A stretch of DNA of 64,000 nt from Micrococcus endophyticus (GTDB taxonomy: Bacteria; Actinomycetota; Actinomycetes; Actinomycetales; Micrococcaceae), in NCBI RefSeq assembly GCF_014205115.1, contig NZ_JACHMW010000001.1, positions 2,418,001 to 2,482,000 on the forward strand, in the 5' to 3' direction. Below the pieces are notes generated by a model. It worked only from the letters and a program-made list of their open reading frames with translations. It was not told the origin of the DNA and did no database searches. Positions 1 through 64,000 of the stretch are shown here, piece by piece. A program made the position numbers and the translations under genes. Numbering within the stretch: position 1 is the stretch's first letter; each line of letters starts with the position of its first letter.

Positions 1-2
1 TG

Positions 3-146
3 CACGTGGGGGCGGCCGGGCGGATCTTCACGTCCCTGCCGGCGCGCGTGCGGCAGCTGCGGATGGCCGTGACGACCCTGCGCCTCAACTGGGCGCTGCT
101 CTCCCCGGGGATGCGCTGGGTCCGGCGGGCGCGACGCTCACGCTGA
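3..146 (+). CDS. 3' end of an unidentified gene
   Basis: An open frame enters from the left edge and ends at TGA 144-146, giving 47 residues rich in Arg and Leu. Codon use is typical of the surrounding genes. No domain is recognisable in so short a piece. The stop overlaps by 9 bp the end of the convergent SDR gene, an arrangement common between real genes in compact genomes. The product cannot be named. Confidence 0.5.
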   Translation, partial: HVGAAGRIFTSLPARVRQLRMAVTTLRLNWALLSPGMRWVRRARRSR

Positions 147-1799
147 GGCGCCGCGGTCCAGCGGGTTCCTGCGCAGCGGCAGCCGGCCCACGAGGGCGCG
201 AGCGAGACTCCGGGGCCGCCGCCGCTCCCCGCCCGTGGTGCGCCGCTGGGCCTCGGCGAGGATGTTGGCGGCCATCTCGGGGAAGACCACGGCGTGGAAC
301 GGCAGGATGGCCGTCCAGTAGGCGCGGCCCAGCAGGCCGTCCGGCATGAAGATCGCCCGCTGGCGGTAGACGGAGCCGCCGCCCTCCCGCGGCTCGGTGG
401 ACATCTGCAGCCACGCCCGGCCGCCGGCCTTCATCTCGGCGCGCAGCGTGAGCCGGCGGCCGTGCTCCACGTCCTCCACCCGCCACCAGTCGACGGCGTC
501 GCCGCGGCGCAGCCGGTCCTGGTCCCGCCGGCCCCGGATCAGGCCGGGCCCGCCGACGAGCTTGTCTGCGAGGCCGCGGACCTTCCAGAGCATCGGCGTG
601 GAGTACCAGCCGTTGGCGCCGCCCACGGACTCGATCACGGGCCACACGTCCTGCGGCGGCAGGTCCGACTGGCGCTCCCGCTCGTCCGTGTACACGGTGG
701 TGCCGGACCAGTCCGGGTCCGAGGGCAGCGGGTCGGCCGGGTCGGCGGCGGCGTGGAAGTCCGCGTCGAAGGTGACGTCCAGGGGGCCCTCCTTCTCCCG
801 CTTCAGCGCCAGCCGCACGGCGTCCATGTAGGAGGTCAGCCCGCCCGGCGGGTCCGGGATGAGGTCGCGGACCGAGCGGTCCTCCACGACCGCCTCCTCG
901 GCGAGGGATGCGGCCAGGGGCAGGGCCACCGCGACCGGGATGGGGGTCACCGTGCCGATCCAGAAGCCCGCCAGGGTCTGCAGCGGGAACGGAGTGGGGA
1001 TCACGATGCGCCGGGACAGTCCGGCGGCCTTGGCGTAGTCCACCAGCACGCTTGCGAATGACTGGGGGTGTCCGTTGCCGATCTGTGCCCTCAGCTGCAC
1101 GGGCTCCGGGAGGGCGCAGGCCTGCAGGAGGTAGTACAGGACGTCGCGGATGGCCAGCGGCTCCACCCGGTTCTTCAGCCAGGACGGGCCGGGCATCACG
1201 GGCAGCCGTTCGGCGAGGTGGCGGATCATCTCGAACGAGGTGGAGCCCGAGCCGATGATCACCCCGGCCTCGAACGTCAGCGCCGGCGTCGCCGCCTGCT
1301 CGAGACGCTCGGCCACGAGCGCGCGGGAGCGCATGTGGTCGGACAGCTCCGCGACGGGGATCTTGTCCGGGTGCAGGCCGGAGAGATAGACGAGCTGGGC
1401 CACGCCGGCCGTGTCCGCGGCGGTGCCCACGATGTCCGCGATCCGCTGCTCCTGGGTCACGAAGTCACCGCCCCCGCCCATGGAGTGCACGAGGTAGAGC
1501 ACGGTGTGCACGTCCTGCATGGCGGCTTCGACGAGGTCCGCCTCGGTGAGGTCGAGTTCCACCGCCTCGACGCCCTCCGACCACGGCCGGTCCGCGAGGT
1601 CGGAGGGGTTCCGGGCGCCGGCCCGGACGTCGAAGCCGGCGGCGAGCAGTTCGGGGATGAGGCGCCCGCCCACGTACCCGGTGGCACCGGTGACGAGGAC
1701 GCGACGGCCCCGGCCTTCCGGCAGGGACAGGCCGAGGGGGGAGGTGTGGGACGCCGGCGTGGCACCGGCGGGGACGGGGGAGGGCTGTGTGGACGCCAT
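138..1799 (-). CDS. SDR-family NAD(P)-binding oxidoreductase with DUF2867 C-terminus
   Basis: Encodes 553 residues. A Rossmann nucleotide-binding motif VTGATGYVGGRLIPELL lies at about residues 35-51, as in atypical (NmrA/complex I-like) short-chain dehydrogenases. The last ~170 residues, from about GANGWYSTPMLWKVRGL onward, match the DUF2867 type often fused to such domains. It is probably a cytoplasmic NAD(P)-dependent enzyme or redox sensor; the substrate is unknown. The ATG at 1799 is the first start before the Rossmann fold, preceded by a short Pro/Ala-rich tail. The gene stands alone, divergent from the SNF2 helicase gene. Confidence 0.85.
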   Translation of the reverse strand: MASTQPSPVPAGATPASHTSPLGLSLPEGRGRRVLVTGATGYVGGRLIPELLAAGFDVRAGARNPSDLADRPWSEGVEAVELDLTEADLVEAAMQDVHTVLYLVHSMGGGGDFVTQEQRIADIVGTAADTAGVAQLVYLSGLHPDKIPVAELSDHMRSRALVAERLEQAATPALTFEAGVIIGSGSTSFEMIRHLAERLPVMPGPSWLKNRVEPLAIRDVLYYLLQACALPEPVQLRAQIGNGHPQSFASVLVDYAKAAGLSRRIVIPTPFPLQTLAGFWIGTVTPIPVAVALPLAASLAEEAVVEDRSVRDLIPDPPGGLTSYMDAVRLALKREKEGPLDVTFDADFHAAADPADPLPSDPDWSGTTVYTDERERQSDLPPQDVWPVIESVGGANGWYSTPMLWKVRGLADKLVGGPGLIRGRRDQDRLRRGDAVDWWRVEDVEHGRRLTLRAEMKAGGRAWLQMSTEPREGGGSVYRQRAIFMPDGLLGRAYWTAILPFHAVVFPEMAANILAEAQRRTTGGERRRPRSLARALVGRLPLRRNPLDRGASA

Positions 1800-1933
1800 G
1801 GGCGCACTCTAGGGTCCGGGGCGGGTCGGCCTGAAGGTCTCAGGTGTGCGGACCCGGGGCCCGTGAGTGGGCACGCCGCCGGACCGGTGTCGGCCGGAGC
1901 AGGCCCTGCACGGTCCGTGAAAGACTGCTCGCT

Positions 1934-4900
1934 ATGGCCACTGCAGATTCCGGAGACGTCCTGCCGCACCTGCGCACTGAGGCCATCCGCGCCGTCGTCG
2001 GGCCCACGAGCGCGGACCGCGGGTTCGCGATCGCCGCCTCCGGCGCCGTCGGCCGCCTGCGCTACGACGCGGCCACGGGCCGGCTCGCCGCCTCCGTGCA
2101 GGGCACCGCGCCGAGCCCCTACCGCGTGCAGGTGACGCTCCAGCAGGCCTTCGACGACGCCGACCCCGAGGGCGCCGCCGTGCGCATGGAGCCGGTGGGC
2201 GGGCGCTGCACCTGCCCCGTCGGCACGGACTGCAAGCACGTGGCCGCCGCCCTCTACCAGGTGGTCCGCCTCGACGCGGACCAGGCCCTGGACGACGCCC
2301 GTCGCAAGCTCGCCGAGATGGTCACCACCGCCGACGCGCTCCCCGCGCCCGCCGGCCCGGGCCACGACGACGGCGGCCCGCGCGGCTCCGGCTCGGGTGG
2401 CGCCGCCACGGGCCCGAAGCGCGCGTCGGGCGTCCCCGAGGCGCCCCACTCCGGCCTGGACTGGCGCCGTGTGATGGAGCCGCTGGCCGGACTCGATGGT
2501 CCGCGCCGGCTGGGCACGCCGCCCGCCCTGGCGATCGGCGTGGAGCTCGTGGCCGAGTCCTCCCGCAACGCGTTCCAGCAGTGGGGCCCGGCGCCCGCCG
2601 GCGAGGACCAGGTCCGCGAGGGCCGCCCCCTGTACGTGACCCTGAGACCCCTCAAGCGCGGCGCCAAGGGGACCTGGATCAAGGGCGGGCTGACCTGGAA
2701 GAACTTCCAGTTCGGCCGCGCCGAGTTCGCCCCCGCCCAGGAGCGGGCCATGCGCCTGATCTGGCGGCAGCTGCAGGCCGAGGACTCCTACCCCACGGAC
2801 GCCTGGTTCGGCCTGCACGCCTTCGACTCCCCACGGATCTGGCAGCTGCTCGCGGAGGCCCGCGAGGTCGGGGTGGAGCTCGTGCCGCTGGGGCTGCTCA
2901 CGGACGTGGTGCTGGAGGCGCCCGCCGCCGTCGGGCTGGACGTCACCCGCGCCCCCGACGGCGGCCTCGACGTCGCCCCGTCCCTGGACCCCGCCCCGCC
3001 CGGCCGGGGCCTGGCCGGCGTGCACGCGGTGGGCGGCATCGGCTTCTACCGCGTTGACCTCACGGACGAGCAGGCCGTGCTCCACCTGATCCCCGCCGAA
3101 CGGCCCGTCCCCGAGGCCGTCCAGCAGATCGTGCTCGCCGGCGGGCCCGTGCGCGTGCCCGCCGCGGACCGCGAGGAGTTCCTCGGCCGGATCTACCCGC
3201 GGCTGCGTGGCACCCTGCCCGTCACCAGCGGCGACGCCTCCGTGGAGCTGCCCGAGTTCGAGCCGCCCGTGCTGCGGCTGCGCGCCGACTTCCGGCCCGA
3301 CCACGAGCTCGTGCTGCGCTGGTCCTGGCTCTACTTCGACCCGCCCCGCGAACTCGGCCTCGACGCCGGCGGCGACCCCCTGCGGGACACCCGGCACGAG
3401 GCGGAGGTGCTGCGCGCCGTCGCTGAGCTCTGGCCGCGCGCCGGCCGCGCCGAGGAACAGGTCCTCGAGGGCGTGGGCGCCGCCCGGTTCTCCGAGCAGG
3501 TGCTGCCGCTGCTGCAGCGCGCCGACCACGTGCGCGTGGACGTCACCGGCGACCGCCCCGACTACCGCGAGCTGAAGGCCGCCCCACGCATCGAGGTCGG
3601 CACGAAGGCCACACAGAACGACTGGTTCGACCTGGGCGTGCAGGTCTCCGTGGACGGGCACGTGCTGCCGTTCGTGGAGCTGTTCACCGCGCTCGTGCAG
3701 GGCAAGACCACGCTCATCCTCGCCGACGGCTCCTACCTCGGCCTCGACCACCCCGCCTTCGACCGGCTGCGCGCCCTGCTCTCCGAGGCCGCCACCCTGC
3801 AGGAGTGGACCCCGGAGCACACCCCCGTCTCACGGCACCAGGTGGGCTTCTGGGAGGACCTCAAGGAGCTCGCGGACGAGGTGGACGAGGACCCGGAGTG
3901 GACCGCCGCCGTCGGGCGTCTGGCCGCCGTCGAGCGCCTCCCCGAGGCCCCGCGCCCCGCCGGCCTGAAGGCCGACCTGCGCCCCTACCAGGAGGACGGG
4001 CTGCGCTGGCTGGCCTTCCTGTGGGAGCAGGACCTCGGCGGGATCCTGGCCGACGACATGGGCCTGGGCAAGACCGTCCAGACCCTCGCGCTCTTCGCCC
4101 ACGCACGCCAGGCCCGGCCCGAGCGGCCGCCGTTCCTCGTGGTCGCGCCGAGCTCCGTGGTGTCCGTGTGGGCGGCCGAGGCCGAGAAGTTCACCCCGGA
4201 CCTCGACGTGCGCGTCCTGGACACCACCGTCCGCAAGCGCGGCACCGCCGTGGCGGACGAGGTGGCGGGGGCGGACGTGGTGGTCACCAGCTACACGCTC
4301 CTGAGGATCGACGCCGGCCAGTACGGCGGACTCGACTGGGGCGGGGTGGTCTTCGACGAGGCCCAGTTCCTGAAGAACCGCGCCGCGAAGGTGCACACGG
4401 TGGCCCGCGACCTGCGCGCCCCCTTCCGGCTGGCCATCACCGGCACGCCGATGGAGAACTCCCTCAGCGACCTGTGGGCGCTGCTGGGCGTCGTCGTGCC
4501 GGGCCTGTTCCCGAGCCACCGCCGGTTCCGCGAGACCTACGTGACCCCCATCGAGACCGGGGAGGACCCCGAGCGGATGGCGGCCCTGCGCCGCCGCGTG
4601 CGCCCCTTCATGCTGCGCCGCTCCAAGGAGCTCGTGGCGAAGGACCTGCCGCCCAAGCAGGAGCAGATCCTCCAGGTGGAGCTCGAGCCGGCCCACCGCA
4701 AGCTCTACGACCGTGTGCTCCAGCGCGAGCGCCGCAAGGTGTTGGGGCTGCTCGGGGACATGGACGGCAACCGGTTCACCATCTTCAAGTCGCTCACGTT
4801 GCTGCGGATGCTGGCGCTGGCGCCGCAGATCGTCGACGACCAGTACGCCTCCGTGCCCAGCTCCAAGCTCGAGCGCTTCCTCGACGACCTCACCGAGGTG

Positions 4901-5386
4901 ATCGCCGAGGGGCACCGGGTGATCGTGTTCAGCCAGTTCACCAGCTTCCTGCGGGTCATCGCCGAGGAGCTGGACCACCTGGAGGTGGACCACGCGTACC
5001 TCGACGGGTCCACGCGCGGGCGCGCCGAGGTGATCCGCGGCTTCCGCGAGGGCGAGGCGCCGGTGTTCCTGATCTCCCTGAAGGCGGGCGGCTTCGGCCT
5101 GACCCTGACCGAGGCGGACTACGTGTTCCTCATGGATCCGTGGTGGAACCCCGCCGCGGAGGCGCAGGCCGTGGACCGGGCGCACCGGATCGGGCAGGAG
5201 CGGACCGTGATGGTCTACCGGCTCGTGTCCGAGGGGACGATCGAGGAGAAGGTGCTCGAGCTGCAGCGGCGCAAGGCCGAGCTGTTCGGCGCGCTCATGG
5301 ACGAGTCCGACGACTCCGGCGCCGGCGCCTTCACCGACTCCCTCACCGCCGAGGACATCCGGGAGCTGCTCGGCGCCGAGGAGTGA
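1934..5386 (+). CDS. SNF2-family DEAD/DEAH helicase with N-terminal SWIM zinc finger
   Basis: 1150 residues, the usual size for bacterial HepA/Snf2-type ATPases. A SWIM motif (CTCPVGTDCKH) sits near residue 91. Walker A (DDMGLGKT) is near 705, the DEAQ box near 806, the GTPMENSL motif III region follows, and the helicase C domain (VIVFSQF, DGSTRGRAEVI, AHRIGQERTV) runs from about 995 to the end. The frame is open 30 codons further upstream, but ATG 1934 begins the conserved-looking region, so I chose it. Likely a DNA- or nucleoprotein-remodelling translocase; its partner is unknown. All core motifs look intact. Confidence 0.92.
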   Translation: MATADSGDVLPHLRTEAIRAVVGPTSADRGFAIAASGAVGRLRYDAATGRLAASVQGTAPSPYRVQVTLQQAFDDADPEGAAVRMEPVGGRCTCPVGTDCKHVAAALYQVVRLDADQALDDARRKLAEMVTTADALPAPAGPGHDDGGPRGSGSGGAATGPKRASGVPEAPHSGLDWRRVMEPLAGLDGPRRLGTPPALAIGVELVAESSRNAFQQWGPAPAGEDQVREGRPLYVTLRPLKRGAKGTWIKGGLTWKNFQFGRAEFAPAQERAMRLIWRQLQAEDSYPTDAWFGLHAFDSPRIWQLLAEAREVGVELVPLGLLTDVVLEAPAAVGLDVTRAPDGGLDVAPSLDPAPPGRGLAGVHAVGGIGFYRVDLTDEQAVLHLIPAERPVPEAVQQIVLAGGPVRVPAADREEFLGRIYPRLRGTLPVTSGDASVELPEFEPPVLRLRADFRPDHELVLRWSWLYFDPPRELGLDAGGDPLRDTRHEAEVLRAVAELWPRAGRAEEQVLEGVGAARFSEQVLPLLQRADHVRVDVTGDRPDYRELKAAPRIEVGTKATQNDWFDLGVQVSVDGHVLPFVELFTALVQGKTTLILADGSYLGLDHPAFDRLRALLSEAATLQEWTPEHTPVSRHQVGFWEDLKELADEVDEDPEWTAAVGRLAAVERLPEAPRPAGLKADLRPYQEDGLRWLAFLWEQDLGGILADDMGLGKTVQTLALFAHARQARPERPPFLVVAPSSVVSVWAAEAEKFTPDLDVRVLDTTVRKRGTAVADEVAGADVVVTSYTLLRIDAGQYGGLDWGGVVFDEAQFLKNRAAKVHTVARDLRAPFRLAITGTPMENSLSDLWALLGVVVPGLFPSHRRFRETYVTPIETGEDPERMAALRRRVRPFMLRRSKELVAKDLPPKQEQILQVELEPAHRKLYDRVLQRERRKVLGLLGDMDGNRFTIFKSLTLLRMLALAPQIVDDQYASVPSSKLERFLDDLTEVIAEGHRVIVFSQFTSFLRVIAEELDHLEVDHAYLDGSTRGRAEVIRGFREGEAPVFLISLKAGGFGLTLTEADYVFLMDPWWNPAAEAQAVDRAHRIGQERTVMVYRLVSEGTIEEKVLELQRRKAELFGALMDESDDSGAGAFTDSLTAEDIRELLGAEE

Positions 5387-5400
5387 GGGCCCCTCCGGGC

Positions 5401-5490
5401 GGCGCTTTCGTGCGGGAAACGGGAGGCTTCGGCGGCGCTTTCGTGCGGGAAACGGGAGGCTTGCTCCCCGTCTCCCGCACGAAAGGCGCG
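5401..5490. repeat. Tandem plus inverted 30-bp repeat unit forming a hairpin
   Basis: Two direct copies of a unit containing GCGCTTTCGTGCGGGAAACG start at 5401 and 5434 (33-bp period). A third copy is inverted at 5467-5489. Units 2 and 3 can form a stem of about 22 bp with a ~10-nt loop. The block lies 14 bp after the helicase stop and just before the aminotransferase start. It may act as a terminator, though no T-run follows. Confidence 0.85.
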
Positions 5491-5514
5491 TGGTGGCGTG
5501 GGTAGCCTCGGCCC

Positions 5515-6915
5515 ATGGACCCGCAGCCCCGCCTCGACCCCGGCACCCACCACGACGTCGCCGCCCCCGCCTCGCCCGTCGCCGACGCCGCGCCTGAGGA
5601 CCAGGCCGCGCCGGGAGATCCGGCCTCGCCGGTCGCCCCCGCCTTCGCCCCGTCCGCCCGCTCCCAGGTCCCGCCGTTCACGGTGATGACCATCCTCGGC
5701 CGGGTCGCCGAGCTGCGCGCCGCCGGCCGCGACGTCATCAGCCTCTGCGCCGGGGAGCCGGGCGGGGGCGCCCCGCCCACCGTGAGCGCGGCCGCGGCCG
5801 AGGTCCACGCCTCCGGCACGCCGCTCACCTACACCCCCGCACTGGGCCTGCCGGAGCTGCGGGCCGCCGTCGCCGGTCACTACCGACGCTGGTACGGGAT
5901 CGACGTGCGCCCCGAGCAGGTGGCGATCACCACCGGCTCCTCGGGCGCGTTCATGCTCGGCTTCCTCGCGGCGTTCTCCCCGGGCGACCGCGTGGTGCTG
6001 CCGCGCCCCGGCTACCCGGCGTACCGCAACATCCTGGCCGCGCTCGGGGTGGAGGTGGTGGACGTGGACGTCGACGCCGGCACCCGCTACCAGCCCACGG
6101 TCGCCCACCTGGAGGCGGCGCTCGCGGAGGGCCCGGTCGCGGGGCTCGTGCTCGCCTCCCCGGCCAATCCCACGGGCACGATGGTCAGCGCCGACGAGCT
6201 CGCCGCCCTCGCGTCCTGGTGCGAGGCGCACGGGGTACGGCTGGTCTCGGACGAGATCTACCACGGGATCGTGCACCCGCGGTCGGGCGACGACGACGGC
6301 GGCCCGGCGGGTGGCGGGGCGGCGGGCGGTGCGCCGGGTGCGGAAGGCTCCCGCTTCCCGCACGAAAGCGTGGGGGCGTGCGCGTGGGCGACCTCCCGCA
6401 CCGCGATGGTGATCAGCTCGTTCTCCAAGTACTGGGGCATGCCCGGCTGGCGGCTGGGCTGGATGCTCCTGCCGGACGACCTCGCCACCACGGTCGACGG
6501 CCTCGCCGGCTCGGTCGCCCTGTGCCCGCCCGCCGCGGCCCAGGAGGCGGCCGTCCACGCGTTCAGCGAGGAGTCCTACGCGTTCTGCGAGGAGCAGGCA
6601 GCCGGCTTCACGGCGACGCGCGGCGTCGTGCTGGCCGCCCTGCCCCGGCTCGGCTGGGCCGACGCCGCCCCCGCCGACGGCGCCTTCTACCTGTGGGCCC
6701 GCCTCGCCCCGGGCATGCTGGCGGAGTTCGGCAGCGCCGTCGGCTACTGCGCGGCCCTGCTGGAGGAGGCCGGCGTCGCGCTGACCCCGGGCGACGACTT
6801 CGACGCCGTCCACGGGCCCGAGTTCGTCCGCCTCTCCTTCGCCGCCGGCCCGGACGCCGTCCACGAGGCGCTCGAGCGGATCGTCGCCTGGCACGCGGCG
6901 CGCGGCCTGGCCTGA
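5515..6915 (+). CDS. PLP-dependent class I/II aminotransferase
   Basis: 466 residues. Fold type I aminotransferase of the aspartate-aminotransferase-like group: TYTPALGLPELRAA, the ASPANPTGT substrate/PLP loop, VSDEIYHGI (PLP-binding Asp and Tyr) and the Schiff-base lysine in SSFSKYWGMPGWR at about residue 305. A 45-residue Ala/Pro-rich extension precedes the domain. Between the DEIYHGIVHP strand and the SSFSKYW strand lies a Gly/Ala-rich insert of about 30 residues containing a repeat-derived peptide (see 6347-6370). Catalytic residues are intact, so the enzyme is probably active; the amino acid substrate is not deducible. Confidence 0.88.
   Translation: MDPQPRLDPGTHHDVAAPASPVADAAPEDQAAPGDPASPVAPAFAPSARSQVPPFTVMTILGRVAELRAAGRDVISLCAGEPGGGAPPTVSAAAAEVHASGTPLTYTPALGLPELRAAVAGHYRRWYGIDVRPEQVAITTGSSGAFMLGFLAAFSPGDRVVLPRPGYPAYRNILAALGVEVVDVDVDAGTRYQPTVAHLEAALAEGPVAGLVLASPANPTGTMVSADELAALASWCEAHGVRLVSDEIYHGIVHPRSGDDDGGPAGGGAAGGAPGAEGSRFPHESVGACAWATSRTAMVISSFSKYWGMPGWRLGWMLLPDDLATTVDGLAGSVALCPPAAAQEAAVHAFSEESYAFCEEQAAGFTATRGVVLAALPRLGWADAAPADGAFYLWARLAPGMLAEFGSAVGYCAALLEEAGVALTPGDDFDAVHGPEFVRLSFAAGPDAVHEALERIVAWHAARGLA
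6347..6370 (-). repeat. In-gene copy of the 5.4-kb repeat unit
   Basis: A near-exact inverted copy of the repeat core found at 5401-5490. It contains CTTCCCGCACGAAAGCG and sits inside the aminotransferase coding sequence, where it is translated in frame as roughly GSRFPHES. It falls in a low-complexity insert between two conserved strands. Confidence 0.8.
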
Positions 6916-7059
6916 CGGGCCCCGCCGCGCGCCGTACCGCCCGGCGCCTCAGCCGCCCAGCCGGTAGTGGCGCTCGAGCGGCGTGCCGTTGACGGCCCGG
7001 TCGCCGCGTCGAGGGCGTCACGTGCCGGTTCCCGCGACGGGGCGGCGTCCACCGCCGTA

Positions 7060-7088
7060 TTGCGAAGCATCCGCAACAGTCTTTATTG
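7060..7088 (+). promoter_or_regulatory. Candidate promoter of the AztD-like gene
   Basis: TTGCGA (7060-7065) and TTATTG (7083-7088) are separated by 17 bp in an AT-enriched stretch 41 bp before the GTG start. The segment TTGCGAAGCATCCGCAA contains inverted TTGCG/CGCAA arms around the -35 and could be an operator. No canonical Zur box is evident. Confidence 0.4.
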
Positions 7089-7128
7089 TGAACCGGTCGC
7101 ATCTTCTCGCCCTCGTGAAAGGCTCCCC

Positions 7129-8565
7129 GTGACCCACTCCGCCCCGCAGCGCCGTTCCGCGCCCACCGCCGCCTTCTCCGCCACCCTCGCCGCCGCGGCC
7201 ATCGCCCTCACGGCGTGCGGTGGGGACGCCGCCCCGTCTGGCCCGACGTCGGCCCCCGCCGCCGCCTCGGGCGGCGCCGAGTCGACGTCGGGTGAGGCGA
7301 CGGCGGCCTCCTCCGTCTCCGAGGAGGAGCGCGTCGACCCGACCCGGACCACCGAGGTCTCCGCGGTGACCCCGCGCATCCTGCTCTCGCACGAGGACGG
7401 GCTCACGCTGCTCGACGCCGAGTCCGGCGAGGTGGTGAAGGAGCAGGACGTCCCGGGCTTCACGCGGCTGAGCAACGCCGGCAACGGCAAGGACGTCCTG
7501 GTGACCACCGGGAACGGCTGGGAGGTGTTCTCCAGCGGCATCCAGGCCAAGGCCCACGGCGATCACGTCCACAACTACGAGTCCGCGCCCGGCATGACCG
7601 GCGTGACGTTCCCGGGTGAGCACCCCGGCCACGTCGTCACCCACAACGGCAGGACCACCCTCTTCGCGGACGGCACGGGCGCGATCCGCACCTTCGACTC
7701 GACCCACCTGGACAAGGCGACCCCGGACCTCATGCCCGTCATGACGGAGGCCGAGACCGAGGACCCGCACCACGGCGTGGCGCTCGAGCTCTCCGACGGC
7801 ACCCTCTTCACCACGCAGGGCACCGAGGACTCCCGGGACACGCTCCAGGTGATCGACCCGACGACCGGCGAGGTCACGGCCGAGACCGACGACTGCCCCG
7901 GCAGTCACGGCGAGGCTGCGGCCCAGCCGACGGAGGCGGGCGACGTCGTCGTGATGGGCTGTGAGAACGGGCCCGTCGTGTACCGGGACGGCGAGTTCCA
8001 CAAGGTGGAGGTCGAGACCGAGTACCAGCGCTCCGGGAACCTGTTCGGGCTGCACGACTCGCCCATCGTCCTGGGTGATCACAAGGTCGAGGAGGAGCCG
8101 ACGGAGGCTGTCGAGCGGCCCACGGCGATCGCCCTCATCGACACCCGCACCGATGAGCTCACCACCGTGGACCTCGGCTCCTCCTACTGGTTCCGCTCGC
8201 TCGGCCGCGCCGAGGACGGCTCCGCGGTCGTGCTGACCTACGACGACGAGGTCAACGTGATCGACGAGGAGACCGGTGAGGTCACCGCCGAGTACCCGGT
8301 GATCGAGCCGTGGAAGGAGAAGGACGAGTGGCAGGAGCCCGGCCCGATCCTCAAGGTGGCCGGGAACACCGCCTACGTCACCGACGCGGAGGCCCGGAAG
8401 CTCGTGGCCGTCGACCTGGAGACCGGCGAGACCGTCCTGGAGAAGGACCTGGAGTTCGCCCCGGTCGAGATGGCCGTGGTCACCGGCCGGCCGGAGTCCG
8501 TGAAGCCCGAGGAGGCCGCGGACGCCGAGTCCGGCCACGACGAGCACACCGACCACGATCACTGA
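7129..8565 (+). CDS. aztD: AztD-like zinc metallochaperone lipoprotein
   Basis: 478 residues from GTG 7129, chosen because GAAAGG lies 7-8 bp upstream and a lipoprotein signal peptide follows (hydrophobic AATLAAAAIAL region, then lipobox LTAC). A low-complexity Ser/Ala/Glu linker leads to a repeated beta-propeller-like body with His-rich loops (KAHGDHVHNY, PHHGVALEL, GSHGEAAAQ) and a His/Asp-rich tail (GHDEHTDHDH). This matches AztD, the periplasmic zinc chaperone that hands zinc to the AztC binding protein. No aztABC importer lies nearby, so it is an orphan here. Family assignment is from motif memory; zinc is the inferred ligand. Confidence 0.7.
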   Translation: MTHSAPQRRSAPTAAFSATLAAAAIALTACGGDAAPSGPTSAPAAASGGAESTSGEATAASSVSEEERVDPTRTTEVSAVTPRILLSHEDGLTLLDAESGEVVKEQDVPGFTRLSNAGNGKDVLVTTGNGWEVFSSGIQAKAHGDHVHNYESAPGMTGVTFPGEHPGHVVTHNGRTTLFADGTGAIRTFDSTHLDKATPDLMPVMTEAETEDPHHGVALELSDGTLFTTQGTEDSRDTLQVIDPTTGEVTAETDDCPGSHGEAAAQPTEAGDVVVMGCENGPVVYRDGEFHKVEVETEYQRSGNLFGLHDSPIVLGDHKVEEEPTEAVERPTAIALIDTRTDELTTVDLGSSYWFRSLGRAEDGSAVVLTYDDEVNVIDEETGEVTAEYPVIEPWKEKDEWQEPGPILKVAGNTAYVTDAEARKLVAVDLETGETVLEKDLEFAPVEMAVVTGRPESVKPEEAADAESGHDEHTDHDH

Positions 8566-8589
8566 TCGGGCCGGACATGACGGCGGGGG

Positions 8590-9015
8590 TCAGCGCCGCG
8601 CGGCCGTGGCGGAGGCCGTGGCCCCCGCCGGAACCGGGTCCGACGCGTCGGCGGGGTGTCCGAGGCGCGGGGCGGACGGCTGGAGCGCGAACACGAGCAG
8701 CGTGAGCGGGCCGACGAACGGCACCAGCCCGAGGAACAGCCACGCGCGGCTGAAGCCGGCATCGTGGAGGCGCCGGGCGAGCAGGGCGAGCGAGGGGAGT
8801 GCGTGCGTGACCCCCACCAGGAGGACGGCCGCGTCGCGGAAGAACAGGTCCGGGGAGCCGAGGATGAACACGTCCAGAACGGTGGACACGAAGTGAACGG
8901 CGGTCTGCAGGGGCCATACGTAGAGCACCGCGAGCCAGAAGTCGGCGCGGGAGGCGCGCCCGCTGAACTGCGCGTAGCCGGCGTAGTAGCGGCGGATGGC
9001 CTGAAGCATGTTCAT
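8590..9015 (-). CDS. DUF805 family membrane protein
   Basis: 141 residues with about four hydrophobic segments. The N-terminal YAQFSGRASRADFWLAVLY and the ARRLHDAGFSRAWLFLGLVPFVGPL block are hallmarks of DUF805 (YhaH-like) membrane proteins of unknown function. Starts ATG ATC-like pairs occur at 9015 and 9009; I give the longer. It lies 10 bp downstream of a 53-codon gene on the same strand, probably in one transcript. The C-terminal 25 residues are Pro/Ala-rich and unlikely to be structured. Confidence 0.85.
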   Translation of the reverse strand: MNMLQAIRRYYAGYAQFSGRASRADFWLAVLYVWPLQTAVHFVSTVLDVFILGSPDLFFRDAAVLLVGVTHALPSLALLARRLHDAGFSRAWLFLGLVPFVGPLTLLVFALQPSAPRLGHPADASDPVPAGATASATAARR

Positions 9016-9025
9016 GGTCCGGCCC

Positions 9026-9187
9026 TCAGTCTGGCCGAGGGGACGCCAGCAGCCCCTGTGCCGCCATTGCCCCGTCGATCAGCCCGCCCGAGTCCACCGG
9101 GTGCCGGAGGTGGCCGATCCCGCGGACGGGCGGGTCGTCGTCGTGGTGGGTCGGCCGCATGCGGCGGGCCGTGGTCGTGTCCGTCAT
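9026..9187 (-). CDS. Small 53-residue protein upstream of the DUF805 gene
   Basis: ATG 9185-9187 is preceded by GAGGGGGAA at good spacing, and the frame runs 53 codons to TGA 9026-9028. The product begins MTDTTTARRMRPTHHDDDPP and continues with a mixed-composition, apparently soluble sequence ending in LLASPRPD. Ten base pairs separate it from the DUF805 start. No family is recognised. The ribosome binding site and operon position support a real gene. Confidence 0.55.
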   Translation of the reverse strand: MTDTTTARRMRPTHHDDDPPVRGIGHLRHPVDSGGLIDGAMAAQGLLASPRPD

Positions 9188-9201
9188 GGTTCCCCCTCGC
9201 A

Positions 9202-10005
9202 TCACGTGTGACCTGCGTCATCCTGCCATGGCGGGTGGACGGGTCGGGCCCCCTGTGGACAGGCCTCGATGATCATCAGCGGGTGCTCCGCCCCGTCGAA
9301 TGGGCGGCCGCGCCAGTCGCTCCAGACGCGGTCCACCGCCAGCCCCGCCGCCGCGAGGTCCTCGGTCACCTGCTCCACGGAGCGGAACTGCAGGTGCTCC
9401 TCACCCTCGCGGACCACGCCCTCATCCGAGCACTCGGTGCGTCATCGGTGCACGACGACGCCGTCCGCGTCCGGCGCGTTCGTCGCCTCGGACTCGACGA
9501 GGCGACCGGCCGCCGTCGTCCGTTCCGTGGGCTCCTGCTGCCAGTCCTCCCAGGCGCGGCGGACGGGGTTGCGGGTCTCGAACAGCAGCCGACCGCCGGG
9601 GACCAGGCCGGCGGCGATGCGCCGCAGGGCGCCGTGCCAGTCCTGGCCGATCAGGTGCATCGCCACGTTCCCGCTCATGATCACCAGGTCCGCCGACGCC
9701 GGCTCGATCAGCTCCGCGGTGCCCCGCCGCCACTCGACGCGGTCCCCGCCGGGGCGCGCCCGGGCGACGCGCAGCATGGCCTCGGCCGGGTCGATCCCGA
9801 CGACGGCGCGGTCGTCGCCGGTCAGCGTCACCGTGAGCGATCCGGTGCCGCAGCCGAGATCGACGATCCGCCGGGCGCCGGACTCCTCGGCCGCCCGGCG
9901 GAAGTACGCGTGGTCCTCTCCGGGCGGGTTGTCGAGGTCATAGAGGGCGACGACGCGAGCGTCATCGTAGGCGCGGCGGTTCGTCTCGGCCGGGTCCAGA
10001 TGCAT
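9202..10005 (-). pseudogene. SAM-dependent methyltransferase interrupted by an in-frame TGA
   Basis: Starts at ATG 10005 (MHLDPAETNRRAYDD). The class I methyltransferase motif I (IVDLGCGTGSLTVTLTG), motif post-I (VVGIDPAEAML) and motif IV region (DLVIMSGNVAMHLI) are present. After about 188 codons the frame meets TGA at 9442-9444, then continues open in the same frame for about 80 more codons (VVREGEEHLQFRSVEQVTEDL) to the expected C-terminus ending at 9202. A single nonsense change, such as Trp or Arg to stop, explains this. The truncated product would keep the SAM site but lose the C-terminal sheet. Confidence 0.75.
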
Positions 10006-10105
10006 GGACGGCACCGTATCCTGAAGATGACCGCATGCACCGGCAGCTGGACCACGAGGAGTTCGACCAGCGGCTCGAGGGCTGAGCCGCCCTGATCTGC
10101 CGCGC

Positions 10106-10206
10106 TCACCCCACAAAGACGCAGAAGGGGTGGCCGGCCGGGTCCGCGAACACGTACAGGGGCTCGTCGTCGGAGCGGTCCAGGACGAGGCGCCCGCCCA
10201 GGCCTA
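10106..10206 (-). pseudogene. C-terminal remnant of a VOC/glyoxalase-like gene
   Basis: Reads GGRLVLDRSDDEPLYVFADP followed by AGHPFCVFVG and a stop. This is the typical last strand of vicinal-oxygen-chelate (glyoxalase-like) proteins. The reading is cut at a TA dinucleotide next to an IS5-type inverted repeat end at 10207. The upstream part of the gene is not found nearby. Confidence 0.6.
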
Positions 10207-10225
10207 GGACGTGTCTGACAATGAA
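10207..10225 (+). mobile_element. Solo IS5-type terminal inverted repeat
   Basis: GGACGTGTCTGACAATGAA, preceded by TA, differs by one base over its first 15 from the end of the IS5 copy at 55700 (GGGCGTGTCTGACAAT). It truncates the VOC gene exactly as an insertion would. No matching right end is seen within the next few hundred bases, so this looks like the edge of a decayed element. Confidence 0.6.
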
Positions 10226-10326
10226 CCCGGGGGCCAGCTGACACCATGGAGCGCATGTCTCGTTTCGGGACACAGGCGCGGCATCTCGGGGCTTCTGCGT
10301 GATCGCCGGACCGGGAGGCGGCCGCC

Positions 10327-10620
10327 GTGGTGCTGGCGACCCTGGATCGCCAGGATCCTGAGTACCTCTACGTGGCCCTGGTGGCCGCGACCGCGCCCTG
10401 CCGGATGGAGGCCGTGGGTTTCCACACGGGCACGTTCCCGCACGGGCTGAGCTGGAAGGCCACGGAGGAGGCGGAGACGGTGCTCAACGCCGCTGTGACC
10501 ATGGGCCCGCGTGAGGCCGCCGCCGGTGCGCTGGCCATGCTGGCCTACGTGTCCTGGCTCCGGGGCGAGGGCTCCCTGACCGATGACCGGCTAGCGTTCG
10601 CCAAGGCATGCGCGCCGTGA
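10327..10620 (+). CDS. Hypothetical protein, possibly truncated (weak DUF4192 resemblance)
   Basis: 97 residues from GTG. The sequence is alpha-helical in character (TEEAETVLNAAVTMGPREAA, ALAMLAYVSWLRGEGSLTDDRLAFA). The end resembles the helical C-terminal part of actinobacterial DUF4192 proteins, which would make it a fragment of a longer gene; this is only a resemblance. It sits between an IS end and AT-richer DNA. Confidence 0.4.
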   Translation: MVLATLDRQDPEYLYVALVAATAPCRMEAVGFHTGTFPHGLSWKATEEAETVLNAAVTMGPREAAAGALAMLAYVSWLRGEGSLTDDRLAFAKACAP

Positions 10621-10884
10621 CCGCCATGATCGGGCGCCACCGCGGTGGCCGCGGTGGCCCCCGATCCCGCCCTGGCCTGAAAGCCCATCAAGGGCAGACC
10701 GAAACGGCCCGGGAGCCGCTCACCGGCGGCCCCCGCCGTGTCGAGGACTCGGCGGCACGGCCCGGTGCGCTGCACGCTGCGTACAGCGCATCGGACCGGG
10801 CGAGCACATAAGCCAGCTTGAGCGAAACATAATGGTGCGCTCAGGACGGTTCTTCCTGTCGACCCCGCTGACCCAAGAAAGCCA
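10621..10884. other. Intergenic stretch with no recognised feature
   Basis: I find no convincing gene, terminator or repeat here. Composition falls from very GC-rich to more AT-rich toward the right, suggesting a junction between DNA of different origin. Confidence 0.5.
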
Positions 10885-11265
10885 CTACTGGCGGAACGCT
10901 CCTCGTGCTTGCATCGAATAAACGACTACAAGCAGGAAGACAAGTAGGTGGGCAGCCATGCCGGCAATGTATAGCCACGCTCCCCAGTACCCACTTTCAC
11001 CCGGCAATCGAAATGCGGTCAACCCGGATAACATAAGGGCAGGGGCTAGAGCAAACACCCAGGGAGTGCCCCTTAAGTGCCCCTCGGCACTCTTTAATCG
11101 CCTAGATAAACCCCAGGACGCCACCGAGATAATAATCGAAGTGACCGCGAATCCTAGGGAGAAGGACGAGTGCCGCTCGCCCGTCCAGCCCGATGTAGTC
11201 ATAATTACCCAGGTCGCAGGAATTATTAGTTGTAGAAAGGCAATGCCAACGATCATTGTTCGCAA
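10885..11265 (-). CDS. Hypothetical four-helix membrane protein of foreign composition
   Basis: 126 residues with four hydrophobic stretches: about residues 5-25, 37-53, 69-84 and 94-117. Codon use contains many A/T-ending codons (ATA, AAT, TTA), clearly unlike neighbouring genes, which suggests horizontal acquisition. No family is recognised. No partner gene is adjacent. Confidence 0.6.
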   Translation of the reverse strand: MRTMIVGIAFLQLIIPATWVIMTTSGWTGERHSSFSLGFAVTSIIISVASWGLSRRLKSAEGHLRGTPWVFALAPALMLSGLTAFRLPGESGYWGAWLYIAGMAAHLLVFLLVVVYSMQARGAFRQ

Positions 11266-11731
11266 TCCCCCAATTCTCTAATACCCCGTAACATCGGCTA
11301 CTCAGTTCCCATCCCAGTTCTTCGTTTTCGCCTTCACAACTTCATATTAGACGTTCGCAACGCCTCGGCAGCTTGCCCTACTCGACCCCCCGCCAGCGCC
11401 GTTCGCTACAGCAGCAGGCTGCCCACGGCGGGGGCCGCGGGGGCTCAGGACCACTCCCTCCACCGCCGGCGACTCCTTTCTTCGACCCCTGGACTGGCTC
11501 AGCAGTTGCCCGCGGCCAAGAGCACCGTCACCGTGTTCTCGGCCCATACCGTCGGACCGCACTACAGACCATGTGCCAAGCTCAGCCGGAGCTCCGGTGG
11601 GGGCGACGTGAGATCCGCGACGCCCACTCCGGCGCCAGCAGCTCGCATCGTGACTACAGCCAGATCTCGGCGACACGCCCCGCCCTGACCGCGCTCGGGG
11701 GATACACGCCACCCCACCCGCGGTATGTGGT
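11266..11731. other. Gene-free stretch
   Basis: About 460 bp without a frame I can support. The open frames present are Arg/Ser/Pro-rich shadows typical of noncoding high-GC DNA. No hairpin, tRNA or IS end was recognised. Confidence 0.5.
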
Positions 11732-11998
11732 TTGACACATCGGGAGGTATTCGGCCTCCTGCACCCCTACCGGAGGAGGCAGCTCATCGAGCAGCGGACC
11801 ATCACCTACGCCGACGGCTACAACGCGGCCAAGACCTTCTACATGCGCCGTGAGAACCACGCATGGGCCGTGGCCCACCACTGGCGCGCCGTCACCGAAC
11901 ACCCCAAGGGCGCTCACTCCATCCAGGTGCTCACCATGCTCCTCCCCGAGCTCGTGCGCGCCCTCGCCGCTCACGAGCTCGACCACCCCCAGCCCTGA
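11732..11998 (+). CDS. Hypothetical protein, probably truncated
   Basis: 88 residues with a natural-looking amphipathic composition (RRRQLIEQRTITYADGYNAA, HSIQVLTMLLPELVRALAAH). The only upstream start in frame is TTG, so the true N-terminus may be missing. No family is recognised. Confidence 0.4.
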   Translation: MTHREVFGLLHPYRRRQLIEQRTITYADGYNAAKTFYMRRENHAWAVAHHWRAVTEHPKGAHSIQVLTMLLPELVRALAAHELDHPQP

Positions 11999-12136
11999 GC
12001 CAGCACTTCCCCCGACGGGCACGGACCGCACGGTCCCCGCCCGTCGGCGTTCCCGGCCCGCGCTAGCGGATCGAGGGCCTGGGCTCCTGGCCCACGCTGG
12101 CGGGGCCACGCCGGCGCCACGTGGCCAGCAGAGGTC

Positions 12137-12298
12137 TCAGCCGAAGACACCGCCGAAGGCCATGGCGGTGGCGGTCTCCACGACCCCGGTGACCGCGGAG
12201 CCTAAGGCGTGGTCGTGGGACGCGCGGTAGATCTCCGCGACGGAACGGACGTCGACGGCGTCGATCACCGGCTGCTAGAGCACGGGGCGGGTGACCAT
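12137..12298 (-). pseudogene. Gene relic with internal TAG
   Basis: From ATG 12298 the frame reads MVTRPVL, then TAG at 12275-12277, then QPVIDAVDVRSVAEIYRA, HDHALGSAVTGVVETATAMA and FGGVFG before a stop. The downstream part looks like genuine protein with a hydrophobic Gly/Ala-rich end. A fragment of an unidentified gene is the best reading, with low certainty. Confidence 0.3.
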
Positions 12299-12343
12299 GG
12301 CCACGCATTAAGCGACCTCGGTGTCCGCGTCAGCGTCTCGGCC

Positions 12344-12586
12344 TCAGTCGACGTCGTCGCTCCCCGGATCCACCCACCGAGCGGCCGGCACGACGGCGGC
12401 CTGGGTGATGTTCCCGAGCAGGACCATGAACCCCCAGAGGGCGGCGTCGGCCAGCAGCCACGGCCCGGCATGAGCGCGGTCGGCGTAGGCCAGCAGGTGC
12501 AGCCCCACGGCCACGGCGCAGCCGACCGAGCCGAGGAGGATGCACCGCCAGGACATCCAGGGCGCCGTCCGTGGCGGACCGGCCAC
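12344..12586 (-). CDS. Small hypothetical membrane protein
   Basis: Up to 80 residues from GTG 12586, or 70 from ATG 12556. Two hydrophobic segments are visible (ILLGSVGCAVAVGLHLLAY and LADAALWGFMVLLGNITQAA), then a polar end GSDDVD. The upstream frame +1 (WLVASNALDAGG) also looks coding, so a longer gene may have been frameshifted near 12590. No family is recognised. Confidence 0.45.
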   Translation of the reverse strand: MAGPPRTAPWMSWRCILLGSVGCAVAVGLHLLAYADRAHAGPWLLADAALWGFMVLLGNITQAAVVPAARWVDPGSDDVD

Positions 12587-12833
12587 CCGCGTCGAGGGCG
12601 TTGGAGGCGACCAGCCACCGCGCCCGTCTTCCCGCCGGCGGGGGCGGTCCGCCCGGGGTGCTCCGCGTCAGGCCCGGGAGTCTGACACACCCCCTCCACG
12701 CCAGTCCGTCACACCGGGTCCGCCCCGGCCCGCCGCGCCCCGGAGAGGCTCCGGCCGGTCCCGGATGACGCGGCGGCGGCTCATATTTCGCGCGAGCCGG
12801 CCGTCCGCTGGACTCGCAGCGGCCCGCCGCGTG

Positions 12834-12960
12834 GGATGGGCTCACCACCCATCCAGAGCGGCCGAGAGATCTGGCTCGACGACGCCGCAGCAACCCGCCC
12901 GACGGACCCGGCCCCCCGGGAACGGCAGGCCCGGTGCTACCGCCAGGACCGATGGAGGAG
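12834..12960 (+). promoter_or_regulatory. SAM-I (S-box) riboswitch controlling the methionine operon
   Basis: Conserved S-box blocks appear in order: AGCGGCCGAGAGAT, GACGCCGCAGCAACCC, then GGTGCTACCGCCAGGACC just before the gene. CCATC (about 12849-12853) pairs with GATGG (12951-12955) to close P1. That 3' strand runs straight into GGAGGAG, the ribosome binding site of the ATG at 12966. An upstream hairpin, GGATGGG (12834-12840) with CCCATCC (12848-12854), competes for the same P1 strand. This indicates control of translation start: when SAM is bound, P1 hides the ribosome binding site. Mechanism is inferred from pairing. Confidence 0.9.
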
Positions 12961-12965
12961 AGCAG

Positions 12966-14315
12966 ATGCCCCGTCATGCCACACAACAAGTCCACGCCGG
13001 CTACGAGCCCGCCGCACCCCACCGGCCGGTCGTCCCGCCCATCCACCAGACCACGGCGTTCCGTTTCCCGGATCACGCCACGGCGGCATCGATGTTCCGG
13101 CTCGAGACCCCCGGCTTCACCTACAGCCGCACGGGCAACCCGACCGTCGCGGTGTTCGAGAACCGCCTCGCCGCGCTGGAGGGCGGCATCGGCGCGATCG
13201 CCACGGCCACCGGCCAGGCCGCCGTCGCGCTGTCCCTGCTGGCGCTGCTGCAGGGCGGCAATCACCTGGTCGCCTCCAGCCAGCTCTACGGCGGCACCGT
13301 GGACCTGCTGACGGACACGTTCGCGGACTTCGGCATCGAGGTCACCTTCGCGGACCCGGCGGACCCGCCCGCGTGGGCCGCCGCGGTCCGGCCCGACACC
13401 CGCGCGTTCTTCCTCGAGGCCATCACCAACCCGCTCGCCACCCTCCCGGACCTGCCCGCGCTCGCGGACCCCGCCCACGCGGCCGGTGTGCCCGTGGTGG
13501 TGGACAGTACCCTCGCGACACCGGCCCTCTACCGGCCGCTGGAGCACGGCGCCGACGTCGTCGTGCACTCGGCCACCAAGTTCCTCGGCGGGCACGGCGC
13601 GGTGCTCGGCGGCGCGATCGTGGACGGCGGCACGTTCGACTACGGCGCGGCGCCGGACCGGTGGCCGCAGCTGGCCCGACCCAAGGCCCGCTACGGCGGG
13701 CAGACGCTGGTCGAGCGGCACGGCCGCGGCGCCTACCTGACGCTGGCCCGCAGCAAGTTCCTGCACGACCTCGGCCCCACCCTCGCCCCCGCGAGCGCGG
13801 CGCAGTTCATCCAGGGGCTCGAGACGCTCGACCTGCGCGTGGCCCGCCACACCGCCACCGCCCTGGCCGTGGCCGAACACCTGGCCGGGCACCCCGCCGT
13901 CGCGCGGGTGCACCACCCCGGCGTGGCCGGGCATCCCAGTGCGGCGCTGGCCGCCCGCGACTTCCCGGACGGCGTCGGCTCGGTGTTCTCCTTCGACCTG
14001 GCCTGCGGCCCCGAGGCCGTGGCCCCGTTCCTCGACGCGCTCGAGCTGTTCCAGCTGGTGGTCAACGTCGGCGACGCCCGGTCTCTCGTCTCCCACCCCG
14101 CGACCATGACGCACTGTCGCCTGACGCGGCAGCAGCGCGAGGCCGCCGGGATCGCCGAGACCACTGTCCGGCTCTCCATCGGGCTGGAGTGTCCCGACGA
14201 CCTGATCGCGGACCTGGACCGTGCCCTGGCCGTGGTGTCCGCCGCCGGGCCGTCCGTCCCCGCCGCCACGCCCGCCGTCCCCGAGACCGCCGCCGTCACC
14301 CTGGAGGTGCGCTGA
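12966..14315 (+). CDS. metY: O-acetylhomoserine sulfhydrylase (aminocarboxypropyltransferase)
   Basis: 449 residues, Cys/Met-metabolism PLP enzyme family. PLP lysine in VVHSATKFLGGHG at about residue 205; YSRTGNPT, VVDSTLATP and the MetY-type end NVGDARSLVSHPATMTHCRL. MetY makes homocysteine from O-acetylhomoserine and sulfide. ATG 12966 follows GGAGGAG, which the SAM-I riboswitch can mask. First gene of metY-metB-mesX-mesD; the next start is one base after this stop. The MetY rather than MetZ assignment rests on the NVGD..SL..HPATMTH block. Confidence 0.88.
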   Translation: MPRHATQQVHAGYEPAAPHRPVVPPIHQTTAFRFPDHATAASMFRLETPGFTYSRTGNPTVAVFENRLAALEGGIGAIATATGQAAVALSLLALLQGGNHLVASSQLYGGTVDLLTDTFADFGIEVTFADPADPPAWAAAVRPDTRAFFLEAITNPLATLPDLPALADPAHAAGVPVVVDSTLATPALYRPLEHGADVVVHSATKFLGGHGAVLGGAIVDGGTFDYGAAPDRWPQLARPKARYGGQTLVERHGRGAYLTLARSKFLHDLGPTLAPASAAQFIQGLETLDLRVARHTATALAVAEHLAGHPAVARVHHPGVAGHPSAALAARDFPDGVGSVFSFDLACGPEAVAPFLDALELFQLVVNVGDARSLVSHPATMTHCRLTRQQREAAGIAETTVRLSIGLECPDDLIADLDRALAVVSAAGPSVPAATPAVPETAAVTLEVR

Positions 14316-14316
14316 G

Positions 14317-15627
14317 ATGACCGCCGTCCACCACACCACCCGCCCCGTGTCCCGTCCCGCCGTCCGCGGCTTCACCACCACCGCCGTGCACGCCGGCCAG
14401 GAGCCCGACCCGCTGACCGGCGCCGTGGTGCCGCCGATCTACCAGGCCAGCACCTTCGTGCAGGACGGCATCAACGTGCTGCGCGCCGGGCACGAGTACA
14501 GTCGCGGCTCCAACCCGACCCGGAACGGCTTCGAGACCCAGCTCGCCGCCCTCGAGCACGGCGACCGGGCGTTCGCGTTCGCCTCCGGACTCGCCGCCGA
14601 GGACGCCCTCCTGCGGGCCGTGCTGCGCCCCGGCGACCACATCGTGCTGGGCGGCGACGGCTACGGCGGCACCCATCGCCTCATCACCACCGTCCTCGAG
14701 CCGTGGGGCGTGTCCAACACCCCCGTGGACATCACCGACCCGACGGCGGTCGCCGCGGCCGTCCGCCCCGGCCGCACCGCGCTGCTGTGGGTGGAGACGC
14801 CGTCCAACCCGCTGCTCGGCATCGCAGACCTGGCCGCATGGGCGCAGATCGCCCACGACGCCGGCGCGCTGCTGGTCGTGGACAACACGTTCGCCTCGCC
14901 CTACCTCCAGCGGCCCCTGGACCTCGGCGCGGACGTGGTGGTGCACTCCACCACCAAGTACATCGGCGGGCACTCGGACGTGCTCGGCGGCGCCGTGGTG
15001 GTGGCCGACCGCGAGTTCCGCGGCCGGGCACTGGCCGAGGCGGTGGCCTACCAGCAGTTCGCCGCCGGTGCGGTCGCCGGCCCGCAGGACTCCTACCTCG
15101 CCGCCCGCGGCCTCAAGACGCTCGGCCTGCGCATGGACCGGCACGGCGCCAACGCCGCCGCGCTCGCGGGCTGGCTGCAGGGCCGCCCCGAGGTCGCCCA
15201 GGTCTTCTACCCCGGGCTGCCCGACCACCCGGGCCACGACCTCGCCGCGCGGCAGATGGACGGCTTCGGCGGCATCGTCTCCGTGCGGCTGGCCGGGGGA
15301 GAGGCCGCGGCCCGCGCGTTCGCCGAGGCCACCGAGCTGTTCGCGCTCTCGGTCAGCCTCGGCGGGGTCGAATCGCTGCTCTGCTACTCCTCCGAGATGA
15401 CCCACGCCTCCGTGCGGGGCACGCCCCTGGCCGTCCCCACGGACCTGGTCCGGCTCTCCGTCGGCATCGAGGACGTGGCCGACCTGCAGGCGGACCTCGA
15501 GGCCGGCCTCGAGTGCGCCGCACGCGTCGCCGCCGGCCGCGGGACGCCGTCGTCGTCCGCGGTGCCCCGTCCCGCCCCCGTCCACCACCGCACCACCCGC
15601 GTCCGCACCCCGGAGAGGACCCGATGA
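14317..15627 (+). CDS. metB: Cystathionine gamma-synthase-type PLP enzyme
   Basis: 436 residues from ATG 14317, preceded by GGAGGT inside the end of metY. PLP lysine in VVHSTTKYIGGHSDVLGG at about residue 214; YSRGSNPTR, VETPSNPLL and SLGGVESLLCYSSEMTHASV, typical of MetB/MetC-type trans-sulfuration enzymes. It would condense an activated homoserine with cysteine to cystathionine; a gamma- or beta-lyase role cannot be excluded from sequence alone. Its TGA overlaps the ATG of mesX, suggesting translational coupling. Confidence 0.85.
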   Translation: MTAVHHTTRPVSRPAVRGFTTTAVHAGQEPDPLTGAVVPPIYQASTFVQDGINVLRAGHEYSRGSNPTRNGFETQLAALEHGDRAFAFASGLAAEDALLRAVLRPGDHIVLGGDGYGGTHRLITTVLEPWGVSNTPVDITDPTAVAAAVRPGRTALLWVETPSNPLLGIADLAAWAQIAHDAGALLVVDNTFASPYLQRPLDLGADVVVHSTTKYIGGHSDVLGGAVVVADREFRGRALAEAVAYQQFAAGAVAGPQDSYLAARGLKTLGLRMDRHGANAAALAGWLQGRPEVAQVFYPGLPDHPGHDLAARQMDGFGGIVSVRLAGGEAAARAFAEATELFALSVSLGGVESLLCYSSEMTHASVRGTPLAVPTDLVRLSVGIEDVADLQADLEAGLECAARVAAGRGTPSSSAVPRPAPVHHRTTRVRTPERTR

Positions 15628-16670
15628 GCCACGCCACCCTTGTCCCGAGCACCGTGCCCACCCGCGTGGACGACCTGACGTTCAGCATCCACACCACGCC
15701 GTTCGACGAGGACTACACGCCCGCCGCCAGCACGCGCGCCACCACGAACTTCGCCAACCTCGCCCGCGGCGCGGACCGGCGGGAGAACCTGCGCGCCGCC
15801 CTGGCCATGATCGACGGGCGCCTCAACGACCTCGCCCCCTGGGACAACCCGGAGCGGGACCGCTACACGGCGCGGATCGAGATCGTCTCGATCGACGTGC
15901 ACTTCACCGCCGACGACGGCGCAGACGTCGACTTCCCGCTCATGGAGATGCTCGACGTGCGGGTGGTCGAGCGCGCGACGGGCGCCGTGCTCGGCCGCAG
16001 TGTGGGGAACAACTTCTCCTCCTACGTCCGCGACCACGACTTCTCCGTGGTGCTGCCCGCGCACGCGGCGACGTCGCCGGGGACCGAGGAGCCCGACGGC
16101 TTCGGCGACAAGCACGGGCGGCTGTTCCGGCACCTGCTCGACTCGCAGGCGTACCGGGAGCGGTTCCCGCAGCCGCCCGTGATCTGCATCAGCGTGTCCA
16201 CGAGCCGCACCTACCGGCGGCTGACGAACGAGCACCCGGTGCTCGGAGTCGAGTACCGCCAGGACGAAGCCTCCCGCACGGACCGCTACTTCGGCCGGAT
16301 GGGCCTGGGGATCCGGTGCTTCCTGCCGCGCGGGGCCGTGGCGCCGCTGGCGTTCTACTCGCGGGGCGACCTGCTCAACGACCACGCGAACCTCTCCCTG
16401 GCCGGGCTGATCGCCACCATGGAGACCTTCCAGCGGATCTACCGGCCGGAGATCTACAACGCGAACGCCGGGGCCGGCGAGGTCTACCGGCCGCGCCTGG
16501 ACCACGGCGACTTCTCGCAGACCCGGATCGCCTACGACCGCGAGGAGCGGGCCCGCCTCGGCCGGGAGCAGGGGGAGTACACGCAGGAGCACTTCGTGGG
16601 CCCGCACCGCGACCTGCTGGAGCGCTGGGCCGCCGCCCACGCCGCACGAGACACCGAGGAGACCCGATGA
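15624..16670 (+). CDS. mesX: DUF1852 protein MesX, partner of methionine synthase MesD
   Basis: 348 residues matching DUF1852 throughout (SFSIHTTPFDEDY-like start, VGNNFSSYVRDHDFSVVLP, CISVSTSRTYRRL, FYSRGDLLNDHANLSLAG, METFQRIYRPEIYNANAGAG). DUF1852 was renamed MesX after genetic work by Price and colleagues showed it is needed with MesD for methionine synthesis without a folate-binding domain. Its ATGA overlaps both metB and mesD are the usual coupled arrangement. No signal peptide. The biochemical role of MesX is not settled. Confidence 0.88.
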   Translation: MSHATLVPSTVPTRVDDLTFSIHTTPFDEDYTPAASTRATTNFANLARGADRRENLRAALAMIDGRLNDLAPWDNPERDRYTARIEIVSIDVHFTADDGADVDFPLMEMLDVRVVERATGAVLGRSVGNNFSSYVRDHDFSVVLPAHAATSPGTEEPDGFGDKHGRLFRHLLDSQAYRERFPQPPVICISVSTSRTYRRLTNEHPVLGVEYRQDEASRTDRYFGRMGLGIRCFLPRGAVAPLAFYSRGDLLNDHANLSLAGLIATMETFQRIYRPEIYNANAGAGEVYRPRLDHGDFSQTRIAYDREERARLGREQGEYTQEHFVGPHRDLLERWAAAHAARDTEETR

Positions 16671-17698
16671 CCACCCTGATCCCCACCGCCCTCGTCGGCA
16701 GCCTGCCCAAGCCCGGCTGGCTCGCCGAGGAGGAGACGCTCTGGTCGCCCTGGAAGCTCGAGGGGGAGCAGCTGCGCGAGGGCCAGCTCGACGCGCTCGC
16801 CCTCGCCGTGGCCGACCAGGAGCGCGCGGGCATCGACATCGTCTGCGACGGCGAGCAGACCCGCCAGCACTTCGTCACCACGTTCATCGAGCACCTCGGC
16901 GGCGTGGACTTCGACCGGCGCGAGACGGTGCGGATCCGTGACCGGTACGACGCGAGCGTGCCGACCGTCGTCGGGGAGGTGGGCCGGCCGGCGTCGGTCT
17001 TCGTGGACGACGCGAAGGCCCTGCGCGCGCGGACGGACCGGCCCATTAAGTGGACCCTGCCCGGGCCGATGACCATGATCGACACCCTCGCCGACCGCCA
17101 CTACGGCAGCCGCGAGAAGCTCGCGTGGGAGTTCGCGCGCATCCTCAACGAGGAGGCGCGGGAGCTGGCGGCGGTGGGCGTCGACGTCGTGCAGTTCGAC
17201 GAGCCCGCGTTCAACGTGTTCTTCGACGACGTCCGCGACTGGGGCGTGGCGACGCTCGAGCGTGCGGCCGAGGGCCTGACGTGTGAGACGGCCGTGCACA
17301 TCTGTTACGGCTACGGGATCAAGGCGAACAACGACTGGAAGGCCACGCTGGGGCAGGAGTGGCGCCAGTACGAGACGTCGTTCCCGCTGCTGCGCGAGTC
17401 CACGATCGACACGATCGCCCTGGAGCGGCACCATTCCCGGGTGCCGGCGGAGCTCATCGGCCTGCTGCGCGGCAAGAAGGTGATGGTCGGCGCGATCGAC
17501 GTGGCGAGCGACGAGATCGAGACGCCCGAGGAGGTGGCCGCGACCCTCCGGGAGACCCTTGAGTTCGTGGACGCGGACAAGCTGATCGCGAGCACCAACT
17601 GCGGCATGGCGCCGCTGGCTCGCTCGGTGGCGCGGGACAAGACGGCGGCGCTCGTGGCCGGCGCGCGGATCCTCCGGGAGGAGCTGGGCGGAGAGTGA
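16667..17698 (+). CDS. mesD: Core methionine synthase MesD (MetE C-terminal-like)
   Basis: 343 residues, equal to only the catalytic C-terminal half of MetE; the N-terminal folate-binding half is absent, as expected for core methionine synthases. Zinc/homocysteine-site-like motifs HICYGYGIKAN and STNCGMAPL are present, along with IKWTLPGPMTMIDT and VQFDEPAFNVF. It would methylate homocysteine made by MetY or via MetB. Last gene of the riboswitch operon, followed by a short hairpin. The methyl donor for MesD is not known from sequence. Confidence 0.9.
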   Translation: MTTLIPTALVGSLPKPGWLAEEETLWSPWKLEGEQLREGQLDALALAVADQERAGIDIVCDGEQTRQHFVTTFIEHLGGVDFDRRETVRIRDRYDASVPTVVGEVGRPASVFVDDAKALRARTDRPIKWTLPGPMTMIDTLADRHYGSREKLAWEFARILNEEARELAAVGVDVVQFDEPAFNVFFDDVRDWGVATLERAAEGLTCETAVHICYGYGIKANNDWKATLGQEWRQYETSFPLLRESTIDTIALERHHSRVPAELIGLLRGKKVMVGAIDVASDEIETPEEVAATLRETLEFVDADKLIASTNCGMAPLARSVARDKTAALVAGARILREELGGE

Positions 17699-17700
17699 GG

Positions 17701-17720
17701 GGGGGTGCCGGCTCACCCCC
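17701..17720. terminator. Short bidirectional hairpin between convergent genes
   Basis: GGGGGTG (17701-17707) and CACCCCC (17714-17720) form a 7-bp GC stem with a 6-nt loop, between the mesD stop at 17698 and the lysE stop at 17713. No T-run follows, which is usual in high-GC actinobacteria. Confidence 0.5.
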
Positions 17721-18327
17721 ACACGCCGGAATCGGCGATGAGCCGGACCGCGAGCACCGCCATGACCACCGCGATCACCACGTCCACCACGCGCCACGCC
17801 TTCGGGTCGGCGAGCACCCGGGCCAGCAGGCGCGCGCCGTAGCCGAGCGCGGTGAACCACAGGATCGAGGCGGCGACGGCGCCGGCGGCGAAGACCCACC
17901 GCGCGTCGGGACCGTGCTGGTTGGCGAGGCTGCCCAGCAGCACCACGGTGTCCAGGTAGACGTGCGGGTTGAGCCAGGTCAGCGCGAGTGTGGTGGCGAT
18001 GACCGACCCCGCGGTGCGCGGCGCCTGCTCGGCCACGAGCCCCTGCGGGCGCAGCGCGGCACGCAGGGAGGAGACCGCGAACCAGAGCAGGTACAGGGCG
18101 CCGCCCCAGCGCAGCACCTCGAGCAGCCACGGCACGGCCTGCACGAGCGCGCCCACCCCGGCGGTGCCGGCCAGGATCAGCACGGCGTCCGAGGCCATGC
18201 ACACCAGCACGACGGCGCCCACATGCTCCCGGCGCACGCCCTGGCGGAGCACTAAGGCGTTCTGGGCGCCGATGGCGACGATGAGGGCGAGTCCGGTGAG
18301 CAGGCCGGTGCCGGCGAGGGTCCACAT
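17713..18327 (-). CDS. lysE: LysE/ArgO-family amino acid exporter
   Basis: 204 residues with five to six transmembrane segments. Starts MWTLAGTGLLTGLALIVAIG followed by AQNALVLRQG, the LysE-family signature, and carries TLALTWLNPHVYLDTVVLLG, the conserved Asn-Pro loop. Expected to export lysine and/or arginine (or another basic amino acid). Divergently transcribed from a LysG/ArgP-type regulator with a 71-bp gap, the classic lysE/lysG arrangement. Confidence 0.9.
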   Translation of the reverse strand: MWTLAGTGLLTGLALIVAIGAQNALVLRQGVRREHVGAVVLVCMASDAVLILAGTAGVGALVQAVPWLLEVLRWGGALYLLWFAVSSLRAALRPQGLVAEQAPRTAGSVIATTLALTWLNPHVYLDTVVLLGSLANQHGPDARWVFAAGAVAASILWFTALGYGARLLARVLADPKAWRVVDVVIAVVMAVLAVRLIADSGVWG

Positions 18328-18398
18328 AGGTGAGGACGCTAGAGCCCGGCCGGGCCTGAGCCAAACGAAGAGAACGACAGACGCCTAAGCTCTGCTTC

Positions 18399-19274
18399 AT
18401 GAACCTGGATCAGCTGCAGGCGCTGCGTGCGATCGCGGACGAGGGCTCGTTCGAGGCGGCCGCGTACGAGCTCGGCGTCAGCGCCTCCGCGGTCAGCCAG
18501 CGCATCCGCGCCCTGGAGCGGGAGGTGGGCCAGGTGCTGCTCCGGCGCGGCACACCCTGCGAACCGACCGAGGCCGGTGTCGGCCTGGTGCGCGTGGCCC
18601 GGCACATGCGGGTGCTCGAACAGGAGGCGTGGGCCGGGCTGGGCCGCACGGCGGCCGGGCGCAGCGTCACCTCCCTGGCCGTGCCCGCCGACGTGCTGGG
18701 CACGTGGTTCGGGCCGGTCCTGGCGGAGGCCGCCGACTGGGACGACACGGTCCTGGACCTGCACGTCGAGGACCAGGACCACAGCGCCCGGCTGCTGCGC
18801 CGAGGCGAGGTGCTGGCCGCCGTCACCACGGAGCCGCAGCCGGTGCAGGGGTGCGCGGCGGGGCCGCTGGGGAGCATGCGCTACGTCCCGCTCGTGGCGC
18901 CCGCCCTGCTCGCGCGGCACGCGGCGGGCGACGTCGTCGACCTCGGCGCGATGCCCATGATGCGCTACAACGCGAAGGACGACCTGCAGCGCCTCGCGCT
19001 GAGCGGCGCCGGGCTGGACGTCGCCCCGCCCACGCACCTGGCGCCGTCGTTCGACGGGTTCCACCGGTCTGTCCGGGCCGGCCTGGGGTGGGGGATGCTC
19101 GTGGACGCCCAGGCCGTCGAGGACGTGCGCGCCGGTCGGCTGGTCCGCGTGCCCGGGCTCGACGACGTCCTCGTGCCCCTCTACTGGCAGGCGGCCACCC
19201 TGCCCGTGACGCGCCTGGTGCGGCTCACGCGGGCGGTGCGGGAGGCGGCCCAGCGGACTCTCGAACGGGGGTGA
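18399..19274 (+). CDS. lysG: LysR-family regulator of the ArgP/LysG type
   Basis: 291 residues. N-terminal winged helix MNLDQLQALRAIADEGSFEA with VSASAVSQRIRALE as the recognition helix; periplasmic-binding-like effector domain from about residue 90. Close in style to LysG/ArgP, which sense basic amino acids and switch on the exporter. Its divergence from lysE makes that target likely. The shared 71-bp spacer should hold both promoters and the operator. Confidence 0.88.
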   Translation: MNLDQLQALRAIADEGSFEAAAYELGVSASAVSQRIRALEREVGQVLLRRGTPCEPTEAGVGLVRVARHMRVLEQEAWAGLGRTAAGRSVTSLAVPADVLGTWFGPVLAEAADWDDTVLDLHVEDQDHSARLLRRGEVLAAVTTEPQPVQGCAAGPLGSMRYVPLVAPALLARHAAGDVVDLGAMPMMRYNAKDDLQRLALSGAGLDVAPPTHLAPSFDGFHRSVRAGLGWGMLVDAQAVEDVRAGRLVRVPGLDDVLVPLYWQAATLPVTRLVRLTRAVREAAQRTLERG

Positions 19275-19299
19275 GGCGGCACCACGGGGTCGCGGGCCG

Positions 19300-20370
19300 T
19301 CAGCGACGTCGCAGCGGTGCCGGCGCCTCCATGGAGGCCTCGACCAGCACAGGCCGGAAGCCCAGCGCCTCGTTGACGTCGAGCATGTGCCGGTTCTCCT
19401 CGGCGTTCCACGTGATGATCGCGCGGGCCTCGGGCAGTGCGTCGCGGACGGCGATGAGGTTCGCCGCCTTCACGCGCATGCCGAGGCGGTGGCCGCGGTG
19501 CTCGGGCAGCACGATGGTGTCCCACTGGTCGATGAGCCCGTCGGGACGCGAGCGGGGCGCCACCAGCTCGCTCAGGGCGACGATCCGGCCGGTGGCACGG
19601 TGCCGCGCCACCGCGCGGAAGAGCCGGCCGGTCGTGAGGATCTGCCCGTCCAAGCGACGCACGCGGGCCGCGTCCCAGACCTGCTCCACCACGGTGCGTT
19701 CCCCGGAGGGCACGTCCGTGGCCATGCGGGCCTTGAGGACGGCGAGGTCGTCCTGCAGGGCCGCGTCGGCCGCACCTTCCCAGGCGTGGAGCTCGTAGTC
19801 CGACGAGACGCGTTCGGCCTCGGCCAGGGCGACGGCGGGGTCGATCCCCGGATCGGCGAAGTCATACCGGCTCACCCGCTCGATCTGGACGAGCGCGAAG
19901 CCGTAGGACTGGGCGAGACGCACGCCCGGATGCCCGGCGGGCACCGCGCCGGCGCCGTTGGGCGGGGTGAGCGCCCGTTGCCCGGACACCGGCCGCGGCG
20001 TCAGCGGCCAGGTCTCGAAACGGGTGAGGCCGGCGGTGTCCAGGACGAGTCGCTCGGCCAGTGCGCGGCCGTGGCCGCGTCCGCGGTGCCGCGGGTGGAC
20101 ATAGACGGTGAGGGAGGCCGCGTCAGGGTCGTCGACGTGGTTGATCAGGACGCGGGCGTAGCCGACCGCCTCGCCGTCGACGTACGCCAGGTAGCGGCGC
20201 AGCGTGTGGTCGGTCTCGGCGGCGGCCTGGATGAGCGCGTCCGTGGGGGTCTCGTCCCACTCGGTCGTGCCGATCAGCTCGTGGTTGTACTCGTCTCCGA
20301 GCTGGCAGTAGGCCCGCCAGTGGGGGTCGTCCGACGAGGCGGGCAGGGGGAATTCGATGATGTCAGGCAT
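19300..20370 (-). CDS. Double-GNAT-domain acetyltransferase
   Basis: 356 residues from ATG 20370. The first GNAT unit carries the acetyl-CoA loop VYVHPRHRGRGHGRALAERL near residue 90; a second degenerate unit has TIVLPEHRGHRLGMRVKAAN near 300 and ends NEALGFRPVLVE. Tandem GNAT proteins of this size are common in actinobacteria (mycothiol synthase has a similar plan), but this one lacks clear MshD-specific features and its acceptor is unknown. Convergent with lysG. Confidence 0.8.
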   Translation of the reverse strand: MPDIIEFPLPASSDDPHWRAYCQLGDEYNHELIGTTEWDETPTDALIQAAAETDHTLRRYLAYVDGEAVGYARVLINHVDDPDAASLTVYVHPRHRGRGHGRALAERLVLDTAGLTRFETWPLTPRPVSGQRALTPPNGAGAVPAGHPGVRLAQSYGFALVQIERVSRYDFADPGIDPAVALAEAERVSSDYELHAWEGAADAALQDDLAVLKARMATDVPSGERTVVEQVWDAARVRRLDGQILTTGRLFRAVARHRATGRIVALSELVAPRSRPDGLIDQWDTIVLPEHRGHRLGMRVKAANLIAVRDALPEARAIITWNAEENRHMLDVNEALGFRPVLVEASMEAPAPLRRR

Positions 20371-20778
20371 GCGGTGACTGCTTTCTGCAGAAAGGGGTGG
20401 GCGCAGAGGCACCCGTCGAGCCGTGCTCGAGACGGGCGCGCGGGGAGGTCCGGTGGTGGGTCGTCGGACCCACGGGGTCACTTCTGCTGCATCATGGGGT
20501 GAACTGTGTCACGACGCGGACCGGTGGGCAAGGGCCTTCGCTGTCGAGATGCAGGCAGATTTCACCTGACGCGCGGGGAACTCTTCGCATATCGGTCGGG
20601 ATCCGGTCGACGTGACACTGGGTGTCCAGGTGCGCGCCCCCGCGGTCCCCAGGCATCGGCCGAGACATACGGGCGGCTGCCGCTCTAGCGCGTTGATTGT
20701 GGCGAGTCATGTGGCGAGTGAAACGCCGGGCCGGCAGCGCGCAGAGCGCGCCGCCGGCGGACGCGCCAGAAACGACCA
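20371..20778. other. Gene-free stretch between GNAT and repeat protein
   Basis: About 410 bp with no supported gene. It contains the promoter region of the GNAT gene near 20371-20400 and the 3' end of the pentapeptide-like gene to the right. I see no clear hairpin or IS end. Confidence 0.45.
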
Positions 20779-22107
20779 TTACGGCTCGACTGCGAATTGC
20801 GCCCCGTTGAAGGCATCCTGTGGCACGACCGCTCCCTCAAACACTCGCTCACGGTTGCCGGTGAACTGCGCCTCGGCGAACGAGGTGGTTTTGCCGGTGA
20901 ACTGTGCCTCGGTGAACCAGGTGTGCTCGCCGGTGAACCGCGCCTCGGCGAACGTGGTGTTCTCGCCGGTGAACCGCGCCCGGTCGAACCAGGTGGTTTT
21001 GCCGGTGAACTCCGCTATGGCGAACGTGGTGTTCTCGCCGGTGAACTCCGCTCTGTTGAACCAGGTGTACTCGCCGGTGAACTGCGCCTCGGCGAACGAG
21101 GTGGTTTTGCCGGTGAACTCCGCTCTGTTGAACCAGGTGGTTTTGCCGGTGAACTGAGCCCTGTCGAACGTGGTGTTCTCGCCGGTGAACTGCGCCTCGG
21201 CGAACAAGGTGGTTTTGCCGGTGAACCGCGCCCTGGCGAACGTGGTGTGCTCGCCGGTGAACCGCGCCTCGGTGAACGAGGTGTGCTCGCCGGTGAACCG
21301 CGCCTCGGTGAACGAGGTGTGCTCGCTGGCGAACCGCGCCCGGTCGAACCAGGTGTGCTCGCCCGTGAACTCCGCCCCGGTAAACAAGGTGTTCCGGCCG
21401 GTAAAGCGAGCACCTATGAGGTTCAGGTCGACCAAGTAGGCGCCGATGAGGTTGAAGTCGAGCCCGCACCACGCGCCTCCTTCTTGTAGATGGTCGCGGA
21501 GGACAGCGCCGATGGTGGTACGGATCTTCGCGTCCGCAGCCCGTAGAGCTTCATCGGCGGGTGGGGGGAGGCGGAGAAACCCGCACAGCACGTCGACGCA
21601 CTGCTGGCGCTGTTCAGGCCAGTCGTCGGCCAGGTTGGCCATCGCGTATACCCCGGCCAGCTGCACCGCCGCCCGGTCACTGCCGAGCTGGGTCGCGGCC
21701 TCACCGTAGCGGGACCGGAACGCCGCATCGACCTCTCTTTGGGCCGCAGCCTCGGCCCGTTGGCCTTCGGCGTCGCGCTCGAGGATGCGCTGTTTGAGCA
21801 CGGAGATGGTCAGCGCGACCGCACCGCCTGCGCCGGCCACGACGGTCAGGGCGAGCTTCAGCAGGTCGATGCCCTTGACCTTGAGCCTGTCGCTGTCATC
21901 CCAGGGCCATACGCCTCGGAACATGAGCCACAGCACGATCGTGAGTACGGCGGCCACGATCAGGCCCAGGATCACGGCGGTGGCTGCCCAGCCCAGCACT
22001 CCCCACAGGCGCGGGTGTTTCACCCGTCCGCGCTTGGGCTTGGCCGCAGGCTGCGCGGGCACCATGCCGACTTTCGGGTGCGGGGGAGTGATTGGGCTGT
22101 CGCTCAT
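20779..22107 (-). CDS. Membrane-anchored pentapeptide-like repeat protein
   Basis: 442 residues from ATG 22107. Basic N-terminus (PKRGRVKHPRLWG), then two membrane segments: LGWAATAVILGLIVAAVLTI at about 38-57 and LLKLALTVVAGAGGAVALTI near 82-101. A helical stretch with RYGEAATQLGSDRAAVQLAG (about 135-155) and QCVDVLCGFLRLP follows; this linker type is common in bacterial pentapeptide proteins. From residue 233 to 417 there are 15 full copies of a 12-residue repeat A-x-F-T-G-x-x-T-x-F-x-x. Cytoplasmic beta-helix on a membrane anchor is likely; the function is unknown. Confidence 0.8.
   Translation of the reverse strand: MSDSPITPPHPKVGMVPAQPAAKPKRGRVKHPRLWGVLGWAATAVILGLIVAAVLTIVLWLMFRGVWPWDDSDRLKVKGIDLLKLALTVVAGAGGAVALTISVLKQRILERDAEGQRAEAAAQREVDAAFRSRYGEAATQLGSDRAAVQLAGVYAMANLADDWPEQRQQCVDVLCGFLRLPPPADEALRAADAKIRTTIGAVLRDHLQEGGAWCGLDFNLIGAYLVDLNLIGARFTGRNTLFTGAEFTGEHTWFDRARFASEHTSFTEARFTGEHTSFTEARFTGEHTTFARARFTGKTTLFAEAQFTGENTTFDRAQFTGKTTWFNRAEFTGKTTSFAEAQFTGEYTWFNRAEFTGENTTFAIAEFTGKTTWFDRARFTGENTTFAEARFTGEHTWFTEAQFTGKTTSFAEAQFTGNRERVFEGAVVPQDAFNGAQFAVEP
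20857..21411 (-). repeat. Tandem 36-bp coding repeat (15 full copies plus a partial one)
   Basis: A near-regular 36-bp unit encodes A(R/Q/E)FTG(E/K)(H/N/T)T(T/S/W)F(A/T/D/N)(E/R). Neighbouring copies are very similar at DNA level, so unequal recombination could change copy number without breaking frame. Confidence 0.9.
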
Positions 22108-22764
22108 GCGCCCAGTGTCGCAAACTCGTCGTTCGGTCCGCTCACTAACGAGGGATTTCGGCCAGGTGGCCGGGTCGGGGCGTGGCCAAGGCGTCGCACG
22201 CTCACGCGGTCTGCCCGCAAACGATGGCCGAAACACCAGATGGGCCGAAACCCGCAGTGACCGTTAGGGAACAAAGTCAGGACGCGCGAGGATGTCCACC
22301 CAACGGGGTCAACCTCAAGATTCAGAAGGCGTCTTCGGACCTCGAGGCTCATGGTTACCTCGAGCCCGGTGGTACCAGTTCGTACCGGCCCGTCCTCACG
22401 TCCGCAGGCCTCGAGCTCGGACAGCGCTTCAACTTGGGCCTCATCGACGAAGTGATCCGCATCCGTGAACAGGAGCATCAACTCATCTGGAACCGTGTTC
22501 TTGCCGTTCAACGGTGTCAGCCGGCTCCCTGTTTCAAGCTGCCACCATGCGCCCATGCTTCTACCGTAACCGAGCTCCACGGACTACTTATGTGAACCCC
22601 ATCCCCATAGCACGCCAGCCATGTCGAAATGGAGGCACAGCCTCGTGGGCACCAGGTCGACTGACCGAACGCGTTGATCGATCCCTTAGCAGCAGCGTGA
22701 GTGCGCCCTCCCACAGGGCCACCGTGGTAGATCAATCCGGCCAGCGGCCTCGTATGGTGTGTCC
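22108..22764. other. Mostly gene-free stretch with one doubtful frame
   Basis: A plus-strand frame at 22182-22595 contains a helical-looking central part (LKIQKASSDLEAHGYLEPGG, LGQRFNLGLIDEVIRIREQE) and may be a remnant of a small gene. Its N-terminal part overlaps the promoter side of the repeat-protein gene and looks noncoding. I do not call it as a gene. Base composition is lower in GC than the flanks. Confidence 0.35.
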
Positions 22765-23424
22765 ATGTTCAACGAGTCTTGGCCGTGGAAGCGCGATCTT
22801 GCCAACGCTGCCGAGCGCTTGGAACGGGCCCGGCTGGGCCTCCCTGCGGTCCTAGACCAGGCCGTCGATGGAGAACTAGATGGCGCGGATTCATATGAGG
22901 CGGAGATAGAAGCGCTCTACCTTGTTGAGCGGGACGTCGTGAACGGAGCCTTCGCCGTCCGGCGCCTGATCGGGATGCCGTCCAAGGTCACCAAAGCAAC
23001 GAGGGAGACAAAGGCAAGAGTGGTCCGTTACCCCCTGCGGGTGGGCGCGAAGACGCCTGACGTCTGGGATGCCTTTGGAGATCTCGACATGTACGACATG
23101 GAGGCACCCGCGGAGGTGGTGGTCACGGCAAACGAGGTCTGTAACCTCTTCATTCACAGCCTCATCATGCGCTTCGCGTGGACCCTCGAATCTCTGCCCC
23201 TTGGTGACTGGTGGGCCCTAGACGAGAGTGATCCTCGCGTCGAGTGCACCCCGGACGAACTGGCTGGATGGCTGGTCGCTTCCGACAGGTCCAGTACCCA
23301 GCATTTGACTTTCATCCCGCTTCGTGAACTCGTTCGAGTTATGCGCCTCTTTGCTGAGGATGAGGTAACGATGGTGACGAATCGCCGGGACCCCCAAGGT
23401 CGTATGCATTCCACGGCATCGTGA
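22765..23424 (+). CDS. Hypothetical protein of accessory DNA
   Basis: 219 residues from ATG 22765; a GTG two codons earlier is also possible. Natural soluble composition with helices (ANAAERLERARLGLPAVLDQ, EAEIEALYLVERDVVNGAFA) and a Trp-rich segment LPLGDWWALDESDP. Codon use is noticeably less GC-biased than core genes, suggesting horizontal acquisition. No family is recognised. Confidence 0.6.
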   Translation: MFNESWPWKRDLANAAERLERARLGLPAVLDQAVDGELDGADSYEAEIEALYLVERDVVNGAFAVRRLIGMPSKVTKATRETKARVVRYPLRVGAKTPDVWDAFGDLDMYDMEAPAEVVVTANEVCNLFIHSLIMRFAWTLESLPLGDWWALDESDPRVECTPDELAGWLVASDRSSTQHLTFIPLRELVRVMRLFAEDEVTMVTNRRDPQGRMHSTAS

Positions 23425-23837
23425 CACTGGTTGATTAACCTTGCCCTTTGCGGAGATCGCCCTCTGGTGAGCGTCGTGCAGATGCGTCGCATGCGGCATC
23501 CAAAAGGCCCGGCCGCCAACCTGCCCGCCATGGAGACCCACACTGGCCGAGCCCTGCGCGCGCAGCTCACGCGGAAGCATTCGTGAACTAATAACGCCCA
23601 GCCCGGCCCACTCCCACCGATCCGTGTACCCGGGCCTCGTGAGATGCGTCGCGCGAGGGTGCCCGCCGCCCATCCTGGCCGGGAGGAGGCCACGAGGTGG
23701 GGATGCCGCTCTAGGGTGTGCCTGAGAAACCGTCCAGTCGGGCATACCCCTTTACGCACCCCCGGCCCTACGAGACCATCACGTCAGAGTCGGTTCAGTT
23801 CGGACCCGTTGGACACAAGTGGCGGAGCGTCTAGGAC
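23425..23837. other. Gene-free stretch upstream of the resolvase
   Basis: About 410 bp with no supported gene. At 23714-23733 a sequence reading GGGTGTGCCTGAGAAACCGT is reminiscent of transposon ends that lie next to resolvase genes, but no partner end is visible. The 100 bp before the resolvase could hold its recombination site; I cannot define subsites. Confidence 0.35.
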
Positions 23838-24410
23838 GTGGTTGGACAGACTGTGGCCTATGTGCGGACCAGCTCGGCCGACCAGAACCTGGACCGTCAG
23901 CTCGAGGCGGTGGGGGAGTGCGACCGCATCTTCCAGGACAAGATCTCCGGCAGCTCGAGGGCCAAGCGCGCCGGGTTGGCGGAGCTGATGACCTACGTGC
24001 GGGAGGGGGACCTGGTGAAGGTCGCCTCCATGGACCGCCTCGGCCGCGACACTCGGGACCTCTATGCGATCGTGGACGAGCTCACCGCCAAGGGGTGTGC
24101 GGTGCAGTTCGTGTCCGAGCGGATCACCGTGGACAAGTCGGGCACCTCCCCGGTGGACGGGCTGATGTTGGGGATTCTGGCGGCGTTCGCTGAGTTCGAG
24201 CGCCGGCGGATCAAGGAGCGCCAGGCCGAGGGCATCGCCCTAGCCAAGGCCCGCGGCAAGTACGTGCAGGTCCCGAAGCTCTCGGACACCGACGTGGAGC
24301 AGGCGCGCGTGATGATCGAGATGGGGATCCCGAAGGCCGAAGTGGCGCGCACGTTCGGGGTGAGCCGGCAGACCCTGTACACCTCGTTGCGCAGGCAAGC
24401 CTCAGACTGA
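23838..24410 (+). CDS. Serine recombinase (Tn3-type resolvase/invertase)
   Basis: 190 residues. Catalytic serine in VAYVRTSSADQNLDRQL near residue 12; conserved arginines in KVASMDRLGRDTRDL; GLMLGILAAFAEFERRRIKER at the E-helix; C-terminal helix-turn-helix MGIPKAEVARTFGVSRQTLY. Full length for small resolvases. No Tn3 transposase lies nearby, so it is an orphan from a decayed transposon or plasmid. Start GTG 23838. Confidence 0.88.
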   Translation: MVGQTVAYVRTSSADQNLDRQLEAVGECDRIFQDKISGSSRAKRAGLAELMTYVREGDLVKVASMDRLGRDTRDLYAIVDELTAKGCAVQFVSERITVDKSGTSPVDGLMLGILAAFAEFERRRIKERQAEGIALAKARGKYVQVPKLSDTDVEQARVMIEMGIPKAEVARTFGVSRQTLYTSLRRQASD

Positions 24411-24449
24411 ACCCCATCCTCGGCCGCCGGCGTCCCTTGAGTTTCTGCT

Positions 24450-24673
24450 TCAGTACGCGGGCGCGGCCTTGTACAGGGATTCAGCGTCTTGGGCTGCGTG
24501 GACGCCGGCCCGGACGACGTCGTTCTTCAAGTCCAGCACCCGCAGCTGGCCGTCGATCTCAGCGACGGCCTCGATCCGGCCGAATGCGTCCCCGTGGGCC
24601 TGGGCGTACTCGGCCAGGCCCCGCAGCTTCGGTAAGGCGTCGGCCAGGTGCGTGCCGTGGGGATCCACGATGT
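24450..24673 (-). pseudogene. C-terminal remnant of a restriction-type DEAD/DEAH helicase
   Basis: About 74 residues read DIVDPHGTHLADALPKLRGL then AEYAQAHGDAFGRIEAVAEI and DGQLRVLDLKNDVVRAGV, ending before a stop. From memory this is the conserved tail of large type III-restriction-like helicases. It breaks off near 24673, where an unrelated plus-strand frame begins, so only the 3' end survives. Confidence 0.5.
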
Positions 24674-24942
24674 CCGCGCGGCTCATGCTCGACCTGGACC
24701 TCCAGCGTCTCGACGCCGTCGCCGTGCTGGGCCGCGGTCCCGCCGCGGACGCGCGCGAGGCCGAGCAGCGCCTGTGGGAGTCGGCCCTGGTCAGCGCCTG
24801 GCGGGAGGCGGACGAGATCGAGCGGCTGCCGCTGCCGCAGCAGTGGGACGAGGACGTCAAGCGCCGCGCCGCCGCCCTCGCCGCGCGGGTGGAGGACCTC
24901 GCCGCGCACCGCAGCGACGTCGCCGCGCGGGCGGAGCTCTAG
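24670..24942 (+). CDS. Hypothetical helical protein, probably a gene remnant
   Basis: 90 residues from ATG 24670 (ATG 24685 is also possible). Strongly helical, charged sequence (AREAEQRLWESALVSAWREA, DVKRRAAALAARVEDLAAHR). It starts exactly at the junction with the helicase remnant, so it may be the 3' part of a longer gene. Its stop overlaps the stop of the convergent thioesterase by 4 bp. Confidence 0.5.
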   Translation: MSARLMLDLDLQRLDAVAVLGRGPAADAREAEQRLWESALVSAWREADEIERLPLPQQWDEDVKRRAAALAARVEDLAAHRSDVAARAEL

Positions 24943-25391
24943 CGCGCCGTGTCCTGCGGGAGGCGGTCGCGGTCGAAGGTGATGTCCGTGTAGCCGTGGG
25001 GCACCGGGTTGCCGTCCTCGTCCAGGGACACGAACACGATCTCCTCGATGGTCAGGATGACCTCGCCGCTGATGATGTTGCGGACCTTGGCCCGCATGGT
25101 CAGCGAGGTGCGGCCGAACTTCACGGCGCGCAGGCCCATCTCGATCATGTCCCCCTGGCGGGCGGAGGAGCGGAAGTTGATCTCGGAGATCAGCTTGGTC
25201 ACGGAGCGCGGGTTGCCGAGCTGGATGATGGCGTAGATCGCCGCCTCCTCGTCGATCCAGCGCAGCAGGGACCCGCCGAAGAGGGTGCCGTTGGCGTTGA
25301 GGTCCTCGGGCTTGACCCACTTGCGGGTGCGGTAGGAGATGTCGTCGGCGGCGCGGCCGTGGTCCGCGCCCGGGGCGGTGGAGGTGTCCAT
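24939..25391 (-). CDS. Hotdog-fold acyl-CoA thioesterase
   Basis: 150 residues. Hotdog core of the ACOT/YciA type: LNANGTLFGGSLLRWIDEEA (N-x-x-G-x-x-F-G-G with catalytic Asp), FRSSARQGDMIEM and TSLTMRAKVRN. The family hydrolyses acyl-CoA thioesters; chain-length preference cannot be read from sequence. Start ATG 25391; an Ala/Asp-rich tail precedes the domain. Complete for the family. Confidence 0.88.
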   Translation of the reverse strand: MDTSTAPGADHGRAADDISYRTRKWVKPEDLNANGTLFGGSLLRWIDEEAAIYAIIQLGNPRSVTKLISEINFRSSARQGDMIEMGLRAVKFGRTSLTMRAKVRNIISGEVILTIEEIVFVSLDEDGNPVPHGYTDITFDRDRLPQDTAR

Positions 25392-25477
25392 GGCCCCACG
25401 CTAGTGCGCCGCGCGGACTCCGGTGCCGAGTCCCCGCGCGGGGGTGCTCGTGTGACGCGCGCCCTACGCTGGGGACC

Positions 25478-25840
25478 ATGAGCGCCGCCTTCGACCACAT
25501 CCGCCGCGACGACGGCGAGCACGTCGGCTACCTCGAGATGACCGACGACGGGCTGTTCGTGCCCCGCGACCGACTTCGCCGCGTCTGCGGTGATCCCATG
25601 GAGCTGGAGGAGGCGGAGGAGCTGCTGGACGCCGTCGGGCTGCGGATGCTCGCCGAGGACTGGCTGTTGGACGCCGCCGACGGCGGCGCGGCCCGGCGGG
25701 TGCGCATCCGCGAGATCACGCGGGACACGGTCACGGTGGCCCCGGTGCTCGACGACGCGGCGGTCGCCCTGTCCGTGGACCTTGCCCGGGCCGAGGTCCT
25801 GACGCTGCCCACGGATCGGCTGCGGCCGGCCGACGGCTGA
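25478..25840 (+). CDS. Hypothetical acidic protein
   Basis: 120 residues, acidic (many Asp and Glu), no membrane segment. Starts MSAAFDHIRRDDGEHVGYLE, continues MELEEAEELLDAVGLRMLAE, and its central RRVRIREITRDTVTVAPVLD looks like beta strands. No family is recognised. It is followed by a strong hairpin at 25869-25909. Confidence 0.7.
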   Translation: MSAAFDHIRRDDGEHVGYLEMTDDGLFVPRDRLRRVCGDPMELEEAEELLDAVGLRMLAEDWLLDAADGGAARRVRIREITRDTVTVAPVLDDAAVALSVDLARAEVLTLPTDRLRPADG

Positions 25841-25868
25841 CGCCCGTCTCGCCCATTCGACCGACCCT

Positions 25869-25909
25869 CAGCGACATCACCGCAGTGCAGCGCCGCGGTG
25901 ATGTCGCTG
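25869..25909. terminator. Perfect 15-bp hairpin between convergent genes
   Basis: CAGCGACATCACCGC (25869-25883) pairs with GCGGTGATGTCGCTG (25895-25909) across an 11-nt loop. It lies between the stop at 25840 on the plus strand and the stop at 25945 on the minus strand. A bidirectional terminator is the simplest role. Confidence 0.65.
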
Positions 25910-25944
25910 GGGCTCGGTGACTTCGGCGGGGCGGTGCAACGGGC

Positions 25945-26631
25945 TCAGTGCGTCGGCGCCTCCCCGCGGACCTGGCGCAGCACCTCGGGCAGGACGGCGC
26001 GCGCCCAGTCCCGGTAGCCGGCCCCGTTGGGGTGGAAGAGGTCGTGGGAGAGCATGCTGACCTGGTGGCGCAGCGAGGTGCGCCGGGTGGCCGCGTGCAC
26101 GTCCGCGACGCCGAGGCCGTGGCGGGCGGCGATCACGCGGACGGCCGCATTCGCGCACTCCACGCGCGACTCGTACGGCGGGATGCGGAACACCGGGACG
26201 GTGCCGAGGGTCGCGCCCGCGGGCAGGCGCTGGGCGACCTCTTCGAGCGGGGCCGCGAACCGGTCCACGCGGAAGCGGACCGGCCAGGCGACGTCGTTCC
26301 CGCCGACCACGCACGTCACCGCGTCCACGCCGTCCGCGGGCAAGAGGGGGAGCTGGTCCGCCAGCACGTGCGCGGCGGTGGCGCCGGAGACCGCGAGGTT
26401 GAGCACGCGCACGGGCCGGCCGGTCCGCTCGGCCACGCCCGCGGCCACCTGCGCCACGTACGACTCCTCCACGCGCGCGGCCCCCACGCCGACGGCGGCC
26501 GAGTCGCCGAGGACCGCCCAGGTCAGGGCGTCCGGGGTCCCGACGTCGGCGCTCGCCGCCGCCTTCCAGTGCGCCCGGTACTCGGCGTCCTGGGAGGCGG
26601 CGCTGCGCCAGCGCGTGCGTCGCTGCGTCAT
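25945..26631 (-). CDS. SGNH/GDSL hydrolase
   Basis: 228 residues from ATG 26631. Block I has the variant TWAVLGDSAAVGVGA (nucleophile Ser), block III has CVVGGNDVAWPV with the oxyanion Asn, and the C-terminal catalytic pair is in HDLFHPNGAGYRDWA (Asp-x-x-His). A cytoplasmic esterase/lipase-like enzyme is likely since there is no signal peptide. The substrate is unknown. Confidence 0.88.
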   Translation of the reverse strand: MTQRRTRWRSAASQDAEYRAHWKAAASADVGTPDALTWAVLGDSAAVGVGAARVEESYVAQVAAGVAERTGRPVRVLNLAVSGATAAHVLADQLPLLPADGVDAVTCVVGGNDVAWPVRFRVDRFAAPLEEVAQRLPAGATLGTVPVFRIPPYESRVECANAAVRVIAARHGLGVADVHAATRRTSLRHQVSMLSHDLFHPNGAGYRDWARAVLPEVLRQVRGEAPTH

Positions 26632-26696
26632 GGTCCCCACGCTAGCGGCCTGCCGTCCCGCAGCGCGTTCCGGGACCGTGCGGGTGGGGCGGATCG

Positions 26697-26755
26697 ACCT
26701 GACGATCGCGACATCCCCTGGGTTCTGCCGGCAGGTCATGTCGCGATCGTCAGGT
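26697..26755. repeat. Perfect 18-bp inverted repeat downstream of a GNAT gene
   Basis: ACCTGACGATCGCGACAT (26697-26714) is repeated inverted at 26738-26755, separated by 23 nt that contain their own palindrome CTGCCGGCAG. It follows the stop of the minus-strand GNAT gene (26806) by 50 bp. Terminator or REP-like element. Confidence 0.75.
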
Positions 26756-26805
26756 GGGTCCGCGGCGGGCGATGGCGGTGCGCAGCAGCACGGCCTCCGG
26801 GAGCG

Positions 26806-27285
26806 TCACGTCAGGCCCAGGAAGCGCCGCAGCTCGTCGGCGCCCGTGATCCGCACCGGGTCGTCGCCGCGCACGAACTCGTCGGGGCGCAGCTCGAAGA
26901 AGACGTCGGTGGTCGGCATCCCGCGGCGCTCGGCCTGGCCACGGCCGGTCTCCATGCGGCGCGACCCGGCGACGTCGGCGCCGTTCATCGCCTGCACGCC
27001 GACGACCCGCCCGCCCCGGCGGACCACCAGCTCGATGCTCGCGCCGCCGCCCTGGGTGCGGGCCAGCGTGGAGGCGAAGAACCGCAAGTAGTTCGCCGGG
27101 ATCTCCTCCGCGGGGGCGTCCGTCCACGGGAAGGCGAACGGCGTCCAGGACGGGTCGTGGATCCCGCCGGCGACGACGTCGAGCACCTCCGGGACGTCCG
27201 CCTCGCGCAGGGCGGTCATCCGCAGGTCGCCGGACTCCACCACGAGGCCGGAGGGCGGCCAGATCTCCTCCAGGGTGCCGGTCAT
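26806..27285 (-). CDS. GNAT-family protein with internal deletion
   Basis: 159 residues from ATG 27285. The N-terminal half is normal for RimJ/RimL-like GNAT proteins (LRMTALREADVPEVLDVVAG, TLARTQGGGASIELVVRRGG, VVGVQAMNGADV). After SRRMETG, where the acetyl-CoA pyrophosphate loop should follow, the sequence jumps to MPTTDVFFELRPDEFVRGDD, the expected C-terminal end. About 80-90 residues including the whole CoA-binding motif are missing, in frame. The product is probably inactive as an acetyltransferase. Confidence 0.7.
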   Translation of the reverse strand: MTGTLEEIWPPSGLVVESGDLRMTALREADVPEVLDVVAGGIHDPSWTPFAFPWTDAPAEEIPANYLRFFASTLARTQGGGASIELVVRRGGRVVGVQAMNGADVAGSRRMETGRGQAERRGMPTTDVFFELRPDEFVRGDDPVRITGADELRRFLGLT

Positions 27286-27380
27286 GACGGGAGGCTGCCG
27301 GTGCTGGCGGGCCGCCGCCCCGTCAGCGCCCGCTAATCCCGCCCACGCCCGCTCTTGCCGCCGCTGATACGGTGGTCCGC

Positions 27381-27428
27381 ATGTCATACAGAGGCATCGC
27401 ATCGATGAGGCTCCGCTCCGCCCGCTGA
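27381..27428 (+). CDS. Leader peptide MSYRGIASMRLRSAR upstream of ABC-F gene
   Basis: A 15-codon frame with its own stop lies 104 bp before the ABC-F start. It ends in SMRLR-SAR. The ErmD-type leader carries the same SMRLR, whose Arg-x-Arg element makes ribosomes stall when macrolides are bound. The downstream gene is an antibiotic-resistance-type ABC-F, the kind commonly controlled by such leaders. The transcription start appears close to the ATG, and no strong Shine-Dalgarno is visible. Drug specificity is inferred from the motif only. Confidence 0.65.
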   Translation: MSYRGIASMRLRSAR

Positions 27429-27507
27429 CGGCGGCGGCGACTCCTTCTCCCTGACTCCGCTCGCCGTCCTCGCATCCCGCCGGGCGGCCCCCTTCGTGCT
27501 GCCCGGC
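27419..27507 (+). promoter_or_regulatory. Possible attenuator between leader peptide and ABC-F gene
   Basis: GCCGGGC (27479-27485) pairs with GCCCGGC (27501-27507), just before the ABC-F start region. The same 5' strand (CGGGCG, 27481-27486) can instead pair with CGCCCG (27419-27424), which covers the last codons of the leader. A ribosome stalled on RLR would change which pairing forms. Consistent with ribosome-mediated attenuation; not proven. Confidence 0.4.
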
Positions 27508-27531
27508 TCCATGACGAGCTGAGAGACCACG

Positions 27532-29187
27532 ATGACTCTGACCCCTCCCCACGCCACTGCCCTGCCGGCGGGCGCCTCCGCCCACATCCGAGCCGAGTGC
27601 ATCACGCTCACCCTCGGCGACCGCACCGTCCTGGACCAGGCGGACGTGACGGTCTCCGCCGGCTCCCGGCTGGCGATCGTCGGCGAGAACGGCCGCGGCA
27701 AGACCACCCTCCTCCACGTGCTGGCCGGCACGCTGGCGCCCGACTCGGGCACCGTGACCCGCGCCGGCACCCTCGCCCTCGTCGAGCAGGACCTCGACGC
27801 CGACGACGACCGCACGGTCGGCGACCTCATCCACGACGCCATCGGGGAGTCGCTCGCCGTCCTGGACCGTCTCGAGGCCGCCACCCGCGCGCTGGCCGAG
27901 GGCCGGCCGGGCGCGGACGACGACTACGCCCGCGCGCTCGAGACGGCCACCGCCCTCGAGGCGTGGGACGCGGAGCGGCGCATCGACGTCGCCCTGGAGG
28001 GGCTCTCCGCCTGCACGGACCGCACGCGCCCCCTGAACTCGCTGTCCGTCGGGCAGCGATATCGCGTCCGGCTGGCGGTCGTGCTCGGGTCGGCCGTGGA
28101 CCTGCTCCTGCTGGACGAGCCCACCAACCATCTCGACGCCGGGGCCCTGGAGCACCTGACCCGTGCCCTGCGGGAGCATCCGGGCGGCGTCGCGGTGGTC
28201 ACCCATGACCGCGCCCTGCTGAAGGACGTCGCCGAGACCTTCCTGGACCTGGACCCCACGTCCGACGGGCGCCCCCGGCAGTACGCGGGCGGCTACGCGG
28301 GGTGGGAGAAGGGTCGGCGCGCCGAGCGTGCCGCCTGGGAGCAGGCGCACGAGCAGCAGGTGGCCGAGCATGCGGCCCTCGCCGAGGCGGCCGAGGCGGC
28401 CCGCGGTCGCCTGCAGGACCGGTGGCGCCCGGACAAGGGCACCGGCAAGCACCAGCGGGCCACGCGGGCCGCGGGCGTGGTGCAGGCCTTCAACCGCCGG
28501 GTGCGGGACCTGGAGGCGCACGAGGTCACGGTGCCGGAGCCGCCCCGGGCACTGGCCTGGCCGGCGTCGTCCACCCGGGCCGCCCGCCCGCTGCTGAGCG
28601 CCGAGGGGGTCGACGTCGCCGGGCGCCTGCGCGGGCCGGTCTCGGCGGACCTCACGGGCGGCGACCGCCTGCTGCTCACCGGTCCCAACGGCGCCGGCAA
28701 GTCCACGCTGCTGCACGTCCTGGCCGGGCGCCTCGACCCCACGGCGGGCCGCGTCCTGCGGCACACGGGCGCGCGGATCGCCCTGCTCACCCAGGAGGCC
28801 CCCGCCTGGAACCCGCGGCACACAGCGCGCCAGGCGTTCGAGGTGCACCTGCACCGCCGGGGCCTCCTGGCGGACGACGACGGCGGGGCGCCGCCGCTCG
28901 CCTCGCTCGGGCTCCTGGAGCCCCGGAGCATGGACGCCCCCGTCGGCCGCCTGTCCCAGGGGCAGCAGCGGCGCCTCCACCTGGCCCTGTGCCTCGCCGA
29001 GCGGCCGGATCTGCTGATGCTCGACGAGCCCACCAACCACCTCTCCGCGACGCTCGTCGACGAGCTGACGGAGGCCCTCCGCGCGACCCGGTCGGCGGTG
29101 GTCGTGGCCACCCACGACCGGCAGATGCTCCGCGACCTCTCCGACTGGCCGCGGCTGGAGCTCACCGCCGAGGCGGTGGCCCGATGA
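27532..29187 (+). CDS. ABC-F ribosomal protection protein
   Basis: 551 residues, two ABC domains and no membrane segments. First Walker [12 protein letters not shown] near residue 51, signature [12 protein letters not shown] (variant of LSGGQ), Walker [13 protein letters not shown] near 195. A charged helical linker (about 255-330) corresponds to the arm that reaches the ribosome. Second Walker [12 protein letters not shown] near 384, LSQGQQRRL, Walker [13 protein letters not shown]. The GRGKTT and SVGQ variants recall TlrC/OleB/CarA-type resistance factors. Likely dislodges macrolide-type drugs from ribosomes. Its stop overlaps the start of an MFS remnant. Confidence 0.85.
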
Positions 29188-29940
29188 TGCCGACCGCCGC
29201 CCTGAAGCCGCTGTCCGCCTCGCTGCCCGCCGGCGTCATCGCCGACCGGGTGTCGAAGAAGCGGATCCTGGTGATCGTCCTCGCGGCGAACGCCGTGGCG
29301 GCCGGCACCGTCTCGGGGCTCGCCCTCGCCGGGGCGGCGCCGTACTGGCTCCTCGGGCTCTCGGCCCTGCTCATCGGGGCCTCGACGGCGTTCTTCTTCC
29401 CGGCCTACACGGCGCTGGTCCCGATGCTCGTCGACGAGGATCAGCTGATGGCCGTGCACGGCCTGGAGGGGGCGACGCGGCCCGTCGTCGGCCAGGCGCT
29501 GGCACCGGCCGTGGCCGGGGCTGTCATCGGCGCCGCGAGCCCGCCGGCCGGCGGCCTGCTGATCGCCCTCACCCTCGCCGCCGGTGCGGTCCTCGCCGCC
29601 CGACTTCCCGACGTCGGCGCTCGCCTCCCCGACGCGGCCGGCGGTCTACGGGGCGGTGCTGGCCGCCCTCGGCCTCGGCGGCCTGGTGGGCTCGCTGGTG
29701 GCCGGCGGAACGTCGGCGCCCCGGCGGTTCCTGCCCGCCATGGTGACCGCCTGGGCCCGCGCCTGCCTGCCGCTGGCCCTGCCCGCGTGGACGTCGAGCC
29801 CGTGGATCATCGGGGCCGGGCTGATGCTCTACGGCGCCGGCATCGGGGTGGGCATGGTGATCTGGGGGACCGCGCTCCAGACCCACGTGCCGCTGGTGCT
29901 GGCCGGGGTGCTGGCCGCGGCCGGGCAGCTGCGCTCCGAG
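29184..29940 (+). pseudogene. Degenerate MFS transporter
   Basis: From ATG 29184 the frame reads SLSASLPAGVIADRVSKKRI-like MFS sequence (the GVIADRVSKKR loop between helices 2 and 3), then STAFFFPAYTALVPMLVDED. Near 29600-29640 the coding frame shifts by one base to AVYGAVLAALGLGGLVGSLV and ends about 29940. The first helices and several central helices are missing. Both halves are typical drug-efflux MFS sequence. Its coupling with the ABC-F gene suggests they once formed one resistance operon. Confidence 0.7.
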
Positions 29941-30075
29941 GATGTAGAGATGCAGCCAAGATTTCACACGACACGCGGTGGACACTTCCGACATCCGGTG
30001 AGGAACCCTGAGGTGTGGAAAGTAAGTGCGCCCGTCTCCACCTCCAGAGTTTCCAAGGGTGGGCGGGCCGAGGTG
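29941..30075. other. Junction DNA at the left edge of the metal island
   Basis: Composition becomes more AT-rich immediately after the MFS remnant, with no gene. This is the point where core-like sequence gives way to island sequence. Confidence 0.4.
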
Positions 30076-30540
30076 TCACGCGGAGTCGGGGGAGTCCGGG
30101 CCTGCGTCGCCGTGAGCCTCGGACGATGGGCGTTTGGATGTGCGGTTATAGACAGATGACTCCCACTCCTGCCCACCGGGACTTCTCCACCACACCCGCT
30201 TATGCGAACCGGGTCTGACGTCATGGGGCGTCAACGGCGCGTTTCGGGTCGGGTGCCACTGCGCGGCCAGGTCCGGGCGGAGGTCTGCCAATGACAGCCC
30301 AGGCTGGGGGCGGGATCGTGCTGCTCCGGCGCGCGCTTTCCCGCAGTCCGGGCAGCCAAGGGTCTGACGTCGAGTTCGCTGCCCGACGACAGCCTCCCAT
30401 TCGGCACCGCAGAGACTGCAGAGCCACCACGCGGATGCGTTCCGCGCATTCGCCACGTCCGCCGGTGTCAGGCCGCCATTCTTTGATGGATGCCACGGCC
30501 GATCCTGCGCTCGGCGTCGGCTTTCTTCGCGGCGGATGCT
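30076..30540 (-). pseudogene. Zinc-ribbon/treble-clef repeat protein fragment
   Basis: Two copies of a WHPxxNxPLTPxDV...W repeat unit are visible: RPWHPSKNGGLTPADV with WWLCSLCGAEWEAVVGQRT and CPDCGKARAG, then AAQWHPTRNAPLTPHDV with VWWRSPGGQEWESSVYNRTS. The second unit has lost its cysteines (RSPGGQ where CxxGH is expected) and runs into a non-matching tail. The 5' end is cut by the IS3 remnant near 30490-30540. A decayed fragment of a zinc-ribbon (DUF4379-like) gene. Confidence 0.55.
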
Positions 30541-31507
30541 CGAGACGCCCACAGCGCTGATCGTGGACTACATCGACGAACACAAGCACGAGTTCGGTGT
30601 CGAGCCGATCTGCGCCACGCTGTCCGCGGCAGGCACACAGATCGCACCGAGCACGTACTACGCGGCCAAGACGCGCCCTCCTTCAGTGCGCAGCCTGCGC
30701 GATGAGCAGGTGCTCGTGGAAATCCGGGGGGTGCATGAGGCCAACTACGGGGTCTACGGGGCCCGGACGGTCCACGCGCAACTGCGGAGGGAGGGCCTGC
30801 AGGTGGCCAGGTGCACGGTGGAGCGGCTCATGCGAGCCGCAGGCCTGCGCGGGATCAGCCGCGCGAAGGGACCGAGGACCACGGTCCCAGGCCGCGGCCC
30901 GGATGAGCGTCAAGACCTGGTCCAGCGAGACTTCACCGCGGCGGCTCCGAACCAGCTGTGGGTCGCTGACATCACCTACTGCCGCACTTCCAGCGGATGG
31001 GTGTACGCCGCGTTCATCATCGACGTGTTCTCCCGACGGGTGCTGGGCTGGCAGCTGTCGAAGTCGTTGCGCACGGACCTGGCCCTGGACGCGTTGGAGA
31101 TGGCGTTCTGGACGCGTCAGCGCGCAGGCCAAGACGTGGCCGGGCTACGGCATCACAGCGATAAAGGAGTCCAGTACGTCGCCGTGCGATACACCCAGCG
31201 GCTCGCCCAGGCCGGCGCAGTCGCCTCAGTCGGCTCGACGGGGGACTCGTATGACAATGCCCTCGCGGAGGCGTTCAACTCGCTGTTCAAGGCGGAGCTG
31301 ATCCGGAACAAGGGGCCATTCAAGTCCATCGAGGACCTGGAGATCGCGGTCGCGGAGTACATCGACTGGTTCAACCATCGTCGTGTGCACGGCGAGATCA
31401 GGCTGGTCCCTCCGGTCGAGTTCGAGGACGTCTACCATCATGAGAACCCCGTGCCGGCGCCCGCCGGGACGGCACTTACGAGCCTCTAACAAACCCGGGG
31501 CGATTCA
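30490..31507 (+). mobile_element. 5'-truncated IS3-family element
   Basis: Only the last codons of orfA remain (ILRSASAFFAADARD), followed by a complete orfB. The right end is at about 31507, where GCCTCTAACAAACCCGGGGC precedes GATTCA and the aldolase fragment begins. The left end and most of orfA are missing, so the element cannot move on its own. Confidence 0.75.
30536..31489 (+). CDS. IS3-family transposase OrfB
   Basis: 317 residues. DDE integrase core intact: LWVADITYCR (first Asp), LRHHSDKGVQYVA (second Asp) and YDNALAEAFNSLFKAELI (Glu). N-terminal HTH-21-type region with YGVYGARTVHAQL. OrfB is normally translated as a frameshift fusion with OrfA, which is largely absent here, so expression is doubtful. 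Confidence 0.8.
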   Translation: MLETPTALIVDYIDEHKHEFGVEPICATLSAAGTQIAPSTYYAAKTRPPSVRSLRDEQVLVEIRGVHEANYGVYGARTVHAQLRREGLQVARCTVERLMRAAGLRGISRAKGPRTTVPGRGPDERQDLVQRDFTAAAPNQLWVADITYCRTSSGWVYAAFIIDVFSRRVLGWQLSKSLRTDLALDALEMAFWTRQRAGQDVAGLRHHSDKGVQYVAVRYTQRLAQAGAVASVGSTGDSYDNALAEAFNSLFKAELIRNKGPFKSIEDLEIAVAEYIDWFNHRRVHGEIRLVPPVEFEDVYHHENPVPAPAGTALTSL

Positions 31508-31509
31508 TG

Positions 31510-32021
31510 ACTTACTGTCTCGAGCCGTCGAAAAGCACATGTTCGGGACGAAGATGCGCTCGGTCATCAAGCTGCCCGGGGATGGGGTGGGCTCCGTCGT
31601 GGAGCAGCAGTTCGGGCTCGCCCGTCAGATCCTCGTTACCGGGCTGGTGCCCATCATCGAGCCCGAGGTGGATATCCGCAGCCCCCGCAAGGCCGAGGTG
31701 GAGGACCAGCTCAAGGCGGCAATCCTCGCCCAACTGGACAAGCTCGGAGACGACCAGTCGGTCATCCTCAAAGTGACGCTGCCGGAGCGGGCGGACTTCT
31801 ACCGCGAGTTCGTGGACCATCCCCGAGTGATCCGCGTCCTGGCCCTGTCGGGCGGCTATACCCGGGCCCAGGCCACCACCCTGCTGGCCCGCAACCACGG
31901 CGTGATCGCCAGCTTCTCCCGCGCCCTGACCGAAGGGCTGAGTACGGCCCAGAGCCCAGCGCAGTTCAATGCGGTGTTGGATGAGGCCATCAACGCGATC
32001 GCGACGGCCTCTCGCACCTGA
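31510..32021 (+). pseudogene. 3' half of a class I fructose-bisphosphate aldolase gene
   Basis: About 160 residues match the C-terminal half of bacterial class I aldolases: FGTKMRSVIKLPGDGVGSVV, QQFGLARQILVTGLVPIIEP, LKVTLPERADFYREFVDHPR and LALSGGYTRAQATTLLARNH, ending GVIASFSRALTEGL...ATASRT. The catalytic-lysine side and first strands are gone, replaced by the IS3 right end. Full-length relatives are about 295 residues. It was probably paired with the adjacent GAPDH gene. Confidence 0.8.
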
Positions 32022-32127
32022 CCGGAGGCCATAGGACCGCTGCGGTAGTCCGCGGCCGCCGAAGCGGTGTCCGACCACCCCCCATTCCTGGGGCCGGGCA
32101 CCGCCTCAGCGGCGTCTGCCGCGCAGT

Positions 32128-33183
32128 TCAACGGGCAGCCACCGAGGAGCGCACGAAGTCCTGGCGCACCCCCAAGGCGCGGTCGGTGCGCCGGATGGAC
32201 TCGCCGCCGTCGTCGACGGTTCCGGTGAGGGCCCGGATCGCGTCGATGTTCTCGGGGACGACGATCGCCTGGTTGTCCACCGTGTAGGTGTAGTACAGCT
32301 CGTTGCCGTCCACGGTGAGGATGTCTTCCCAGAGGGCCACCTCATACATATCACCCCGGGGCCGGCCCAGGTCCTCCATGAGTTCCACGGTGCTATTGAC
32401 CGCCACGACGCCGTCCGAGCGCCGGACGAAGGCGATCCGCGGCATCGCCCGGAACGCCTCCAACACCTCCTGCTTCTCGGCCGGGCGGGTGAGCTCGATC
32501 GTCCAGTAGTGCAGGTGGTTCTGAGTGTGGGCTCCCTTGGCGGCCATGGTGACCACGTCCAGGTCCGGGACCACCGACTGGGCGTCGGGCCCCTGATGGC
32601 TGGGGATTCGGCCCTCGGGGACGATGGTGTTCATGATCCCGGAATGGTCCGATTCCCACGGATCGGTGGCCCGGCGGATGAGCACCCCCCGGGCCTTGGA
32701 CAGCAGTCCGACGTCCTTCAGCGCGGTAAGGGCCCGGACGGTGGCGGTGGTATTGCAGGACACCACCCGGGTGCTGTCCCGGCCCAGGGCGGTGGCGTAG
32801 TTGGCGTGGGCGACGAAGGAGTGGCCGGTGAGATCGTGCTTCTCCCCGCCCTGGAACACGGATTTGACCCCGTGGGCACGGTAGAGCTCCAGGTTGCCGG
32901 CGCCCACCTGGGCCGGGGTGCAGTCCACCACGACGTCAACGTTCTCGAGCAGGTCGTGCAGGCCTCCGACGACGGGAAGGCCGGCATCCGCCATCACCGG
33001 TAGGGCCTGCTCGGTAGAGGCGTAGACGGGGATGCCCTTCCCGGCCGCAGTCGCGATCCGGTAGTCAGCGATGACGTCACTGACTCCGACCAGCGCCATG
33101 TCCTCCTGGGCCCGGACCGCGTCGGCGACGCGTTTGCCGATGACCCCGTACCCGTTCACCGCGACCTTGATCTTGCCCTGCAT
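32128..33183 (-). CDS. Type II (archaeal-type) glyceraldehyde-3-phosphate dehydrogenase
   Basis: 351 residues. NAD(P)-binding start IKVAVNGYGVIGKRVADAVR, catalytic Cys in RVVSCNTTATVRAL near 145, HYWTIELTRP. The sequence is the archaeal/type II GAPDH family rather than the usual bacterial GapA. Complete, with GAAAGGAG before ATG 33183. It converts glyceraldehyde 3-phosphate to 1,3-bisphosphoglycerate. It stands next to the cut class I aldolase and the copper genes, which suggests an accessory glycolytic pair carried by the island. Confidence 0.85.
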   Translation of the reverse strand: MQGKIKVAVNGYGVIGKRVADAVRAQEDMALVGVSDVIADYRIATAAGKGIPVYASTEQALPVMADAGLPVVGGLHDLLENVDVVVDCTPAQVGAGNLELYRAHGVKSVFQGGEKHDLTGHSFVAHANYATALGRDSTRVVSCNTTATVRALTALKDVGLLSKARGVLIRRATDPWESDHSGIMNTIVPEGRIPSHQGPDAQSVVPDLDVVTMAAKGAHTQNHLHYWTIELTRPAEKQEVLEAFRAMPRIAFVRRSDGVVAVNSTVELMEDLGRPRGDMYEVALWEDILTVDGNELYYTYTVDNQAIVVPENIDAIRALTGTVDDGGESIRRTDRALGVRQDFVRSSVAAR

Positions 33184-33271
33184 GCTCGTCTCCTTTCCTG
33201 GAGGACCTGTTCCGGTTTCGGGGTCTATCGCCAGCCGCGTCTCACCGGATGCCCGCAGCGGACGACGGTGC

Positions 33272-33955
33272 TCAGAGCTTGTCGAGCATCTGTTGCATTT
33301 CGGTGATCTCGGCCTCCTGGTCGGCGATGACCTGCTCGGCGAGCTGCACGGCCTGCGGGTTTTGGCCGTCCTTGGCCTCGTCCTTGGCCATGTCCACGGC
33401 GCCCTTGTGGTGGGCGGTCATCTGCTCCAGGTACAACCGGGCGGCCTCGGTGCCCTGGGCCTGGTCGAGGGCGGTCATGTCCTCCTCGGACATCATCCCG
33501 GACATCCCGCCGTGGTCCATGCCCTCCATACCGTCCATGCCGTCCGTGTCCACGGGGTCTTGGCCCCAGGCGGTGAGCATGGAGTTCATGCGCTTGATCT
33601 CCGGCCCCTGGGCGTCGATGACCTTCTGGGCGAACGCGGCCACCTCCGCCGGGACGTCATCCTTGGCCAGCAGCATCTCGCTCATCTCAACGGCCTGCTG
33701 GTGGTGCGGGATCATCATTTGGGCGAACATCACGTCCGCGTCGTTGTGCTCGGCGGAGACCTCCTCAGCCGAACCGGTCGCCGTGGTGGACGGTGTCGCG
33801 GTGGCCGTGGCCGCAGGGGTGGCGGCCGGGGCGGAGCTGGTCGCAGTGGCCGAGGCCTCAGCGCCGGCGTTCTCGTCCTGGGCGCCGGTGCCGCAGGCGG
33901 TCAAGGTCAGGGCGGAGGCCAGGGCCAGGGCGGTCAGCGTCATGGTGCGTTTCAT
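33272..33955 (-). CDS. DUF305 lipoprotein of the copper cluster
   Basis: 227 residues from ATG 33955 (GGAAGGACCC upstream). Lipoprotein signal peptide MKRTMTLTALALASALTLTA with lipobox LTAC. After a Thr/Ala-rich linker come two DUF305 modules with His-Met pairs: DVMFAQMMIPHHQQAVEMSE and AARLYLEQMTAHHKGAVDMA, separated by a Met/His/Asp-rich segment (GMDGMEGMDHGGMSGMMSEE). DUF305 proteins accompany copper resistance and are thought to bind copper outside the membrane. Downstream of copB on the same strand. Confidence 0.88.
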   Translation of the reverse strand: MKRTMTLTALALASALTLTACGTGAQDENAGAEASATATSSAPAATPAATATATPSTTATGSAEEVSAEHNDADVMFAQMMIPHHQQAVEMSEMLLAKDDVPAEVAAFAQKVIDAQGPEIKRMNSMLTAWGQDPVDTDGMDGMEGMDHGGMSGMMSEEDMTALDQAQGTEAARLYLEQMTAHHKGAVDMAKDEAKDGQNPQAVQLAEQVIADQEAEITEMQQMLDKL

Positions 33956-34014
33956 GGTGGGTCCTTCCACAGTGGGTTGAGGGTTCATATCAGAGTTCGC
34001 GCCAAGAGGCGCGA

Positions 34015-36252
34015 TCAGGAGGTCGCGGGTTGAAGGGCAGCCTCCGGCCGGGGGGCGCCGAGGGGGGCCAGGTGGCCCGGGTCCAGGTTGATCCGGCGCA
34101 GCAGTTGGGCGTTGAGGGCGACCACGATGGTGGAGGCGGACATCAGGATCGCGCCCACCGCGGGGGAGAGCACGAACCCGATCGGGGCGAGCACGCCGGC
34201 GGCCAGCGGCACGGCGAGCACGTTGTAGCCGGTGGCCCACACCAGGTTCTGGATCATCTTGGTGTAGCTGGCCTGGGAGAGCTCGATCATCGACAGCACC
34301 GCGCGGGGGTCGTTGCTGGCCAGCACAACGCCGGCGGACTCCATGGCCACGTCGGTGCCGGCGCCGATGGCGATGCCGACCTCGGCCCGCGCCAGTGCCG
34401 GGGCGTCGTTGACGCCGTCGCCCACCATGGCCACGGACAGTCCCCGGGACTGCAACTCGGTGACCTTGGTGTCCTTGTCCTGGGGGAGGACCTCGGCGAA
34501 GACCTCGTCGATGCCCAGGTCCGCCCCGACGGCCTCGGCGACCTGGCGGGCATCGCCGGTGATCATCGCGACCTTGATGCCGCGGGCGTGCAGGGCGGCC
34601 ACGGCGGCCCGGGACTCGGGGCGGACCTTGTCCTCCACGGCGACCGCGCCGATAACGGACCCCTCGCGCAGCACGTGCAACACCCCGGCCCCGCGCGCGG
34701 TCCAGGAGGCGGTGTGCTCAGTGATCTCCGCCGGCATGGTCAGGTTAAGCTCGCGCAGCATGTTCGGGCCCCCGACGAGGATCTCGGAGCCGTCCACGGT
34801 GGCGCGCACCCCGCGGCCCATGGCAGCACTGAAGTCCGTGCCGCGCTTGCGCAACGTGCTGGCCTGCGGGTGCTGCCCGGCGGCGGTGACGATGGCCCGG
34901 GCCACGGGGTGCTCGCTGTCAGCCTCGGCCGCGGCGGCCACCGCCAGCAGTTCTGCCTCGGACACGCCGGGCATCGCGGTGACGGCGGTGACGACGTGGG
35001 CGCCCTCGGTCAGGGTGCCGGTCTTGTCGAACAGGACCACGTCGATGGTGCGCATCCGCTCCAGGGCCATCCGGTCCTTGATCAGGACCCCGGACTTGGC
35101 GGCCTTCTCCGTGGAGAGGGCGATCACCAGCGGGATGGCCAGGCCCAGGGCGTGCGGGCAGGCGATGACCAGCACGGTCACGGTGCGGGTGACCGCGTCG
35201 GTGGGCTGGCCGATCGCGGTCCACACGATCGCGGTGATGATCGCCGCAACCAGGGCGAACCAGAACAGCAGGGCCGCCGCCCGGTCCGCCAACGCCTGGG
35301 CCCGGGAGGAGGACTCCTGGGCGTCGGCGACCATCCGCTGGATCCCGGCCAGGGTCGTGTCGGTCCCGACGGCGGCCACCTTCACCCGCACGGTGTTGTC
35401 GGTGGCCACGGTCCCAGCGACCACCGTGTCCCCGGCCTGGCGCAGCACGGGCTTCGACTCGCCGGTGATCATCGCCTCGTCGAACTCCGCGGCGCCCTCG
35501 AGGATGGTCCCGTCGGCCGGCACCCGGGCCCCGGCCCGCACTAGCACCACATCGCCCACGGCCAACTCGGTGATCGGCACGGTGATGGTGTCACCGTCCA
35601 CGACCTTCTCGGCCTCCTCCGGCAGCAGCGCCGCCAGCGCGTCCAAGGCGGAGGAGGCCGCGCCCAGGGCGCGCATCTCCATCCAGTGGCCCAGTAGCAT
35701 GATGACCACCAGCAGCGCCAGCTCCCACCAGAAGTCCAGCATCAGGTCCCCGATGCCCAGGGTCGTGACCCAGGAGGCGACGAAGGCCACCGTGATGGCC
35801 ATCGCGATCAGCAGCATCATCCCGGGCTGGCGGGCGCGCAACTCGGTCAGCCCGCCCTTCAGGAAGGGCATGCCGCCATAGAGGTAGATCACGGTGCCCA
35901 GCACCGGGGCGATCCACGCCGAGCCCGGGAACTCGGGGACGTGGTAGCCCAGCAGCTGCCCGACCATGTGGCTGAAGAACACCACCGGGATGGAGAGCAC
36001 CAGTGAGACCCAGAACCGGTTCTTGAACATCGCGGTGGAATGCCCGGCGTGCTGACCGTGGTCGTGGACCTGGTGGTCCTCGTCCAGGGCCGAGTGGGCG
36101 TGACCCTGGGGCATGGCCTGCCCGTGGGTGGCCGCGTCCGCGGGGTGGTGGGCGGCATGGTCGGTGTGGTTGGCGTGGCCGGCGTGGGGGTTCGGGTCTG
36201 GGTGTTCGGCGGTCTGGTCGGTGGGGTGATCGTGGTGGTGCGGGGTGCTCAT
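34015..36252 (-). CDS. copB: CopB-type copper/silver P1B ATPase
   Basis: 745 residues. His-rich cytoplasmic N-terminus (HHHDHPTD, HAGHANHTDHAAHH), eight predicted transmembrane helices, P1B motif ACPHALGLAIPLV (CPH, the CopB class) near 364, phosphorylation site FDKTGTLTEG near 406, TGES in the actuator domain and VGDGVNDAPALA in the hinge. Exports copper (CopB class: Cu+/Ag+ or Cu2+). Probably transcribed with the HMA protein upstream and DUF305 downstream. Confidence 0.92.
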   Translation of the reverse strand: MSTPHHHDHPTDQTAEHPDPNPHAGHANHTDHAAHHPADAATHGQAMPQGHAHSALDEDHQVHDHGQHAGHSTAMFKNRFWVSLVLSIPVVFFSHMVGQLLGYHVPEFPGSAWIAPVLGTVIYLYGGMPFLKGGLTELRARQPGMMLLIAMAITVAFVASWVTTLGIGDLMLDFWWELALLVVIMLLGHWMEMRALGAASSALDALAALLPEEAEKVVDGDTITVPITELAVGDVVLVRAGARVPADGTILEGAAEFDEAMITGESKPVLRQAGDTVVAGTVATDNTVRVKVAAVGTDTTLAGIQRMVADAQESSSRAQALADRAAALLFWFALVAAIITAIVWTAIGQPTDAVTRTVTVLVIACPHALGLAIPLVIALSTEKAAKSGVLIKDRMALERMRTIDVVLFDKTGTLTEGAHVVTAVTAMPGVSEAELLAVAAAAEADSEHPVARAIVTAAGQHPQASTLRKRGTDFSAAMGRGVRATVDGSEILVGGPNMLRELNLTMPAEITEHTASWTARGAGVLHVLREGSVIGAVAVEDKVRPESRAAVAALHARGIKVAMITGDARQVAEAVGADLGIDEVFAEVLPQDKDTKVTELQSRGLSVAMVGDGVNDAPALARAEVGIAIGAGTDVAMESAGVVLASNDPRAVLSMIELSQASYTKMIQNLVWATGYNVLAVPLAAGVLAPIGFVLSPAVGAILMSASTIVVALNAQLLRRINLDPGHLAPLGAPRPEAALQPATS

Positions 36253-36327
36253 GGTGTTCCTTCTGCTCGGCGGTCTGTTCGGCGACCGGCTCGGCGGTGG
36301 GGCGCCGACCTCGAGGGGATGGGTCGG

Positions 36328-36657
36328 TTAGATCCGGACGCGGTAGCCGGCCGCTTCGATGGCCGTCCGCACGGAGTCCGCGGAGGCGGGCCCGGTCACG
36401 GTGACGGGGGAGGCCCCGCCGGCGACCAGTTCGATCCGGACATCGTCCACCCCGTCCAGGGCGCTCACGGCCTCGGCGACGGAGCCCACGCAGTGTCCGC
36501 AGGTCATGCCCTCCACCTGGTAGGTCGCGGCACCGGCGCTCGTCCCGGTTGGGTCGGCACTCTGGTGCCCGGCGGGGGCGGTGGCGTCGGCGGCTGGGGC
36601 GCAGCACGAGCAGCCGTTGGTGGCCCCCGGCAGCGGGGTGCGGGCGGATTCGGTCAT
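36328..36657 (-). CDS. Heavy-metal-associated (CopZ-like) domain protein
   Basis: 109 residues from ATG 36657. The C-terminal ~65 residues are an HMA fold with YQVEGMTCGHCVGSVAEAV (MTCxxC metal site). A Cys-rich N-terminal piece (NGCSCCAPAAD) adds three cysteines. Likely a copper chaperone feeding CopB. The gene is first behind the operator-bearing promoter at 36708-36736. Confidence 0.88.
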   Translation of the reverse strand: MTESARTPLPGATNGCSCCAPAADATAPAGHQSADPTGTSAGAATYQVEGMTCGHCVGSVAEAVSALDGVDDVRIELVAGGASPVTVTGPASADSVRTAIEAAGYRVRI

Positions 36658-36707
36658 GACGGTCTCCTTCAGGTCTGAGGGCGGCGCCGGACGGCACCTC
36701 TCCTCTT

Positions 36708-36736
36708 GGTATATACCCCCCGGGGGTATCATTCAA
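36708..36736 (-). promoter_or_regulatory. Copper operon promoter overlapping a CsoR-type palindrome
   Basis: On the minus strand, TTGAAT (-35) and TATACC (-10) are 17 bp apart. The spacer is GATACCCCCGGGGGGTA, the GC-rich palindrome with flanking AT typical of CsoR-family repressors. It lies 51 bp before the HMA start and overlaps the stop codon of the sensor kinase gene. No csoR gene is in the window, so the repressor would act in trans. Confidence 0.8.
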
Positions 36737-37898
36737 GGGGTGGAGCGCCGGTGTTCACGGTGGATGAACGGGTGCGCCGGTAGGTGGGCTGGTCGGGGGG
36801 CTGCTTGGTGGGCATGTCGATGGTGAACGTCGCCCCGGCCGTGGTGGAGGTGGCGCTCAAGGTGCCGCCGTGGGCCTGGATGAGAGCTCGGGAGATGGCC
36901 AGGCCGACCCCGGAGCCGCCGTGGTCACGGTCGCGGGCGGTGTCCCCGCGGTAGAAGCGTTCGAAGACGTGCGGCAGGTGCTCGGGAGAGATCCCCTCCC
37001 CGGTGTCGGTGACGCTGAGCGTGACCCCGGACGGGCTTTGTCGGGCCTCGAGGGTGACCCGGCCCCCGGCCGGGGTGTGGCGCAGGGCGTTGGTGAGCAG
37101 GTTGCCCAGGACCTGGCCCATGCGCTGGCGGTCCACGTCCACGGCCAGGCCCGGATCGGCGTCCATGGTCAGGGCCACGCCCTTGGTGGCGTAGGCCTCC
37201 TTGTGGGCCTCGGTCGCGGCATGCAGCAGCCCGCTGACCCCTTGGGGGCTGCGGTCCAGTTCGATCCGGCCCTCCTCGGCGCGGGAGACGTCGTTGATGT
37301 CCTCCACCAACCGGGTCAACCGGGCCAGCTGCTCGCCCATCAGCTCACCGGTGGGCTCGTCCCAGTGGGACACCCCGTCTTGCAGGGCCTCGTGGTAGAC
37401 GGTCAGCACGGAGACGGGGGTGCGCAGCTCGTGGGCCAGGTCCGAGAGCATCCGTCGACGGGTGTCCTCGGTGCGCTGAAGCCGTGCGGCCATGGTGTTG
37501 AAAGACCCTGCCAGCTCCTCCACCTCGGTGCCGGCGCCCATGGCCGGCACGCGGGTGTCGTACCGTCCACCGGCCATGGCCTTGGCCGCCTGGGTCAGGG
37601 CGTTGATCGGACTCTGGATCCGGCGGGCGACATGCCAGGTCAATGACAGACAACAGAGCAAGGCCGTGGCCAGGGCCACGCCCAGGGTCCAGAAATTGGC
37701 GTCCCGGTAGGCCTGCTCCACGTGCAGCATCTGGGCTGCATCGTGTCCGGCCCCGGCCTGTTCCAGGTGCTCGTGGAACAGTGGTGGGCCGGCCAGGGAG
37801 GCCACCACCACCGCGGCCAGCACGCTGGCCCCCACCACCAGCAGCTGGGAGAGGAAGAACCGGGCCGCTAATCCTTGGTAGCGCCGCCGGCCGGTCAT
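36729..37898 (-). CDS. Sensor histidine kinase of the copper module
   Basis: 389 residues. Two membrane helices (about 13-33 and 69-90) flank a short extracytoplasmic loop with several His (FHEHLEQAGAGHD), a possible metal site. HAMP, then HisKA with SDLAHELRTPVSVLTVYHEA and HATPase with NLLTNALRHTPAGG, DTGEGISPEHLPHVFERF and GSGVGLAISRALIQAHGG. Its start overlaps the response regulator stop by 4 bp. Copper sensing is inferred from the neighbourhood. Confidence 0.88.
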   Translation of the reverse strand: MTGRRRYQGLAARFFLSQLLVVGASVLAAVVVASLAGPPLFHEHLEQAGAGHDAAQMLHVEQAYRDANFWTLGVALATALLCCLSLTWHVARRIQSPINALTQAAKAMAGGRYDTRVPAMGAGTEVEELAGSFNTMAARLQRTEDTRRRMLSDLAHELRTPVSVLTVYHEALQDGVSHWDEPTGELMGEQLARLTRLVEDINDVSRAEEGRIELDRSPQGVSGLLHAATEAHKEAYATKGVALTMDADPGLAVDVDRQRMGQVLGNLLTNALRHTPAGGRVTLEARQSPSGVTLSVTDTGEGISPEHLPHVFERFYRGDTARDRDHGGSGVGLAISRALIQAHGGTLSATSTTAGATFTIDMPTKQPPDQPTYRRTRSSTVNTGAPPLE

Positions 37899-38620
37899 TG
37901 CTCCGCCATCCGGTAGCCGACCCCGCGGACGGTGTCGATATAGCGGGCCGGGTCCGCGTCGAGCTTGCGGCGCAGGTTCTTGATGTGCACGTCCACGAGC
38001 CGTTCATCGCCCACCCAGGCCGGGTCCCAGACGATATCGATCAGCTGGCGCCGGGAGAAGGCCTGGTGCGGGCGCCCCGACAAGGCGGCCAGCAGGTCGA
38101 ACTCCGTGCGCGTTAGTTGCACCACCTGGCCCGACACGCGGGCCTCGTGGGCGGCCAGGTCGATGACCAGGTCACCGCAGACCCGTTCCGGTTCGGGGGC
38201 TGACACCGTTGTGCGCGGCCGGCGCATGACCGCCCCCACCCGGGCGACCAGCTCCCGGACGCTGAAGGGTTTGGTGATGTAGTCATCGGCCCCCACCGCC
38301 AATCCCTCCAACCGGTGGTGCTCATCGCCGCGGGCGGTGAGCATCAGCACATAGCACTCGGAGAAGGCCCGCACCCGCCGGCACACCTCGATCCCGTCCA
38401 GCCCGGGCAGGCCCAGGTCCAGGACCATCACGTCGGGCTCGTGAACCCGGGCGGCCTGCACTGCGGCCGGGCCGGTGTGGGTGAGGGCCACCTCGTAGCC
38501 GGCCCGCTCCAGGTAGGTGGCCACCATGCGCGCCAGCGGCTTCTCGTCATCGACCACCAACACCCGGCCGGCCGCCGGACCAGTCCCAGTGTCAGTCCCA
38601 GTGCCAGTGCCAGAGTTCAT
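37895..38620 (-). CDS. OmpR-family response regulator of the copper module
   Basis: 241 residues from ATG 38620. Receiver domain: RVLVVDDEKPLARMV, phospho-Asp in DVMVLDLGLPGLDG, LTARGDEHHRLEGL, KPFSVRELVARV. C-terminal winged helix: LTRTEFDLLAALSGRPHQAF, DVHIKNLRRKLD. Right after the start, a hexanucleotide repeat (GGCACT-like, about six units) encodes GTGTGTDTGTG. Two-gene unit with the kinase. Confidence 0.9.
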   Translation of the reverse strand: MNSGTGTGTDTGTGPAAGRVLVVDDEKPLARMVATYLERAGYEVALTHTGPAAVQAARVHEPDVMVLDLGLPGLDGIEVCRRVRAFSECYVLMLTARGDEHHRLEGLAVGADDYITKPFSVRELVARVGAVMRRPRTTVSAPEPERVCGDLVIDLAAHEARVSGQVVQLTRTEFDLLAALSGRPHQAFSRRQLIDIVWDPAWVGDERLVDVHIKNLRRKLDADPARYIDTVRGVGYRMAEQ

Positions 38621-38776
38621 GGGTCCAGTCTCGCTCTGTCTCGCGCCCCGGCGGCTCAGAACGGTGCCGGGGCGGGGAATCTTCATCGAATCTTCAAGGC
38701 AAACCGCCCCATCCCCGCGCGTCACCGGCCGACAATGGTAGAAGCCCCGCCTTTTGGCCCGGGGCGGAAAGGCTCC

Positions 38777-39643
38777 ATGACCCCCCTGACCCGCAGAACC
38801 CTGATCGCCGGCGGGCTGACCCTGCTCGGCGCTGGCACCCTCACCGCCTGCGCCGCGCCGAACCCCGCGACATCCCCGGCGGCCGGCACCGGCACGCAGG
38901 GCACCGGCACGGCCATCACCCACGTCCATGCCCTCACCCGGGACCCCGAGTCCGGTGAGGTGCTGCTGGCCACCCACCAGGGCCTGTTCCGGCTCCAGGA
39001 CGGGGAGCTGACCCAGGTCGGTCCGGTCGTGGACTTCATGGGCTTCACCCTGACTCCCGAGGGCCGTTATCTGGCCTCCGGTCACCCCGCGCCGGGCACC
39101 GACCTGCCCGAGCCGCTGGGCCTGGCCGAGTCCACCGACCGGGGCCAGAGCTGGACGGTGCTCTCCCGCGGCGGCGCATCCGATTTCCACGCCCTGGCCG
39201 CCGGCCCGAACGGGGTCCTCGGCTTCGATGGGCAACTGCGCGCCAGCACCGACGGCCTCACCTGGCAGAGCCTTGAGATCCCCGTTGCCCCGGCATCGCT
39301 GGCGATCTCCCCCCAAACCGGGACCGTGCTGGCCACCACCGAAACCGGCATGTTGCGCTCGACCGACCACGGCGCGACCTGGACCACCCTGGACACCCCC
39401 CAGCTGATGCACCTGGTCGCCTGGGCCGATGACACCACCGCCGTGGGCGCCGGCACCGAGGGACACCTGCTGACCAGCACCGACGCCGGCGACACCTGGA
39501 CCGCCAGCGACCGCCCGGTCGGCACGGCCACCGCCCTGGGAGCGGGCATCACCGACGACGGGCAGACCGAAGCACTGCTGGTCGTCGGCTCGACCGTGCT
39601 GTCCACCACGGACGGCGGGAACACCACCGAATCGCTGCTGTGA
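38777..39643 (+). CDS. F510_1955-family beta-propeller lipoprotein
   Basis: 288 residues from ATG 38777 (GAAAGG upstream). Signal peptide with RR-T-L and lipobox (MTPLTRRTLIAGGLTLL, then LTAC). The body has BNR/sialidase-like repeats (STDRGQSWTVL, STDHGATWTTL, STDAGDTWTAS, STTDGGNTTES). It matches the F510_1955 family often found in actinobacterial copper clusters; enzyme activity is unproven. Divergent from the two-component genes, so both may share regulation. Confidence 0.82.
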   Translation: MTPLTRRTLIAGGLTLLGAGTLTACAAPNPATSPAAGTGTQGTGTAITHVHALTRDPESGEVLLATHQGLFRLQDGELTQVGPVVDFMGFTLTPEGRYLASGHPAPGTDLPEPLGLAESTDRGQSWTVLSRGGASDFHALAAGPNGVLGFDGQLRASTDGLTWQSLEIPVAPASLAISPQTGTVLATTETGMLRSTDHGATWTTLDTPQLMHLVAWADDTTAVGAGTEGHLLTSTDAGDTWTASDRPVGTATALGAGITDDGQTEALLVVGSTVLSTTDGGNTTESLL

Positions 39644-39743
39644 CCTCCCCCCGCCGCCCCCTGTCCGGCTGGCCCGCCCTTCGAACCGTTCTGGGCACCC
39701 TCGTGTTGATCCTGGGCCTGCTCGGGATGCACGCTGGTACGGG
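39640..39743 (+). pseudogene. 5' fragment of a small DUF6153-like membrane protein gene
   Basis: GTG 39640 overlaps the stop of the lipoprotein gene. The frame reads a basic start then TVLGTLVLILGLLGMHAG, a single hydrophobic helix ending GMHA as in small DUF6153-type proteins of copper/arsenic clusters. It is cut after about 33 codons by the IS3-family copy starting at 39744. The family guess is tentative. Confidence 0.45.
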
Positions 39744-39791
39744 TGAAGCGCACTGGGTTTCGTTCCGATCCAACTGAAGGAGAATCGGAAC

Positions 39792-40106
39792 ATGCCCAAG
39801 AAGTACACCCCCGAGCTGCGTGAGCGCGCCGTGCGGATGGTCCTGGAACGCCAAGCCGCTGAGGGAGGCCCGCGTTCGCATTCCATCCGAGCCATCGCCC
39901 CGCAGGTCGGAGTCGGTGAAGAGACGCTGCGGATGTGGTGCAACCGCCACGGCCACGAGGTAGCACCGGTGCCTGCTGGCGAGAGTCCGGCGGAGGAGAT
40001 CCGCAGGCTCAAGCGAGAGCTCGCCGAGGCCCGCCGGGCAAACGAAATCCTCAAGGCCGCCTCGGCTTTTTTCGCCAGGGAACTCGACCGCCCCACGACG
40101 AGATGA
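39792..40106 (+). CDS. IS3-family OrfA (copy 1)
   Basis: 104 residues. Starts MPKKYTPELRERAVRMVLER, a transposase_8-type helix-turn-helix with VGVGEETLRMWCNRHG, then a leucine-zipper-like region IRRLKRELAEARRANEILKA. A TTTTTT slip site in the SAFFAREL codons, just before the stop, suits -1 frameshifting into orfB. Confidence 0.88.
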   Translation: MPKKYTPELRERAVRMVLERQAAEGGPRSHSIRAIAPQVGVGEETLRMWCNRHGHEVAPVPAGESPAEEIRRLKRELAEARRANEILKAASAFFARELDRPTTR

Positions 40107-41017
40107 TCCGGTTCATCGACGAACACCGCGATCGTTTCGGGGTCGAGGCCATCTGCCGCACCCTTGGTGCGACAGCGCGTGGGTTCATCACCTCTCGCGG
40201 CTACCGCGCCGCGAAGAGACGGCCTGCCTCCGAGAGGGCTCTGCGAGACGAGCTCCTCATCGAGGAGCTCGAGCGGATCCACGCGGAGAACTACAGCGTC
40301 TACGGGGTCCGGAAGATGCACCAGGCGATGGCCCGGGCCGGCTGGCAAATCGGGCGCGACCAGACCGCCCGGCTCATGCGGGCCGCCGGTCTGCAGGGAG
40401 TGCGGCGGGGCCGCAAGCCAATCACCACGCGACCGGCATGTGAACCGGATGCTCGTCCTGATCTCGTTGAGCGCCGATTCGCCGCTGAGCGTCCTCACCA
40501 GCTGTGGGTCGCTGACATCACCCATGTGCGTATTCTCGGCGGGTTCTGCTACGTCGCGTTCATCACCGACGTCTTCACCCGCCGGATCGTGGGGTGGGCC
40601 GTGTCAGCCAGTCTGCATACCCAGGGGCTGCCGCTGCTGGCCCTTGAACATGCCCTCCTGAGCACTGGTGCCAGCCGGGGCCGGGAAGGCCTCGTCCACC
40701 ACTCAGACCGAGGCGCCCAGTACGTCAGCTTGGCCTATTCGGACGCGCTGATCGCCGCGGGGGTGAGCGCTTCGGTGGGCACCGTGGGCGACTCCTATGA
40801 CAACGCCCTCGCCGAGACCGTGAACGGCCTCTACAAGGCCGAGCTCATCCATTCCAAGCGGGTGTGGGAGTCCGTCGAAGAGGTGGAACTGGCCACGATG
40901 GGGTGGGTGCACTGGTGGAACACTGCCCGCCTCCACGAGGCCCTCGGGTACTGCACTCCCGCGGAGGTCGAGGCGACCTACACTCACGACCAGGACTCAG
41001 CGCCCGTTGCGTCCTGA
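40103..41017 (+). CDS. IS3-family OrfB transposase (copy 1)
   Basis: 304 residues from ATG 40103, overlapping orfA by 4 bp. DDE core: LWVADITHVR, VHHSDRGAQYVS and YDNALAETVNGLYKAELIHS. N-terminal YSVYGVRKMHQAM. Intact, so the element may still move. Confidence 0.88.
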   Translation: MIRFIDEHRDRFGVEAICRTLGATARGFITSRGYRAAKRRPASERALRDELLIEELERIHAENYSVYGVRKMHQAMARAGWQIGRDQTARLMRAAGLQGVRRGRKPITTRPACEPDARPDLVERRFAAERPHQLWVADITHVRILGGFCYVAFITDVFTRRIVGWAVSASLHTQGLPLLALEHALLSTGASRGREGLVHHSDRGAQYVSLAYSDALIAAGVSASVGTVGDSYDNALAETVNGLYKAELIHSKRVWESVEEVELATMGWVHWWNTARLHEALGYCTPAEVEATYTHDQDSAPVAS

Positions 41018-41179
41018 CCTCGGAACGAAACCCAGGGCGCTTCACGTACTCGGCGCCGGCGGTGGCACCCCCAGATGGAGCCCGCGGTGTGTGTCACAGC
41101 GTGCCGCACCGGTCGGTTCCGGCAGTCCGCGGCGAGGCGGCGGGAGCCGGGGCACGTGGTGTTGCGGAAAGGGTGGGGA

Positions 41180-41812
41180 CTAAGTGGCGCTGCGGAGCTC
41201 GTCCCAGAGGGCCTTCACTCGGGTATCGATGGCGTCGACGATGGCGCGCACGCCGTCGGGGGTCTCTGCGGCGGGGTCGGCGATCTCCCAGTCGAGGTAG
41301 CGCTTGCCCGGGTAGACCGGGCAGGCGTCCCCACAGCCCATGGTGATGACGTAGTCCGCGGCCCTCACCACATCATCGGTCAGCGGCTTCGGGTACGCCC
41401 CGGACAAATCGATCCCGCGCTCGGCCAGGGCCTGTACGACCAGGGGGTGGACCTCGGAGCCGGGCAGGGACCCCGCGGAGCGGACCTCCACCTTATCCCC
41501 GGCGTGGTGGGTGAGCAGGGCCGCGGCGATCTGGGAGCGGCCGATGTTGTGCACACACACGAAGAGCACCTGCGGAACCGGGGAGGCGATCTTGCCCTCG
41601 GACTGGGCCAGGGCCCGCAACCGGTTGTCGGCGAAGTGGCTGGCCGTGGAGGCCAGGTAGGTGCGCACCTTTGCGGTGCGCGAGAGGGTGGCGTAGGACT
41701 CGAAGACGTAGCGTTCCACGGTCTCCGGGGAGAAGACCCCGGCGTAGCGTTCGGCCAGGTGCTCGGCGGAACGCTGCAACACGTGGGTGTCCAGGGTGGT
41801 CGGCTCAGACAT
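41180..41812 (-). CDS. arsC: Arsenate reductase with N-terminal three-helix domain
   Basis: 210 residues. Residues 1-75 form a helical domain (VLQRSAEHLAERYAGVFSPE, TVERYVFESYATLSRT). The C-terminal part is a low-molecular-weight-phosphatase-type arsenate reductase: P-loop [19 protein letters not shown] (Cys-x5-Arg), then [20 protein letters not shown] with the shuttle cysteines. Reduces arsenate to arsenite. The P-loop has Ile where Ala is usual. Last gene of the acr3 operon, next to the IS3 copy. Confidence 0.9.
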   Translation of the reverse strand: MSEPTTLDTHVLQRSAEHLAERYAGVFSPETVERYVFESYATLSRTAKVRTYLASTASHFADNRLRALAQSEGKIASPVPQVLFVCVHNIGRSQIAAALLTHHAGDKVEVRSAGSLPGSEVHPLVVQALAERGIDLSGAYPKPLTDDVVRAADYVITMGCGDACPVYPGKRYLDWEIADPAAETPDGVRAIVDAIDTRVKALWDELRSAT

Positions 41813-41839
41813 GACGGCTCCTCAGGGTCAGCGGGCTGG

Positions 41840-43261
41840 TCAGCAGCAGGTGGCGGCCTGAACCGGCAGCAATACCGGCAGTCTGGACGCGGGTGCGGGC
41901 AGGGTTTGGGGGGCCGGGGCGCAACAGCCCTGGTCGGCGGTGTCGGCGGCTGTGGCGGGGGCCGGGGCGTCGCAGGATCCGCCGAGGTCGGTGGAGCAAA
42001 CCCCGGTCTCGGGCAGCTGCAGCTCGACGTTGTCGGCGGCGGTGCGGTCTCCGGCCAGGGCGGCGGCGATGGAGCGGACCTGCTCGTAGCCGGTGGCCAT
42101 CAAGAAGGTCGGGGCCCGCCCGTAGCTCTTCATGCCCGCGATGTAGAAGCCCGGCTCCGGGTGGGCGAGCATCTTCTCCCCGTGCGGGGTGACCGAACCA
42201 CAGGAGTGGAACTCCGGATCGATCAGCGGGCCCAACTGGCGGGGAGCCTCCACAGCCGGGTCCAGCTCCAGCCGCAGTTCCGAGAGCATGCCCAGTGCAG
42301 GACGGAACCCGGTGGCCGGCACCACCACGTCCACGACCAGATGTTCCTTCCCGGCCGGGGTGGAAGCCTGCACCATCATCCCCAGACCGGTGGTGGTGAA
42401 GGCGGTGATGGTGAAGGAGGGGTGCACCTGGATGGTCCCGGTCTCCACCAGGTGGCGCAGCCGGGTGCCCAGGGCGCCGCGGGCGGCCAGCTCGTAGCGG
42501 TCCTCCCCGCCATAGACCCGGGCGACGTCGGCCGAGCGGACCGCCCAGGAGATTCGGGTGCCCGGGGTGTCCTGGGCCAGGGTGCCGAGCTCGAGCAGGG
42601 TGTTGGCTGCCGAGTGCCCGGCCCCGACGACCAGCACATGCTGACCGGCGAACCGGGCCTGGTCGGCGCCGAGGACGTCCGGCAGCGGGGCGGTGATCTG
42701 CCCGGCGGCAAGGGCCTCGGCTTCGCCGGGAGCGGGCAGCCCGGCCTGGCCCAGCGGGTTCGGGGTGGTCCAGGTGCCGGAGGCGTCGATCACCGCGCGG
42801 GCGTGAACGTCCTCCACGGCGCCGTCCGCGTGGGCGACTCGGACCAGAAACGGGGTCTGGGCCCGGCCGGTGGTGCGGGTCTTGTCCATCCCGGCCCGGG
42901 ACACCGCGACGACCCGGGCCCCGGTGCGGATCCGGGGGGCCAGGGCTTCGGTGGCGGCCAGCGGCTGAAGGTACTGCTCGACGAGCTCAGCCCCGGTGGG
43001 CAGGGCCTCCGGGTCCGGGGCGGTCCAGCCTCTGGTCTCCAGCAGACGGGCGGCGGCGGCGTCGACGTTGTACCGCCACGGGGAGAACAACCGGGTGTGG
43101 CCCCACTCCCGGATCGCCGCCCCGACCACGGGGCCGGCTTCCAGGACCAATGGGGTCAGGCCGCGCTCGGCCAGGTGGGCGGCCGCGGCCAGGCCCACGG
43201 GGCCGGCCCCGATGACGACGACCGGCAGGCCGTCGGTGTCCGCGCCAGTGGTGTCAGCCAT
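41840..43261 (-). CDS. FAD-dependent oxidoreductase of the arsenic operon
   Basis: 473 residues from ATG 43261. FAD-binding [23 protein letters not shown](P)-binding [18 protein letters not shown] and a late FAD motif [11 protein letters not shown]; flavin-containing-monooxygenase-like plan. The Cys-rich tail is unusual: [22 protein letters not shown] and a terminal ATCC, two vicinal cysteine pairs that could bind arsenite. The start overlaps the trxB stop. Organoarsenic or thiol chemistry is inferred from context only. Confidence 0.8.
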
Positions 43262-44267
43262 GGGTGGGTTCTTCGACGAGTGCGGTGGCGATGCTGTAGG
43301 CATCGTGCAGGGCGGCCAGGTAGCGTTCGGCGTCCAGGGCGGCGGCACAGCCGGTGCCGGCGGCGGTGATGGCCTGGCGGTAGCGGTGGTCCACCGCGTC
43401 CCCGCAGGCGAACACCCCGGACAAATTGGTGTGGGTGGTGCGGGCGTCCACGACGATGTACCCCTCGTCATCCAGGTCCAGCTGCCCGGCGACCAGTTCG
43501 GTGCGCGGCAGGTGCCCGATGGCCACGAACACCCCGGTGGCGGCCACCTCACGCGTGTCCCCGGTGATGGTATCGGCCAGGGTGACCCCGGTGACCTTGT
43601 CGGTGCCGTGGATGGCGGTCACGGCGCTGTTGTAGGCGAAGCGGATCTTCTCGTTGTCCTTCGCCCGGGCGGCCATGATCTTCGAGGCCCGCAGGGCATC
43701 CCGGCGCACCACGACGGTCACGGACTTTGCGAAGCGGGTCAAGAACAGGGCCTCCTCCATAGCCGAGTCCCCGCCGCCGACCACGATGATGTCCTGCTCG
43801 CGGAAGAAGAACCCGTCGCAGGTCGCACACCAGGACACCCCGTGCCCGCTGAGCTTCTTCTCCTCGGGCAGGCCGAGTTCCCGGTAGGCCGAGCCGGTGG
43901 CCACGATCACCGCCGGGGCCCGGTACGTCTTCCCGGCCAGGGTGGTGACCTCCTTCAGATGCTGCTTGAGCTGCACGGTGTCGGCGTCGTCGTACTCGAT
44001 GACTGCCCCGAACCGGGCGGCCTGTTCGGCCAGTCCGGCCATCAGCTCCGGTCCCTGGATGCCGCCGGGGAAGCCGGGGAAGTTCTCCACCTCGGTGGTG
44101 TTCATCAGGGCCCCGCCGTGGGTGACGGAGCCGGCGATGACCCGGGGGGCCAGTCCGGCGCGGGCGGCGTAGATCGCGGCGGTGTACCCGGCCGGACCGG
44201 ACCCGATGATGATCAGCTGGTCCGTGGCCTGCTCAGTGCTCGTGGTGTCCGTGCTCGTGGTGCTCAT
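43254..44267 (-). CDS. trxB: Thioredoxin reductase
   Basis: 337 residues from ATG 44267. FAD motif [20 protein letters not shown], redox pair [12 protein letters not shown] (CATC), NADPH motif [20 protein letters not shown] and [10 protein letters not shown]. Complete low-molecular-weight TrxB. In the arsenic operon it would supply reduced thioredoxin for the thioredoxin-dependent ArsC proteins. Confidence 0.92.
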
Positions 44268-44281
44268 GGAGTGGTTCGCCT

Positions 44282-44734
44282 TCAGTTCGCGGTGGACTCG
44301 GCCGGGAGCAGTTCGGTGATGAGCTGCTGGATGCGGGTCTTGATCTCGTCGCGGATCGGGCGCACGCCCTCGACGCCCCGGCCGGCCGGGTCGTCCAGCT
44401 TCCAGTCCTCGTAGCGCTTGCCCGGGAAGAACGGGCAGGCGTCGCCGCAGCCCATGGTGATCACCACGTCGGAGTCCTTCACGGCCTGCTCGCTGAGCAC
44501 CTTGGGCTGGTTCGCACTGATGTCGATGCCCTCCTCGGCCATGGCCTCCACGGCGGCAGGGTTCACGGTGTCGGCCGGGGCAGAGCCGGCGGAGCGGACC
44601 TCGATCCGGCCCCCGGCCAGATGCTGCAGGTAGGCGGCGGCCATCTGGGAGCGGCCGGCGTTGTGCACGCACACGAACAGCACGCTGGGCTTGGTGGTCT
44701 CCGGGGTGGTCTCTGCGGTCATCAAGTCATCCAT
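44282..44734 (-). CDS. arsC: Thioredoxin-type arsenate reductase
   Basis: 150 residues from ATG 44734 (ATG 44722 is also possible; neither has a strong ribosome binding site). LMW-phosphatase fold: [19 protein letters not shown] (Cys-x5-Arg) and [20 protein letters not shown] with two further cysteines, the three-cysteine relay of thioredoxin-linked ArsC. Sits directly before trxB in the operon, which fits that partnership. Confidence 0.9.
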
Positions 44735-44765
44735 TTCAGTCAGGAGGTGAAGGGCGAACGAGGGA

Positions 44766-45209
44766 TCAGGAGGCGGGGCTGCCGGTGAGTTCGGTGAGCA
44801 GGGTCCGCACGCGGGCGTCGATGTCGTCGCGGACCAGGCGCATCCGTTCGATCCCCTCGATGCCGCGGGTGGAGGGCTCATCGGTGTGCCAGGTGACGAT
44901 GGTCCCGGCCATCCCGTCCACCGGCTCGACCCTGGCCTCGTCGCCGAGCACGACGACCCGGTCCACCCGGGCCAGCAGGTCCGGGTCGATGGGCTTGGGG
45001 TGCCCGGCGGACATGTCCGCCCCGGCCTCGGCGATCACCTCAGCGGACAGGGCGTTGATCGACTTCCCGGGCTTGGTGCCGGCGGAGTGGACCTGAACGG
45101 CGCCGGCGGCGTGGTGTTCCATCAGGGCCGCGGCCATCTGGGACTTGCCCCCGTTCTTGGCGCAGACGAACAAGACGGACGGCCGGGAGGCGGACTCTGG
45201 GGTGGTCAC
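44766..45209 (-). CDS. arsC: Mycothiol-type arsenate reductase (arsenate-mycothiol transferase)
   Basis: 147 residues. LMW-phosphatase fold with the P-loop [19 protein letters not shown], the NGGKS form found in Corynebacterium ArsC1/ArsC2 enzymes that join arsenate to mycothiol. The second and third cysteines of thioredoxin-type ArsC are absent. It would work with mycothiol and mycoredoxin. First arsC after acr3. Confidence 0.88.
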
Positions 45210-45237
45210 TGGTGGTCTCCTGTCGGGGGGTGCGGGT

Positions 45238-46359
45238 TCAGGCGCGATGCGCGGCGGCGGCCTGGGGTCGGGCGGGGACGGTGGGGTCCCCGGGGAAGAG
45301 CTTGCGTCCGGCCCACAGGGAGACGTAGACCAGGCCGACGAGCACGGGGACCTCGATCAGGGGTCCGACGACGCCGGCCAGGGCCTGGCCGGAGGTGACC
45401 CCGAAGGTGCCGATCGCCACGGCGATGGCCAGCTCGAAGTTGTTGCCCGCGGCGGTGAAGGCCACGGTGGTGGACTTGGCGTAGTTCAGGCCCACGGCCT
45501 TGGAGGCGATCAGCGAGATGGAGAACATCAGCACGAAGTAGGCCAGCAGCGGCAGCGCGATCCGGGCAACGTCCCAGGGGTTGGAGGTGATGGCCTCGCC
45601 CTGCAGGGCGAAGAGCAGCACGATGGTGAACAGCAGCCCGTACAGGGCCCAGGGCCCGATCCGGGGCAGGAACCTCTCCTCGTACCAGGTGCGCCCCTTG
45701 GCCCTCTCGCCCAGGAGGCGGGTCAGGAAGCCGGCCAGCAGGGGGACGCCGAGGAAGACCAGGACACTGAGCACGATCGCCCACACGGAGAAGTCGGCGC
45801 TGGTGGTGGGCAGGCCCAGCCAGGACGGCAGCACCTGGAGGTAGAACCAGCCCAGCGCGCCGAAGGCGACGACCTGGAACACGGAGTTGATGGCCACCAG
45901 CACGGCGGCGGCCTCCCGGTCGCCACAGGCCAGGTCGTTCCAGATGAACACCATGGCGATGCACCGGGCGAGCCCGACGATGATCAACCCGGTGCGGTAC
46001 TCGGGCAGGTCCGGCAACAGCATCCAGGCCAGGGCGAACATCAGCGCCGGACCGACGATCCAGTTCAGCACGAGGGAGGTGATCATCAGCCACTTGTCCC
46101 CGGCCACCCGATGGGCCTCGTCGTAGCGGACCTTGGCCAGTACCGGGTACATCATCACCAGCAGGCCGATGGCGATCGGCAGGGAGACCTCCCCGATCTT
46201 CACCGCCTCCAGGGCGGTGTTCAGCCCGGGGACGAAGCGTCCCAGCAGGAGGCCGGCTGCCATGGCCAGCAGGATCCATCCCGGGAGCCAGCGGTCCAGG
46301 AAGGACATCTCCTTCAGCACCGGCTGGTGCGGGGCGGGTGCGGTGGTGCTGACGCTCAC
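45238..46359 (-). CDS. acr3: ACR3-family arsenite efflux permease
   Basis: 373 residues from GTG 46359. Ten hydrophobic helices; conserved Cys in helix 4 ([20 protein letters not shown]) and Glu in helix 9 ([19 protein letters not shown]), both essential in ACR3 proteins. Exports arsenite made by the ArsC enzymes. First gene of acr3-arsC-arsC-trxB-FAD-arsC, divergent from arsR. Confidence 0.93.
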
Positions 46360-46369
46360 GGGTAACCCA

Positions 46370-46430
46370 TCTGTTGTATCGACTGATATCGATACGGACA
46401 CTACATGGGCATATCGATGTCCGTCAATGT
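46370..46430. promoter_or_regulatory. Divergent ars promoter with two ATATCGAT operators
   Basis: TTGACG (46427-46422) and GTAGTG (46404-46399) on the minus strand are 17 bp apart and face acr3. Two ATATCGAT cores (TGATATCGATAC at 46384-46395 and CATATCGATGT at 46410-46420) are good ArsR-type half-palindromes placed over the promoter. Confidence 0.65.
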
Positions 46431-46441
46431 AGGATGGGGTG

Positions 46442-46825
46442 ATGGTCGCGACAACTACTATTCCCGCCCCCGAGGACACCGACCGCCCCAAGGGTGACGA
46501 CGCTCTGGGGTCGGTGGCGTGTTGTTCCCTGTCGGCCGGTCCGATCGACGCCGCGCAGGCCCAGCGCGCCGCCGGGATGTTCAAGGCCCTGGCCGATCCC
46601 ATGCGTCTGCGCCTGCTGTCGCACGTGGCCGCCCAGGGTTGCGCTGCGGTGTGCTCGTGCGACCTCACCGAGGAACTCGGCATCAGCCAGCCCACCGTGA
46701 GTCACCACATGAAGAAGCTCGTCGAAGCCGGACTGCTCACCCGCGAACAGCGCGGGCGGTGGGCGCACTACACCGTGGTCCCGGCGGCCTTCGCCGAGCT
46801 GGGCCGGATGCTGGAGCTGGGTTGA
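46442..46825 (+). CDS. arsR: ArsR-family arsenite-sensing repressor
   Basis: 127 residues from ATG 46442 (AGGATGGGG upstream). Winged helix with LADPMRLRLLSHVAAQG, recognition helix SQPTVSHHMKKLVEAGL. Cysteines VCSCDL at the alpha-3 site and ACCSL near the N-terminus can bind arsenite. It should repress the divergent acr3 operon through the ATATCGAT sites. Confidence 0.9.
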   Translation: MVATTTIPAPEDTDRPKGDDALGSVACCSLSAGPIDAAQAQRAAGMFKALADPMRLRLLSHVAAQGCAAVCSCDLTEELGISQPTVSHHMKKLVEAGLLTREQRGRWAHYTVVPAAFAELGRMLELG

Positions 46826-46866
46826 CCCCGCCCGCACCGTCAGCAGACCCGACAGCGCAGTCCGTG

Positions 46867-47979
46867 ATGGCCGGTGCGGTCGACGTCCTGGTGATCGGGG
46901 CAGGCCAGGCCGGGCTGGCCGCCGGGTTCTACCTGCACCGGATGGCCCGCGACGCCGCCCGGGGCCGCGGCGGCCCGGCGCCCAGCTTCGCGATCCTGGA
47001 CGCCAACGAACAGCCCGGTGGGGCCTGGCAGTACTACTGGGACACCCTGGAGTTGTTCTCCCCGGCGGACTATAGTTCCCTGCCCGGCTACCGGATGCCG
47101 GCCTGGACAGGCCCAGGTAATCCCTCGGCCGCCCATGTGGTGGACTACCTGCGCGCCTACGAGGACCGCTACGGGCTGCCGGTGCACCGGCCCGTCACCG
47201 TCCACGCCATCGAGGATCACCCCGACGGCGGCTACCTCACCCGCACCGACCGGGGCACCTGGACCAGCCGGGCGGTCATCAACGCAACGGGCTCTTGGCG
47301 CCGCCCCTTCGTCCCGAGGATGCCCGGTGCGGAGGATTTCACCGGCTCCCAATTGCACACCACCGGCTATCGCGGACGGGAGCCCTTCGCCGGGCAACGG
47401 GTCGTGGTGGTCGGCGGGGGCAACTCCGGTGCGCAGATCGCCGCCGACCTGCTCCCGGCCGCCGCCGAGGTGACCTGGGTGACCCGCCGGCCCCCGCGCT
47501 ACCTGCCGGACGACGTCGACGGCCGGGCCCTGTTCGCCCTGGCCACCGGCCACGTCCAGGCCACCCGCCGCGGTGAACCCAGCCCCGGCGGGGTCGGCTC
47601 GCTCGGCGACATCGTCGCCGTGCCCCCGGTCCGCCAGGCCCGCGACGCCGGCCGCTTGCAGGCCCAGCCGATGTTCTCCGGTTTCACCCCCACCGGTATC
47701 CGCTGGGACGACGGCCGGAAGCTCGAGGTCGACACGGTGCTCTGGTGCACCGGTTTCCGTCCAGACCTGGCCCACCTCCGGCCCCTGCGCCCGGCGATGG
47801 AGGGCACCGTCCCGGCCACCGCCGGTGACCCGCCCACGCGCTCTCGCGACCGGGACGGGCTGTTCTTCCTGGGCTACGGGGACTGGTGCGGCCCGGCCTC
47901 GGCCACCCTGATCGGCGTCGGGGCCCCCGCCCGGGCCACCGCCACCGCGGCGGCACGACACGTCCTGTCCGGGGGCTGA
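46867..47979 (+). CDS. ArsO-like flavin-dependent monooxygenase
   Basis: 370 residues from ATG 46867; TTG 46822, overlapping the arsR stop, is an alternative. FAD motif VLVIGAGQAGLAAGFYLHRM, NADPH motif RVVVVGGGNSGAQIAADLLP, and CTGFRPDLAHL. Flavin monooxygenases of this plan are common in ars operons (ArsO). The substrate is unknown. Transcribed with arsR. Confidence 0.75.
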   Translation: MAGAVDVLVIGAGQAGLAAGFYLHRMARDAARGRGGPAPSFAILDANEQPGGAWQYYWDTLELFSPADYSSLPGYRMPAWTGPGNPSAAHVVDYLRAYEDRYGLPVHRPVTVHAIEDHPDGGYLTRTDRGTWTSRAVINATGSWRRPFVPRMPGAEDFTGSQLHTTGYRGREPFAGQRVVVVGGGNSGAQIAADLLPAAAEVTWVTRRPPRYLPDDVDGRALFALATGHVQATRRGEPSPGGVGSLGDIVAVPPVRQARDAGRLQAQPMFSGFTPTGIRWDDGRKLEVDTVLWCTGFRPDLAHLRPLRPAMEGTVPATAGDPPTRSRDRDGLFFLGYGDWCGPASATLIGVGAPARATATAAARHVLSGG

Positions 47980-48047
47980 TGGAGCCCGGCTGCTCCCGGT
48001 GGTGCTCGTAGACGGGGCGATTCCCCGATTCCCATACACTGGTTTCT

Positions 48048-48245
48048 ATGAGTTCTCCGTTGCCCGATTTCGGTGTGCCCGTTCCCGCAGGTCCGGGCCG
48101 ACTGGCCCCGGATCGGGCCGCTGCGGAGGACCTGGCTCGGCTGCTGCGCGCCTTGGCCGATCCCACCCGGATCCAGTTGCTGGCCCTGATGCACGGCGCC
48201 GGCCCCGAGGGGGCCACGGTCAAGGAACTCACGGATGCGCTGACG
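48048..48245 (+). pseudogene. ArsR-family gene truncated by the second IS3 copy
   Basis: 66 residues: PDRAAAEDLARLLRALADPT then RIQLLALMHGAGPEGATVKE and LTDALT, the first half of an ArsR winged helix. The coding sequence stops at the IS boundary; the IS's own TGA supplies the stop. The recognition helix is missing, so it cannot bind DNA normally. Confidence 0.8.
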
Positions 48246-48272
48246 TGAAGCGCCCTGGGTTTCGTTCCGAGG

Positions 48273-49187
48273 TCAGGACGCAACGGGCGCTGAGTCCTGG
48301 TCGTGAGTGTAGGTCGCCTCGACCTCCGCGGGAGTGCAGTACCCGAGGGCCTCGTGGAGGCGGGCAGTGTTCCACCAGTGCACCCACCCCATCGTGGCCA
48401 GTTCCACCTCTTCGACGGACTCCCACACCCGCTTGGAATGGATGAGCTCGGCCTTGTAGAGGCCGTTCACGGTCTCGGCGAGGGCGTTGTCATAGGAGTC
48501 GCCCACGGTGCCCACCGAAGCGCTCACCCCCGCGGCGATCAGCGCGTCCGAATAGGCCAAGCTGACGTACTGGGCGCCTCGGTCTGAGTGGTGGACGAGG
48601 CCTTCCCGGCCCCGGCTGGCACCAGTGCTCAGGAGGGCATGTTCAAGGGCCAGCAGCGGCAGCCCCTGGGTATGCAGACTGGCTGACACGGCCCACCCCA
48701 CGATCCGGCGGGTGAAGACGTCGGTGATGAACGCGACGTAGCAGAACCCGCCGAGAATACGCACATGGGTGATGTCAGCGACCCACAGCTGGTGAGGACG
48801 CTCAGCGGCGAATCGGCGCTCAACGAGATCAGGACGAGCATCCGGTTCACATGCCGGTCGCGTGGTGATTGGCTTGCGGCCCCGCCGCACTCCCTGCAGA
48901 CCGGCGGCCCGCATGAGCCGGGCGGTCTGGTCGCGCCCGATTTGCCAGCCGGCCCGGGCCATCGCCTGGTGCATCTTCCGGACCCCGTAGACGCTGTAGT
49001 TCTCCGCGTGGATCCGCTCGAGCTCCTCGATGAGGAGCTCGTCTCGCAGAGCCCTCTCGGAGGCAGGCCGTCTCTTCGCGGCGCGGTAGCCGCGAGAGGT
49101 GATGAACCCACGCGCTGTCGCACCAAGGGTGCGGCAGATGGCCTCGACCCCGAAACGATCGCGGTGTTCGTCGATGAACCGGATCAT
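48273..49187 (-). CDS. IS3-family OrfB transposase (copy 2)
   Basis: 304 residues, identical in sequence to the OrfB of copy 1. DDE motifs intact (WVADITHVR, HHSDRGAQYV, NALAETVNGLYKAE). Confidence 0.88.
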   Translation of the reverse strand: MIRFIDEHRDRFGVEAICRTLGATARGFITSRGYRAAKRRPASERALRDELLIEELERIHAENYSVYGVRKMHQAMARAGWQIGRDQTARLMRAAGLQGVRRGRKPITTRPACEPDARPDLVERRFAAERPHQLWVADITHVRILGGFCYVAFITDVFTRRIVGWAVSASLHTQGLPLLALEHALLSTGASRGREGLVHHSDRGAQYVSLAYSDALIAAGVSASVGTVGDSYDNALAETVNGLYKAELIHSKRVWESVEEVELATMGWVHWWNTARLHEALGYCTPAEVEATYTHDQDSAPVAS

Positions 49188-49498
49188 CTCGTCGTGGGGC
49201 GGTCGAGTTCCCTGGCGAAAAAAGCCGAGGCGGCCTTGAGGATTTCGTTTGCCCGGCGGGCCTCGGCGAGCTCTCGCTTGAGCCTGCGGATCTCCTCCGC
49301 CGGACTCTCGCCAGCAGGCACCGGTGCTACCTCGTGGCCGTGGCGGTTGCACCACATCCGCAGCGTCTCTTCACCGACTCCGACCTGCGGGGCGATGGCT
49401 CGGATGGAATGCGAACGCGGGCCTCCCTCAGCGGCTTGGCGTTCCAGGACCATCCGCACGGCGCGCTCACGCAGCTCGGGGGTGTACTTCTTGGGCAT
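49184..49498 (-). CDS. IS3-family OrfA (copy 2)
   Basis: 104 residues, identical to OrfA of copy 1, with the same TTTTTT slip site near its end. Confidence 0.88.
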   Translation of the reverse strand: MPKKYTPELRERAVRMVLERQAAEGGPRSHSIRAIAPQVGVGEETLRMWCNRHGHEVAPVPAGESPAEEIRRLKRELAEARRANEILKAASAFFARELDRPTTR

Positions 49499-49543
49499 GT
49501 TCCGATTCTCCTTCAGTTGGATCGGAACGAAACCCAGTGCGCT

Positions 49544-50161
49544 TCAGTCCCTGACAGCCTCGATCCACCCGTGCCAGCGGGCCCCCGGGTCCTGCCGTGT
49601 GCCGCGGTCGACCACGGTGAACCTCGCCGCGGTCATCACGCCCGCGAGCTCGTCGACCGGCCAGTACCACGCCGTGGTGACGGCGTGGTCGAAGGCCTCC
49701 AGCTGGTCTGAGGCGAAGAAGCCCAGCAGCAGTGACCCGCCAGGGCGCAGCGCCTGGTGCGCGCGCTCCAGGAGGGCAGGCATCTCCACCGGCGGCGTGT
49801 GGATGATTGAGTACCAGCCCAGGATCCCGTTGAAGGCGGCTACGGGCAGGGTCTGGAACGAGCCCGATTTCACGCGTACCTCCGGGTGGGTTCGGTGTGC
49901 GTGGGTCACGAACTCTTCGACCGGCTCGATGCCCGTCACGTCATGGTCCAGCGAGGCCAGGTGTGCGGTCCAGTGGGCCGGCCCGCAGCCGACATCGGCC
50001 AGAACCCCATCCACCCGGTCGGCCCAGGCTTCGACCAGGAGCCTGTCGTCCTCGGCCACGGCGTCCATGGTCCCCAGCAGCTCCGTGTACTCGGCCGCGC
50101 GGGCGTCATAGGCGGCCGGGCTGGTGGAAAGTCCTTCCCGGGCGGTGTCGTCAGGGGTCAC
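49544..50161 (-). CDS. Class I SAM-dependent methyltransferase, C-terminus set by IS
   Basis: 205 residues from GTG 50161, which overlaps the stop of the GNAT gene (GTGA). Motif I VLADVGCGPAHWTAHLASLD, post-I VTGIEPVEEFVTHA, and late LLERAHQALRPGGSLLLGFF. The last residues GWIEAVRD are followed by a TGA that belongs to the IS3 end, so a few native residues may be lost. Function otherwise likely intact. Substrate unknown. Confidence 0.8.
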   Translation of the reverse strand: MTPDDTAREGLSTSPAAYDARAAEYTELLGTMDAVAEDDRLLVEAWADRVDGVLADVGCGPAHWTAHLASLDHDVTGIEPVEEFVTHAHRTHPEVRVKSGSFQTLPVAAFNGILGWYSIIHTPPVEMPALLERAHQALRPGGSLLLGFFASDQLEAFDHAVTTAWYWPVDELAGVMTAARFTVVDRGTRQDPGARWHGWIEAVRD

Positions 50162-50243
50162 CGCTGCCCCTCCGCCGGCGCGAGGATCTGCCAGAGCTCG
50201 TGGTCCTGCCAGCGGCTGGCGATCCGCAGGTACTGCGGAGCTA
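50158..50243 (-). pseudogene. 3' part of a GNAT gene split by the composite transposon
   Basis: Reads LAPQYLRIASRWQDHELWQI then LAPAEGQR and stop, the typical end of RimJ-like GNAT proteins. It begins exactly at the TA beside the transposon end at 50244. Its other half is at 56639-57088. Its stop overlaps the methyltransferase start, so the two genes were once translationally coupled. Confidence 0.88.
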
Positions 50244-50306
50244 GGGCGTGTCTGATAATGCTTCGAGGGTTTGGCTAAGGCCCTGGATCCATTCTCAGAC
50301 ACGCCC
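50244..50306. mobile_element. 63-bp miniature IS5-type element (MITE)
   Basis: 16-bp ends GGGCGTGTCTGATAAT and inverse of GGGCGTGTCTGAGAAT, one mismatch, with 31 bp between and TA on each side. The ends match those of the IS5 copy at 55700-56638, so it is an internally deleted relative that could be moved by that transposase. It truncates a cmtR gene. Confidence 0.85.
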
Positions 50307-50438
50307 TAGGTCGCGGGCGAGTACCGCCGGGTAGCTCGGGCCCTCGAGGAGTGTCATGAGGATGCGGGAGCGGGTCGGGTCGGCCATCGCCCGGCCCAGC
50401 CGGTTCATCACGTCCAGCCGCGAAGCAATAGTCAGCAT
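50295..50438 (-). pseudogene. cmtR-like gene truncated by the miniature element
   Basis: From ATG 50438 it reads MLTIASRLDVMNRLGRAMAD then PTRSRILMTLLEGPSYPAVL and ARDL, followed by GRV-stop from the element. It is nearly identical to the start of the intact CmtR at 54412. The recognition helix and metal cysteines are missing. Confidence 0.85.
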
Positions 50439-50516
50439 GCGCTGACCATACAGAACCTGCTGACCTCTCGTGTGTGGCTCCCGCTGCTGATATCTGCATA
50501 GGTGTATGGTCGTGGC

Positions 50517-50891
50517 ATGAGTGTGACGCCGTTGGATTCGTGTCAGGTCACCGCCGTCCATCCGGAGAAGGTGGCGCTGACCCGGGAGAGGATCCCCGAC
50601 GAGCGCGAGGCCGGCAGGTTGGCCGGGCTGTTCAAGCTCCTGGGGGACCCGCGCCGTGCCCGGGTGCTGTATGCGTTGCTGGAGGCCGGCGAGCTGTGCG
50701 TGTGTGACCTGGCGGCGTCGGTCGATGTCGCGGAGGCGTCGGTGTCCCAGGTGCTGCGGGTGCTGCGTACCGCTGGGGTGGTCGAGAACCGCCGGGAGGG
50801 GCGGATGGTGTACTACCGCCTCGCTGACGGGCATGTGCGGATGCTGCTGGACGTCTCCCGTGAGCACGCCCGCCACGAGGGGCAGGGCTGA
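50517..50891 (+). CDS. SmtB/CzrA-type zinc-sensing ArsR-family repressor
   Basis: 124 residues from ATG 50517. Winged helix LLGDPRRARVLYALLEAGEL, recognition helix EASVSQVLRVLRTAGV. Potential alpha-5 zinc site in ADGHVRMLLDVSREHARHEG (Asp, His, His, His) as in SmtB/CzrA; CVCDL at alpha-3. Overlaps czcD by one base, the usual repressor-exporter pair. A palindrome-like GATATCTGCATAGGTGTATG lies just upstream as a possible operator. Confidence 0.85.
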   Translation: MSVTPLDSCQVTAVHPEKVALTRERIPDEREAGRLAGLFKLLGDPRRARVLYALLEAGELCVCDLAASVDVAEASVSQVLRVLRTAGVVENRREGRMVYYRLADGHVRMLLDVSREHARHEGQG

Positions 50892-51802
50892 TGGGGGCGG
50901 GACACAGCCATGCCCCGGCGACCGGGCATGCCGGTGGCCGCTACCGTCGGCGGCTGGCGGGGGCGTTCGCCCTGACGGCGGGCTTCTTCCTGATCGAGCT
51001 GGTCGCGGGGCTGGTGTCGGGGTCGTTGGCGCTGCTGTCGGATGCCGGGCACATGGCTGCCGATGTGGTGGTGCTGGGTGCGGCGCTGCTGGCGACGCGC
51101 ATCGCGAGCCGGCCGGACTCCACGGGGCGACGCACCTATGGCTCCTACCGGGCCGAGGTGTTCGCCTCGGCGTTGGCGGTGCTGGCGATGCTCGCGGTCG
51201 GGGTGTACGTGGTGGTCGAGGCCATCAGCCGGCTGGGCGACGCGCCGGAGGTGGCCTCCGGCGCCATGCTCGCGGTCGGCTTCGCCGGCCTGGTGATCAA
51301 CATCATCTCCATGCTGCTGCTGCGCAGCGGGGCCAAGGACAGCCTGAACGTCAAGGGCGCCTACTACGAGGTGATCGCCGACGCCGCCGGGTCGGTGGGT
51401 GTCATGGTCGCCGGCGTGCTGATCATCCTCACCGGCCAGCCGATCTGGGACGTCGTGGTCGCGGCGCTCATCGCGGTCTTCGTCATCATCCGGGCGGTGG
51501 TTCTGGGCAGGCAGGTGATCGCGGTGCTGGGCCAGCACGCCCCGGAAGGGGTGGACCCGGAGGACGTCGCCGGTGACCTGGACGCGGTCGAGGGGGTGGA
51601 GGAGGTCCACGACCTGCACCTGTGGACCCTGACGTCGGGGATGAACGTGGCCACGGCCCACCTGGTCGCTGACCAGGGCGCGGACCACGGCGCCGTGCTT
51701 GCCGGCGCGCGCCGGGTGCTGCGCGACCGTTACGGTATCGCCCATGCCACCTTGCAGGTGGAGGGCGCCGGCAGCGACGGCTGTCACGACCTGAGCTGGT
51801 AG
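50891..51802 (+). CDS. czcD: CDF-family zinc exporter CzcD
   Basis: 303 residues. Six helices; metal-site motifs SLALLSDAGHMAADVVVLGA (helix 2, HxxxD) and YYEVIADAAGSVGVMVAG (helix 5). His-rich N-terminus GHSHAPATGHAGG. C-terminal cytoplasmic domain with VHDLHLWTLTSGMNVATAHL. In this copy helix 5 has Glu-x-x-Ala-Asp where HxxxD is more usual, which may alter metal preference. Exports Zn2+ (and often Cd2+, Co2+). Confidence 0.88.
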   Translation: MGAGHSHAPATGHAGGRYRRRLAGAFALTAGFFLIELVAGLVSGSLALLSDAGHMAADVVVLGAALLATRIASRPDSTGRRTYGSYRAEVFASALAVLAMLAVGVYVVVEAISRLGDAPEVASGAMLAVGFAGLVINIISMLLLRSGAKDSLNVKGAYYEVIADAAGSVGVMVAGVLIILTGQPIWDVVVAALIAVFVIIRAVVLGRQVIAVLGQHAPEGVDPEDVAGDLDAVEGVEEVHDLHLWTLTSGMNVATAHLVADQGADHGAVLAGARRVLRDRYGIAHATLQVEGAGSDGCHDLSW

Positions 51803-51866
51803 CACTCGGCACGGAAGCCCGCTCGCGAGAGCCGCACATGCTTGAGCAACGTCTTAGGAGCGCGCG

Positions 51867-52007
51867 ATGACCGCGAAGCACGGCAAGGGCCCCGGGCCGG
51901 ACGAGGGCCAGCGGCCGGCCCGGCGCGGGGTGGTGCTCACCCTGCTGGGGATCGGTCTGGTCGCCGCGGCTTACGTGGTGACGATCGTGGTCATGGTGGT
52001 GCGGTGA
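51867..52007 (+). CDS. 46-residue single-helix membrane protein
   Basis: ATG 51867 follows TAGGAGCG. A basic/Pro-rich N-terminus (MTAKHGKGPGPDEGQRPARR) precedes one membrane helix GVVLTLLGIGLVAAAYVVTI, ending VVMVVR. Located 64 bp after czcD on the same strand. Could be a small regulator of the transporter; no family is recognised. Confidence 0.6.
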   Translation: MTAKHGKGPGPDEGQRPARRGVVLTLLGIGLVAAAYVVTIVVMVVR

Positions 52008-52278
52008 CGCGGCCCAAACGGACCGCGGCCTCATGGCGGCGCCGCAAGGCGGTCATCGCGTCGTCCAGTGCTGTCCTCGTCGGGTCGAGCACGTAGAGGT
52101 CGTGAAGACGTCCAGATATAGGCCTGGGACGGGAGTTCTTGCATCGACTGAACTCCCCGGTGGTTGCAGGTCCGATACGCAGGGGTGCCAGTAAGTAGGG
52201 CTGATCGGCGCCCATTTTCTTGTCTCGCGCCCCGGGGCGAGGCGGTCCCCTATCGGTGTCCCTGTGTGCGGGGCAGGT
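52008..52278. other. Gene-free stretch with a possible gene tail
   Basis: On the minus strand, a frame ending near 52010 reads SGRLHDLYVLDPTRTALDDA then MTALRRRHEAAVRLGR, which looks like the C-terminal end of a lost gene. Nothing else is recognised. Confidence 0.35.
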
Positions 52279-53727
52279 TCACGCCGCGCAGCAGGAGAGC
52301 TTGGCGATGTCGGTGGTGAAGGCCTGCGCGGTGAGCTTGAGGCCTTCGGCCATGGTCAGGTAGGGGCTCCAGAGGTTGGCGACCTGGCTGGTGGTCATGC
52401 CGGCCTCGAGCATGTAGACCCCGGCGGCGGCGAGGTCGCCGGCGTCCTGGGCCAGGGCGGTAATGCCGATGATGCGGCCGGTGTCGGCGTCGGTGACCAT
52501 CTTGATGAACCCGCGGGTGTCGCGGTTGACGATCGCGCGTGGGACGTGCGCGAGTGACAGGACACGGCTGTCGTAGCGGATCCCGGCAGCGGAGGCCTGC
52601 CGTTCGGTCATCCCGACGGCGGCCAGGGCGGGGCTGGTGAACACGACCCGGGGCAGGTGGCGGTAGTCGACCTCGAGGCCGGCGCCGGTGAGGGCGTTGT
52701 CGGCGACGAGGGCGCCGTGGGCCGCGGCGACATACACGAACTGACGGTGGGCGGTGACGTCACCGGCAGCCCAGACGCGCGGGTTGGTGCTGCGCAGATG
52801 GCTGTCGACGACCACCTCGCCGTGGTCGCCGGTGCGCACGTCGACGGTGTCGAGACCGAGCGTGGCGGTGACCGGGCGGCGCCCGGTGGCGACGAGTACC
52901 TCGGCCGCCCGGAGTTCCTGTGAGCCGTCAGTGGTGGTGGCAGTGACCGTGACCTCGCCGGTGGCCGGGTCGCGGCGGACCGCGCTGGGCACCGCGCCGC
53001 GGATGATCTGGATGCCTTCGTCCGTGAAGATCTCATCCAGGGCGGTGGACGCCTCGGGTTCTTCCTGGGACGCCAGCCGTGAGCGGACCAGCATGGTGAC
53101 CCGGACGCCGAGCCGAGCGAAGAGCTGGGCCTGCTCCATCGCGACGTAGCCGCCGCCGATGACCAGCAGCGACTCCGGGACGTGGTCCAGTTCCATCGCG
53201 GTGGTCGAGGTCAGGTAACCGGCCTCCTGCAGGCCGGGGACCGGCGGCGCCCAGGGCCTGGAGCCGGTGGCGATGAGGTAGTGCGCGGCCCGGACCGTCT
53301 CCACCGTGCCGTCAGGGCCGGTGACGCGCAGTGCCGGCTCGCTGGGTGTGCCGACGAACGTGGCGTCCCCGGGGTGGAAATCCCATCCGTACTCGGTGGC
53401 CAGGTCCAGGTACTTCTCGCCACGCAGTGACCCGACGAGCCGATCCTTGCCGGCGATCAAGGCGGGCATGTCGACCGGCCGGACTTCGGGGAGCGGCAGG
53501 CCGGGGAACCGGGAGGCGTCGAGTGTGACGTGGCGGGCCTCGGCGGTCGCGAGCAAGGCCTTGGAGGGCACGCACCCGGTGTTCACGCAGGTACCGCCGA
53601 CGGTGCCACGCTCGATCATCACCACCCGTCTGCCGAGGTTGGTGGCGCGGATCGCGGCCGCGAACGCCGCCCCACCGGACCCGATCATTGCCAGGTCATA
53701 CGACCTGCTGTTAGCCGTTGCCGTCAT
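52279..53727 (-). CDS. merA: Mercuric reductase
   Basis: 482 residues from ATG 53727 (GAAGGAGGAG upstream). FAD-binding LAMIGSGGAAFAAAIRATNL, redox pair GGTCVNTGCVPSKALL, NADPH motif LLVIGGGYVAMEQAQLFARL and the C-terminal vicinal cysteines KLSCCAA that deliver Hg2+ to the active site. No N-terminal metal-binding domain, a common short form. Reduces Hg2+ to volatile Hg0. No merT/merP transporter gene is nearby. Controlled by the MerR site at 53756-53779. Confidence 0.92.
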   Translation of the reverse strand: MTATANSRSYDLAMIGSGGAAFAAAIRATNLGRRVVMIERGTVGGTCVNTGCVPSKALLATAEARHVTLDASRFPGLPLPEVRPVDMPALIAGKDRLVGSLRGEKYLDLATEYGWDFHPGDATFVGTPSEPALRVTGPDGTVETVRAAHYLIATGSRPWAPPVPGLQEAGYLTSTTAMELDHVPESLLVIGGGYVAMEQAQLFARLGVRVTMLVRSRLASQEEPEASTALDEIFTDEGIQIIRGAVPSAVRRDPATGEVTVTATTTDGSQELRAAEVLVATGRRPVTATLGLDTVDVRTGDHGEVVVDSHLRSTNPRVWAAGDVTAHRQFVYVAAAHGALVADNALTGAGLEVDYRHLPRVVFTSPALAAVGMTERQASAAGIRYDSRVLSLAHVPRAIVNRDTRGFIKMVTDADTGRIIGITALAQDAGDLAAAGVYMLEAGMTTSQVANLWSPYLTMAEGLKLTAQAFTTDIAKLSCCAA

Positions 53728-53755
53728 GAACTCCTCCTTCATCGCCCTCAGGATC

Positions 53756-53779
53756 GACCTTCCAGTGCACTGGAAGGTC
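53756..53779. promoter_or_regulatory. MerR operator and merA promoter with 19-bp spacer
   Basis: A perfect palindrome with core CCTTCCAGTGCACTGGAAGG. On the minus strand TTGACC is followed by a 19-bp spacer and CGATCC, the long spacer that MerR-type regulators untwist. The divergent merR start is 11 bp from the palindrome. Confidence 0.85.
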
Positions 53780-53789
53780 AAGGGGGAGA

Positions 53790-54188
53790 ATGAGTGGCAT
53801 GCGGATCGGTGAGGTGGCTCGGGCGTCGGGCACGACGAGCAAGACCCTGCGGTACTACGAGGAGGTCGGGCTGCTACCCGCCGCGGACCGCACCCCGGCG
53901 GGCTACCGGGACTACGGCGCCGAGGTGCTCGACCGGCTGGACTTCATCCGCCGGGGGCAAGCGGCCGGGCTGACCCTGGCCCAGATCGGTCAGGTGCTGG
54001 ACATCCGCGACCGGGGGCAGGCCCCCTGCCGGCACGTCACCCACCTGCTCGACACCCGCCTTGATGTGATCGACCGGCAACTCGCCGAGCTCGCGCAGCT
54101 ACGCACCACGATCGCCGACCTGCGCGAGGACGCCGCCGCCGGCGACCCGGCCACGTGCTCCCCCGAGGATGTCTGCCGCTACCTGTGA
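53790..54188 (+). CDS. merR: MerR-family metal-responsive regulator
   Basis: 132 residues from ATG 53790. MerR winged helix MRIGEVARASGTTSKTLRYYEEVGLLPAAD, dimer helix, and metal cysteines GQAPCRHVTHLL, DPATCSPEDVCRYL. The C-terminal Cys spacing (two Cys six apart) differs from classic Tn501 MerR, so Hg specificity is inferred from the divergent merA rather than the motif. Confidence 0.85.
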   Translation: MSGMRIGEVARASGTTSKTLRYYEEVGLLPAADRTPAGYRDYGAEVLDRLDFIRRGQAAGLTLAQIGQVLDIRDRGQAPCRHVTHLLDTRLDVIDRQLAELAQLRTTIADLREDAAAGDPATCSPEDVCRYL

Positions 54189-54372
54189 CACCGAAGTTCA
54201 CGGGCCCGTGGCAGCGCATGGCGGCCCACTCTGTTGCGTTGGGGTGTTAGATCTTTCGCAACGGTTCTGTTGCGCGGGGTGCACCCTATCGCGACGCCTA
54301 TTCCTCCGGCCTGCCGTCGGCCGCTGTCCCGGTGAAGGATCCCCTTACGGGCATGCGATCTGGGCTGACGCC

Positions 54373-54405
54373 TGTGACCGAGTGTTCAGTTCGCGCTGTA
54401 TAGTT
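54373..54405 (+). promoter_or_regulatory. cmtR-cadD promoter with repeated TTCAGT
   Basis: TGACCG and TATAGT are 18 bp apart upstream of ATG 54412. TTCAGT occurs at both the spacer and just before the start. The truncated cmtR at 50438 has a similar GTCAG-n-TATGGT-CAGC layout upstream, so these repeats are candidate CmtR sites. Confidence 0.5.
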
Positions 54406-54411
54406 CAGTCC

Positions 54412-54771
54412 ATGATGACTATTGCTTCGCGTCTCGACGTGATGAACCGCCTGGGTCGTGCACTGGCCGACCCCACTCGATCCCGGATCATCTTGACCCT
54501 GCTCGACCATCCCGCTTACCCGGCGGAACTGGCCCGAGATCTGGACCTGACACGCCCGAACGTGTCCAACCACCTGGCATGCCTGCGCGATTGCGGGATC
54601 GTCGTCTCCGAGCCCGAGGGTCGTCGGACACGATATGAGATCGCCGATTCGCACCTGGCGCAGGCGCTGACGGCACTGGTCGATGCCACCCTGGCAGTGG
54701 ACGAAGACGCCCCGTGCATCGATCCCGCCTGCTCGCTTCCCGGATGCGACGCAGCTGGGGAGGGCGCATGA
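54412..54771 (+). CDS. cmtR: CmtR-type cadmium/lead-sensing repressor
   Basis: 119 residues. ArsR fold MMTIASRLDVMNRLGRALAD, LARDLDLTRPNVSNHLACLR. Cd/Pb ligands of CmtR are present: two Cys in ACLRDC within the recognition helix and a C-terminal Cys in DAPCIDPACSLPGC. Overlaps cadD (ATGA), so it most likely controls that exporter. Confidence 0.9.
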   Translation: MMTIASRLDVMNRLGRALADPTRSRIILTLLDHPAYPAELARDLDLTRPNVSNHLACLRDCGIVVSEPEGRRTRYEIADSHLAQALTALVDATLAVDEDAPCIDPACSLPGCDAAGEGA

Positions 54772-55370
54772 TCCTCACCTCGGTCTTGCAGGCGATGGGC
54801 CTGTTCGCAGCGACCAACATCGACGACATCATCGTGCTCTCCCTCTTCTTCGCGCGAGGGGCAGGCCAGCGCGGCACTGCCGCCCGCATTCTGGCCGGCC
54901 AGTACCTCGGATTCGCCGGCATCCTCGGTGCCGCGGTCCTGGTGACCATTGGCGCCGGAGCATTCCTGCCCTCGGCAGCCATCCCGTACTTCGGTCTCAT
55001 CCCTCTGGGCCTCGGCCTCTGGGCCGCATGGCAGGCCTGGCGCGGAGACGATGACGACGATGACGACGAGGCCAAGGTTGCCGGCAAGAAGGTCGGCGTG
55101 TGGACAGTCGCAGGCGTCACCCTTGCCAACGGCGGCGACAACATCGGCGTCTACACCCCTGTCTTCCTCAGCGTGAAACCTCTCGCAGTAGTCGCCTACT
55201 GCATCGTCTTCCTCGCGCTCGTCGCGGTCCTGGTGGCCCTGGCAAAGTTCGTCGCCACCCGCCCCCCGATCGCCGAAGTGCTCGAACGCTGGGAGCACGT
55301 CCTCTTCCCCATCGTTCTCATCGGCCTCGGCATCGTGATCCTCGTCAGCGGCGGAGCCTTCGGACTCTGA
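54768..55370 (+). CDS. cadD: CadD-family cadmium resistance transporter
   Basis: 200 residues, about five to six helices. Conserved TNIDDIIVLSLFFARG in the first helix pair and GVTLANGGDNIGVYTPVF in the middle; a run of seven Asp (GDDDDDDDEAK) lies in the cytoplasmic loop. Exports or sequesters Cd2+. Translationally coupled to cmtR. Confidence 0.9.
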   Translation: MILTSVLQAMGLFAATNIDDIIVLSLFFARGAGQRGTAARILAGQYLGFAGILGAAVLVTIGAGAFLPSAAIPYFGLIPLGLGLWAAWQAWRGDDDDDDDEAKVAGKKVGVWTVAGVTLANGGDNIGVYTPVFLSVKPLAVVAYCIVFLALVAVLVALAKFVATRPPIAEVLERWEHVLFPIVLIGLGIVILVSGGAFGL

Positions 55371-55699
55371 CGTAGCGGCAGCGATCCAAACGGCCCCGAC
55401 CGGGCGCACCCCTCTCGGTTCAGACCGCGACACCTACCTGCAGCCAGTCCTGCGTGATCGCGGCAACAAGACCGCCTCGGAGCGCTGCAAGAACCCCGCC
55501 ACCAAGCGAACGAAGCCACACCCATTTGCCGAAGAGGGAGCGCTGCTGTTGGTGGACGCCGTGGACGTGGCGGAGCCCGACGAGGAGGAGAGATACTCGT
55601 GTCCGGTCCCCTCCACCCTGCCTGCCTAAAGAAGCCCCGCACCGTCCCGGTGCGGGGCCTTTTCCACTGCATCCGATTATGTGTGCGGCCGGGCAGCTA
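55371..55699. other. Tail region of the cargo, with one terminator
   Basis: No complete gene. A plus frame without a clear start reads RCKNPATKRTKPHPFAEEGA then LLLVDAVDVAEPDEEERYSC and stops at 55627; it may be the tail of a lost gene. The terminator at 55634-55663 follows it. Confidence 0.4.
55634..55663 (+). terminator. Intrinsic terminator after cmtR-cadD
   Basis: GCCCCGCACCG (55634-55644) pairs with CGGTGCGGGGC (55648-55658) around a 3-nt loop, followed by CTTTT. One of the few classic T-tailed terminators in the window. Confidence 0.85.
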
Positions 55700-56250
55700 G
55701 GGCGTGTCTGACAATGTCTTTGCCCAGGCGATGACGGCGTTGAGGACGACGGCCGCGCGGTAGACGATGGCGTGTTTGTCGTACCTGGTGGCGAGTCCAC
55801 GCCACTGCTTGAGGTGGCAGTACTGTCGCTCGATCACGTTGCGGTTCTTATAGTCGATGGCGTCAAGTCCGATCGGGCGCCCGCCGCGCGAACCACGTCG
55901 CCGGCGATGGCCCTTCTGGTCATCAGGTTCGGGGATCACGGCCTTGATGCCGCGGGAACGGAGGTGCCCGCGGATCGCACGGGACGAGTACGCCTTATCG
56001 GCTCGGACCGCGTTCGGCCGGGTGCGCGGTCGGCCCCTGTCGCGACCCACCCGCAGCTGGCCCATCAGAGGCAAGAACATCGGCGAGTCGCCCGCCTGTC
56101 CCGGGGTGATCAGCGTGACCAGCGGGCGCCCCTTGCCGTCGACGAGCTGGTGGATCTTCGTCGATAAGCCGCCTCGGGAGCGGCCAATGCCGTGGTCAGG
56201 CGGCTCTTCCCGCAGATTCTTGTAACTCGATCCAGCCCCCTGTGAGGCGG
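55697..56250 (-). CDS. IS5-family transposase, second half (OrfB)
   Basis: About 180 residues from the frameshift region. DDE_Tnp_1 core GRSRGGLSTKIHQLVDGKGR, VRADKAYSSRAIRGHLR and the Y-x2-R-x3-E-x6-K-like RNVIERQYCHLKQWRGLATR. Made by programmed frameshifting from OrfA; the frame of OrfB begins upstream of the shift so its exact first residue is uncertain. Confidence 0.8.
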
Positions 56251-56638
56251 GTCGTGTTCGTCGCGTGCTGATGCGCGCGAGCGATAGTCGAGTCCACCGA
56301 CAGTGACCAGTCCACCAAACCGGCGGCGTCTGCGGCAGCGGTGAGCTTGGCGAGCACCCGATCCCACGTCCCGTCGCTCGCCATCCGGTAATGCCAGGTC
56401 CACACCGTCTGCCACGGACCGAACACCTCAGGCAGATCACGCCACGCGATGCCCGTCCGATACCGATAGACGATGCCCTCGACCATGGTGCGCGCATCGG
56501 AGAACTTCCGACCCGGCCTGCCCGTCGGGCGCGGCAACATCTCCTCGATCAACGACCACTGAACATCCGAGAGCACCTGAAAACGCGACACGCAATCACC
56601 CTCTCAGCCCTCGCCCCCAACCTTTGTCAGACGCGCCC
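55700..56638 (-). mobile_element. IS5-family (IS427-type) insertion sequence
   Basis: 939 bp with ends GGGCGTGTCTGACAA and inverse of GGGCGCGTCTGACAA, flanked by TA. Two overlapping minus-strand frames give a frameshifted DDE transposase. It forms the right arm of the composite transposon. The stop of orfB is completed by the flanking TA. Confidence 0.9.
56196..56591 (-). CDS. IS5-family transposase, first half (OrfA)
   Basis: 131 residues: MSRFQVLSDVQWSLIEEMLP, DARTMVEGIVYRYRTGIAWR and DLPEVFGPWQTVWTWHYRMA (DUF4096/insertion-element leader), with the first catalytic Asp in SVDSTIARAHQHATN. It overlaps OrfB by about 50 bp. Confidence 0.88.
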   Translation of the reverse strand: MSRFQVLSDVQWSLIEEMLPRPTGRPGRKFSDARTMVEGIVYRYRTGIAWRDLPEVFGPWQTVWTWHYRMASDGTWDRVLAKLTAAADAAGLVDWSLSVDSTIARAHQHATNTTRLTGGWIELQESAGRAA

Positions 56639-57088
56639 TAGGCCGTACCGCTGGAACCTGTGGTGTTCCAGCACGCGGCGGGAGGCGTGGTTGTGGGGGA
56701 GGATCTCGGCCTGCACGCGGTGCAGGCCGAGCTCGTCGAAGGCGATCTGCAGGGCCTGCCCGACGGCGGCGGTCGCCACGCCGCGGCCGGTCGCCTCGCG
56801 GGCGATCCAGTAGCCGATCGAGCAGAACTGGCCGGCCCCGCGGACCACGCTGGCGAGGGTGAGACGGCCGAGCAGGTGCCCGGCGTCGTCAGTGATGACG
56901 AAGGCGTAGGAGCGGCCGGCGGCCCGGTCACGGTCTGCCTGTTCGAGGGCCTCGCGCTGGCCGGCTTCGGTGAACCAACGGGCCTGGCGTTCCGGCTCCC
57001 ACGGGGCCAGATGCTCGCGTTGGCTCCGTGCCAGGGCGGCGAGGGCAGGGGCGTCTGCGGGAACGGTGGGACGCAGGCGGAAGGGCAT
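56639..57088 (-). pseudogene. 5' part of the GNAT gene split by the composite transposon
   Basis: From ATG 57088: MPFRLRPTVPADAPALAALA, SIGYWIAREATGRGVATAAV (acetyl-CoA loop, RGVAT) and ASRRVLEHHRFQRYGL. It stops at the TA next to the IS5 end. Joined to 50158-50243 it gives a normal RimJ/RimL-type GNAT of about 178 residues. As it stands it lacks the last beta strand and is probably inactive. Confidence 0.9.
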
Positions 57089-57328
57089 GAATCGAGGGTA
57101 GCGACCGTGATCCCGTGCGCTGGTCAAGCGAGGGGCAGGAGGAGCCGGTGTCAACCCTTCAGACCCTGATCGACGTATGAATCAAATTGGCGCGCTTCTG
57201 AAATCTTCGTTGCATCTCGACAGAGGAGTCCGCCGCCGCCTGATCGGGGCGGGGCTCGCGTCTGGGGCCCTTCGACGCCATCGCCGTCGTCCGGGTACGC
57301 ACCCGCCCCCGCTTGCCGCTATCCTCTC

Positions 57329-57343
57329 CTGAACGGTGTTCAG
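57329..57343 (+). promoter_or_regulatory. BioQ-type operator upstream of bioY
   Basis: CTGAACGGTGTTCAG is a perfect 6-3-6 palindrome and fits the TGAAC-N3-GTTCA pattern of actinobacterial BioQ biotin repressors. It lies 85 bp before bioY in an otherwise gene-free stretch from 57089. Confidence 0.7.
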
Positions 57344-57427
57344 TGATCGCCTGCGCTCCCGCAGGCGTCCCCCTGGACGTCCGACCGCCCGACGACCATC
57401 ACCCGCACGTCCCCGCCAGGAGCCCCC

Positions 57428-58063
57428 ATGCCCACGTCCGACACCCTCGCCTCCGGGCGCCCCGCGCACCGCACCGACGACCGCCGGCCCCGCCGGTCCT
57501 CCGCCGGCTCCGGCCTCGCCCGCGTCGCCGTCTTCGCGGCGCTCATGGCGGTGCTGGGCCTCGTTCCGCCGGTGCCGGTGGCGGGCATCCCCGCCCCGAT
57601 CGTGCTGCAGAACCTCGCGGTCACCCTGGCCGGCGTGATCCTCGGTCCGTGGCGCGGGGCCGCCGCCATGCTCCTCTTCAACGCGCTCGTGGCCCTCGGT
57701 CTGCCCCTGCTCACGGGCGGCCGCGGCGGGCTGGGCGTGTTCGTCGGCCCGTCGTCGGGCTTCATCCTCGGCTACGTGGTCGCCGCGGCCGCGGTGGGCC
57801 TCGTGTTCTGGGCCCTGACCGGCCGCGCCCGCCCGGGCCTGCGCCCCGGACGCGTCCTGGCGGCCGCCCTCGTGGCGGGCCTGGTGGGCATGGTGGTGCT
57901 GTACGCGGCCGGCGCGGTGGGCTTCATCGTCGCCGCCCACATGGAGCCCGGCGCCGCGGTCCTCGCGATGGGCGCGTTCGTCCCCGGGGACACCGTCAAG
58001 GTCGTCCTGGCCGCGCTCCTGGTCACCGGCCTGTGGAAGGCCTACCCGCGGGCGTTCCGCTGA
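57428..58063 (+). CDS. bioY: Biotin transporter BioY
   Basis: 211 residues from ATG 57428 (AGGAG upstream). Six helices typical of the S component: VFAALMAVLGLVPPVPVAGI, PIVLQNLAVTLAGVILGPWR, GGRGGLGVFVGPSSGFILGY (the G-rich BioY motif) and GAFVPGDTVKVVLAALL. An N-terminal basic tail precedes the membrane part. Captures biotin; works with BioM and BioN downstream. Confidence 0.92.
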   Translation: MPTSDTLASGRPAHRTDDRRPRRSSAGSGLARVAVFAALMAVLGLVPPVPVAGIPAPIVLQNLAVTLAGVILGPWRGAAAMLLFNALVALGLPLLTGGRGGLGVFVGPSSGFILGYVVAAAAVGLVFWALTGRARPGLRPGRVLAAALVAGLVGMVVLYAAGAVGFIVAAHMEPGAAVLAMGAFVPGDTVKVVLAALLVTGLWKAYPRAFR

Positions 58064-58067
58064 TCCC

Positions 58068-59432
58068 GTGACCCTCGCCCACCCCGCCTCCCGGCCCATG
58101 CCCGCCACCTCACCCGCGACCACCGGCGCCACCCCGCCCGACCCGGCCGCCCGCCTCGTGCCCCTCCGGGACGCCGACCACGCGGCGGTCCTGGCCGAGG
58201 CGGTGCGCGTCCGCGCGTCCGGCGGGATCCCCGTGGTCGGCGACGAGCGCTGGCCGGCGGCGCTGATGGCCGCGCAGGTCGAGCACGCGGCCGCCACTCT
58301 GCGGGACCTCGCGGCGCGGGATCCGCGGGCGGCCGCGGAGATCGCGTGGGCCGCGTTCACGTCCGGCTCCACGTCCCGCCCGCGCGTCGTGCTGCGCACC
58401 GAGGCGTCCTGGCGCGCGGGGCACCGCGTCGCCGCCGACTGGCTGGGGCTGAGCCCGGGGGAGGAGCTGCTCGTGGCCGTGCATCCGGTCTCCTCGATGG
58501 CGGTGCACGCCGCCTCGCTGTGCGGCGCCCTGGGCGCGCGGCTCCGGGTCACCGCCCGCGCCCGGCTGAGCGCCGCCGACCTCGCCGGGCCGGCCGTCCT
58601 CGACGCGACGCCGTCGCAGCTCGTCGACGCCCTCGACCTGCTCGACGACGGCGCCCCCTCCACCCTGCGCGTCGCCCTGATCGGCGGGGACCGGCTGCCC
58701 GCGGGCGCCCGGGACCGGGCCGCCGCCCACGGGATCCGGGTGGCCCACTTCTACGGGTCCGCGGAGGCCAGCTTCGTGGCCGTGGACCTCGACGGCGCCG
58801 GCCTGCGTCCCCTGCCCGACGTACGGCTGCGCATCGCGGACGGAGCGGACGACGCCGGCCCGGCGGGCCCGAACACGCCGGACCCGAACACGCCGCGGGC
58901 CCGCACCGGTCTGCTCGAGCTGCGGTCGGACCAGCTCGCCGCCCCGGACGACTCCCGCCTCTCCTCGGGGGCGCCCCGCTGGCGCGAGGACGGCTGGCTC
59001 ACCACCGGCGACCGAGCCACGTGGGACCCGGACGCGGGGGTGCTCGAGGTCCACGGCCGGGCGGACGACGTGATCCTCACCGCCGGCGCCACCGCCGCCG
59101 CGGCAGACGTCGAGGCCGAGCTGGCCGCGGCCCGGGACGGGTCCGGCCGCCCCGTCGCCTCCGGCGTGCTGGTGGTCGGCGTCCCCGACCGGCGGCTGGG
59201 CGAGCGGGTGTGCGCCGTCGTCGAGCCGGCCCGGGGACAGGATCCCGAGGCCGCGCTGCAGATGCTGAAGACCGCCGCCCGCGCCGGGCTGTCCCCGGCC
59301 GCCCGGCCGCGCCGCTGGGTGCTCGTGGACCGGCTCGAGCGCACCGGCAGCGGGAAGATCCGCCGCGTGCTCCCCGACGCCGCGCTCCCCGCGGCGACCC
59401 GGCACGCAGCCGGACGGCAGGGCCACGCATGA
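58068..59432 (+). CDS. AMP-binding acyl-CoA ligase of the biotin operon
   Basis: 454 residues from GTG 58068, 4 bp after bioY. ANL-family: P-loop AWAAFTSGSTSRPRVVL (the usual Lys is Arg), FYGSAEASFVAVDLD, TTGDRATWDPDAGVLEVHGR and the C-terminal catalytic-lysine region RTGSGKIRRVL. Shorter than typical ligases. Equivalent in place to YhfT of the BirA-regulated Bacillus yhfUTS operon. A pimelate or fatty acid is a possible substrate; unproven. Confidence 0.82.
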   Translation: MTLAHPASRPMPATSPATTGATPPDPAARLVPLRDADHAAVLAEAVRVRASGGIPVVGDERWPAALMAAQVEHAAATLRDLAARDPRAAAEIAWAAFTSGSTSRPRVVLRTEASWRAGHRVAADWLGLSPGEELLVAVHPVSSMAVHAASLCGALGARLRVTARARLSAADLAGPAVLDATPSQLVDALDLLDDGAPSTLRVALIGGDRLPAGARDRAAAHGIRVAHFYGSAEASFVAVDLDGAGLRPLPDVRLRIADGADDAGPAGPNTPDPNTPRARTGLLELRSDQLAAPDDSRLSSGAPRWREDGWLTTGDRATWDPDAGVLEVHGRADDVILTAGATAAAADVEAELAAARDGSGRPVASGVLVVGVPDRRLGERVCAVVEPARGQDPEAALQMLKTAARAGLSPAARPRRWVLVDRLERTGSGKIRRVLPDAALPAATRHAAGRQGHA

Positions 59433-60592
59433 GCGGGCCGCAGCGGCACCCGGAGTCGGCCTGGATCACGGCGGTCGCGCGCACCCCGATCACGGGCCGC
59501 TCCCGCGCTCAGGGCCGGATCGGCGCGGGGGAGCTCGCCGCGGGCCCGGTGGCCGCGGTCGCCGCCGGGACGCGGCCGGCCGCCGTCGTGCTCGGCAACT
59601 GCGCGGGCCCCGGCGGCAACCTCGGACGGATCGCCGCCCTCGGCGCGGGGCTGGGGGTGCAGACCCCCGGCTGGACGGTCGACGCCCAGTGCGGCGCGGG
59701 CCTGCTCGCCGTGGCCCAGGCGGCCCGCCACGCCGTGGACACCGTTCGGCCGGCCGTGGGCGGGGGCGTCGAGTCGCCGAGCACCGCCCCCGAACGCTCG
59801 CTCGACGGCGTGCCCTACGCGCAGGCGCCCATGGTCCCGGCCGGCTGGGACGACCCCGGCATGACCGCCGCCGCGGACGCCCTCGCCGCCGCCCGCGGCA
59901 TCTCCCGCGCCCGCCAGGAGCGGCTCGCGCTGCGCTCCCATGCGCTCGCCCGCGTCGGCGCGCTGCTCCTCCTCGGCGACGACGGCCCCCGCGCCCTGGC
60001 GCCCTCCGCGCTCTCCCGATTCCCCGCGGTCACCCCCGGCGCGGACCCCGCCACGGCGGTCACCGGGGCGACGGCGGCCCGCATCGCCGACGGCGCCGCC
60101 GCCGTGCTGCTGGTCCCCGGATCCGCGGCCGCGGCGGCGACGGTCGCGCCGGCCGGCCCGCCCGGGGACGCCGCGGCCCTCCGGCCCTGCCGCGTGGTGG
60201 CCTCCGCCCTCACCGGCGGGGACCCGGCGCTGCCCGGGATCGGACCGGTGGCGGCGGTCCGCGAGGTGCTGGACGCCGCGGGCATCGCGCTGGCGGAGGT
60301 GGCCGTCGTCGAGGTGGTGGAGGCGTACTCGGCGCAGGTCTGGGCCGTGCTGGACGAGCTCGGCCTGAGCGCCGAGGCCGGTGCCGCCCGAGCCGACGAC
60401 TGGGGAGTGGACCCGCGCGTCAACGCCGAGGGCGGGGCGCTCGCGTTCGGCCACCCGTGGGGCGCCTCGGGCGCCGTCGCGGCGACGCACGCGGTGCGGC
60501 GCCTGCAGTCCTGCCCGCCGGGGTCGAGCGCCCTGGTGGCCTGCGCCGTGGGCGGCGGCATGGGCGTGGCGCTCGTGCTGGAGGTGGCCTGA
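59429..60592 (+). CDS. Thiolase-family protein of the biotin operon
   Basis: 387 residues from ATG 59429, overlapping the ligase stop. Acylated cysteine in TVDAQCGAGLLAVAQAA (Cys88), NAEGGALAFGHPWGASGA and the second Cys in VACAVGGGMGVAL, so catalytic residues look intact. YhfS-like position after BioY and the ligase. It may shorten or extend acyl-CoA; its role in biotin supply is inferred. Confidence 0.85.
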   Translation: MSGPQRHPESAWITAVARTPITGRSRAQGRIGAGELAAGPVAAVAAGTRPAAVVLGNCAGPGGNLGRIAALGAGLGVQTPGWTVDAQCGAGLLAVAQAARHAVDTVRPAVGGGVESPSTAPERSLDGVPYAQAPMVPAGWDDPGMTAAADALAAARGISRARQERLALRSHALARVGALLLLGDDGPRALAPSALSRFPAVTPGADPATAVTGATAARIADGAAAVLLVPGSAAAAATVAPAGPPGDAAALRPCRVVASALTGGDPALPGIGPVAAVREVLDAAGIALAEVAVVEVVEAYSAQVWAVLDELGLSAEAGAARADDWGVDPRVNAEGGALAFGHPWGASGAVAATHAVRRLQSCPPGSSALVACAVGGGMGVALVLEVA

Positions 60593-60596
60593 GATC

Positions 60597-61418
60597 ATGC
60601 GAGGCATGACGGAGCAGACGACGGGCGTGAGGCTGCGCGGGGCGCGCGTGGAGGCGGACGGGCCCGAGGGCGTCGTCGCCCTGCTGCAGGACGTGGACCT
60701 GGACCTCACCGCGCCGCGCGTCGCCGTGGTGGGGGAGAACGGCTCGGGCAAGTCCACGCTGGCGCGCGCCGTGGCGGGGCTGGTGGACGTCGTCGCCGGC
60801 GAGGTCACGGTGCACGGCGTGGACGCGGTGCGGGACGTGAAGGCGCTGCGCCGCGTCGTCGGGATGGTGTTCGCCAACCCGGCCGCGCAGGCCATCATGC
60901 CCACGGTCCGCGAGGACGTGGAGCTCACCGTGAAGTCGCTCCGGGACGACGACGGCCGGCGGCTCTCGAAGGTCGACGTCGCCGCGCGCGTGGCCGCGGC
61001 GCTCGCCGAGCACCGGCTCACCGAGCTCGCCGAGCGGCCCTGCCTCGCCCTGTCCAGCGGGCAGGCCCAGCGCCTGGCGATGTGCTCCGTGATGGCCGGG
61101 CGCCCGCGGCTGGTGATCGCCGACGAGCCCACCTCCCTGCTGGACGGGCGGCACCGGCGCATCATCGCGGACCGGCTGCTCGCCGCCGACGGGTTCCAGC
61201 TGCTGCTCGTCACCCACGACCTCGAGCTCGCCCGCGCCTGCGACGACGCCGTGTGGGTGCACGAGGGCCGCGTGCGGGCGGTCGGGCCGGCCAGCGAGGT
61301 CGTGGACGCCTACGCGGCGTTCCTGGACGAGGCCGTGGCGGCGGAGTCGGCCGTGCCGGCAGCGGGCGATCCGGCCGCGGGGAATCCGGCCGGGGCGTCG
61401 GCCGAGGCGCGACCGTGA
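60597..61418 (+). CDS. bioM: Biotin ECF transporter ATPase BioM
   Basis: 273 residues from ATG 60597; ATG 60606 is also possible. Walker A VVGENGSGKSTLARAVAG, signature LALSSGQAQRLAMCSVMAG, Walker B LVIADEPTSLLDG, H-loop LLVTHDLELARACD. Energises biotin uptake by BioY. Tail of ~30 residues is Ala/Pro-rich. Overlaps bioN. Confidence 0.9.
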   Translation: MRGMTEQTTGVRLRGARVEADGPEGVVALLQDVDLDLTAPRVAVVGENGSGKSTLARAVAGLVDVVAGEVTVHGVDAVRDVKALRRVVGMVFANPAAQAIMPTVREDVELTVKSLRDDDGRRLSKVDVAARVAAALAEHRLTELAERPCLALSSGQAQRLAMCSVMAGRPRLVIADEPTSLLDGRHRRIIADRLLAADGFQLLLVTHDLELARACDDAVWVHEGRVRAVGPASEVVDAYAAFLDEAVAAESAVPAAGDPAAGNPAGASAEARP

Positions 61419-62050
61419 TCTCCCTGTACGTCCCCGGCGACTCGCCCCTGCACCGCGCCCCCGCCGGCCTGAAGCTGGCCCTGTTCGCGGCGTGGGCGCT
61501 CGCGGTGACGCTGGCGCCGCCGACCCCGTGGACCGCGGGGGCCGCCGTCGGGATGGCGCTGGCCGCGTACCTGACGGGCTTCGGGCCGCGGCGCGGGGCG
61601 GCGATGCTCGGCCGCGACCTGCGCGCCCTCTGGGTGTTCTACGCGTTCCTGTTCGCCGCGCAGTGGCTGTTCGCGGACCTCACGGCGGCCGCGCTCATGG
61701 TGGGCCGCGTGCTCGGGCTCGTGCTGGCCGCGCAGGTGCTGACGCGGACCACGCGGATCGCCGAGCTGGTGGGCGTGGCCGAGGCGGTGCTGTCGCCCGT
61801 GGAACGGATCCCGTGGCTGGGGCCTCGGCTCGCCCGGGCGGGGCTGCGGCCGGAGCGCGTCGGCCTGGCCATGGGCCTGGTGCTCGCCTCGATCGGGCAC
61901 CTGCGCTCCGTGGCCGAGCAGGTGCGGCAGGCCCAGGCCAGCCGTGGCGTGCGCATGGCGCCCTGGGCGTGGGTGCTGCCGCTGCTCGTGCTCTCGGTGA
62001 AGCACGCGGACGATGTCGGCGACGCGCTCGCCGCCCGCGGCATCGAGTAG
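61415..62050 (+). CDS. bioN: Biotin ECF transporter T component BioN
   Basis: 211 residues from GTG 61415. About five helices (LKLALFAAWALAVTLAPPTP, ALWVFYAFLFAAQWLFADLT) and the coupling-helix segments QVLTRTTRIAELVGVAEAVL and QASRGVRMAPWAWVLPLLV (an Ala-x-x-Arg-Gly motif as in EcfT). Links BioY to BioM. Confidence 0.9.
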   Translation: MISLYVPGDSPLHRAPAGLKLALFAAWALAVTLAPPTPWTAGAAVGMALAAYLTGFGPRRGAAMLGRDLRALWVFYAFLFAAQWLFADLTAAALMVGRVLGLVLAAQVLTRTTRIAELVGVAEAVLSPVERIPWLGPRLARAGLRPERVGLAMGLVLASIGHLRSVAEQVRQAQASRGVRMAPWAWVLPLLVLSVKHADDVGDALAARGIE

Positions 62051-62084
62051 GCGCGGGTGCAGACCCTCCGCCCGCAGGCACGCC

Positions 62085-62141
62085 GTTGCGCTCACGACTC
62101 GCCGCGTGCAGGAATCCCGCACGGCGAGTCGTGAGCGCAAC
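62085..62141. repeat. 57-bp palindrome, family A copy 1
   Basis: Left arm GTTGCGCTCACGACTCGCCG and its perfect inverse at 62122-62141, with inner arms GTGC/GCAC and loop AGGAATCCC. It lies 34 bp after bioN. Near-identical copy at 63811-63867. Confidence 0.88.
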
Positions 62142-62192
62142 GCCGGGGCGGCCCGGAGGCGCCCCGCCCGCAGGAAAAGAAGGGATGATCCC

Positions 62193-62221
62193 GTACCTAG
62201 GTACGTGCTATACCTAGGTAC
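62193..62221 (+). promoter_or_regulatory. PadR-type operator pair abutting the padR start
   Basis: GTACCTAGGTAC (62193-62204) and ATACCTAGGTAC (62210-62221) are spaced 17 bp apart, the second touching the ATG at 62222. TGCTATACC inside it resembles an extended -10, so the transcript may begin at or near the start codon. Autoregulation by the PadR protein is likely. Confidence 0.7.
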
Positions 62222-62617
62222 ATGAACGAGCCCACCGACCGACCGCCGTCAGGAACGGCGCCGGAGGCCTGGCCCTCCGCCTGGGTCCGCGCCGCCCTCG
62301 AGCCCGCCATCCTCGGCAGCCTCGCGGGCGGGCCGCTGCACGGCTACGGGATCGCCCAGGCGCTCGCGGACCACGGCTTCGGCCGGCTCCGCGGCGGCTC
62401 GCTCTACCCCGTGCTCGGCCGCCTCGAGGAGGCCGGTCACATCACCGCCCGCTGGGCCCCCGGCGACGCCGGCCCCGGCCGGAAGGACTACGAGCTCACC
62501 GACGCCGGGCGTGCGGCCTATCGCGACGCCGTCGCGAATTGGCGCCGCCTCGGCGACGCGCTGGCCGACCTCGGCGCGACCCCGCGCCTGACCGCACAGG
62601 AGGGAACCGCCCGATGA
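62222..62617 (+). CDS. PadR-family transcriptional repressor
   Basis: 131 residues. PadR winged helix: EPAILGSLAGGPLHGYGIAQ, LRGGSLYPVLGRLEEAGHIT, GPGRKDYELTDAGRAAYRDA. Typically dimers that bind the operator overlapped by this start. Coupled to the next gene by ATGA overlap. Confidence 0.9.
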   Translation: MNEPTDRPPSGTAPEAWPSAWVRAALEPAILGSLAGGPLHGYGIAQALADHGFGRLRGGSLYPVLGRLEEAGHITARWAPGDAGPGRKDYELTDAGRAAYRDAVANWRRLGDALADLGATPRLTAQEGTAR

Positions 62618-63756
62618 GCACCCACGACCACGACCACGATCACGACCCCGCCGACCCGCGGCGCGCGACCACGTCCGCCCCGGCCTCGCTCGAGCCGGAG
62701 ATCGAGGCCATGCACGCGGCCCGCGGCAACGAGGAGGACCGGGACTGGGCCCTGCTCCTCGTCGGGGTGCTCGTCTTGGACGGCGTCTCCACCGCCGCCG
62801 CGCGACGCCACCTCCGGCGCGCCGCCGAGGCCGTGGCCCAGAGCGGCGAGGGCCCGGACGAGCTCTTCGGCACCCCCGTCGAGTTCGCCGCGCAGATGCG
62901 GGCGGACGCGGCGGAGGCCGGGGAGCCGATCGTGGACTCCACGCCCGACGCGTCCTGGCGGGACGTGCCCGTCGTGGGCTTCACCGTGGCTGCCGCGATC
63001 AGCGTCCTGTTCTTCGTGGTCTGGCTCGTCCGGGACGGCCTCACCACGGAGTACTCGTGGGGGCTCCTGGCGGGCCCCGTGCTGATGTCGCTGCTGGGCG
63101 TCGGCGCCATGACGCTGTGGGAGCGGCTGCTCCCGCGCGTCTCCCGGCTCGTCGCCGTCCTGGCGGCGGGGGCCGCGTTCGTCGTCGTCGTCGGCGGGCT
63201 GGCCGGGTGGCTGGTGACGGGCGGCGGGACCGAGACGCTGTTCACCGGCAGCACCTTCTGGCTGCTCGCGCTCGCCCCGGTCCACGCCGCGCTCGCGTGG
63301 CTCGCGAACCGGGTCCTGCCCGAGGCGCGCCCCGTGGCCACCAGTTCCGCCGACCCCCTCGACGACGACGCCTGGGCCCGCGAGCTGGCCGGCACCCTGC
63401 GCCTGCGCATGCAGCTGTCCGACGCGCGGATCCGCGAGATCGTCCGGGAGGCGCAGGCCCACGCCGCCGACGCAGGCCGCCCGCTGGCCGAGGAGTTCGG
63501 CGCGCCGGCGGGGTACGCCTCGCGCTTCGCGAAGGACGGCGTCGCCGGGAAGCGCCGGATGGCGTGGTTCTTCACCGCTCTCGCCGGGCTGGTGGTGCTC
63601 ACGAACGTCGCCGGGGCGGTCGAGGACGGCGGGATCGATGCGTGGAGCGTCGCGCAGATCCTGGCCCTCGTGCTGGTGGTGGGCGTGTCGTGGCGGGAGT
63701 ACCGGGCCGCCGTGCGTCGTCGTGATGCTGTCGCGCCGGGCGCGGGCGGGCGCTGA
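62614..63756 (+). CDS. HAAS/DUF1700-type membrane protein
   Basis: 380 residues from ATG 62614. Two HAAS-like helical units (ARRHLRRAAEAVAQSGEGPD, DARIREIVREAQAHAADAGR with EEFGAPAGYASRF) flank a central membrane part of about four helices; one more helical pair lies near the C-terminus. N-terminal His/Asp tract HDHDHDHDPAD. PadR-HAAS pairs usually form a sensing unit for envelope or detergent-like stress; the signal here is unknown. Confidence 0.8.
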   Translation: MSTHDHDHDHDPADPRRATTSAPASLEPEIEAMHAARGNEEDRDWALLLVGVLVLDGVSTAAARRHLRRAAEAVAQSGEGPDELFGTPVEFAAQMRADAAEAGEPIVDSTPDASWRDVPVVGFTVAAAISVLFFVVWLVRDGLTTEYSWGLLAGPVLMSLLGVGAMTLWERLLPRVSRLVAVLAAGAAFVVVVGGLAGWLVTGGGTETLFTGSTFWLLALAPVHAALAWLANRVLPEARPVATSSADPLDDDAWARELAGTLRLRMQLSDARIREIVREAQAHAADAGRPLAEEFGAPAGYASRFAKDGVAGKRRMAWFFTALAGLVVLTNVAGAVEDGGIDAWSVAQILALVLVVGVSWREYRAAVRRRDAVAPGAGGR

Positions 63757-63810
63757 CCGCCGCCCGGCCCGTCACTGCTCCCGTCACTGCGCCGGGTGTC
63801 CGGCCCCGGC

Positions 63811-63867
63811 GTTGCGCTCTCGACTCGCCGCGTGCAGGAATCCCGGACGGCGAGTCGTGAGCGCAAC
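63811..63867. repeat. 57-bp palindrome, family A copy 2
   Basis: Same element as 62085-62141 with two base differences: one in the left arm (CTCTCG for CTCACG) and one near the loop. It follows the HAAS stop by 54 bp. Confidence 0.88.
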
Positions 63868-63906
63868 GGGGGCCGTTGCCGCTCTTCGCCCGCGCCACCC
63901 CTGCGC

Positions 63907-63963
63907 AGAGTGGTCACGACACGCCGTCTCCCTCCCGCGGACGCGGCCTGTCGTGACCACTCT
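63907..63963. repeat. 57-bp palindrome, family B
   Basis: Left arm AGAGTGGTCACGACACGCCG and its inverse at 63944-63963 with one mismatch; 17-nt loop. Different arm sequence but same size and layout as family A, 39 bp away. Confidence 0.85.
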
Positions 63964-64000
63964 GGGGGCGGCTCGGGGTCCGGGGCGGCCGGGCAGCGAG

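Follow-up and report, generated by a model that had tools for sequence, protein, structure and literature searches.

Known drug-sensing leader peptides

The drug-sensing leader peptides that have been studied experimentally are, in the literature surveyed, mostly those of Firmicutes. In the ErmD leader (ErmDL), the ribosome is arrested by erythromycin and telithromycin when Leu7 occupies the P site and Arg8 the A site; an Arg8-to-Trp change abolishes the telithromycin-dependent arrest, and the erythromycin arrest tolerates Ala in the motif (PMC8298421). Near-identical leaders (MTASMRLK, MTASMKLR and others) precede the Firmicutes ABC-F genes msr(A) and msr(C) (PMC4335068 Table 3). Among actinobacteria, the attenuators of Streptomyces ARE5 genes are induced by lincosamides, streptogramin A and pleuromutilins, and control of lmrC is transcriptional and involves a premature terminator (PMC8546547, PMC12421871). 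For the Erm(X) leader of corynebacteria, translational attenuation inducible by erythromycin has been proposed (PMC3350403), and experimental proof of this mechanism was not found in the literature searched.

The leader and ABC-F gene of Micrococcus endophyticus

The sequence analyzed here (the window) is a stretch of 64,000 nt from Micrococcus endophyticus. An open reading frame at positions 27381–27428 of the forward strand encodes the 15 residue peptide MSYRGIASMRLRSAR, followed by a stop codon. The translation, together with conserved leaders in relatives, bears out the first-pass annotation of a 15 residue leader that contains the string SMRLR. The leader ends in RLRSAR, thus a basic-X-basic motif is followed by three codons and the stop. 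The stop codon lies 103 nt from the start codon of an ABC-F ATPase gene. A further mini open reading frame just 5′ of the gene (MTS and a stop, 27510–27521) is present only in some relatives and was dropped from consideration.

A putative extended -10 element, TGaTACGGT, is found at positions 27365–27373 of the forward strand and is a candidate promoter not given in the first-pass annotation. Its hexamer ends 7 nt 5′ of the leader ATG. In 54 of 61 homologous attenuator loci, a TANNNT sequence precedes the leader start by exactly 7 nt; the background at any start codon of the same loci is 0.94%. Judging solely from the spacing of this -10-like box, the transcript probably starts at about the leader ATG and the leader is probably translated from this leaderless transcript with no Shine-Dalgarno site.

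The ABC-F gene (27532–29187, forward strand) encodes a 551 aa presumed ribosome-protection protein whose closest named group is TlrC/CarA/OleB/SrmB. These proteins come from macrolide producers. The open reading frame is of full length and displays two Walker A and two DEPTNHL motifs, i.e. two intact ATP-binding domains. The protein scores 332.7 bits with the NCBIfam TlrC/CarA/OleB/SrmB model (curated cut-off 800) and 310 with the generic ribosomal-protection-like ABC-F model (cut-off 380). It is an ABC-F protein, but by the NCBIfam cut-off it falls outside of the named resistance family.

In relatives, the gene 3′ of the ABC-F gene encodes an MFS transporter. In the window it is a pseudogene (29184–29907, forward strand), and only residues 62–197 and 280–348 of the 410 residue plasmid protein are recognizable. 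An intact MFS gene follows the ABC-F gene, as an operon, in the Micrococcus plasmids pLMV7, pLMA7 and pCW.Ay. The ABC-F region of the window is flanked by a resolvase/invertase-like open reading frame (23838–24410) and an IS3-type transposase open reading frame (30536–31489), which suggests transfer or rearrangement of the locus by way of a mobile element. A resistance phenotype was sought for the plasmid relatives; the erythromycin resistance of Micrococcus A1 maps to pLMA1, which carries an rRNA methyltransferase gene, and not to the ABC-F-bearing pLMA7.

Overlapping RNA segments between leader and gene

Six segments of the forward strand, termed a to f, extend from the last leader codons to the ABC-F gene, and each can pair with the next. 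Segment a (27418–27425) consists of the last leader codons and would pair with b when free of the ribosome. Segment b (27427–27437, GACGGCGGCGG) begins inside the leader stop codon and pairs with a or c. Segment c (27462–27473, CGCCGUCCUCGC) pairs with b in the ON arrangement or with d in the OFF arrangement, and has one mismatch to d that is not found in relatives. Segment d (27479–27488, GCCGGGCGGC) pairs with c (OFF) or e (ON), and segment e (27498–27510, GCUGCCCGGCUCC) with d (ON) or f (OFF). Segment f (27515–27525, CGAGCUGAGAG) holds a weak Shine-Dalgarno stretch of the ABC-F gene and is the predicted ribosome-binding site. The set a:b, c:d and e:f therefore excludes the set b:c and d:e.

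The two competing pairings that had been described earlier between leader and gene are both found. The 7-bp hairpin of GACGGCG (27427–27433) with CGCCGUC (27462–27468) is present in the minimum-free-energy fold, and its helix is paired in 99.6% of cells in 38 distinct homologous sequences. The last leader codons pair with GGCGGCGG, and relatives keep two registers of this helix, GCCGC-UGACG-GCGGC and CGCGCC-UGAC-GGCGCG. None of 300 shuffled partners is as stable as the real ones. In addition there is a stronger hairpin not given in the first-pass annotation, 27479–27488 with 27498–27507, which is a putative ribosome-binding-site hairpin.

In the 38 distinct sequences, b:c and d:e together are 98.8% paired and show three doubly changed pairs, which occur in d:e, and 11 further pair types; this was reached in none of 500 shuffles, although the counting alignment was fitted to the b:c and d:e structure and thus favors those helices, and the shuffles ignore relatedness. 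The c:d helix also pairs in nearly all homologous sequences. The mean summed helix energies, which are crude sums, are -36.9 kcal/mol for the OFF arrangement (a:b, c:d, e:f) and -30.3 kcal/mol for the ON arrangement (b:c, d:e). The case rests on this comparative evidence; the fold of the leader region alone has a modest z-score in the window (z = -2.0). A comparison of the leader region with Rfam gave nothing credible at E-values up to 5.

Conservation of the leader

Relatives were found by protein search among known relatives and 395 genomes of the class, and their upstream regions were then read. The closest records are the plasmids pLMV7, pLMA7 and pCW.Ay, which are about 83% identical. The plasmid leaders are MYRGIASMKLRSAR and a stop, and differ from the window leader by one codon fewer and one Arg/Lys change; the rest of the changes are synonymous. 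Further leaders before related ABC-F genes are MYSGIASMKLRSAR, MYLGIASMKLWDRR, MQGIASIKLWTRR, MLGIASMKLWARR, MHSGTASKKLWTRR, MFRSATMKPWTRR, MARGIWSQKVRSAR, MMYTGIASMRLRSCR and MLTASMRLRFRA, plus others.

In all of the 38 distinct ABC-F leaders, K/R, L/P/V/I and R/W are encoded by codons six to four counted back from the stop, with exactly three codons between the motif and the stop. These 38 are the distinct covariance-model matches before ABC-F genes; the peptide was not used as a filter, although the model includes the motif positions and this causes some bias. The matches score 49–114 bits over 126 positions. The motif is RLR in eight sequences, KVR in six, KLW and KPW in five each, KLR in four, RPW and RIR in three each, and KIR and RPR in two each. 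Trp is thus the third motif residue in 13 of the 38. Each motif position uses several codons, and the three residues after the motif are variable. Lack of conservation before homologous ABC-F genes had been named in the first-pass annotation as grounds for abandoning its proposal; the leader is instead conserved in many genera, with synonymous variation in the motif codons.

Relationship to known attenuators

The leader had been termed ErmD-like. This holds for the SMRLR string, which is common to the two leaders, but the rest of the peptide geometry, the start context and the RNA are of the Erm(X) type. ErmD was therefore rejected as the closest relative, as it has only the five residue motif in common with the window leader. 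From the sequence comparison, the Erm(X) attenuator of corynebacteria is the known system closest to that of the window. The Erm(X) leader of pNG2 (MLISGTAFLRLRTNR and a stop) also has 15 residues and a basic motif followed by three codons and the stop (RLRTNR in Erm(X), RLRSAR in the window). It likewise displays a -10-like box 7 nt before the ATG, TATAAT in erm(X) and TACGGT in the window, and the same chain of overlapping RNA segments. A covariance model built from the ABC-F leaders alone finds the erm(X) leader with 39.4 bits (E-value = 1.4e-8). Unlike the window attenuator, that of Erm(X) controls an rRNA methyltransferase and has a UAA stop, and identity is far lower outside of d and e.

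The ErmD/ErmK leader (MTHSMRLRFPTLNQ) displays SMRLR with the Arg-X-Arg arrest motif, but the N-terminus and the tail differ from those of the window leader. In addition, erm(K) is controlled by transcriptional attenuation with a terminator, whereas no Rho-independent terminator was found between leader and gene in the window (27250–27620 searched). The Mef(A)/Mef(E), msr(A) and msr(C) leaders (MTASMRLR, MTASMRLK, MTASMKLRFELLNNN) carry an ASMRLR/ASMKLR sensor as in the window, and the SMRLR string is common to MefAL, ErmDL and the window leader. As in the window, msr(A) and msr(C) are ABC-F genes, and the mef/msr gene pair resembles the ABC-F and MFS gene order of the window's relatives. However mef(E) is a Firmicutes gene whose leader has a Shine-Dalgarno site and which carries a Rho-independent terminator, and by inspection the Mef/msr RNA layout is unrelated to that of the window.

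Actinobacterial ABC-F genes under ribosome-mediated attenuation, as proposed here for the window gene, are found in Streptomyces, i.e. LmrC, Are5sc and TiaA (PMC8546547, PMC12421871), but these are ARE5 proteins with other uORFs (MLV, MVGDDDISG). MsrDL (MYLIFM and a stop) also precedes an ABC-F gene, but it is a hydrophobic leader that stalls at the stop codon. The combination of an SMRLR-type sensor with an ABC-F gene is thus not new in itself; what is new is the actinobacterial form and its RNA. A description of the shared RNA architecture was not found in the literature searched, which mostly excluded subscription papers.

Proposed mode of action

Three features are seen directly in the sequences: the leader is conserved, its basic motif keeps a constant spacing to the stop, and the helices are conserved and exclude each other. 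From these we infer a stall, a drug that causes it, a level of control and a resistance function, and we consider it likely that an Erm(X)-type drug-inducible ribosome-stalling attenuator controls the ABC-F ribosome-protection gene, with control most likely at translation. A macrolide-sensing attenuator, as first suggested, is still the best reading of the conserved leader, with its ErmD-like label only partly right.

In the proposed switch, the ribosome would run through the leader when no drug is present; a:b, c:d and e:f would form, and the ribosome-binding site of the ABC-F gene would be hidden. A macrolide in the exit tunnel would stall the ribosome at Leu11 (codon 11, 27411–27413) and Arg12, the former in the P site and the latter in the A site; these codons are predicted by analogy with ErmDL. 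The stalled ribosome would cover the RNA to about position 27427, which is the 5′ edge of b, and would thereby block a. Pairing of b:c and then d:e would follow, with f released and the ribosome-binding site exposed. A ribosome that has reached the stop codon would instead sit on b as well as a, and c:d and e:f would form. Thus opposite outcomes are predicted from the geometry for a stalled and a finishing ribosome.

An unlikely alternative is transcriptional attenuation, in which the d:e (or c:d) hairpin ends transcription early and a drug-stalled ribosome allows read-through. This mode is known for mef/msrD, mef(E), erm(K) and lmrC, the d:e helix is very stable (about -20 kcal/mol on average), and GC-rich actinobacteria may use terminators that lack U-runs. 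However no terminator-like site is found in 27250–27620, and there is no U-run after d:e, with at most three U in the next ten bases in any of the 38 sequences. Translational control is preferred for these reasons. In addition, a stall just before b favors b:c and hence d:e, so a terminator at d:e would turn the gene off in the presence of the drug.

A macrolide is the probable inducer of the window gene. It seems improbable that the drug or drugs sensed are instead a lincosamide, a streptogramin, a ketolide, or several of these, although related attenuators precede lnu and LmrA-like pump genes (see below) and those of Streptomyces ARE5 genes answer to lincosamides, streptogramin A and pleuromutilins. 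In relatives, Trp also replaces Arg at the A-site position, a change that abolishes telithromycin arrest in ErmDL. Against this, the RLR motif of the window is that of the erythromycin-responsive ErmDL and mef leaders, and the closest named ABC-F group is from macrolide producers.

The window copy differs from its relatives in that the order of the summed helix energies is reversed, with -28.3 kcal/mol for OFF and -32.6 kcal/mol for ON. This is due to the one mismatch in c, where the window has CCUCGC and relatives have CCUGGC or CCCGGU. The c:d energy is -9.3 kcal/mol in the window and -15.7 kcal/mol in the plasmid relative. When the full-length window RNA was folded at equilibrium, in the presence or absence of a stalled ribosome, the folds alone did not display release of the binding site. 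Hence either the window copy is leaky, or it is important in which order the helices form as the RNA is transcribed. These models suggest that the window attenuator may be leaky or constitutive. That the mismatch disables it outright, with the leader conserved and the ABC-F gene expressed constitutively, is rather doubtful. The weak c:d helix is in keeping with such a loss, as is the MFS partner gene that is already a pseudogene, but nothing is lost from the ABC-F open reading frame, the leader motif or the b:c, d:e and e:f helices, and the helices that remain may be enough while the RNA is being transcribed.

Lastly, a chance small open reading frame with chance hairpins is scarcely credible: short open reading frames and hairpins are frequent in GC-rich DNA and the z-score of the fold alone is -2.0, but the motif, stop position, start-codon spacing and paired changes are all kept across many genera, and a chance origin is, on these comparative data, already refuted.

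Evolution of the leaders and the Arg/Trp variants

In a tree of 66 ABC-F proteins, those with the window-type leader form one clade (support 100, 41 of 42 rows). Other lineages of the tree have short hydrophobic leaders that end in YFL, FFL or LYL before the stop, and one change on the tree separates the basic-motif leaders from the hydrophobic ones. Leaders of the sister ABC-F lineages, such as MHLYFL, MQYLFFL and MHLPLYL (each followed by a stop), were noted at 23 loci and recall MsrDL, but the RNA differs. These leaders also have a TANNNT box 5–8 nt before the start.

Within the clade there have been eight or more changes between Arg and Trp at the third motif residue, as counted on a quick tree with many weak forks. 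By analogy with the effect of the Arg8-to-Trp change in ErmDL, the natural Arg and Trp variants may differ in the drugs sensed. They represent a ready series for the study of how the A-site residue sets drug selectivity.

Attenuators of this type before other resistance genes

A covariance-model search covered 395 genomes of the class, 245 of the window's family and 251 of another family with large genomes. Of 63 classified places, 32 are before ABC-F genes, 15 before erm, eight before MFS genes closest to Lmr(A), four before another DHA2-type MFS gene, two before lnu and two elsewhere; gene classes were assigned by similarity, the drugs are inferred from gene names, and matches under about 40 bits may reflect the shared 3′ half only. 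Nearly all of the model matches that are not before ABC-F genes stand before genes for resistance to ribosome-targeting drugs.

The leader peptide often varies with the gene controlled. Leaders before erm include MCAAIRLRSAR, MLFYGTASLRLRSR and MCCLGIASMRLRRH, and an example before LmrA-type genes is MSGSSAAACAAVTRTLR. The two leaders before lnu are MCAIAVTDLRLS and MCAIAVTERRPS, each followed by a stop. The chances appear about even that these loci represent one modular, probably leaderless chassis that would be placed ahead of five or more kinds of resistance gene (ABC-F, erm, LmrA-type MFS, another DHA2-type MFS and lnu), with the sensor peptide swapped to suit. In the ABC-F branch, the Arg/Trp toggling may tune the drugs sensed, e.g. 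whether ketolides are sensed along with macrolides.

According to a survey of erm regions, the uORFs and palindromes of the different erm subfamilies have independent origins (PMC11264731). One RNA architecture recurs here ahead of several kinds of actinobacterial resistance gene, both chromosomal and plasmid-borne; among the carriers is a plasmid of Prescottella equi, a pathogen of horses, with erm(46) and an ABC-F gene. The architecture would aid in prediction of inducible resistance from sequence in the genera that carry it.

On the conjugative plasmid of P. equi (NZ_CP095480), the ABC-F gene (2420–4114) and erm(46) (5323–6132) each have their own attenuator. The ABC-F gene is preceded by the leader MYASTGFMKPWSLR and erm(46) by MGNTNIAVTEFRRF, each followed by a stop.

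The leaders of the eight LmrA-like pump genes are rich in alanine and end in AVTRTLR, AVTRALR or similar sequences. Before the DHA2-type MFS pump (loci L217 and L219, also L215 and L218; about positions 1426–1617), the leader is MPESKDVAA, or MPASDRIRRP or MPESDRVCRP, with a stop after each. No basic motif is present in the DHA2-pump leader, which suggests that a different drug may be sensed.
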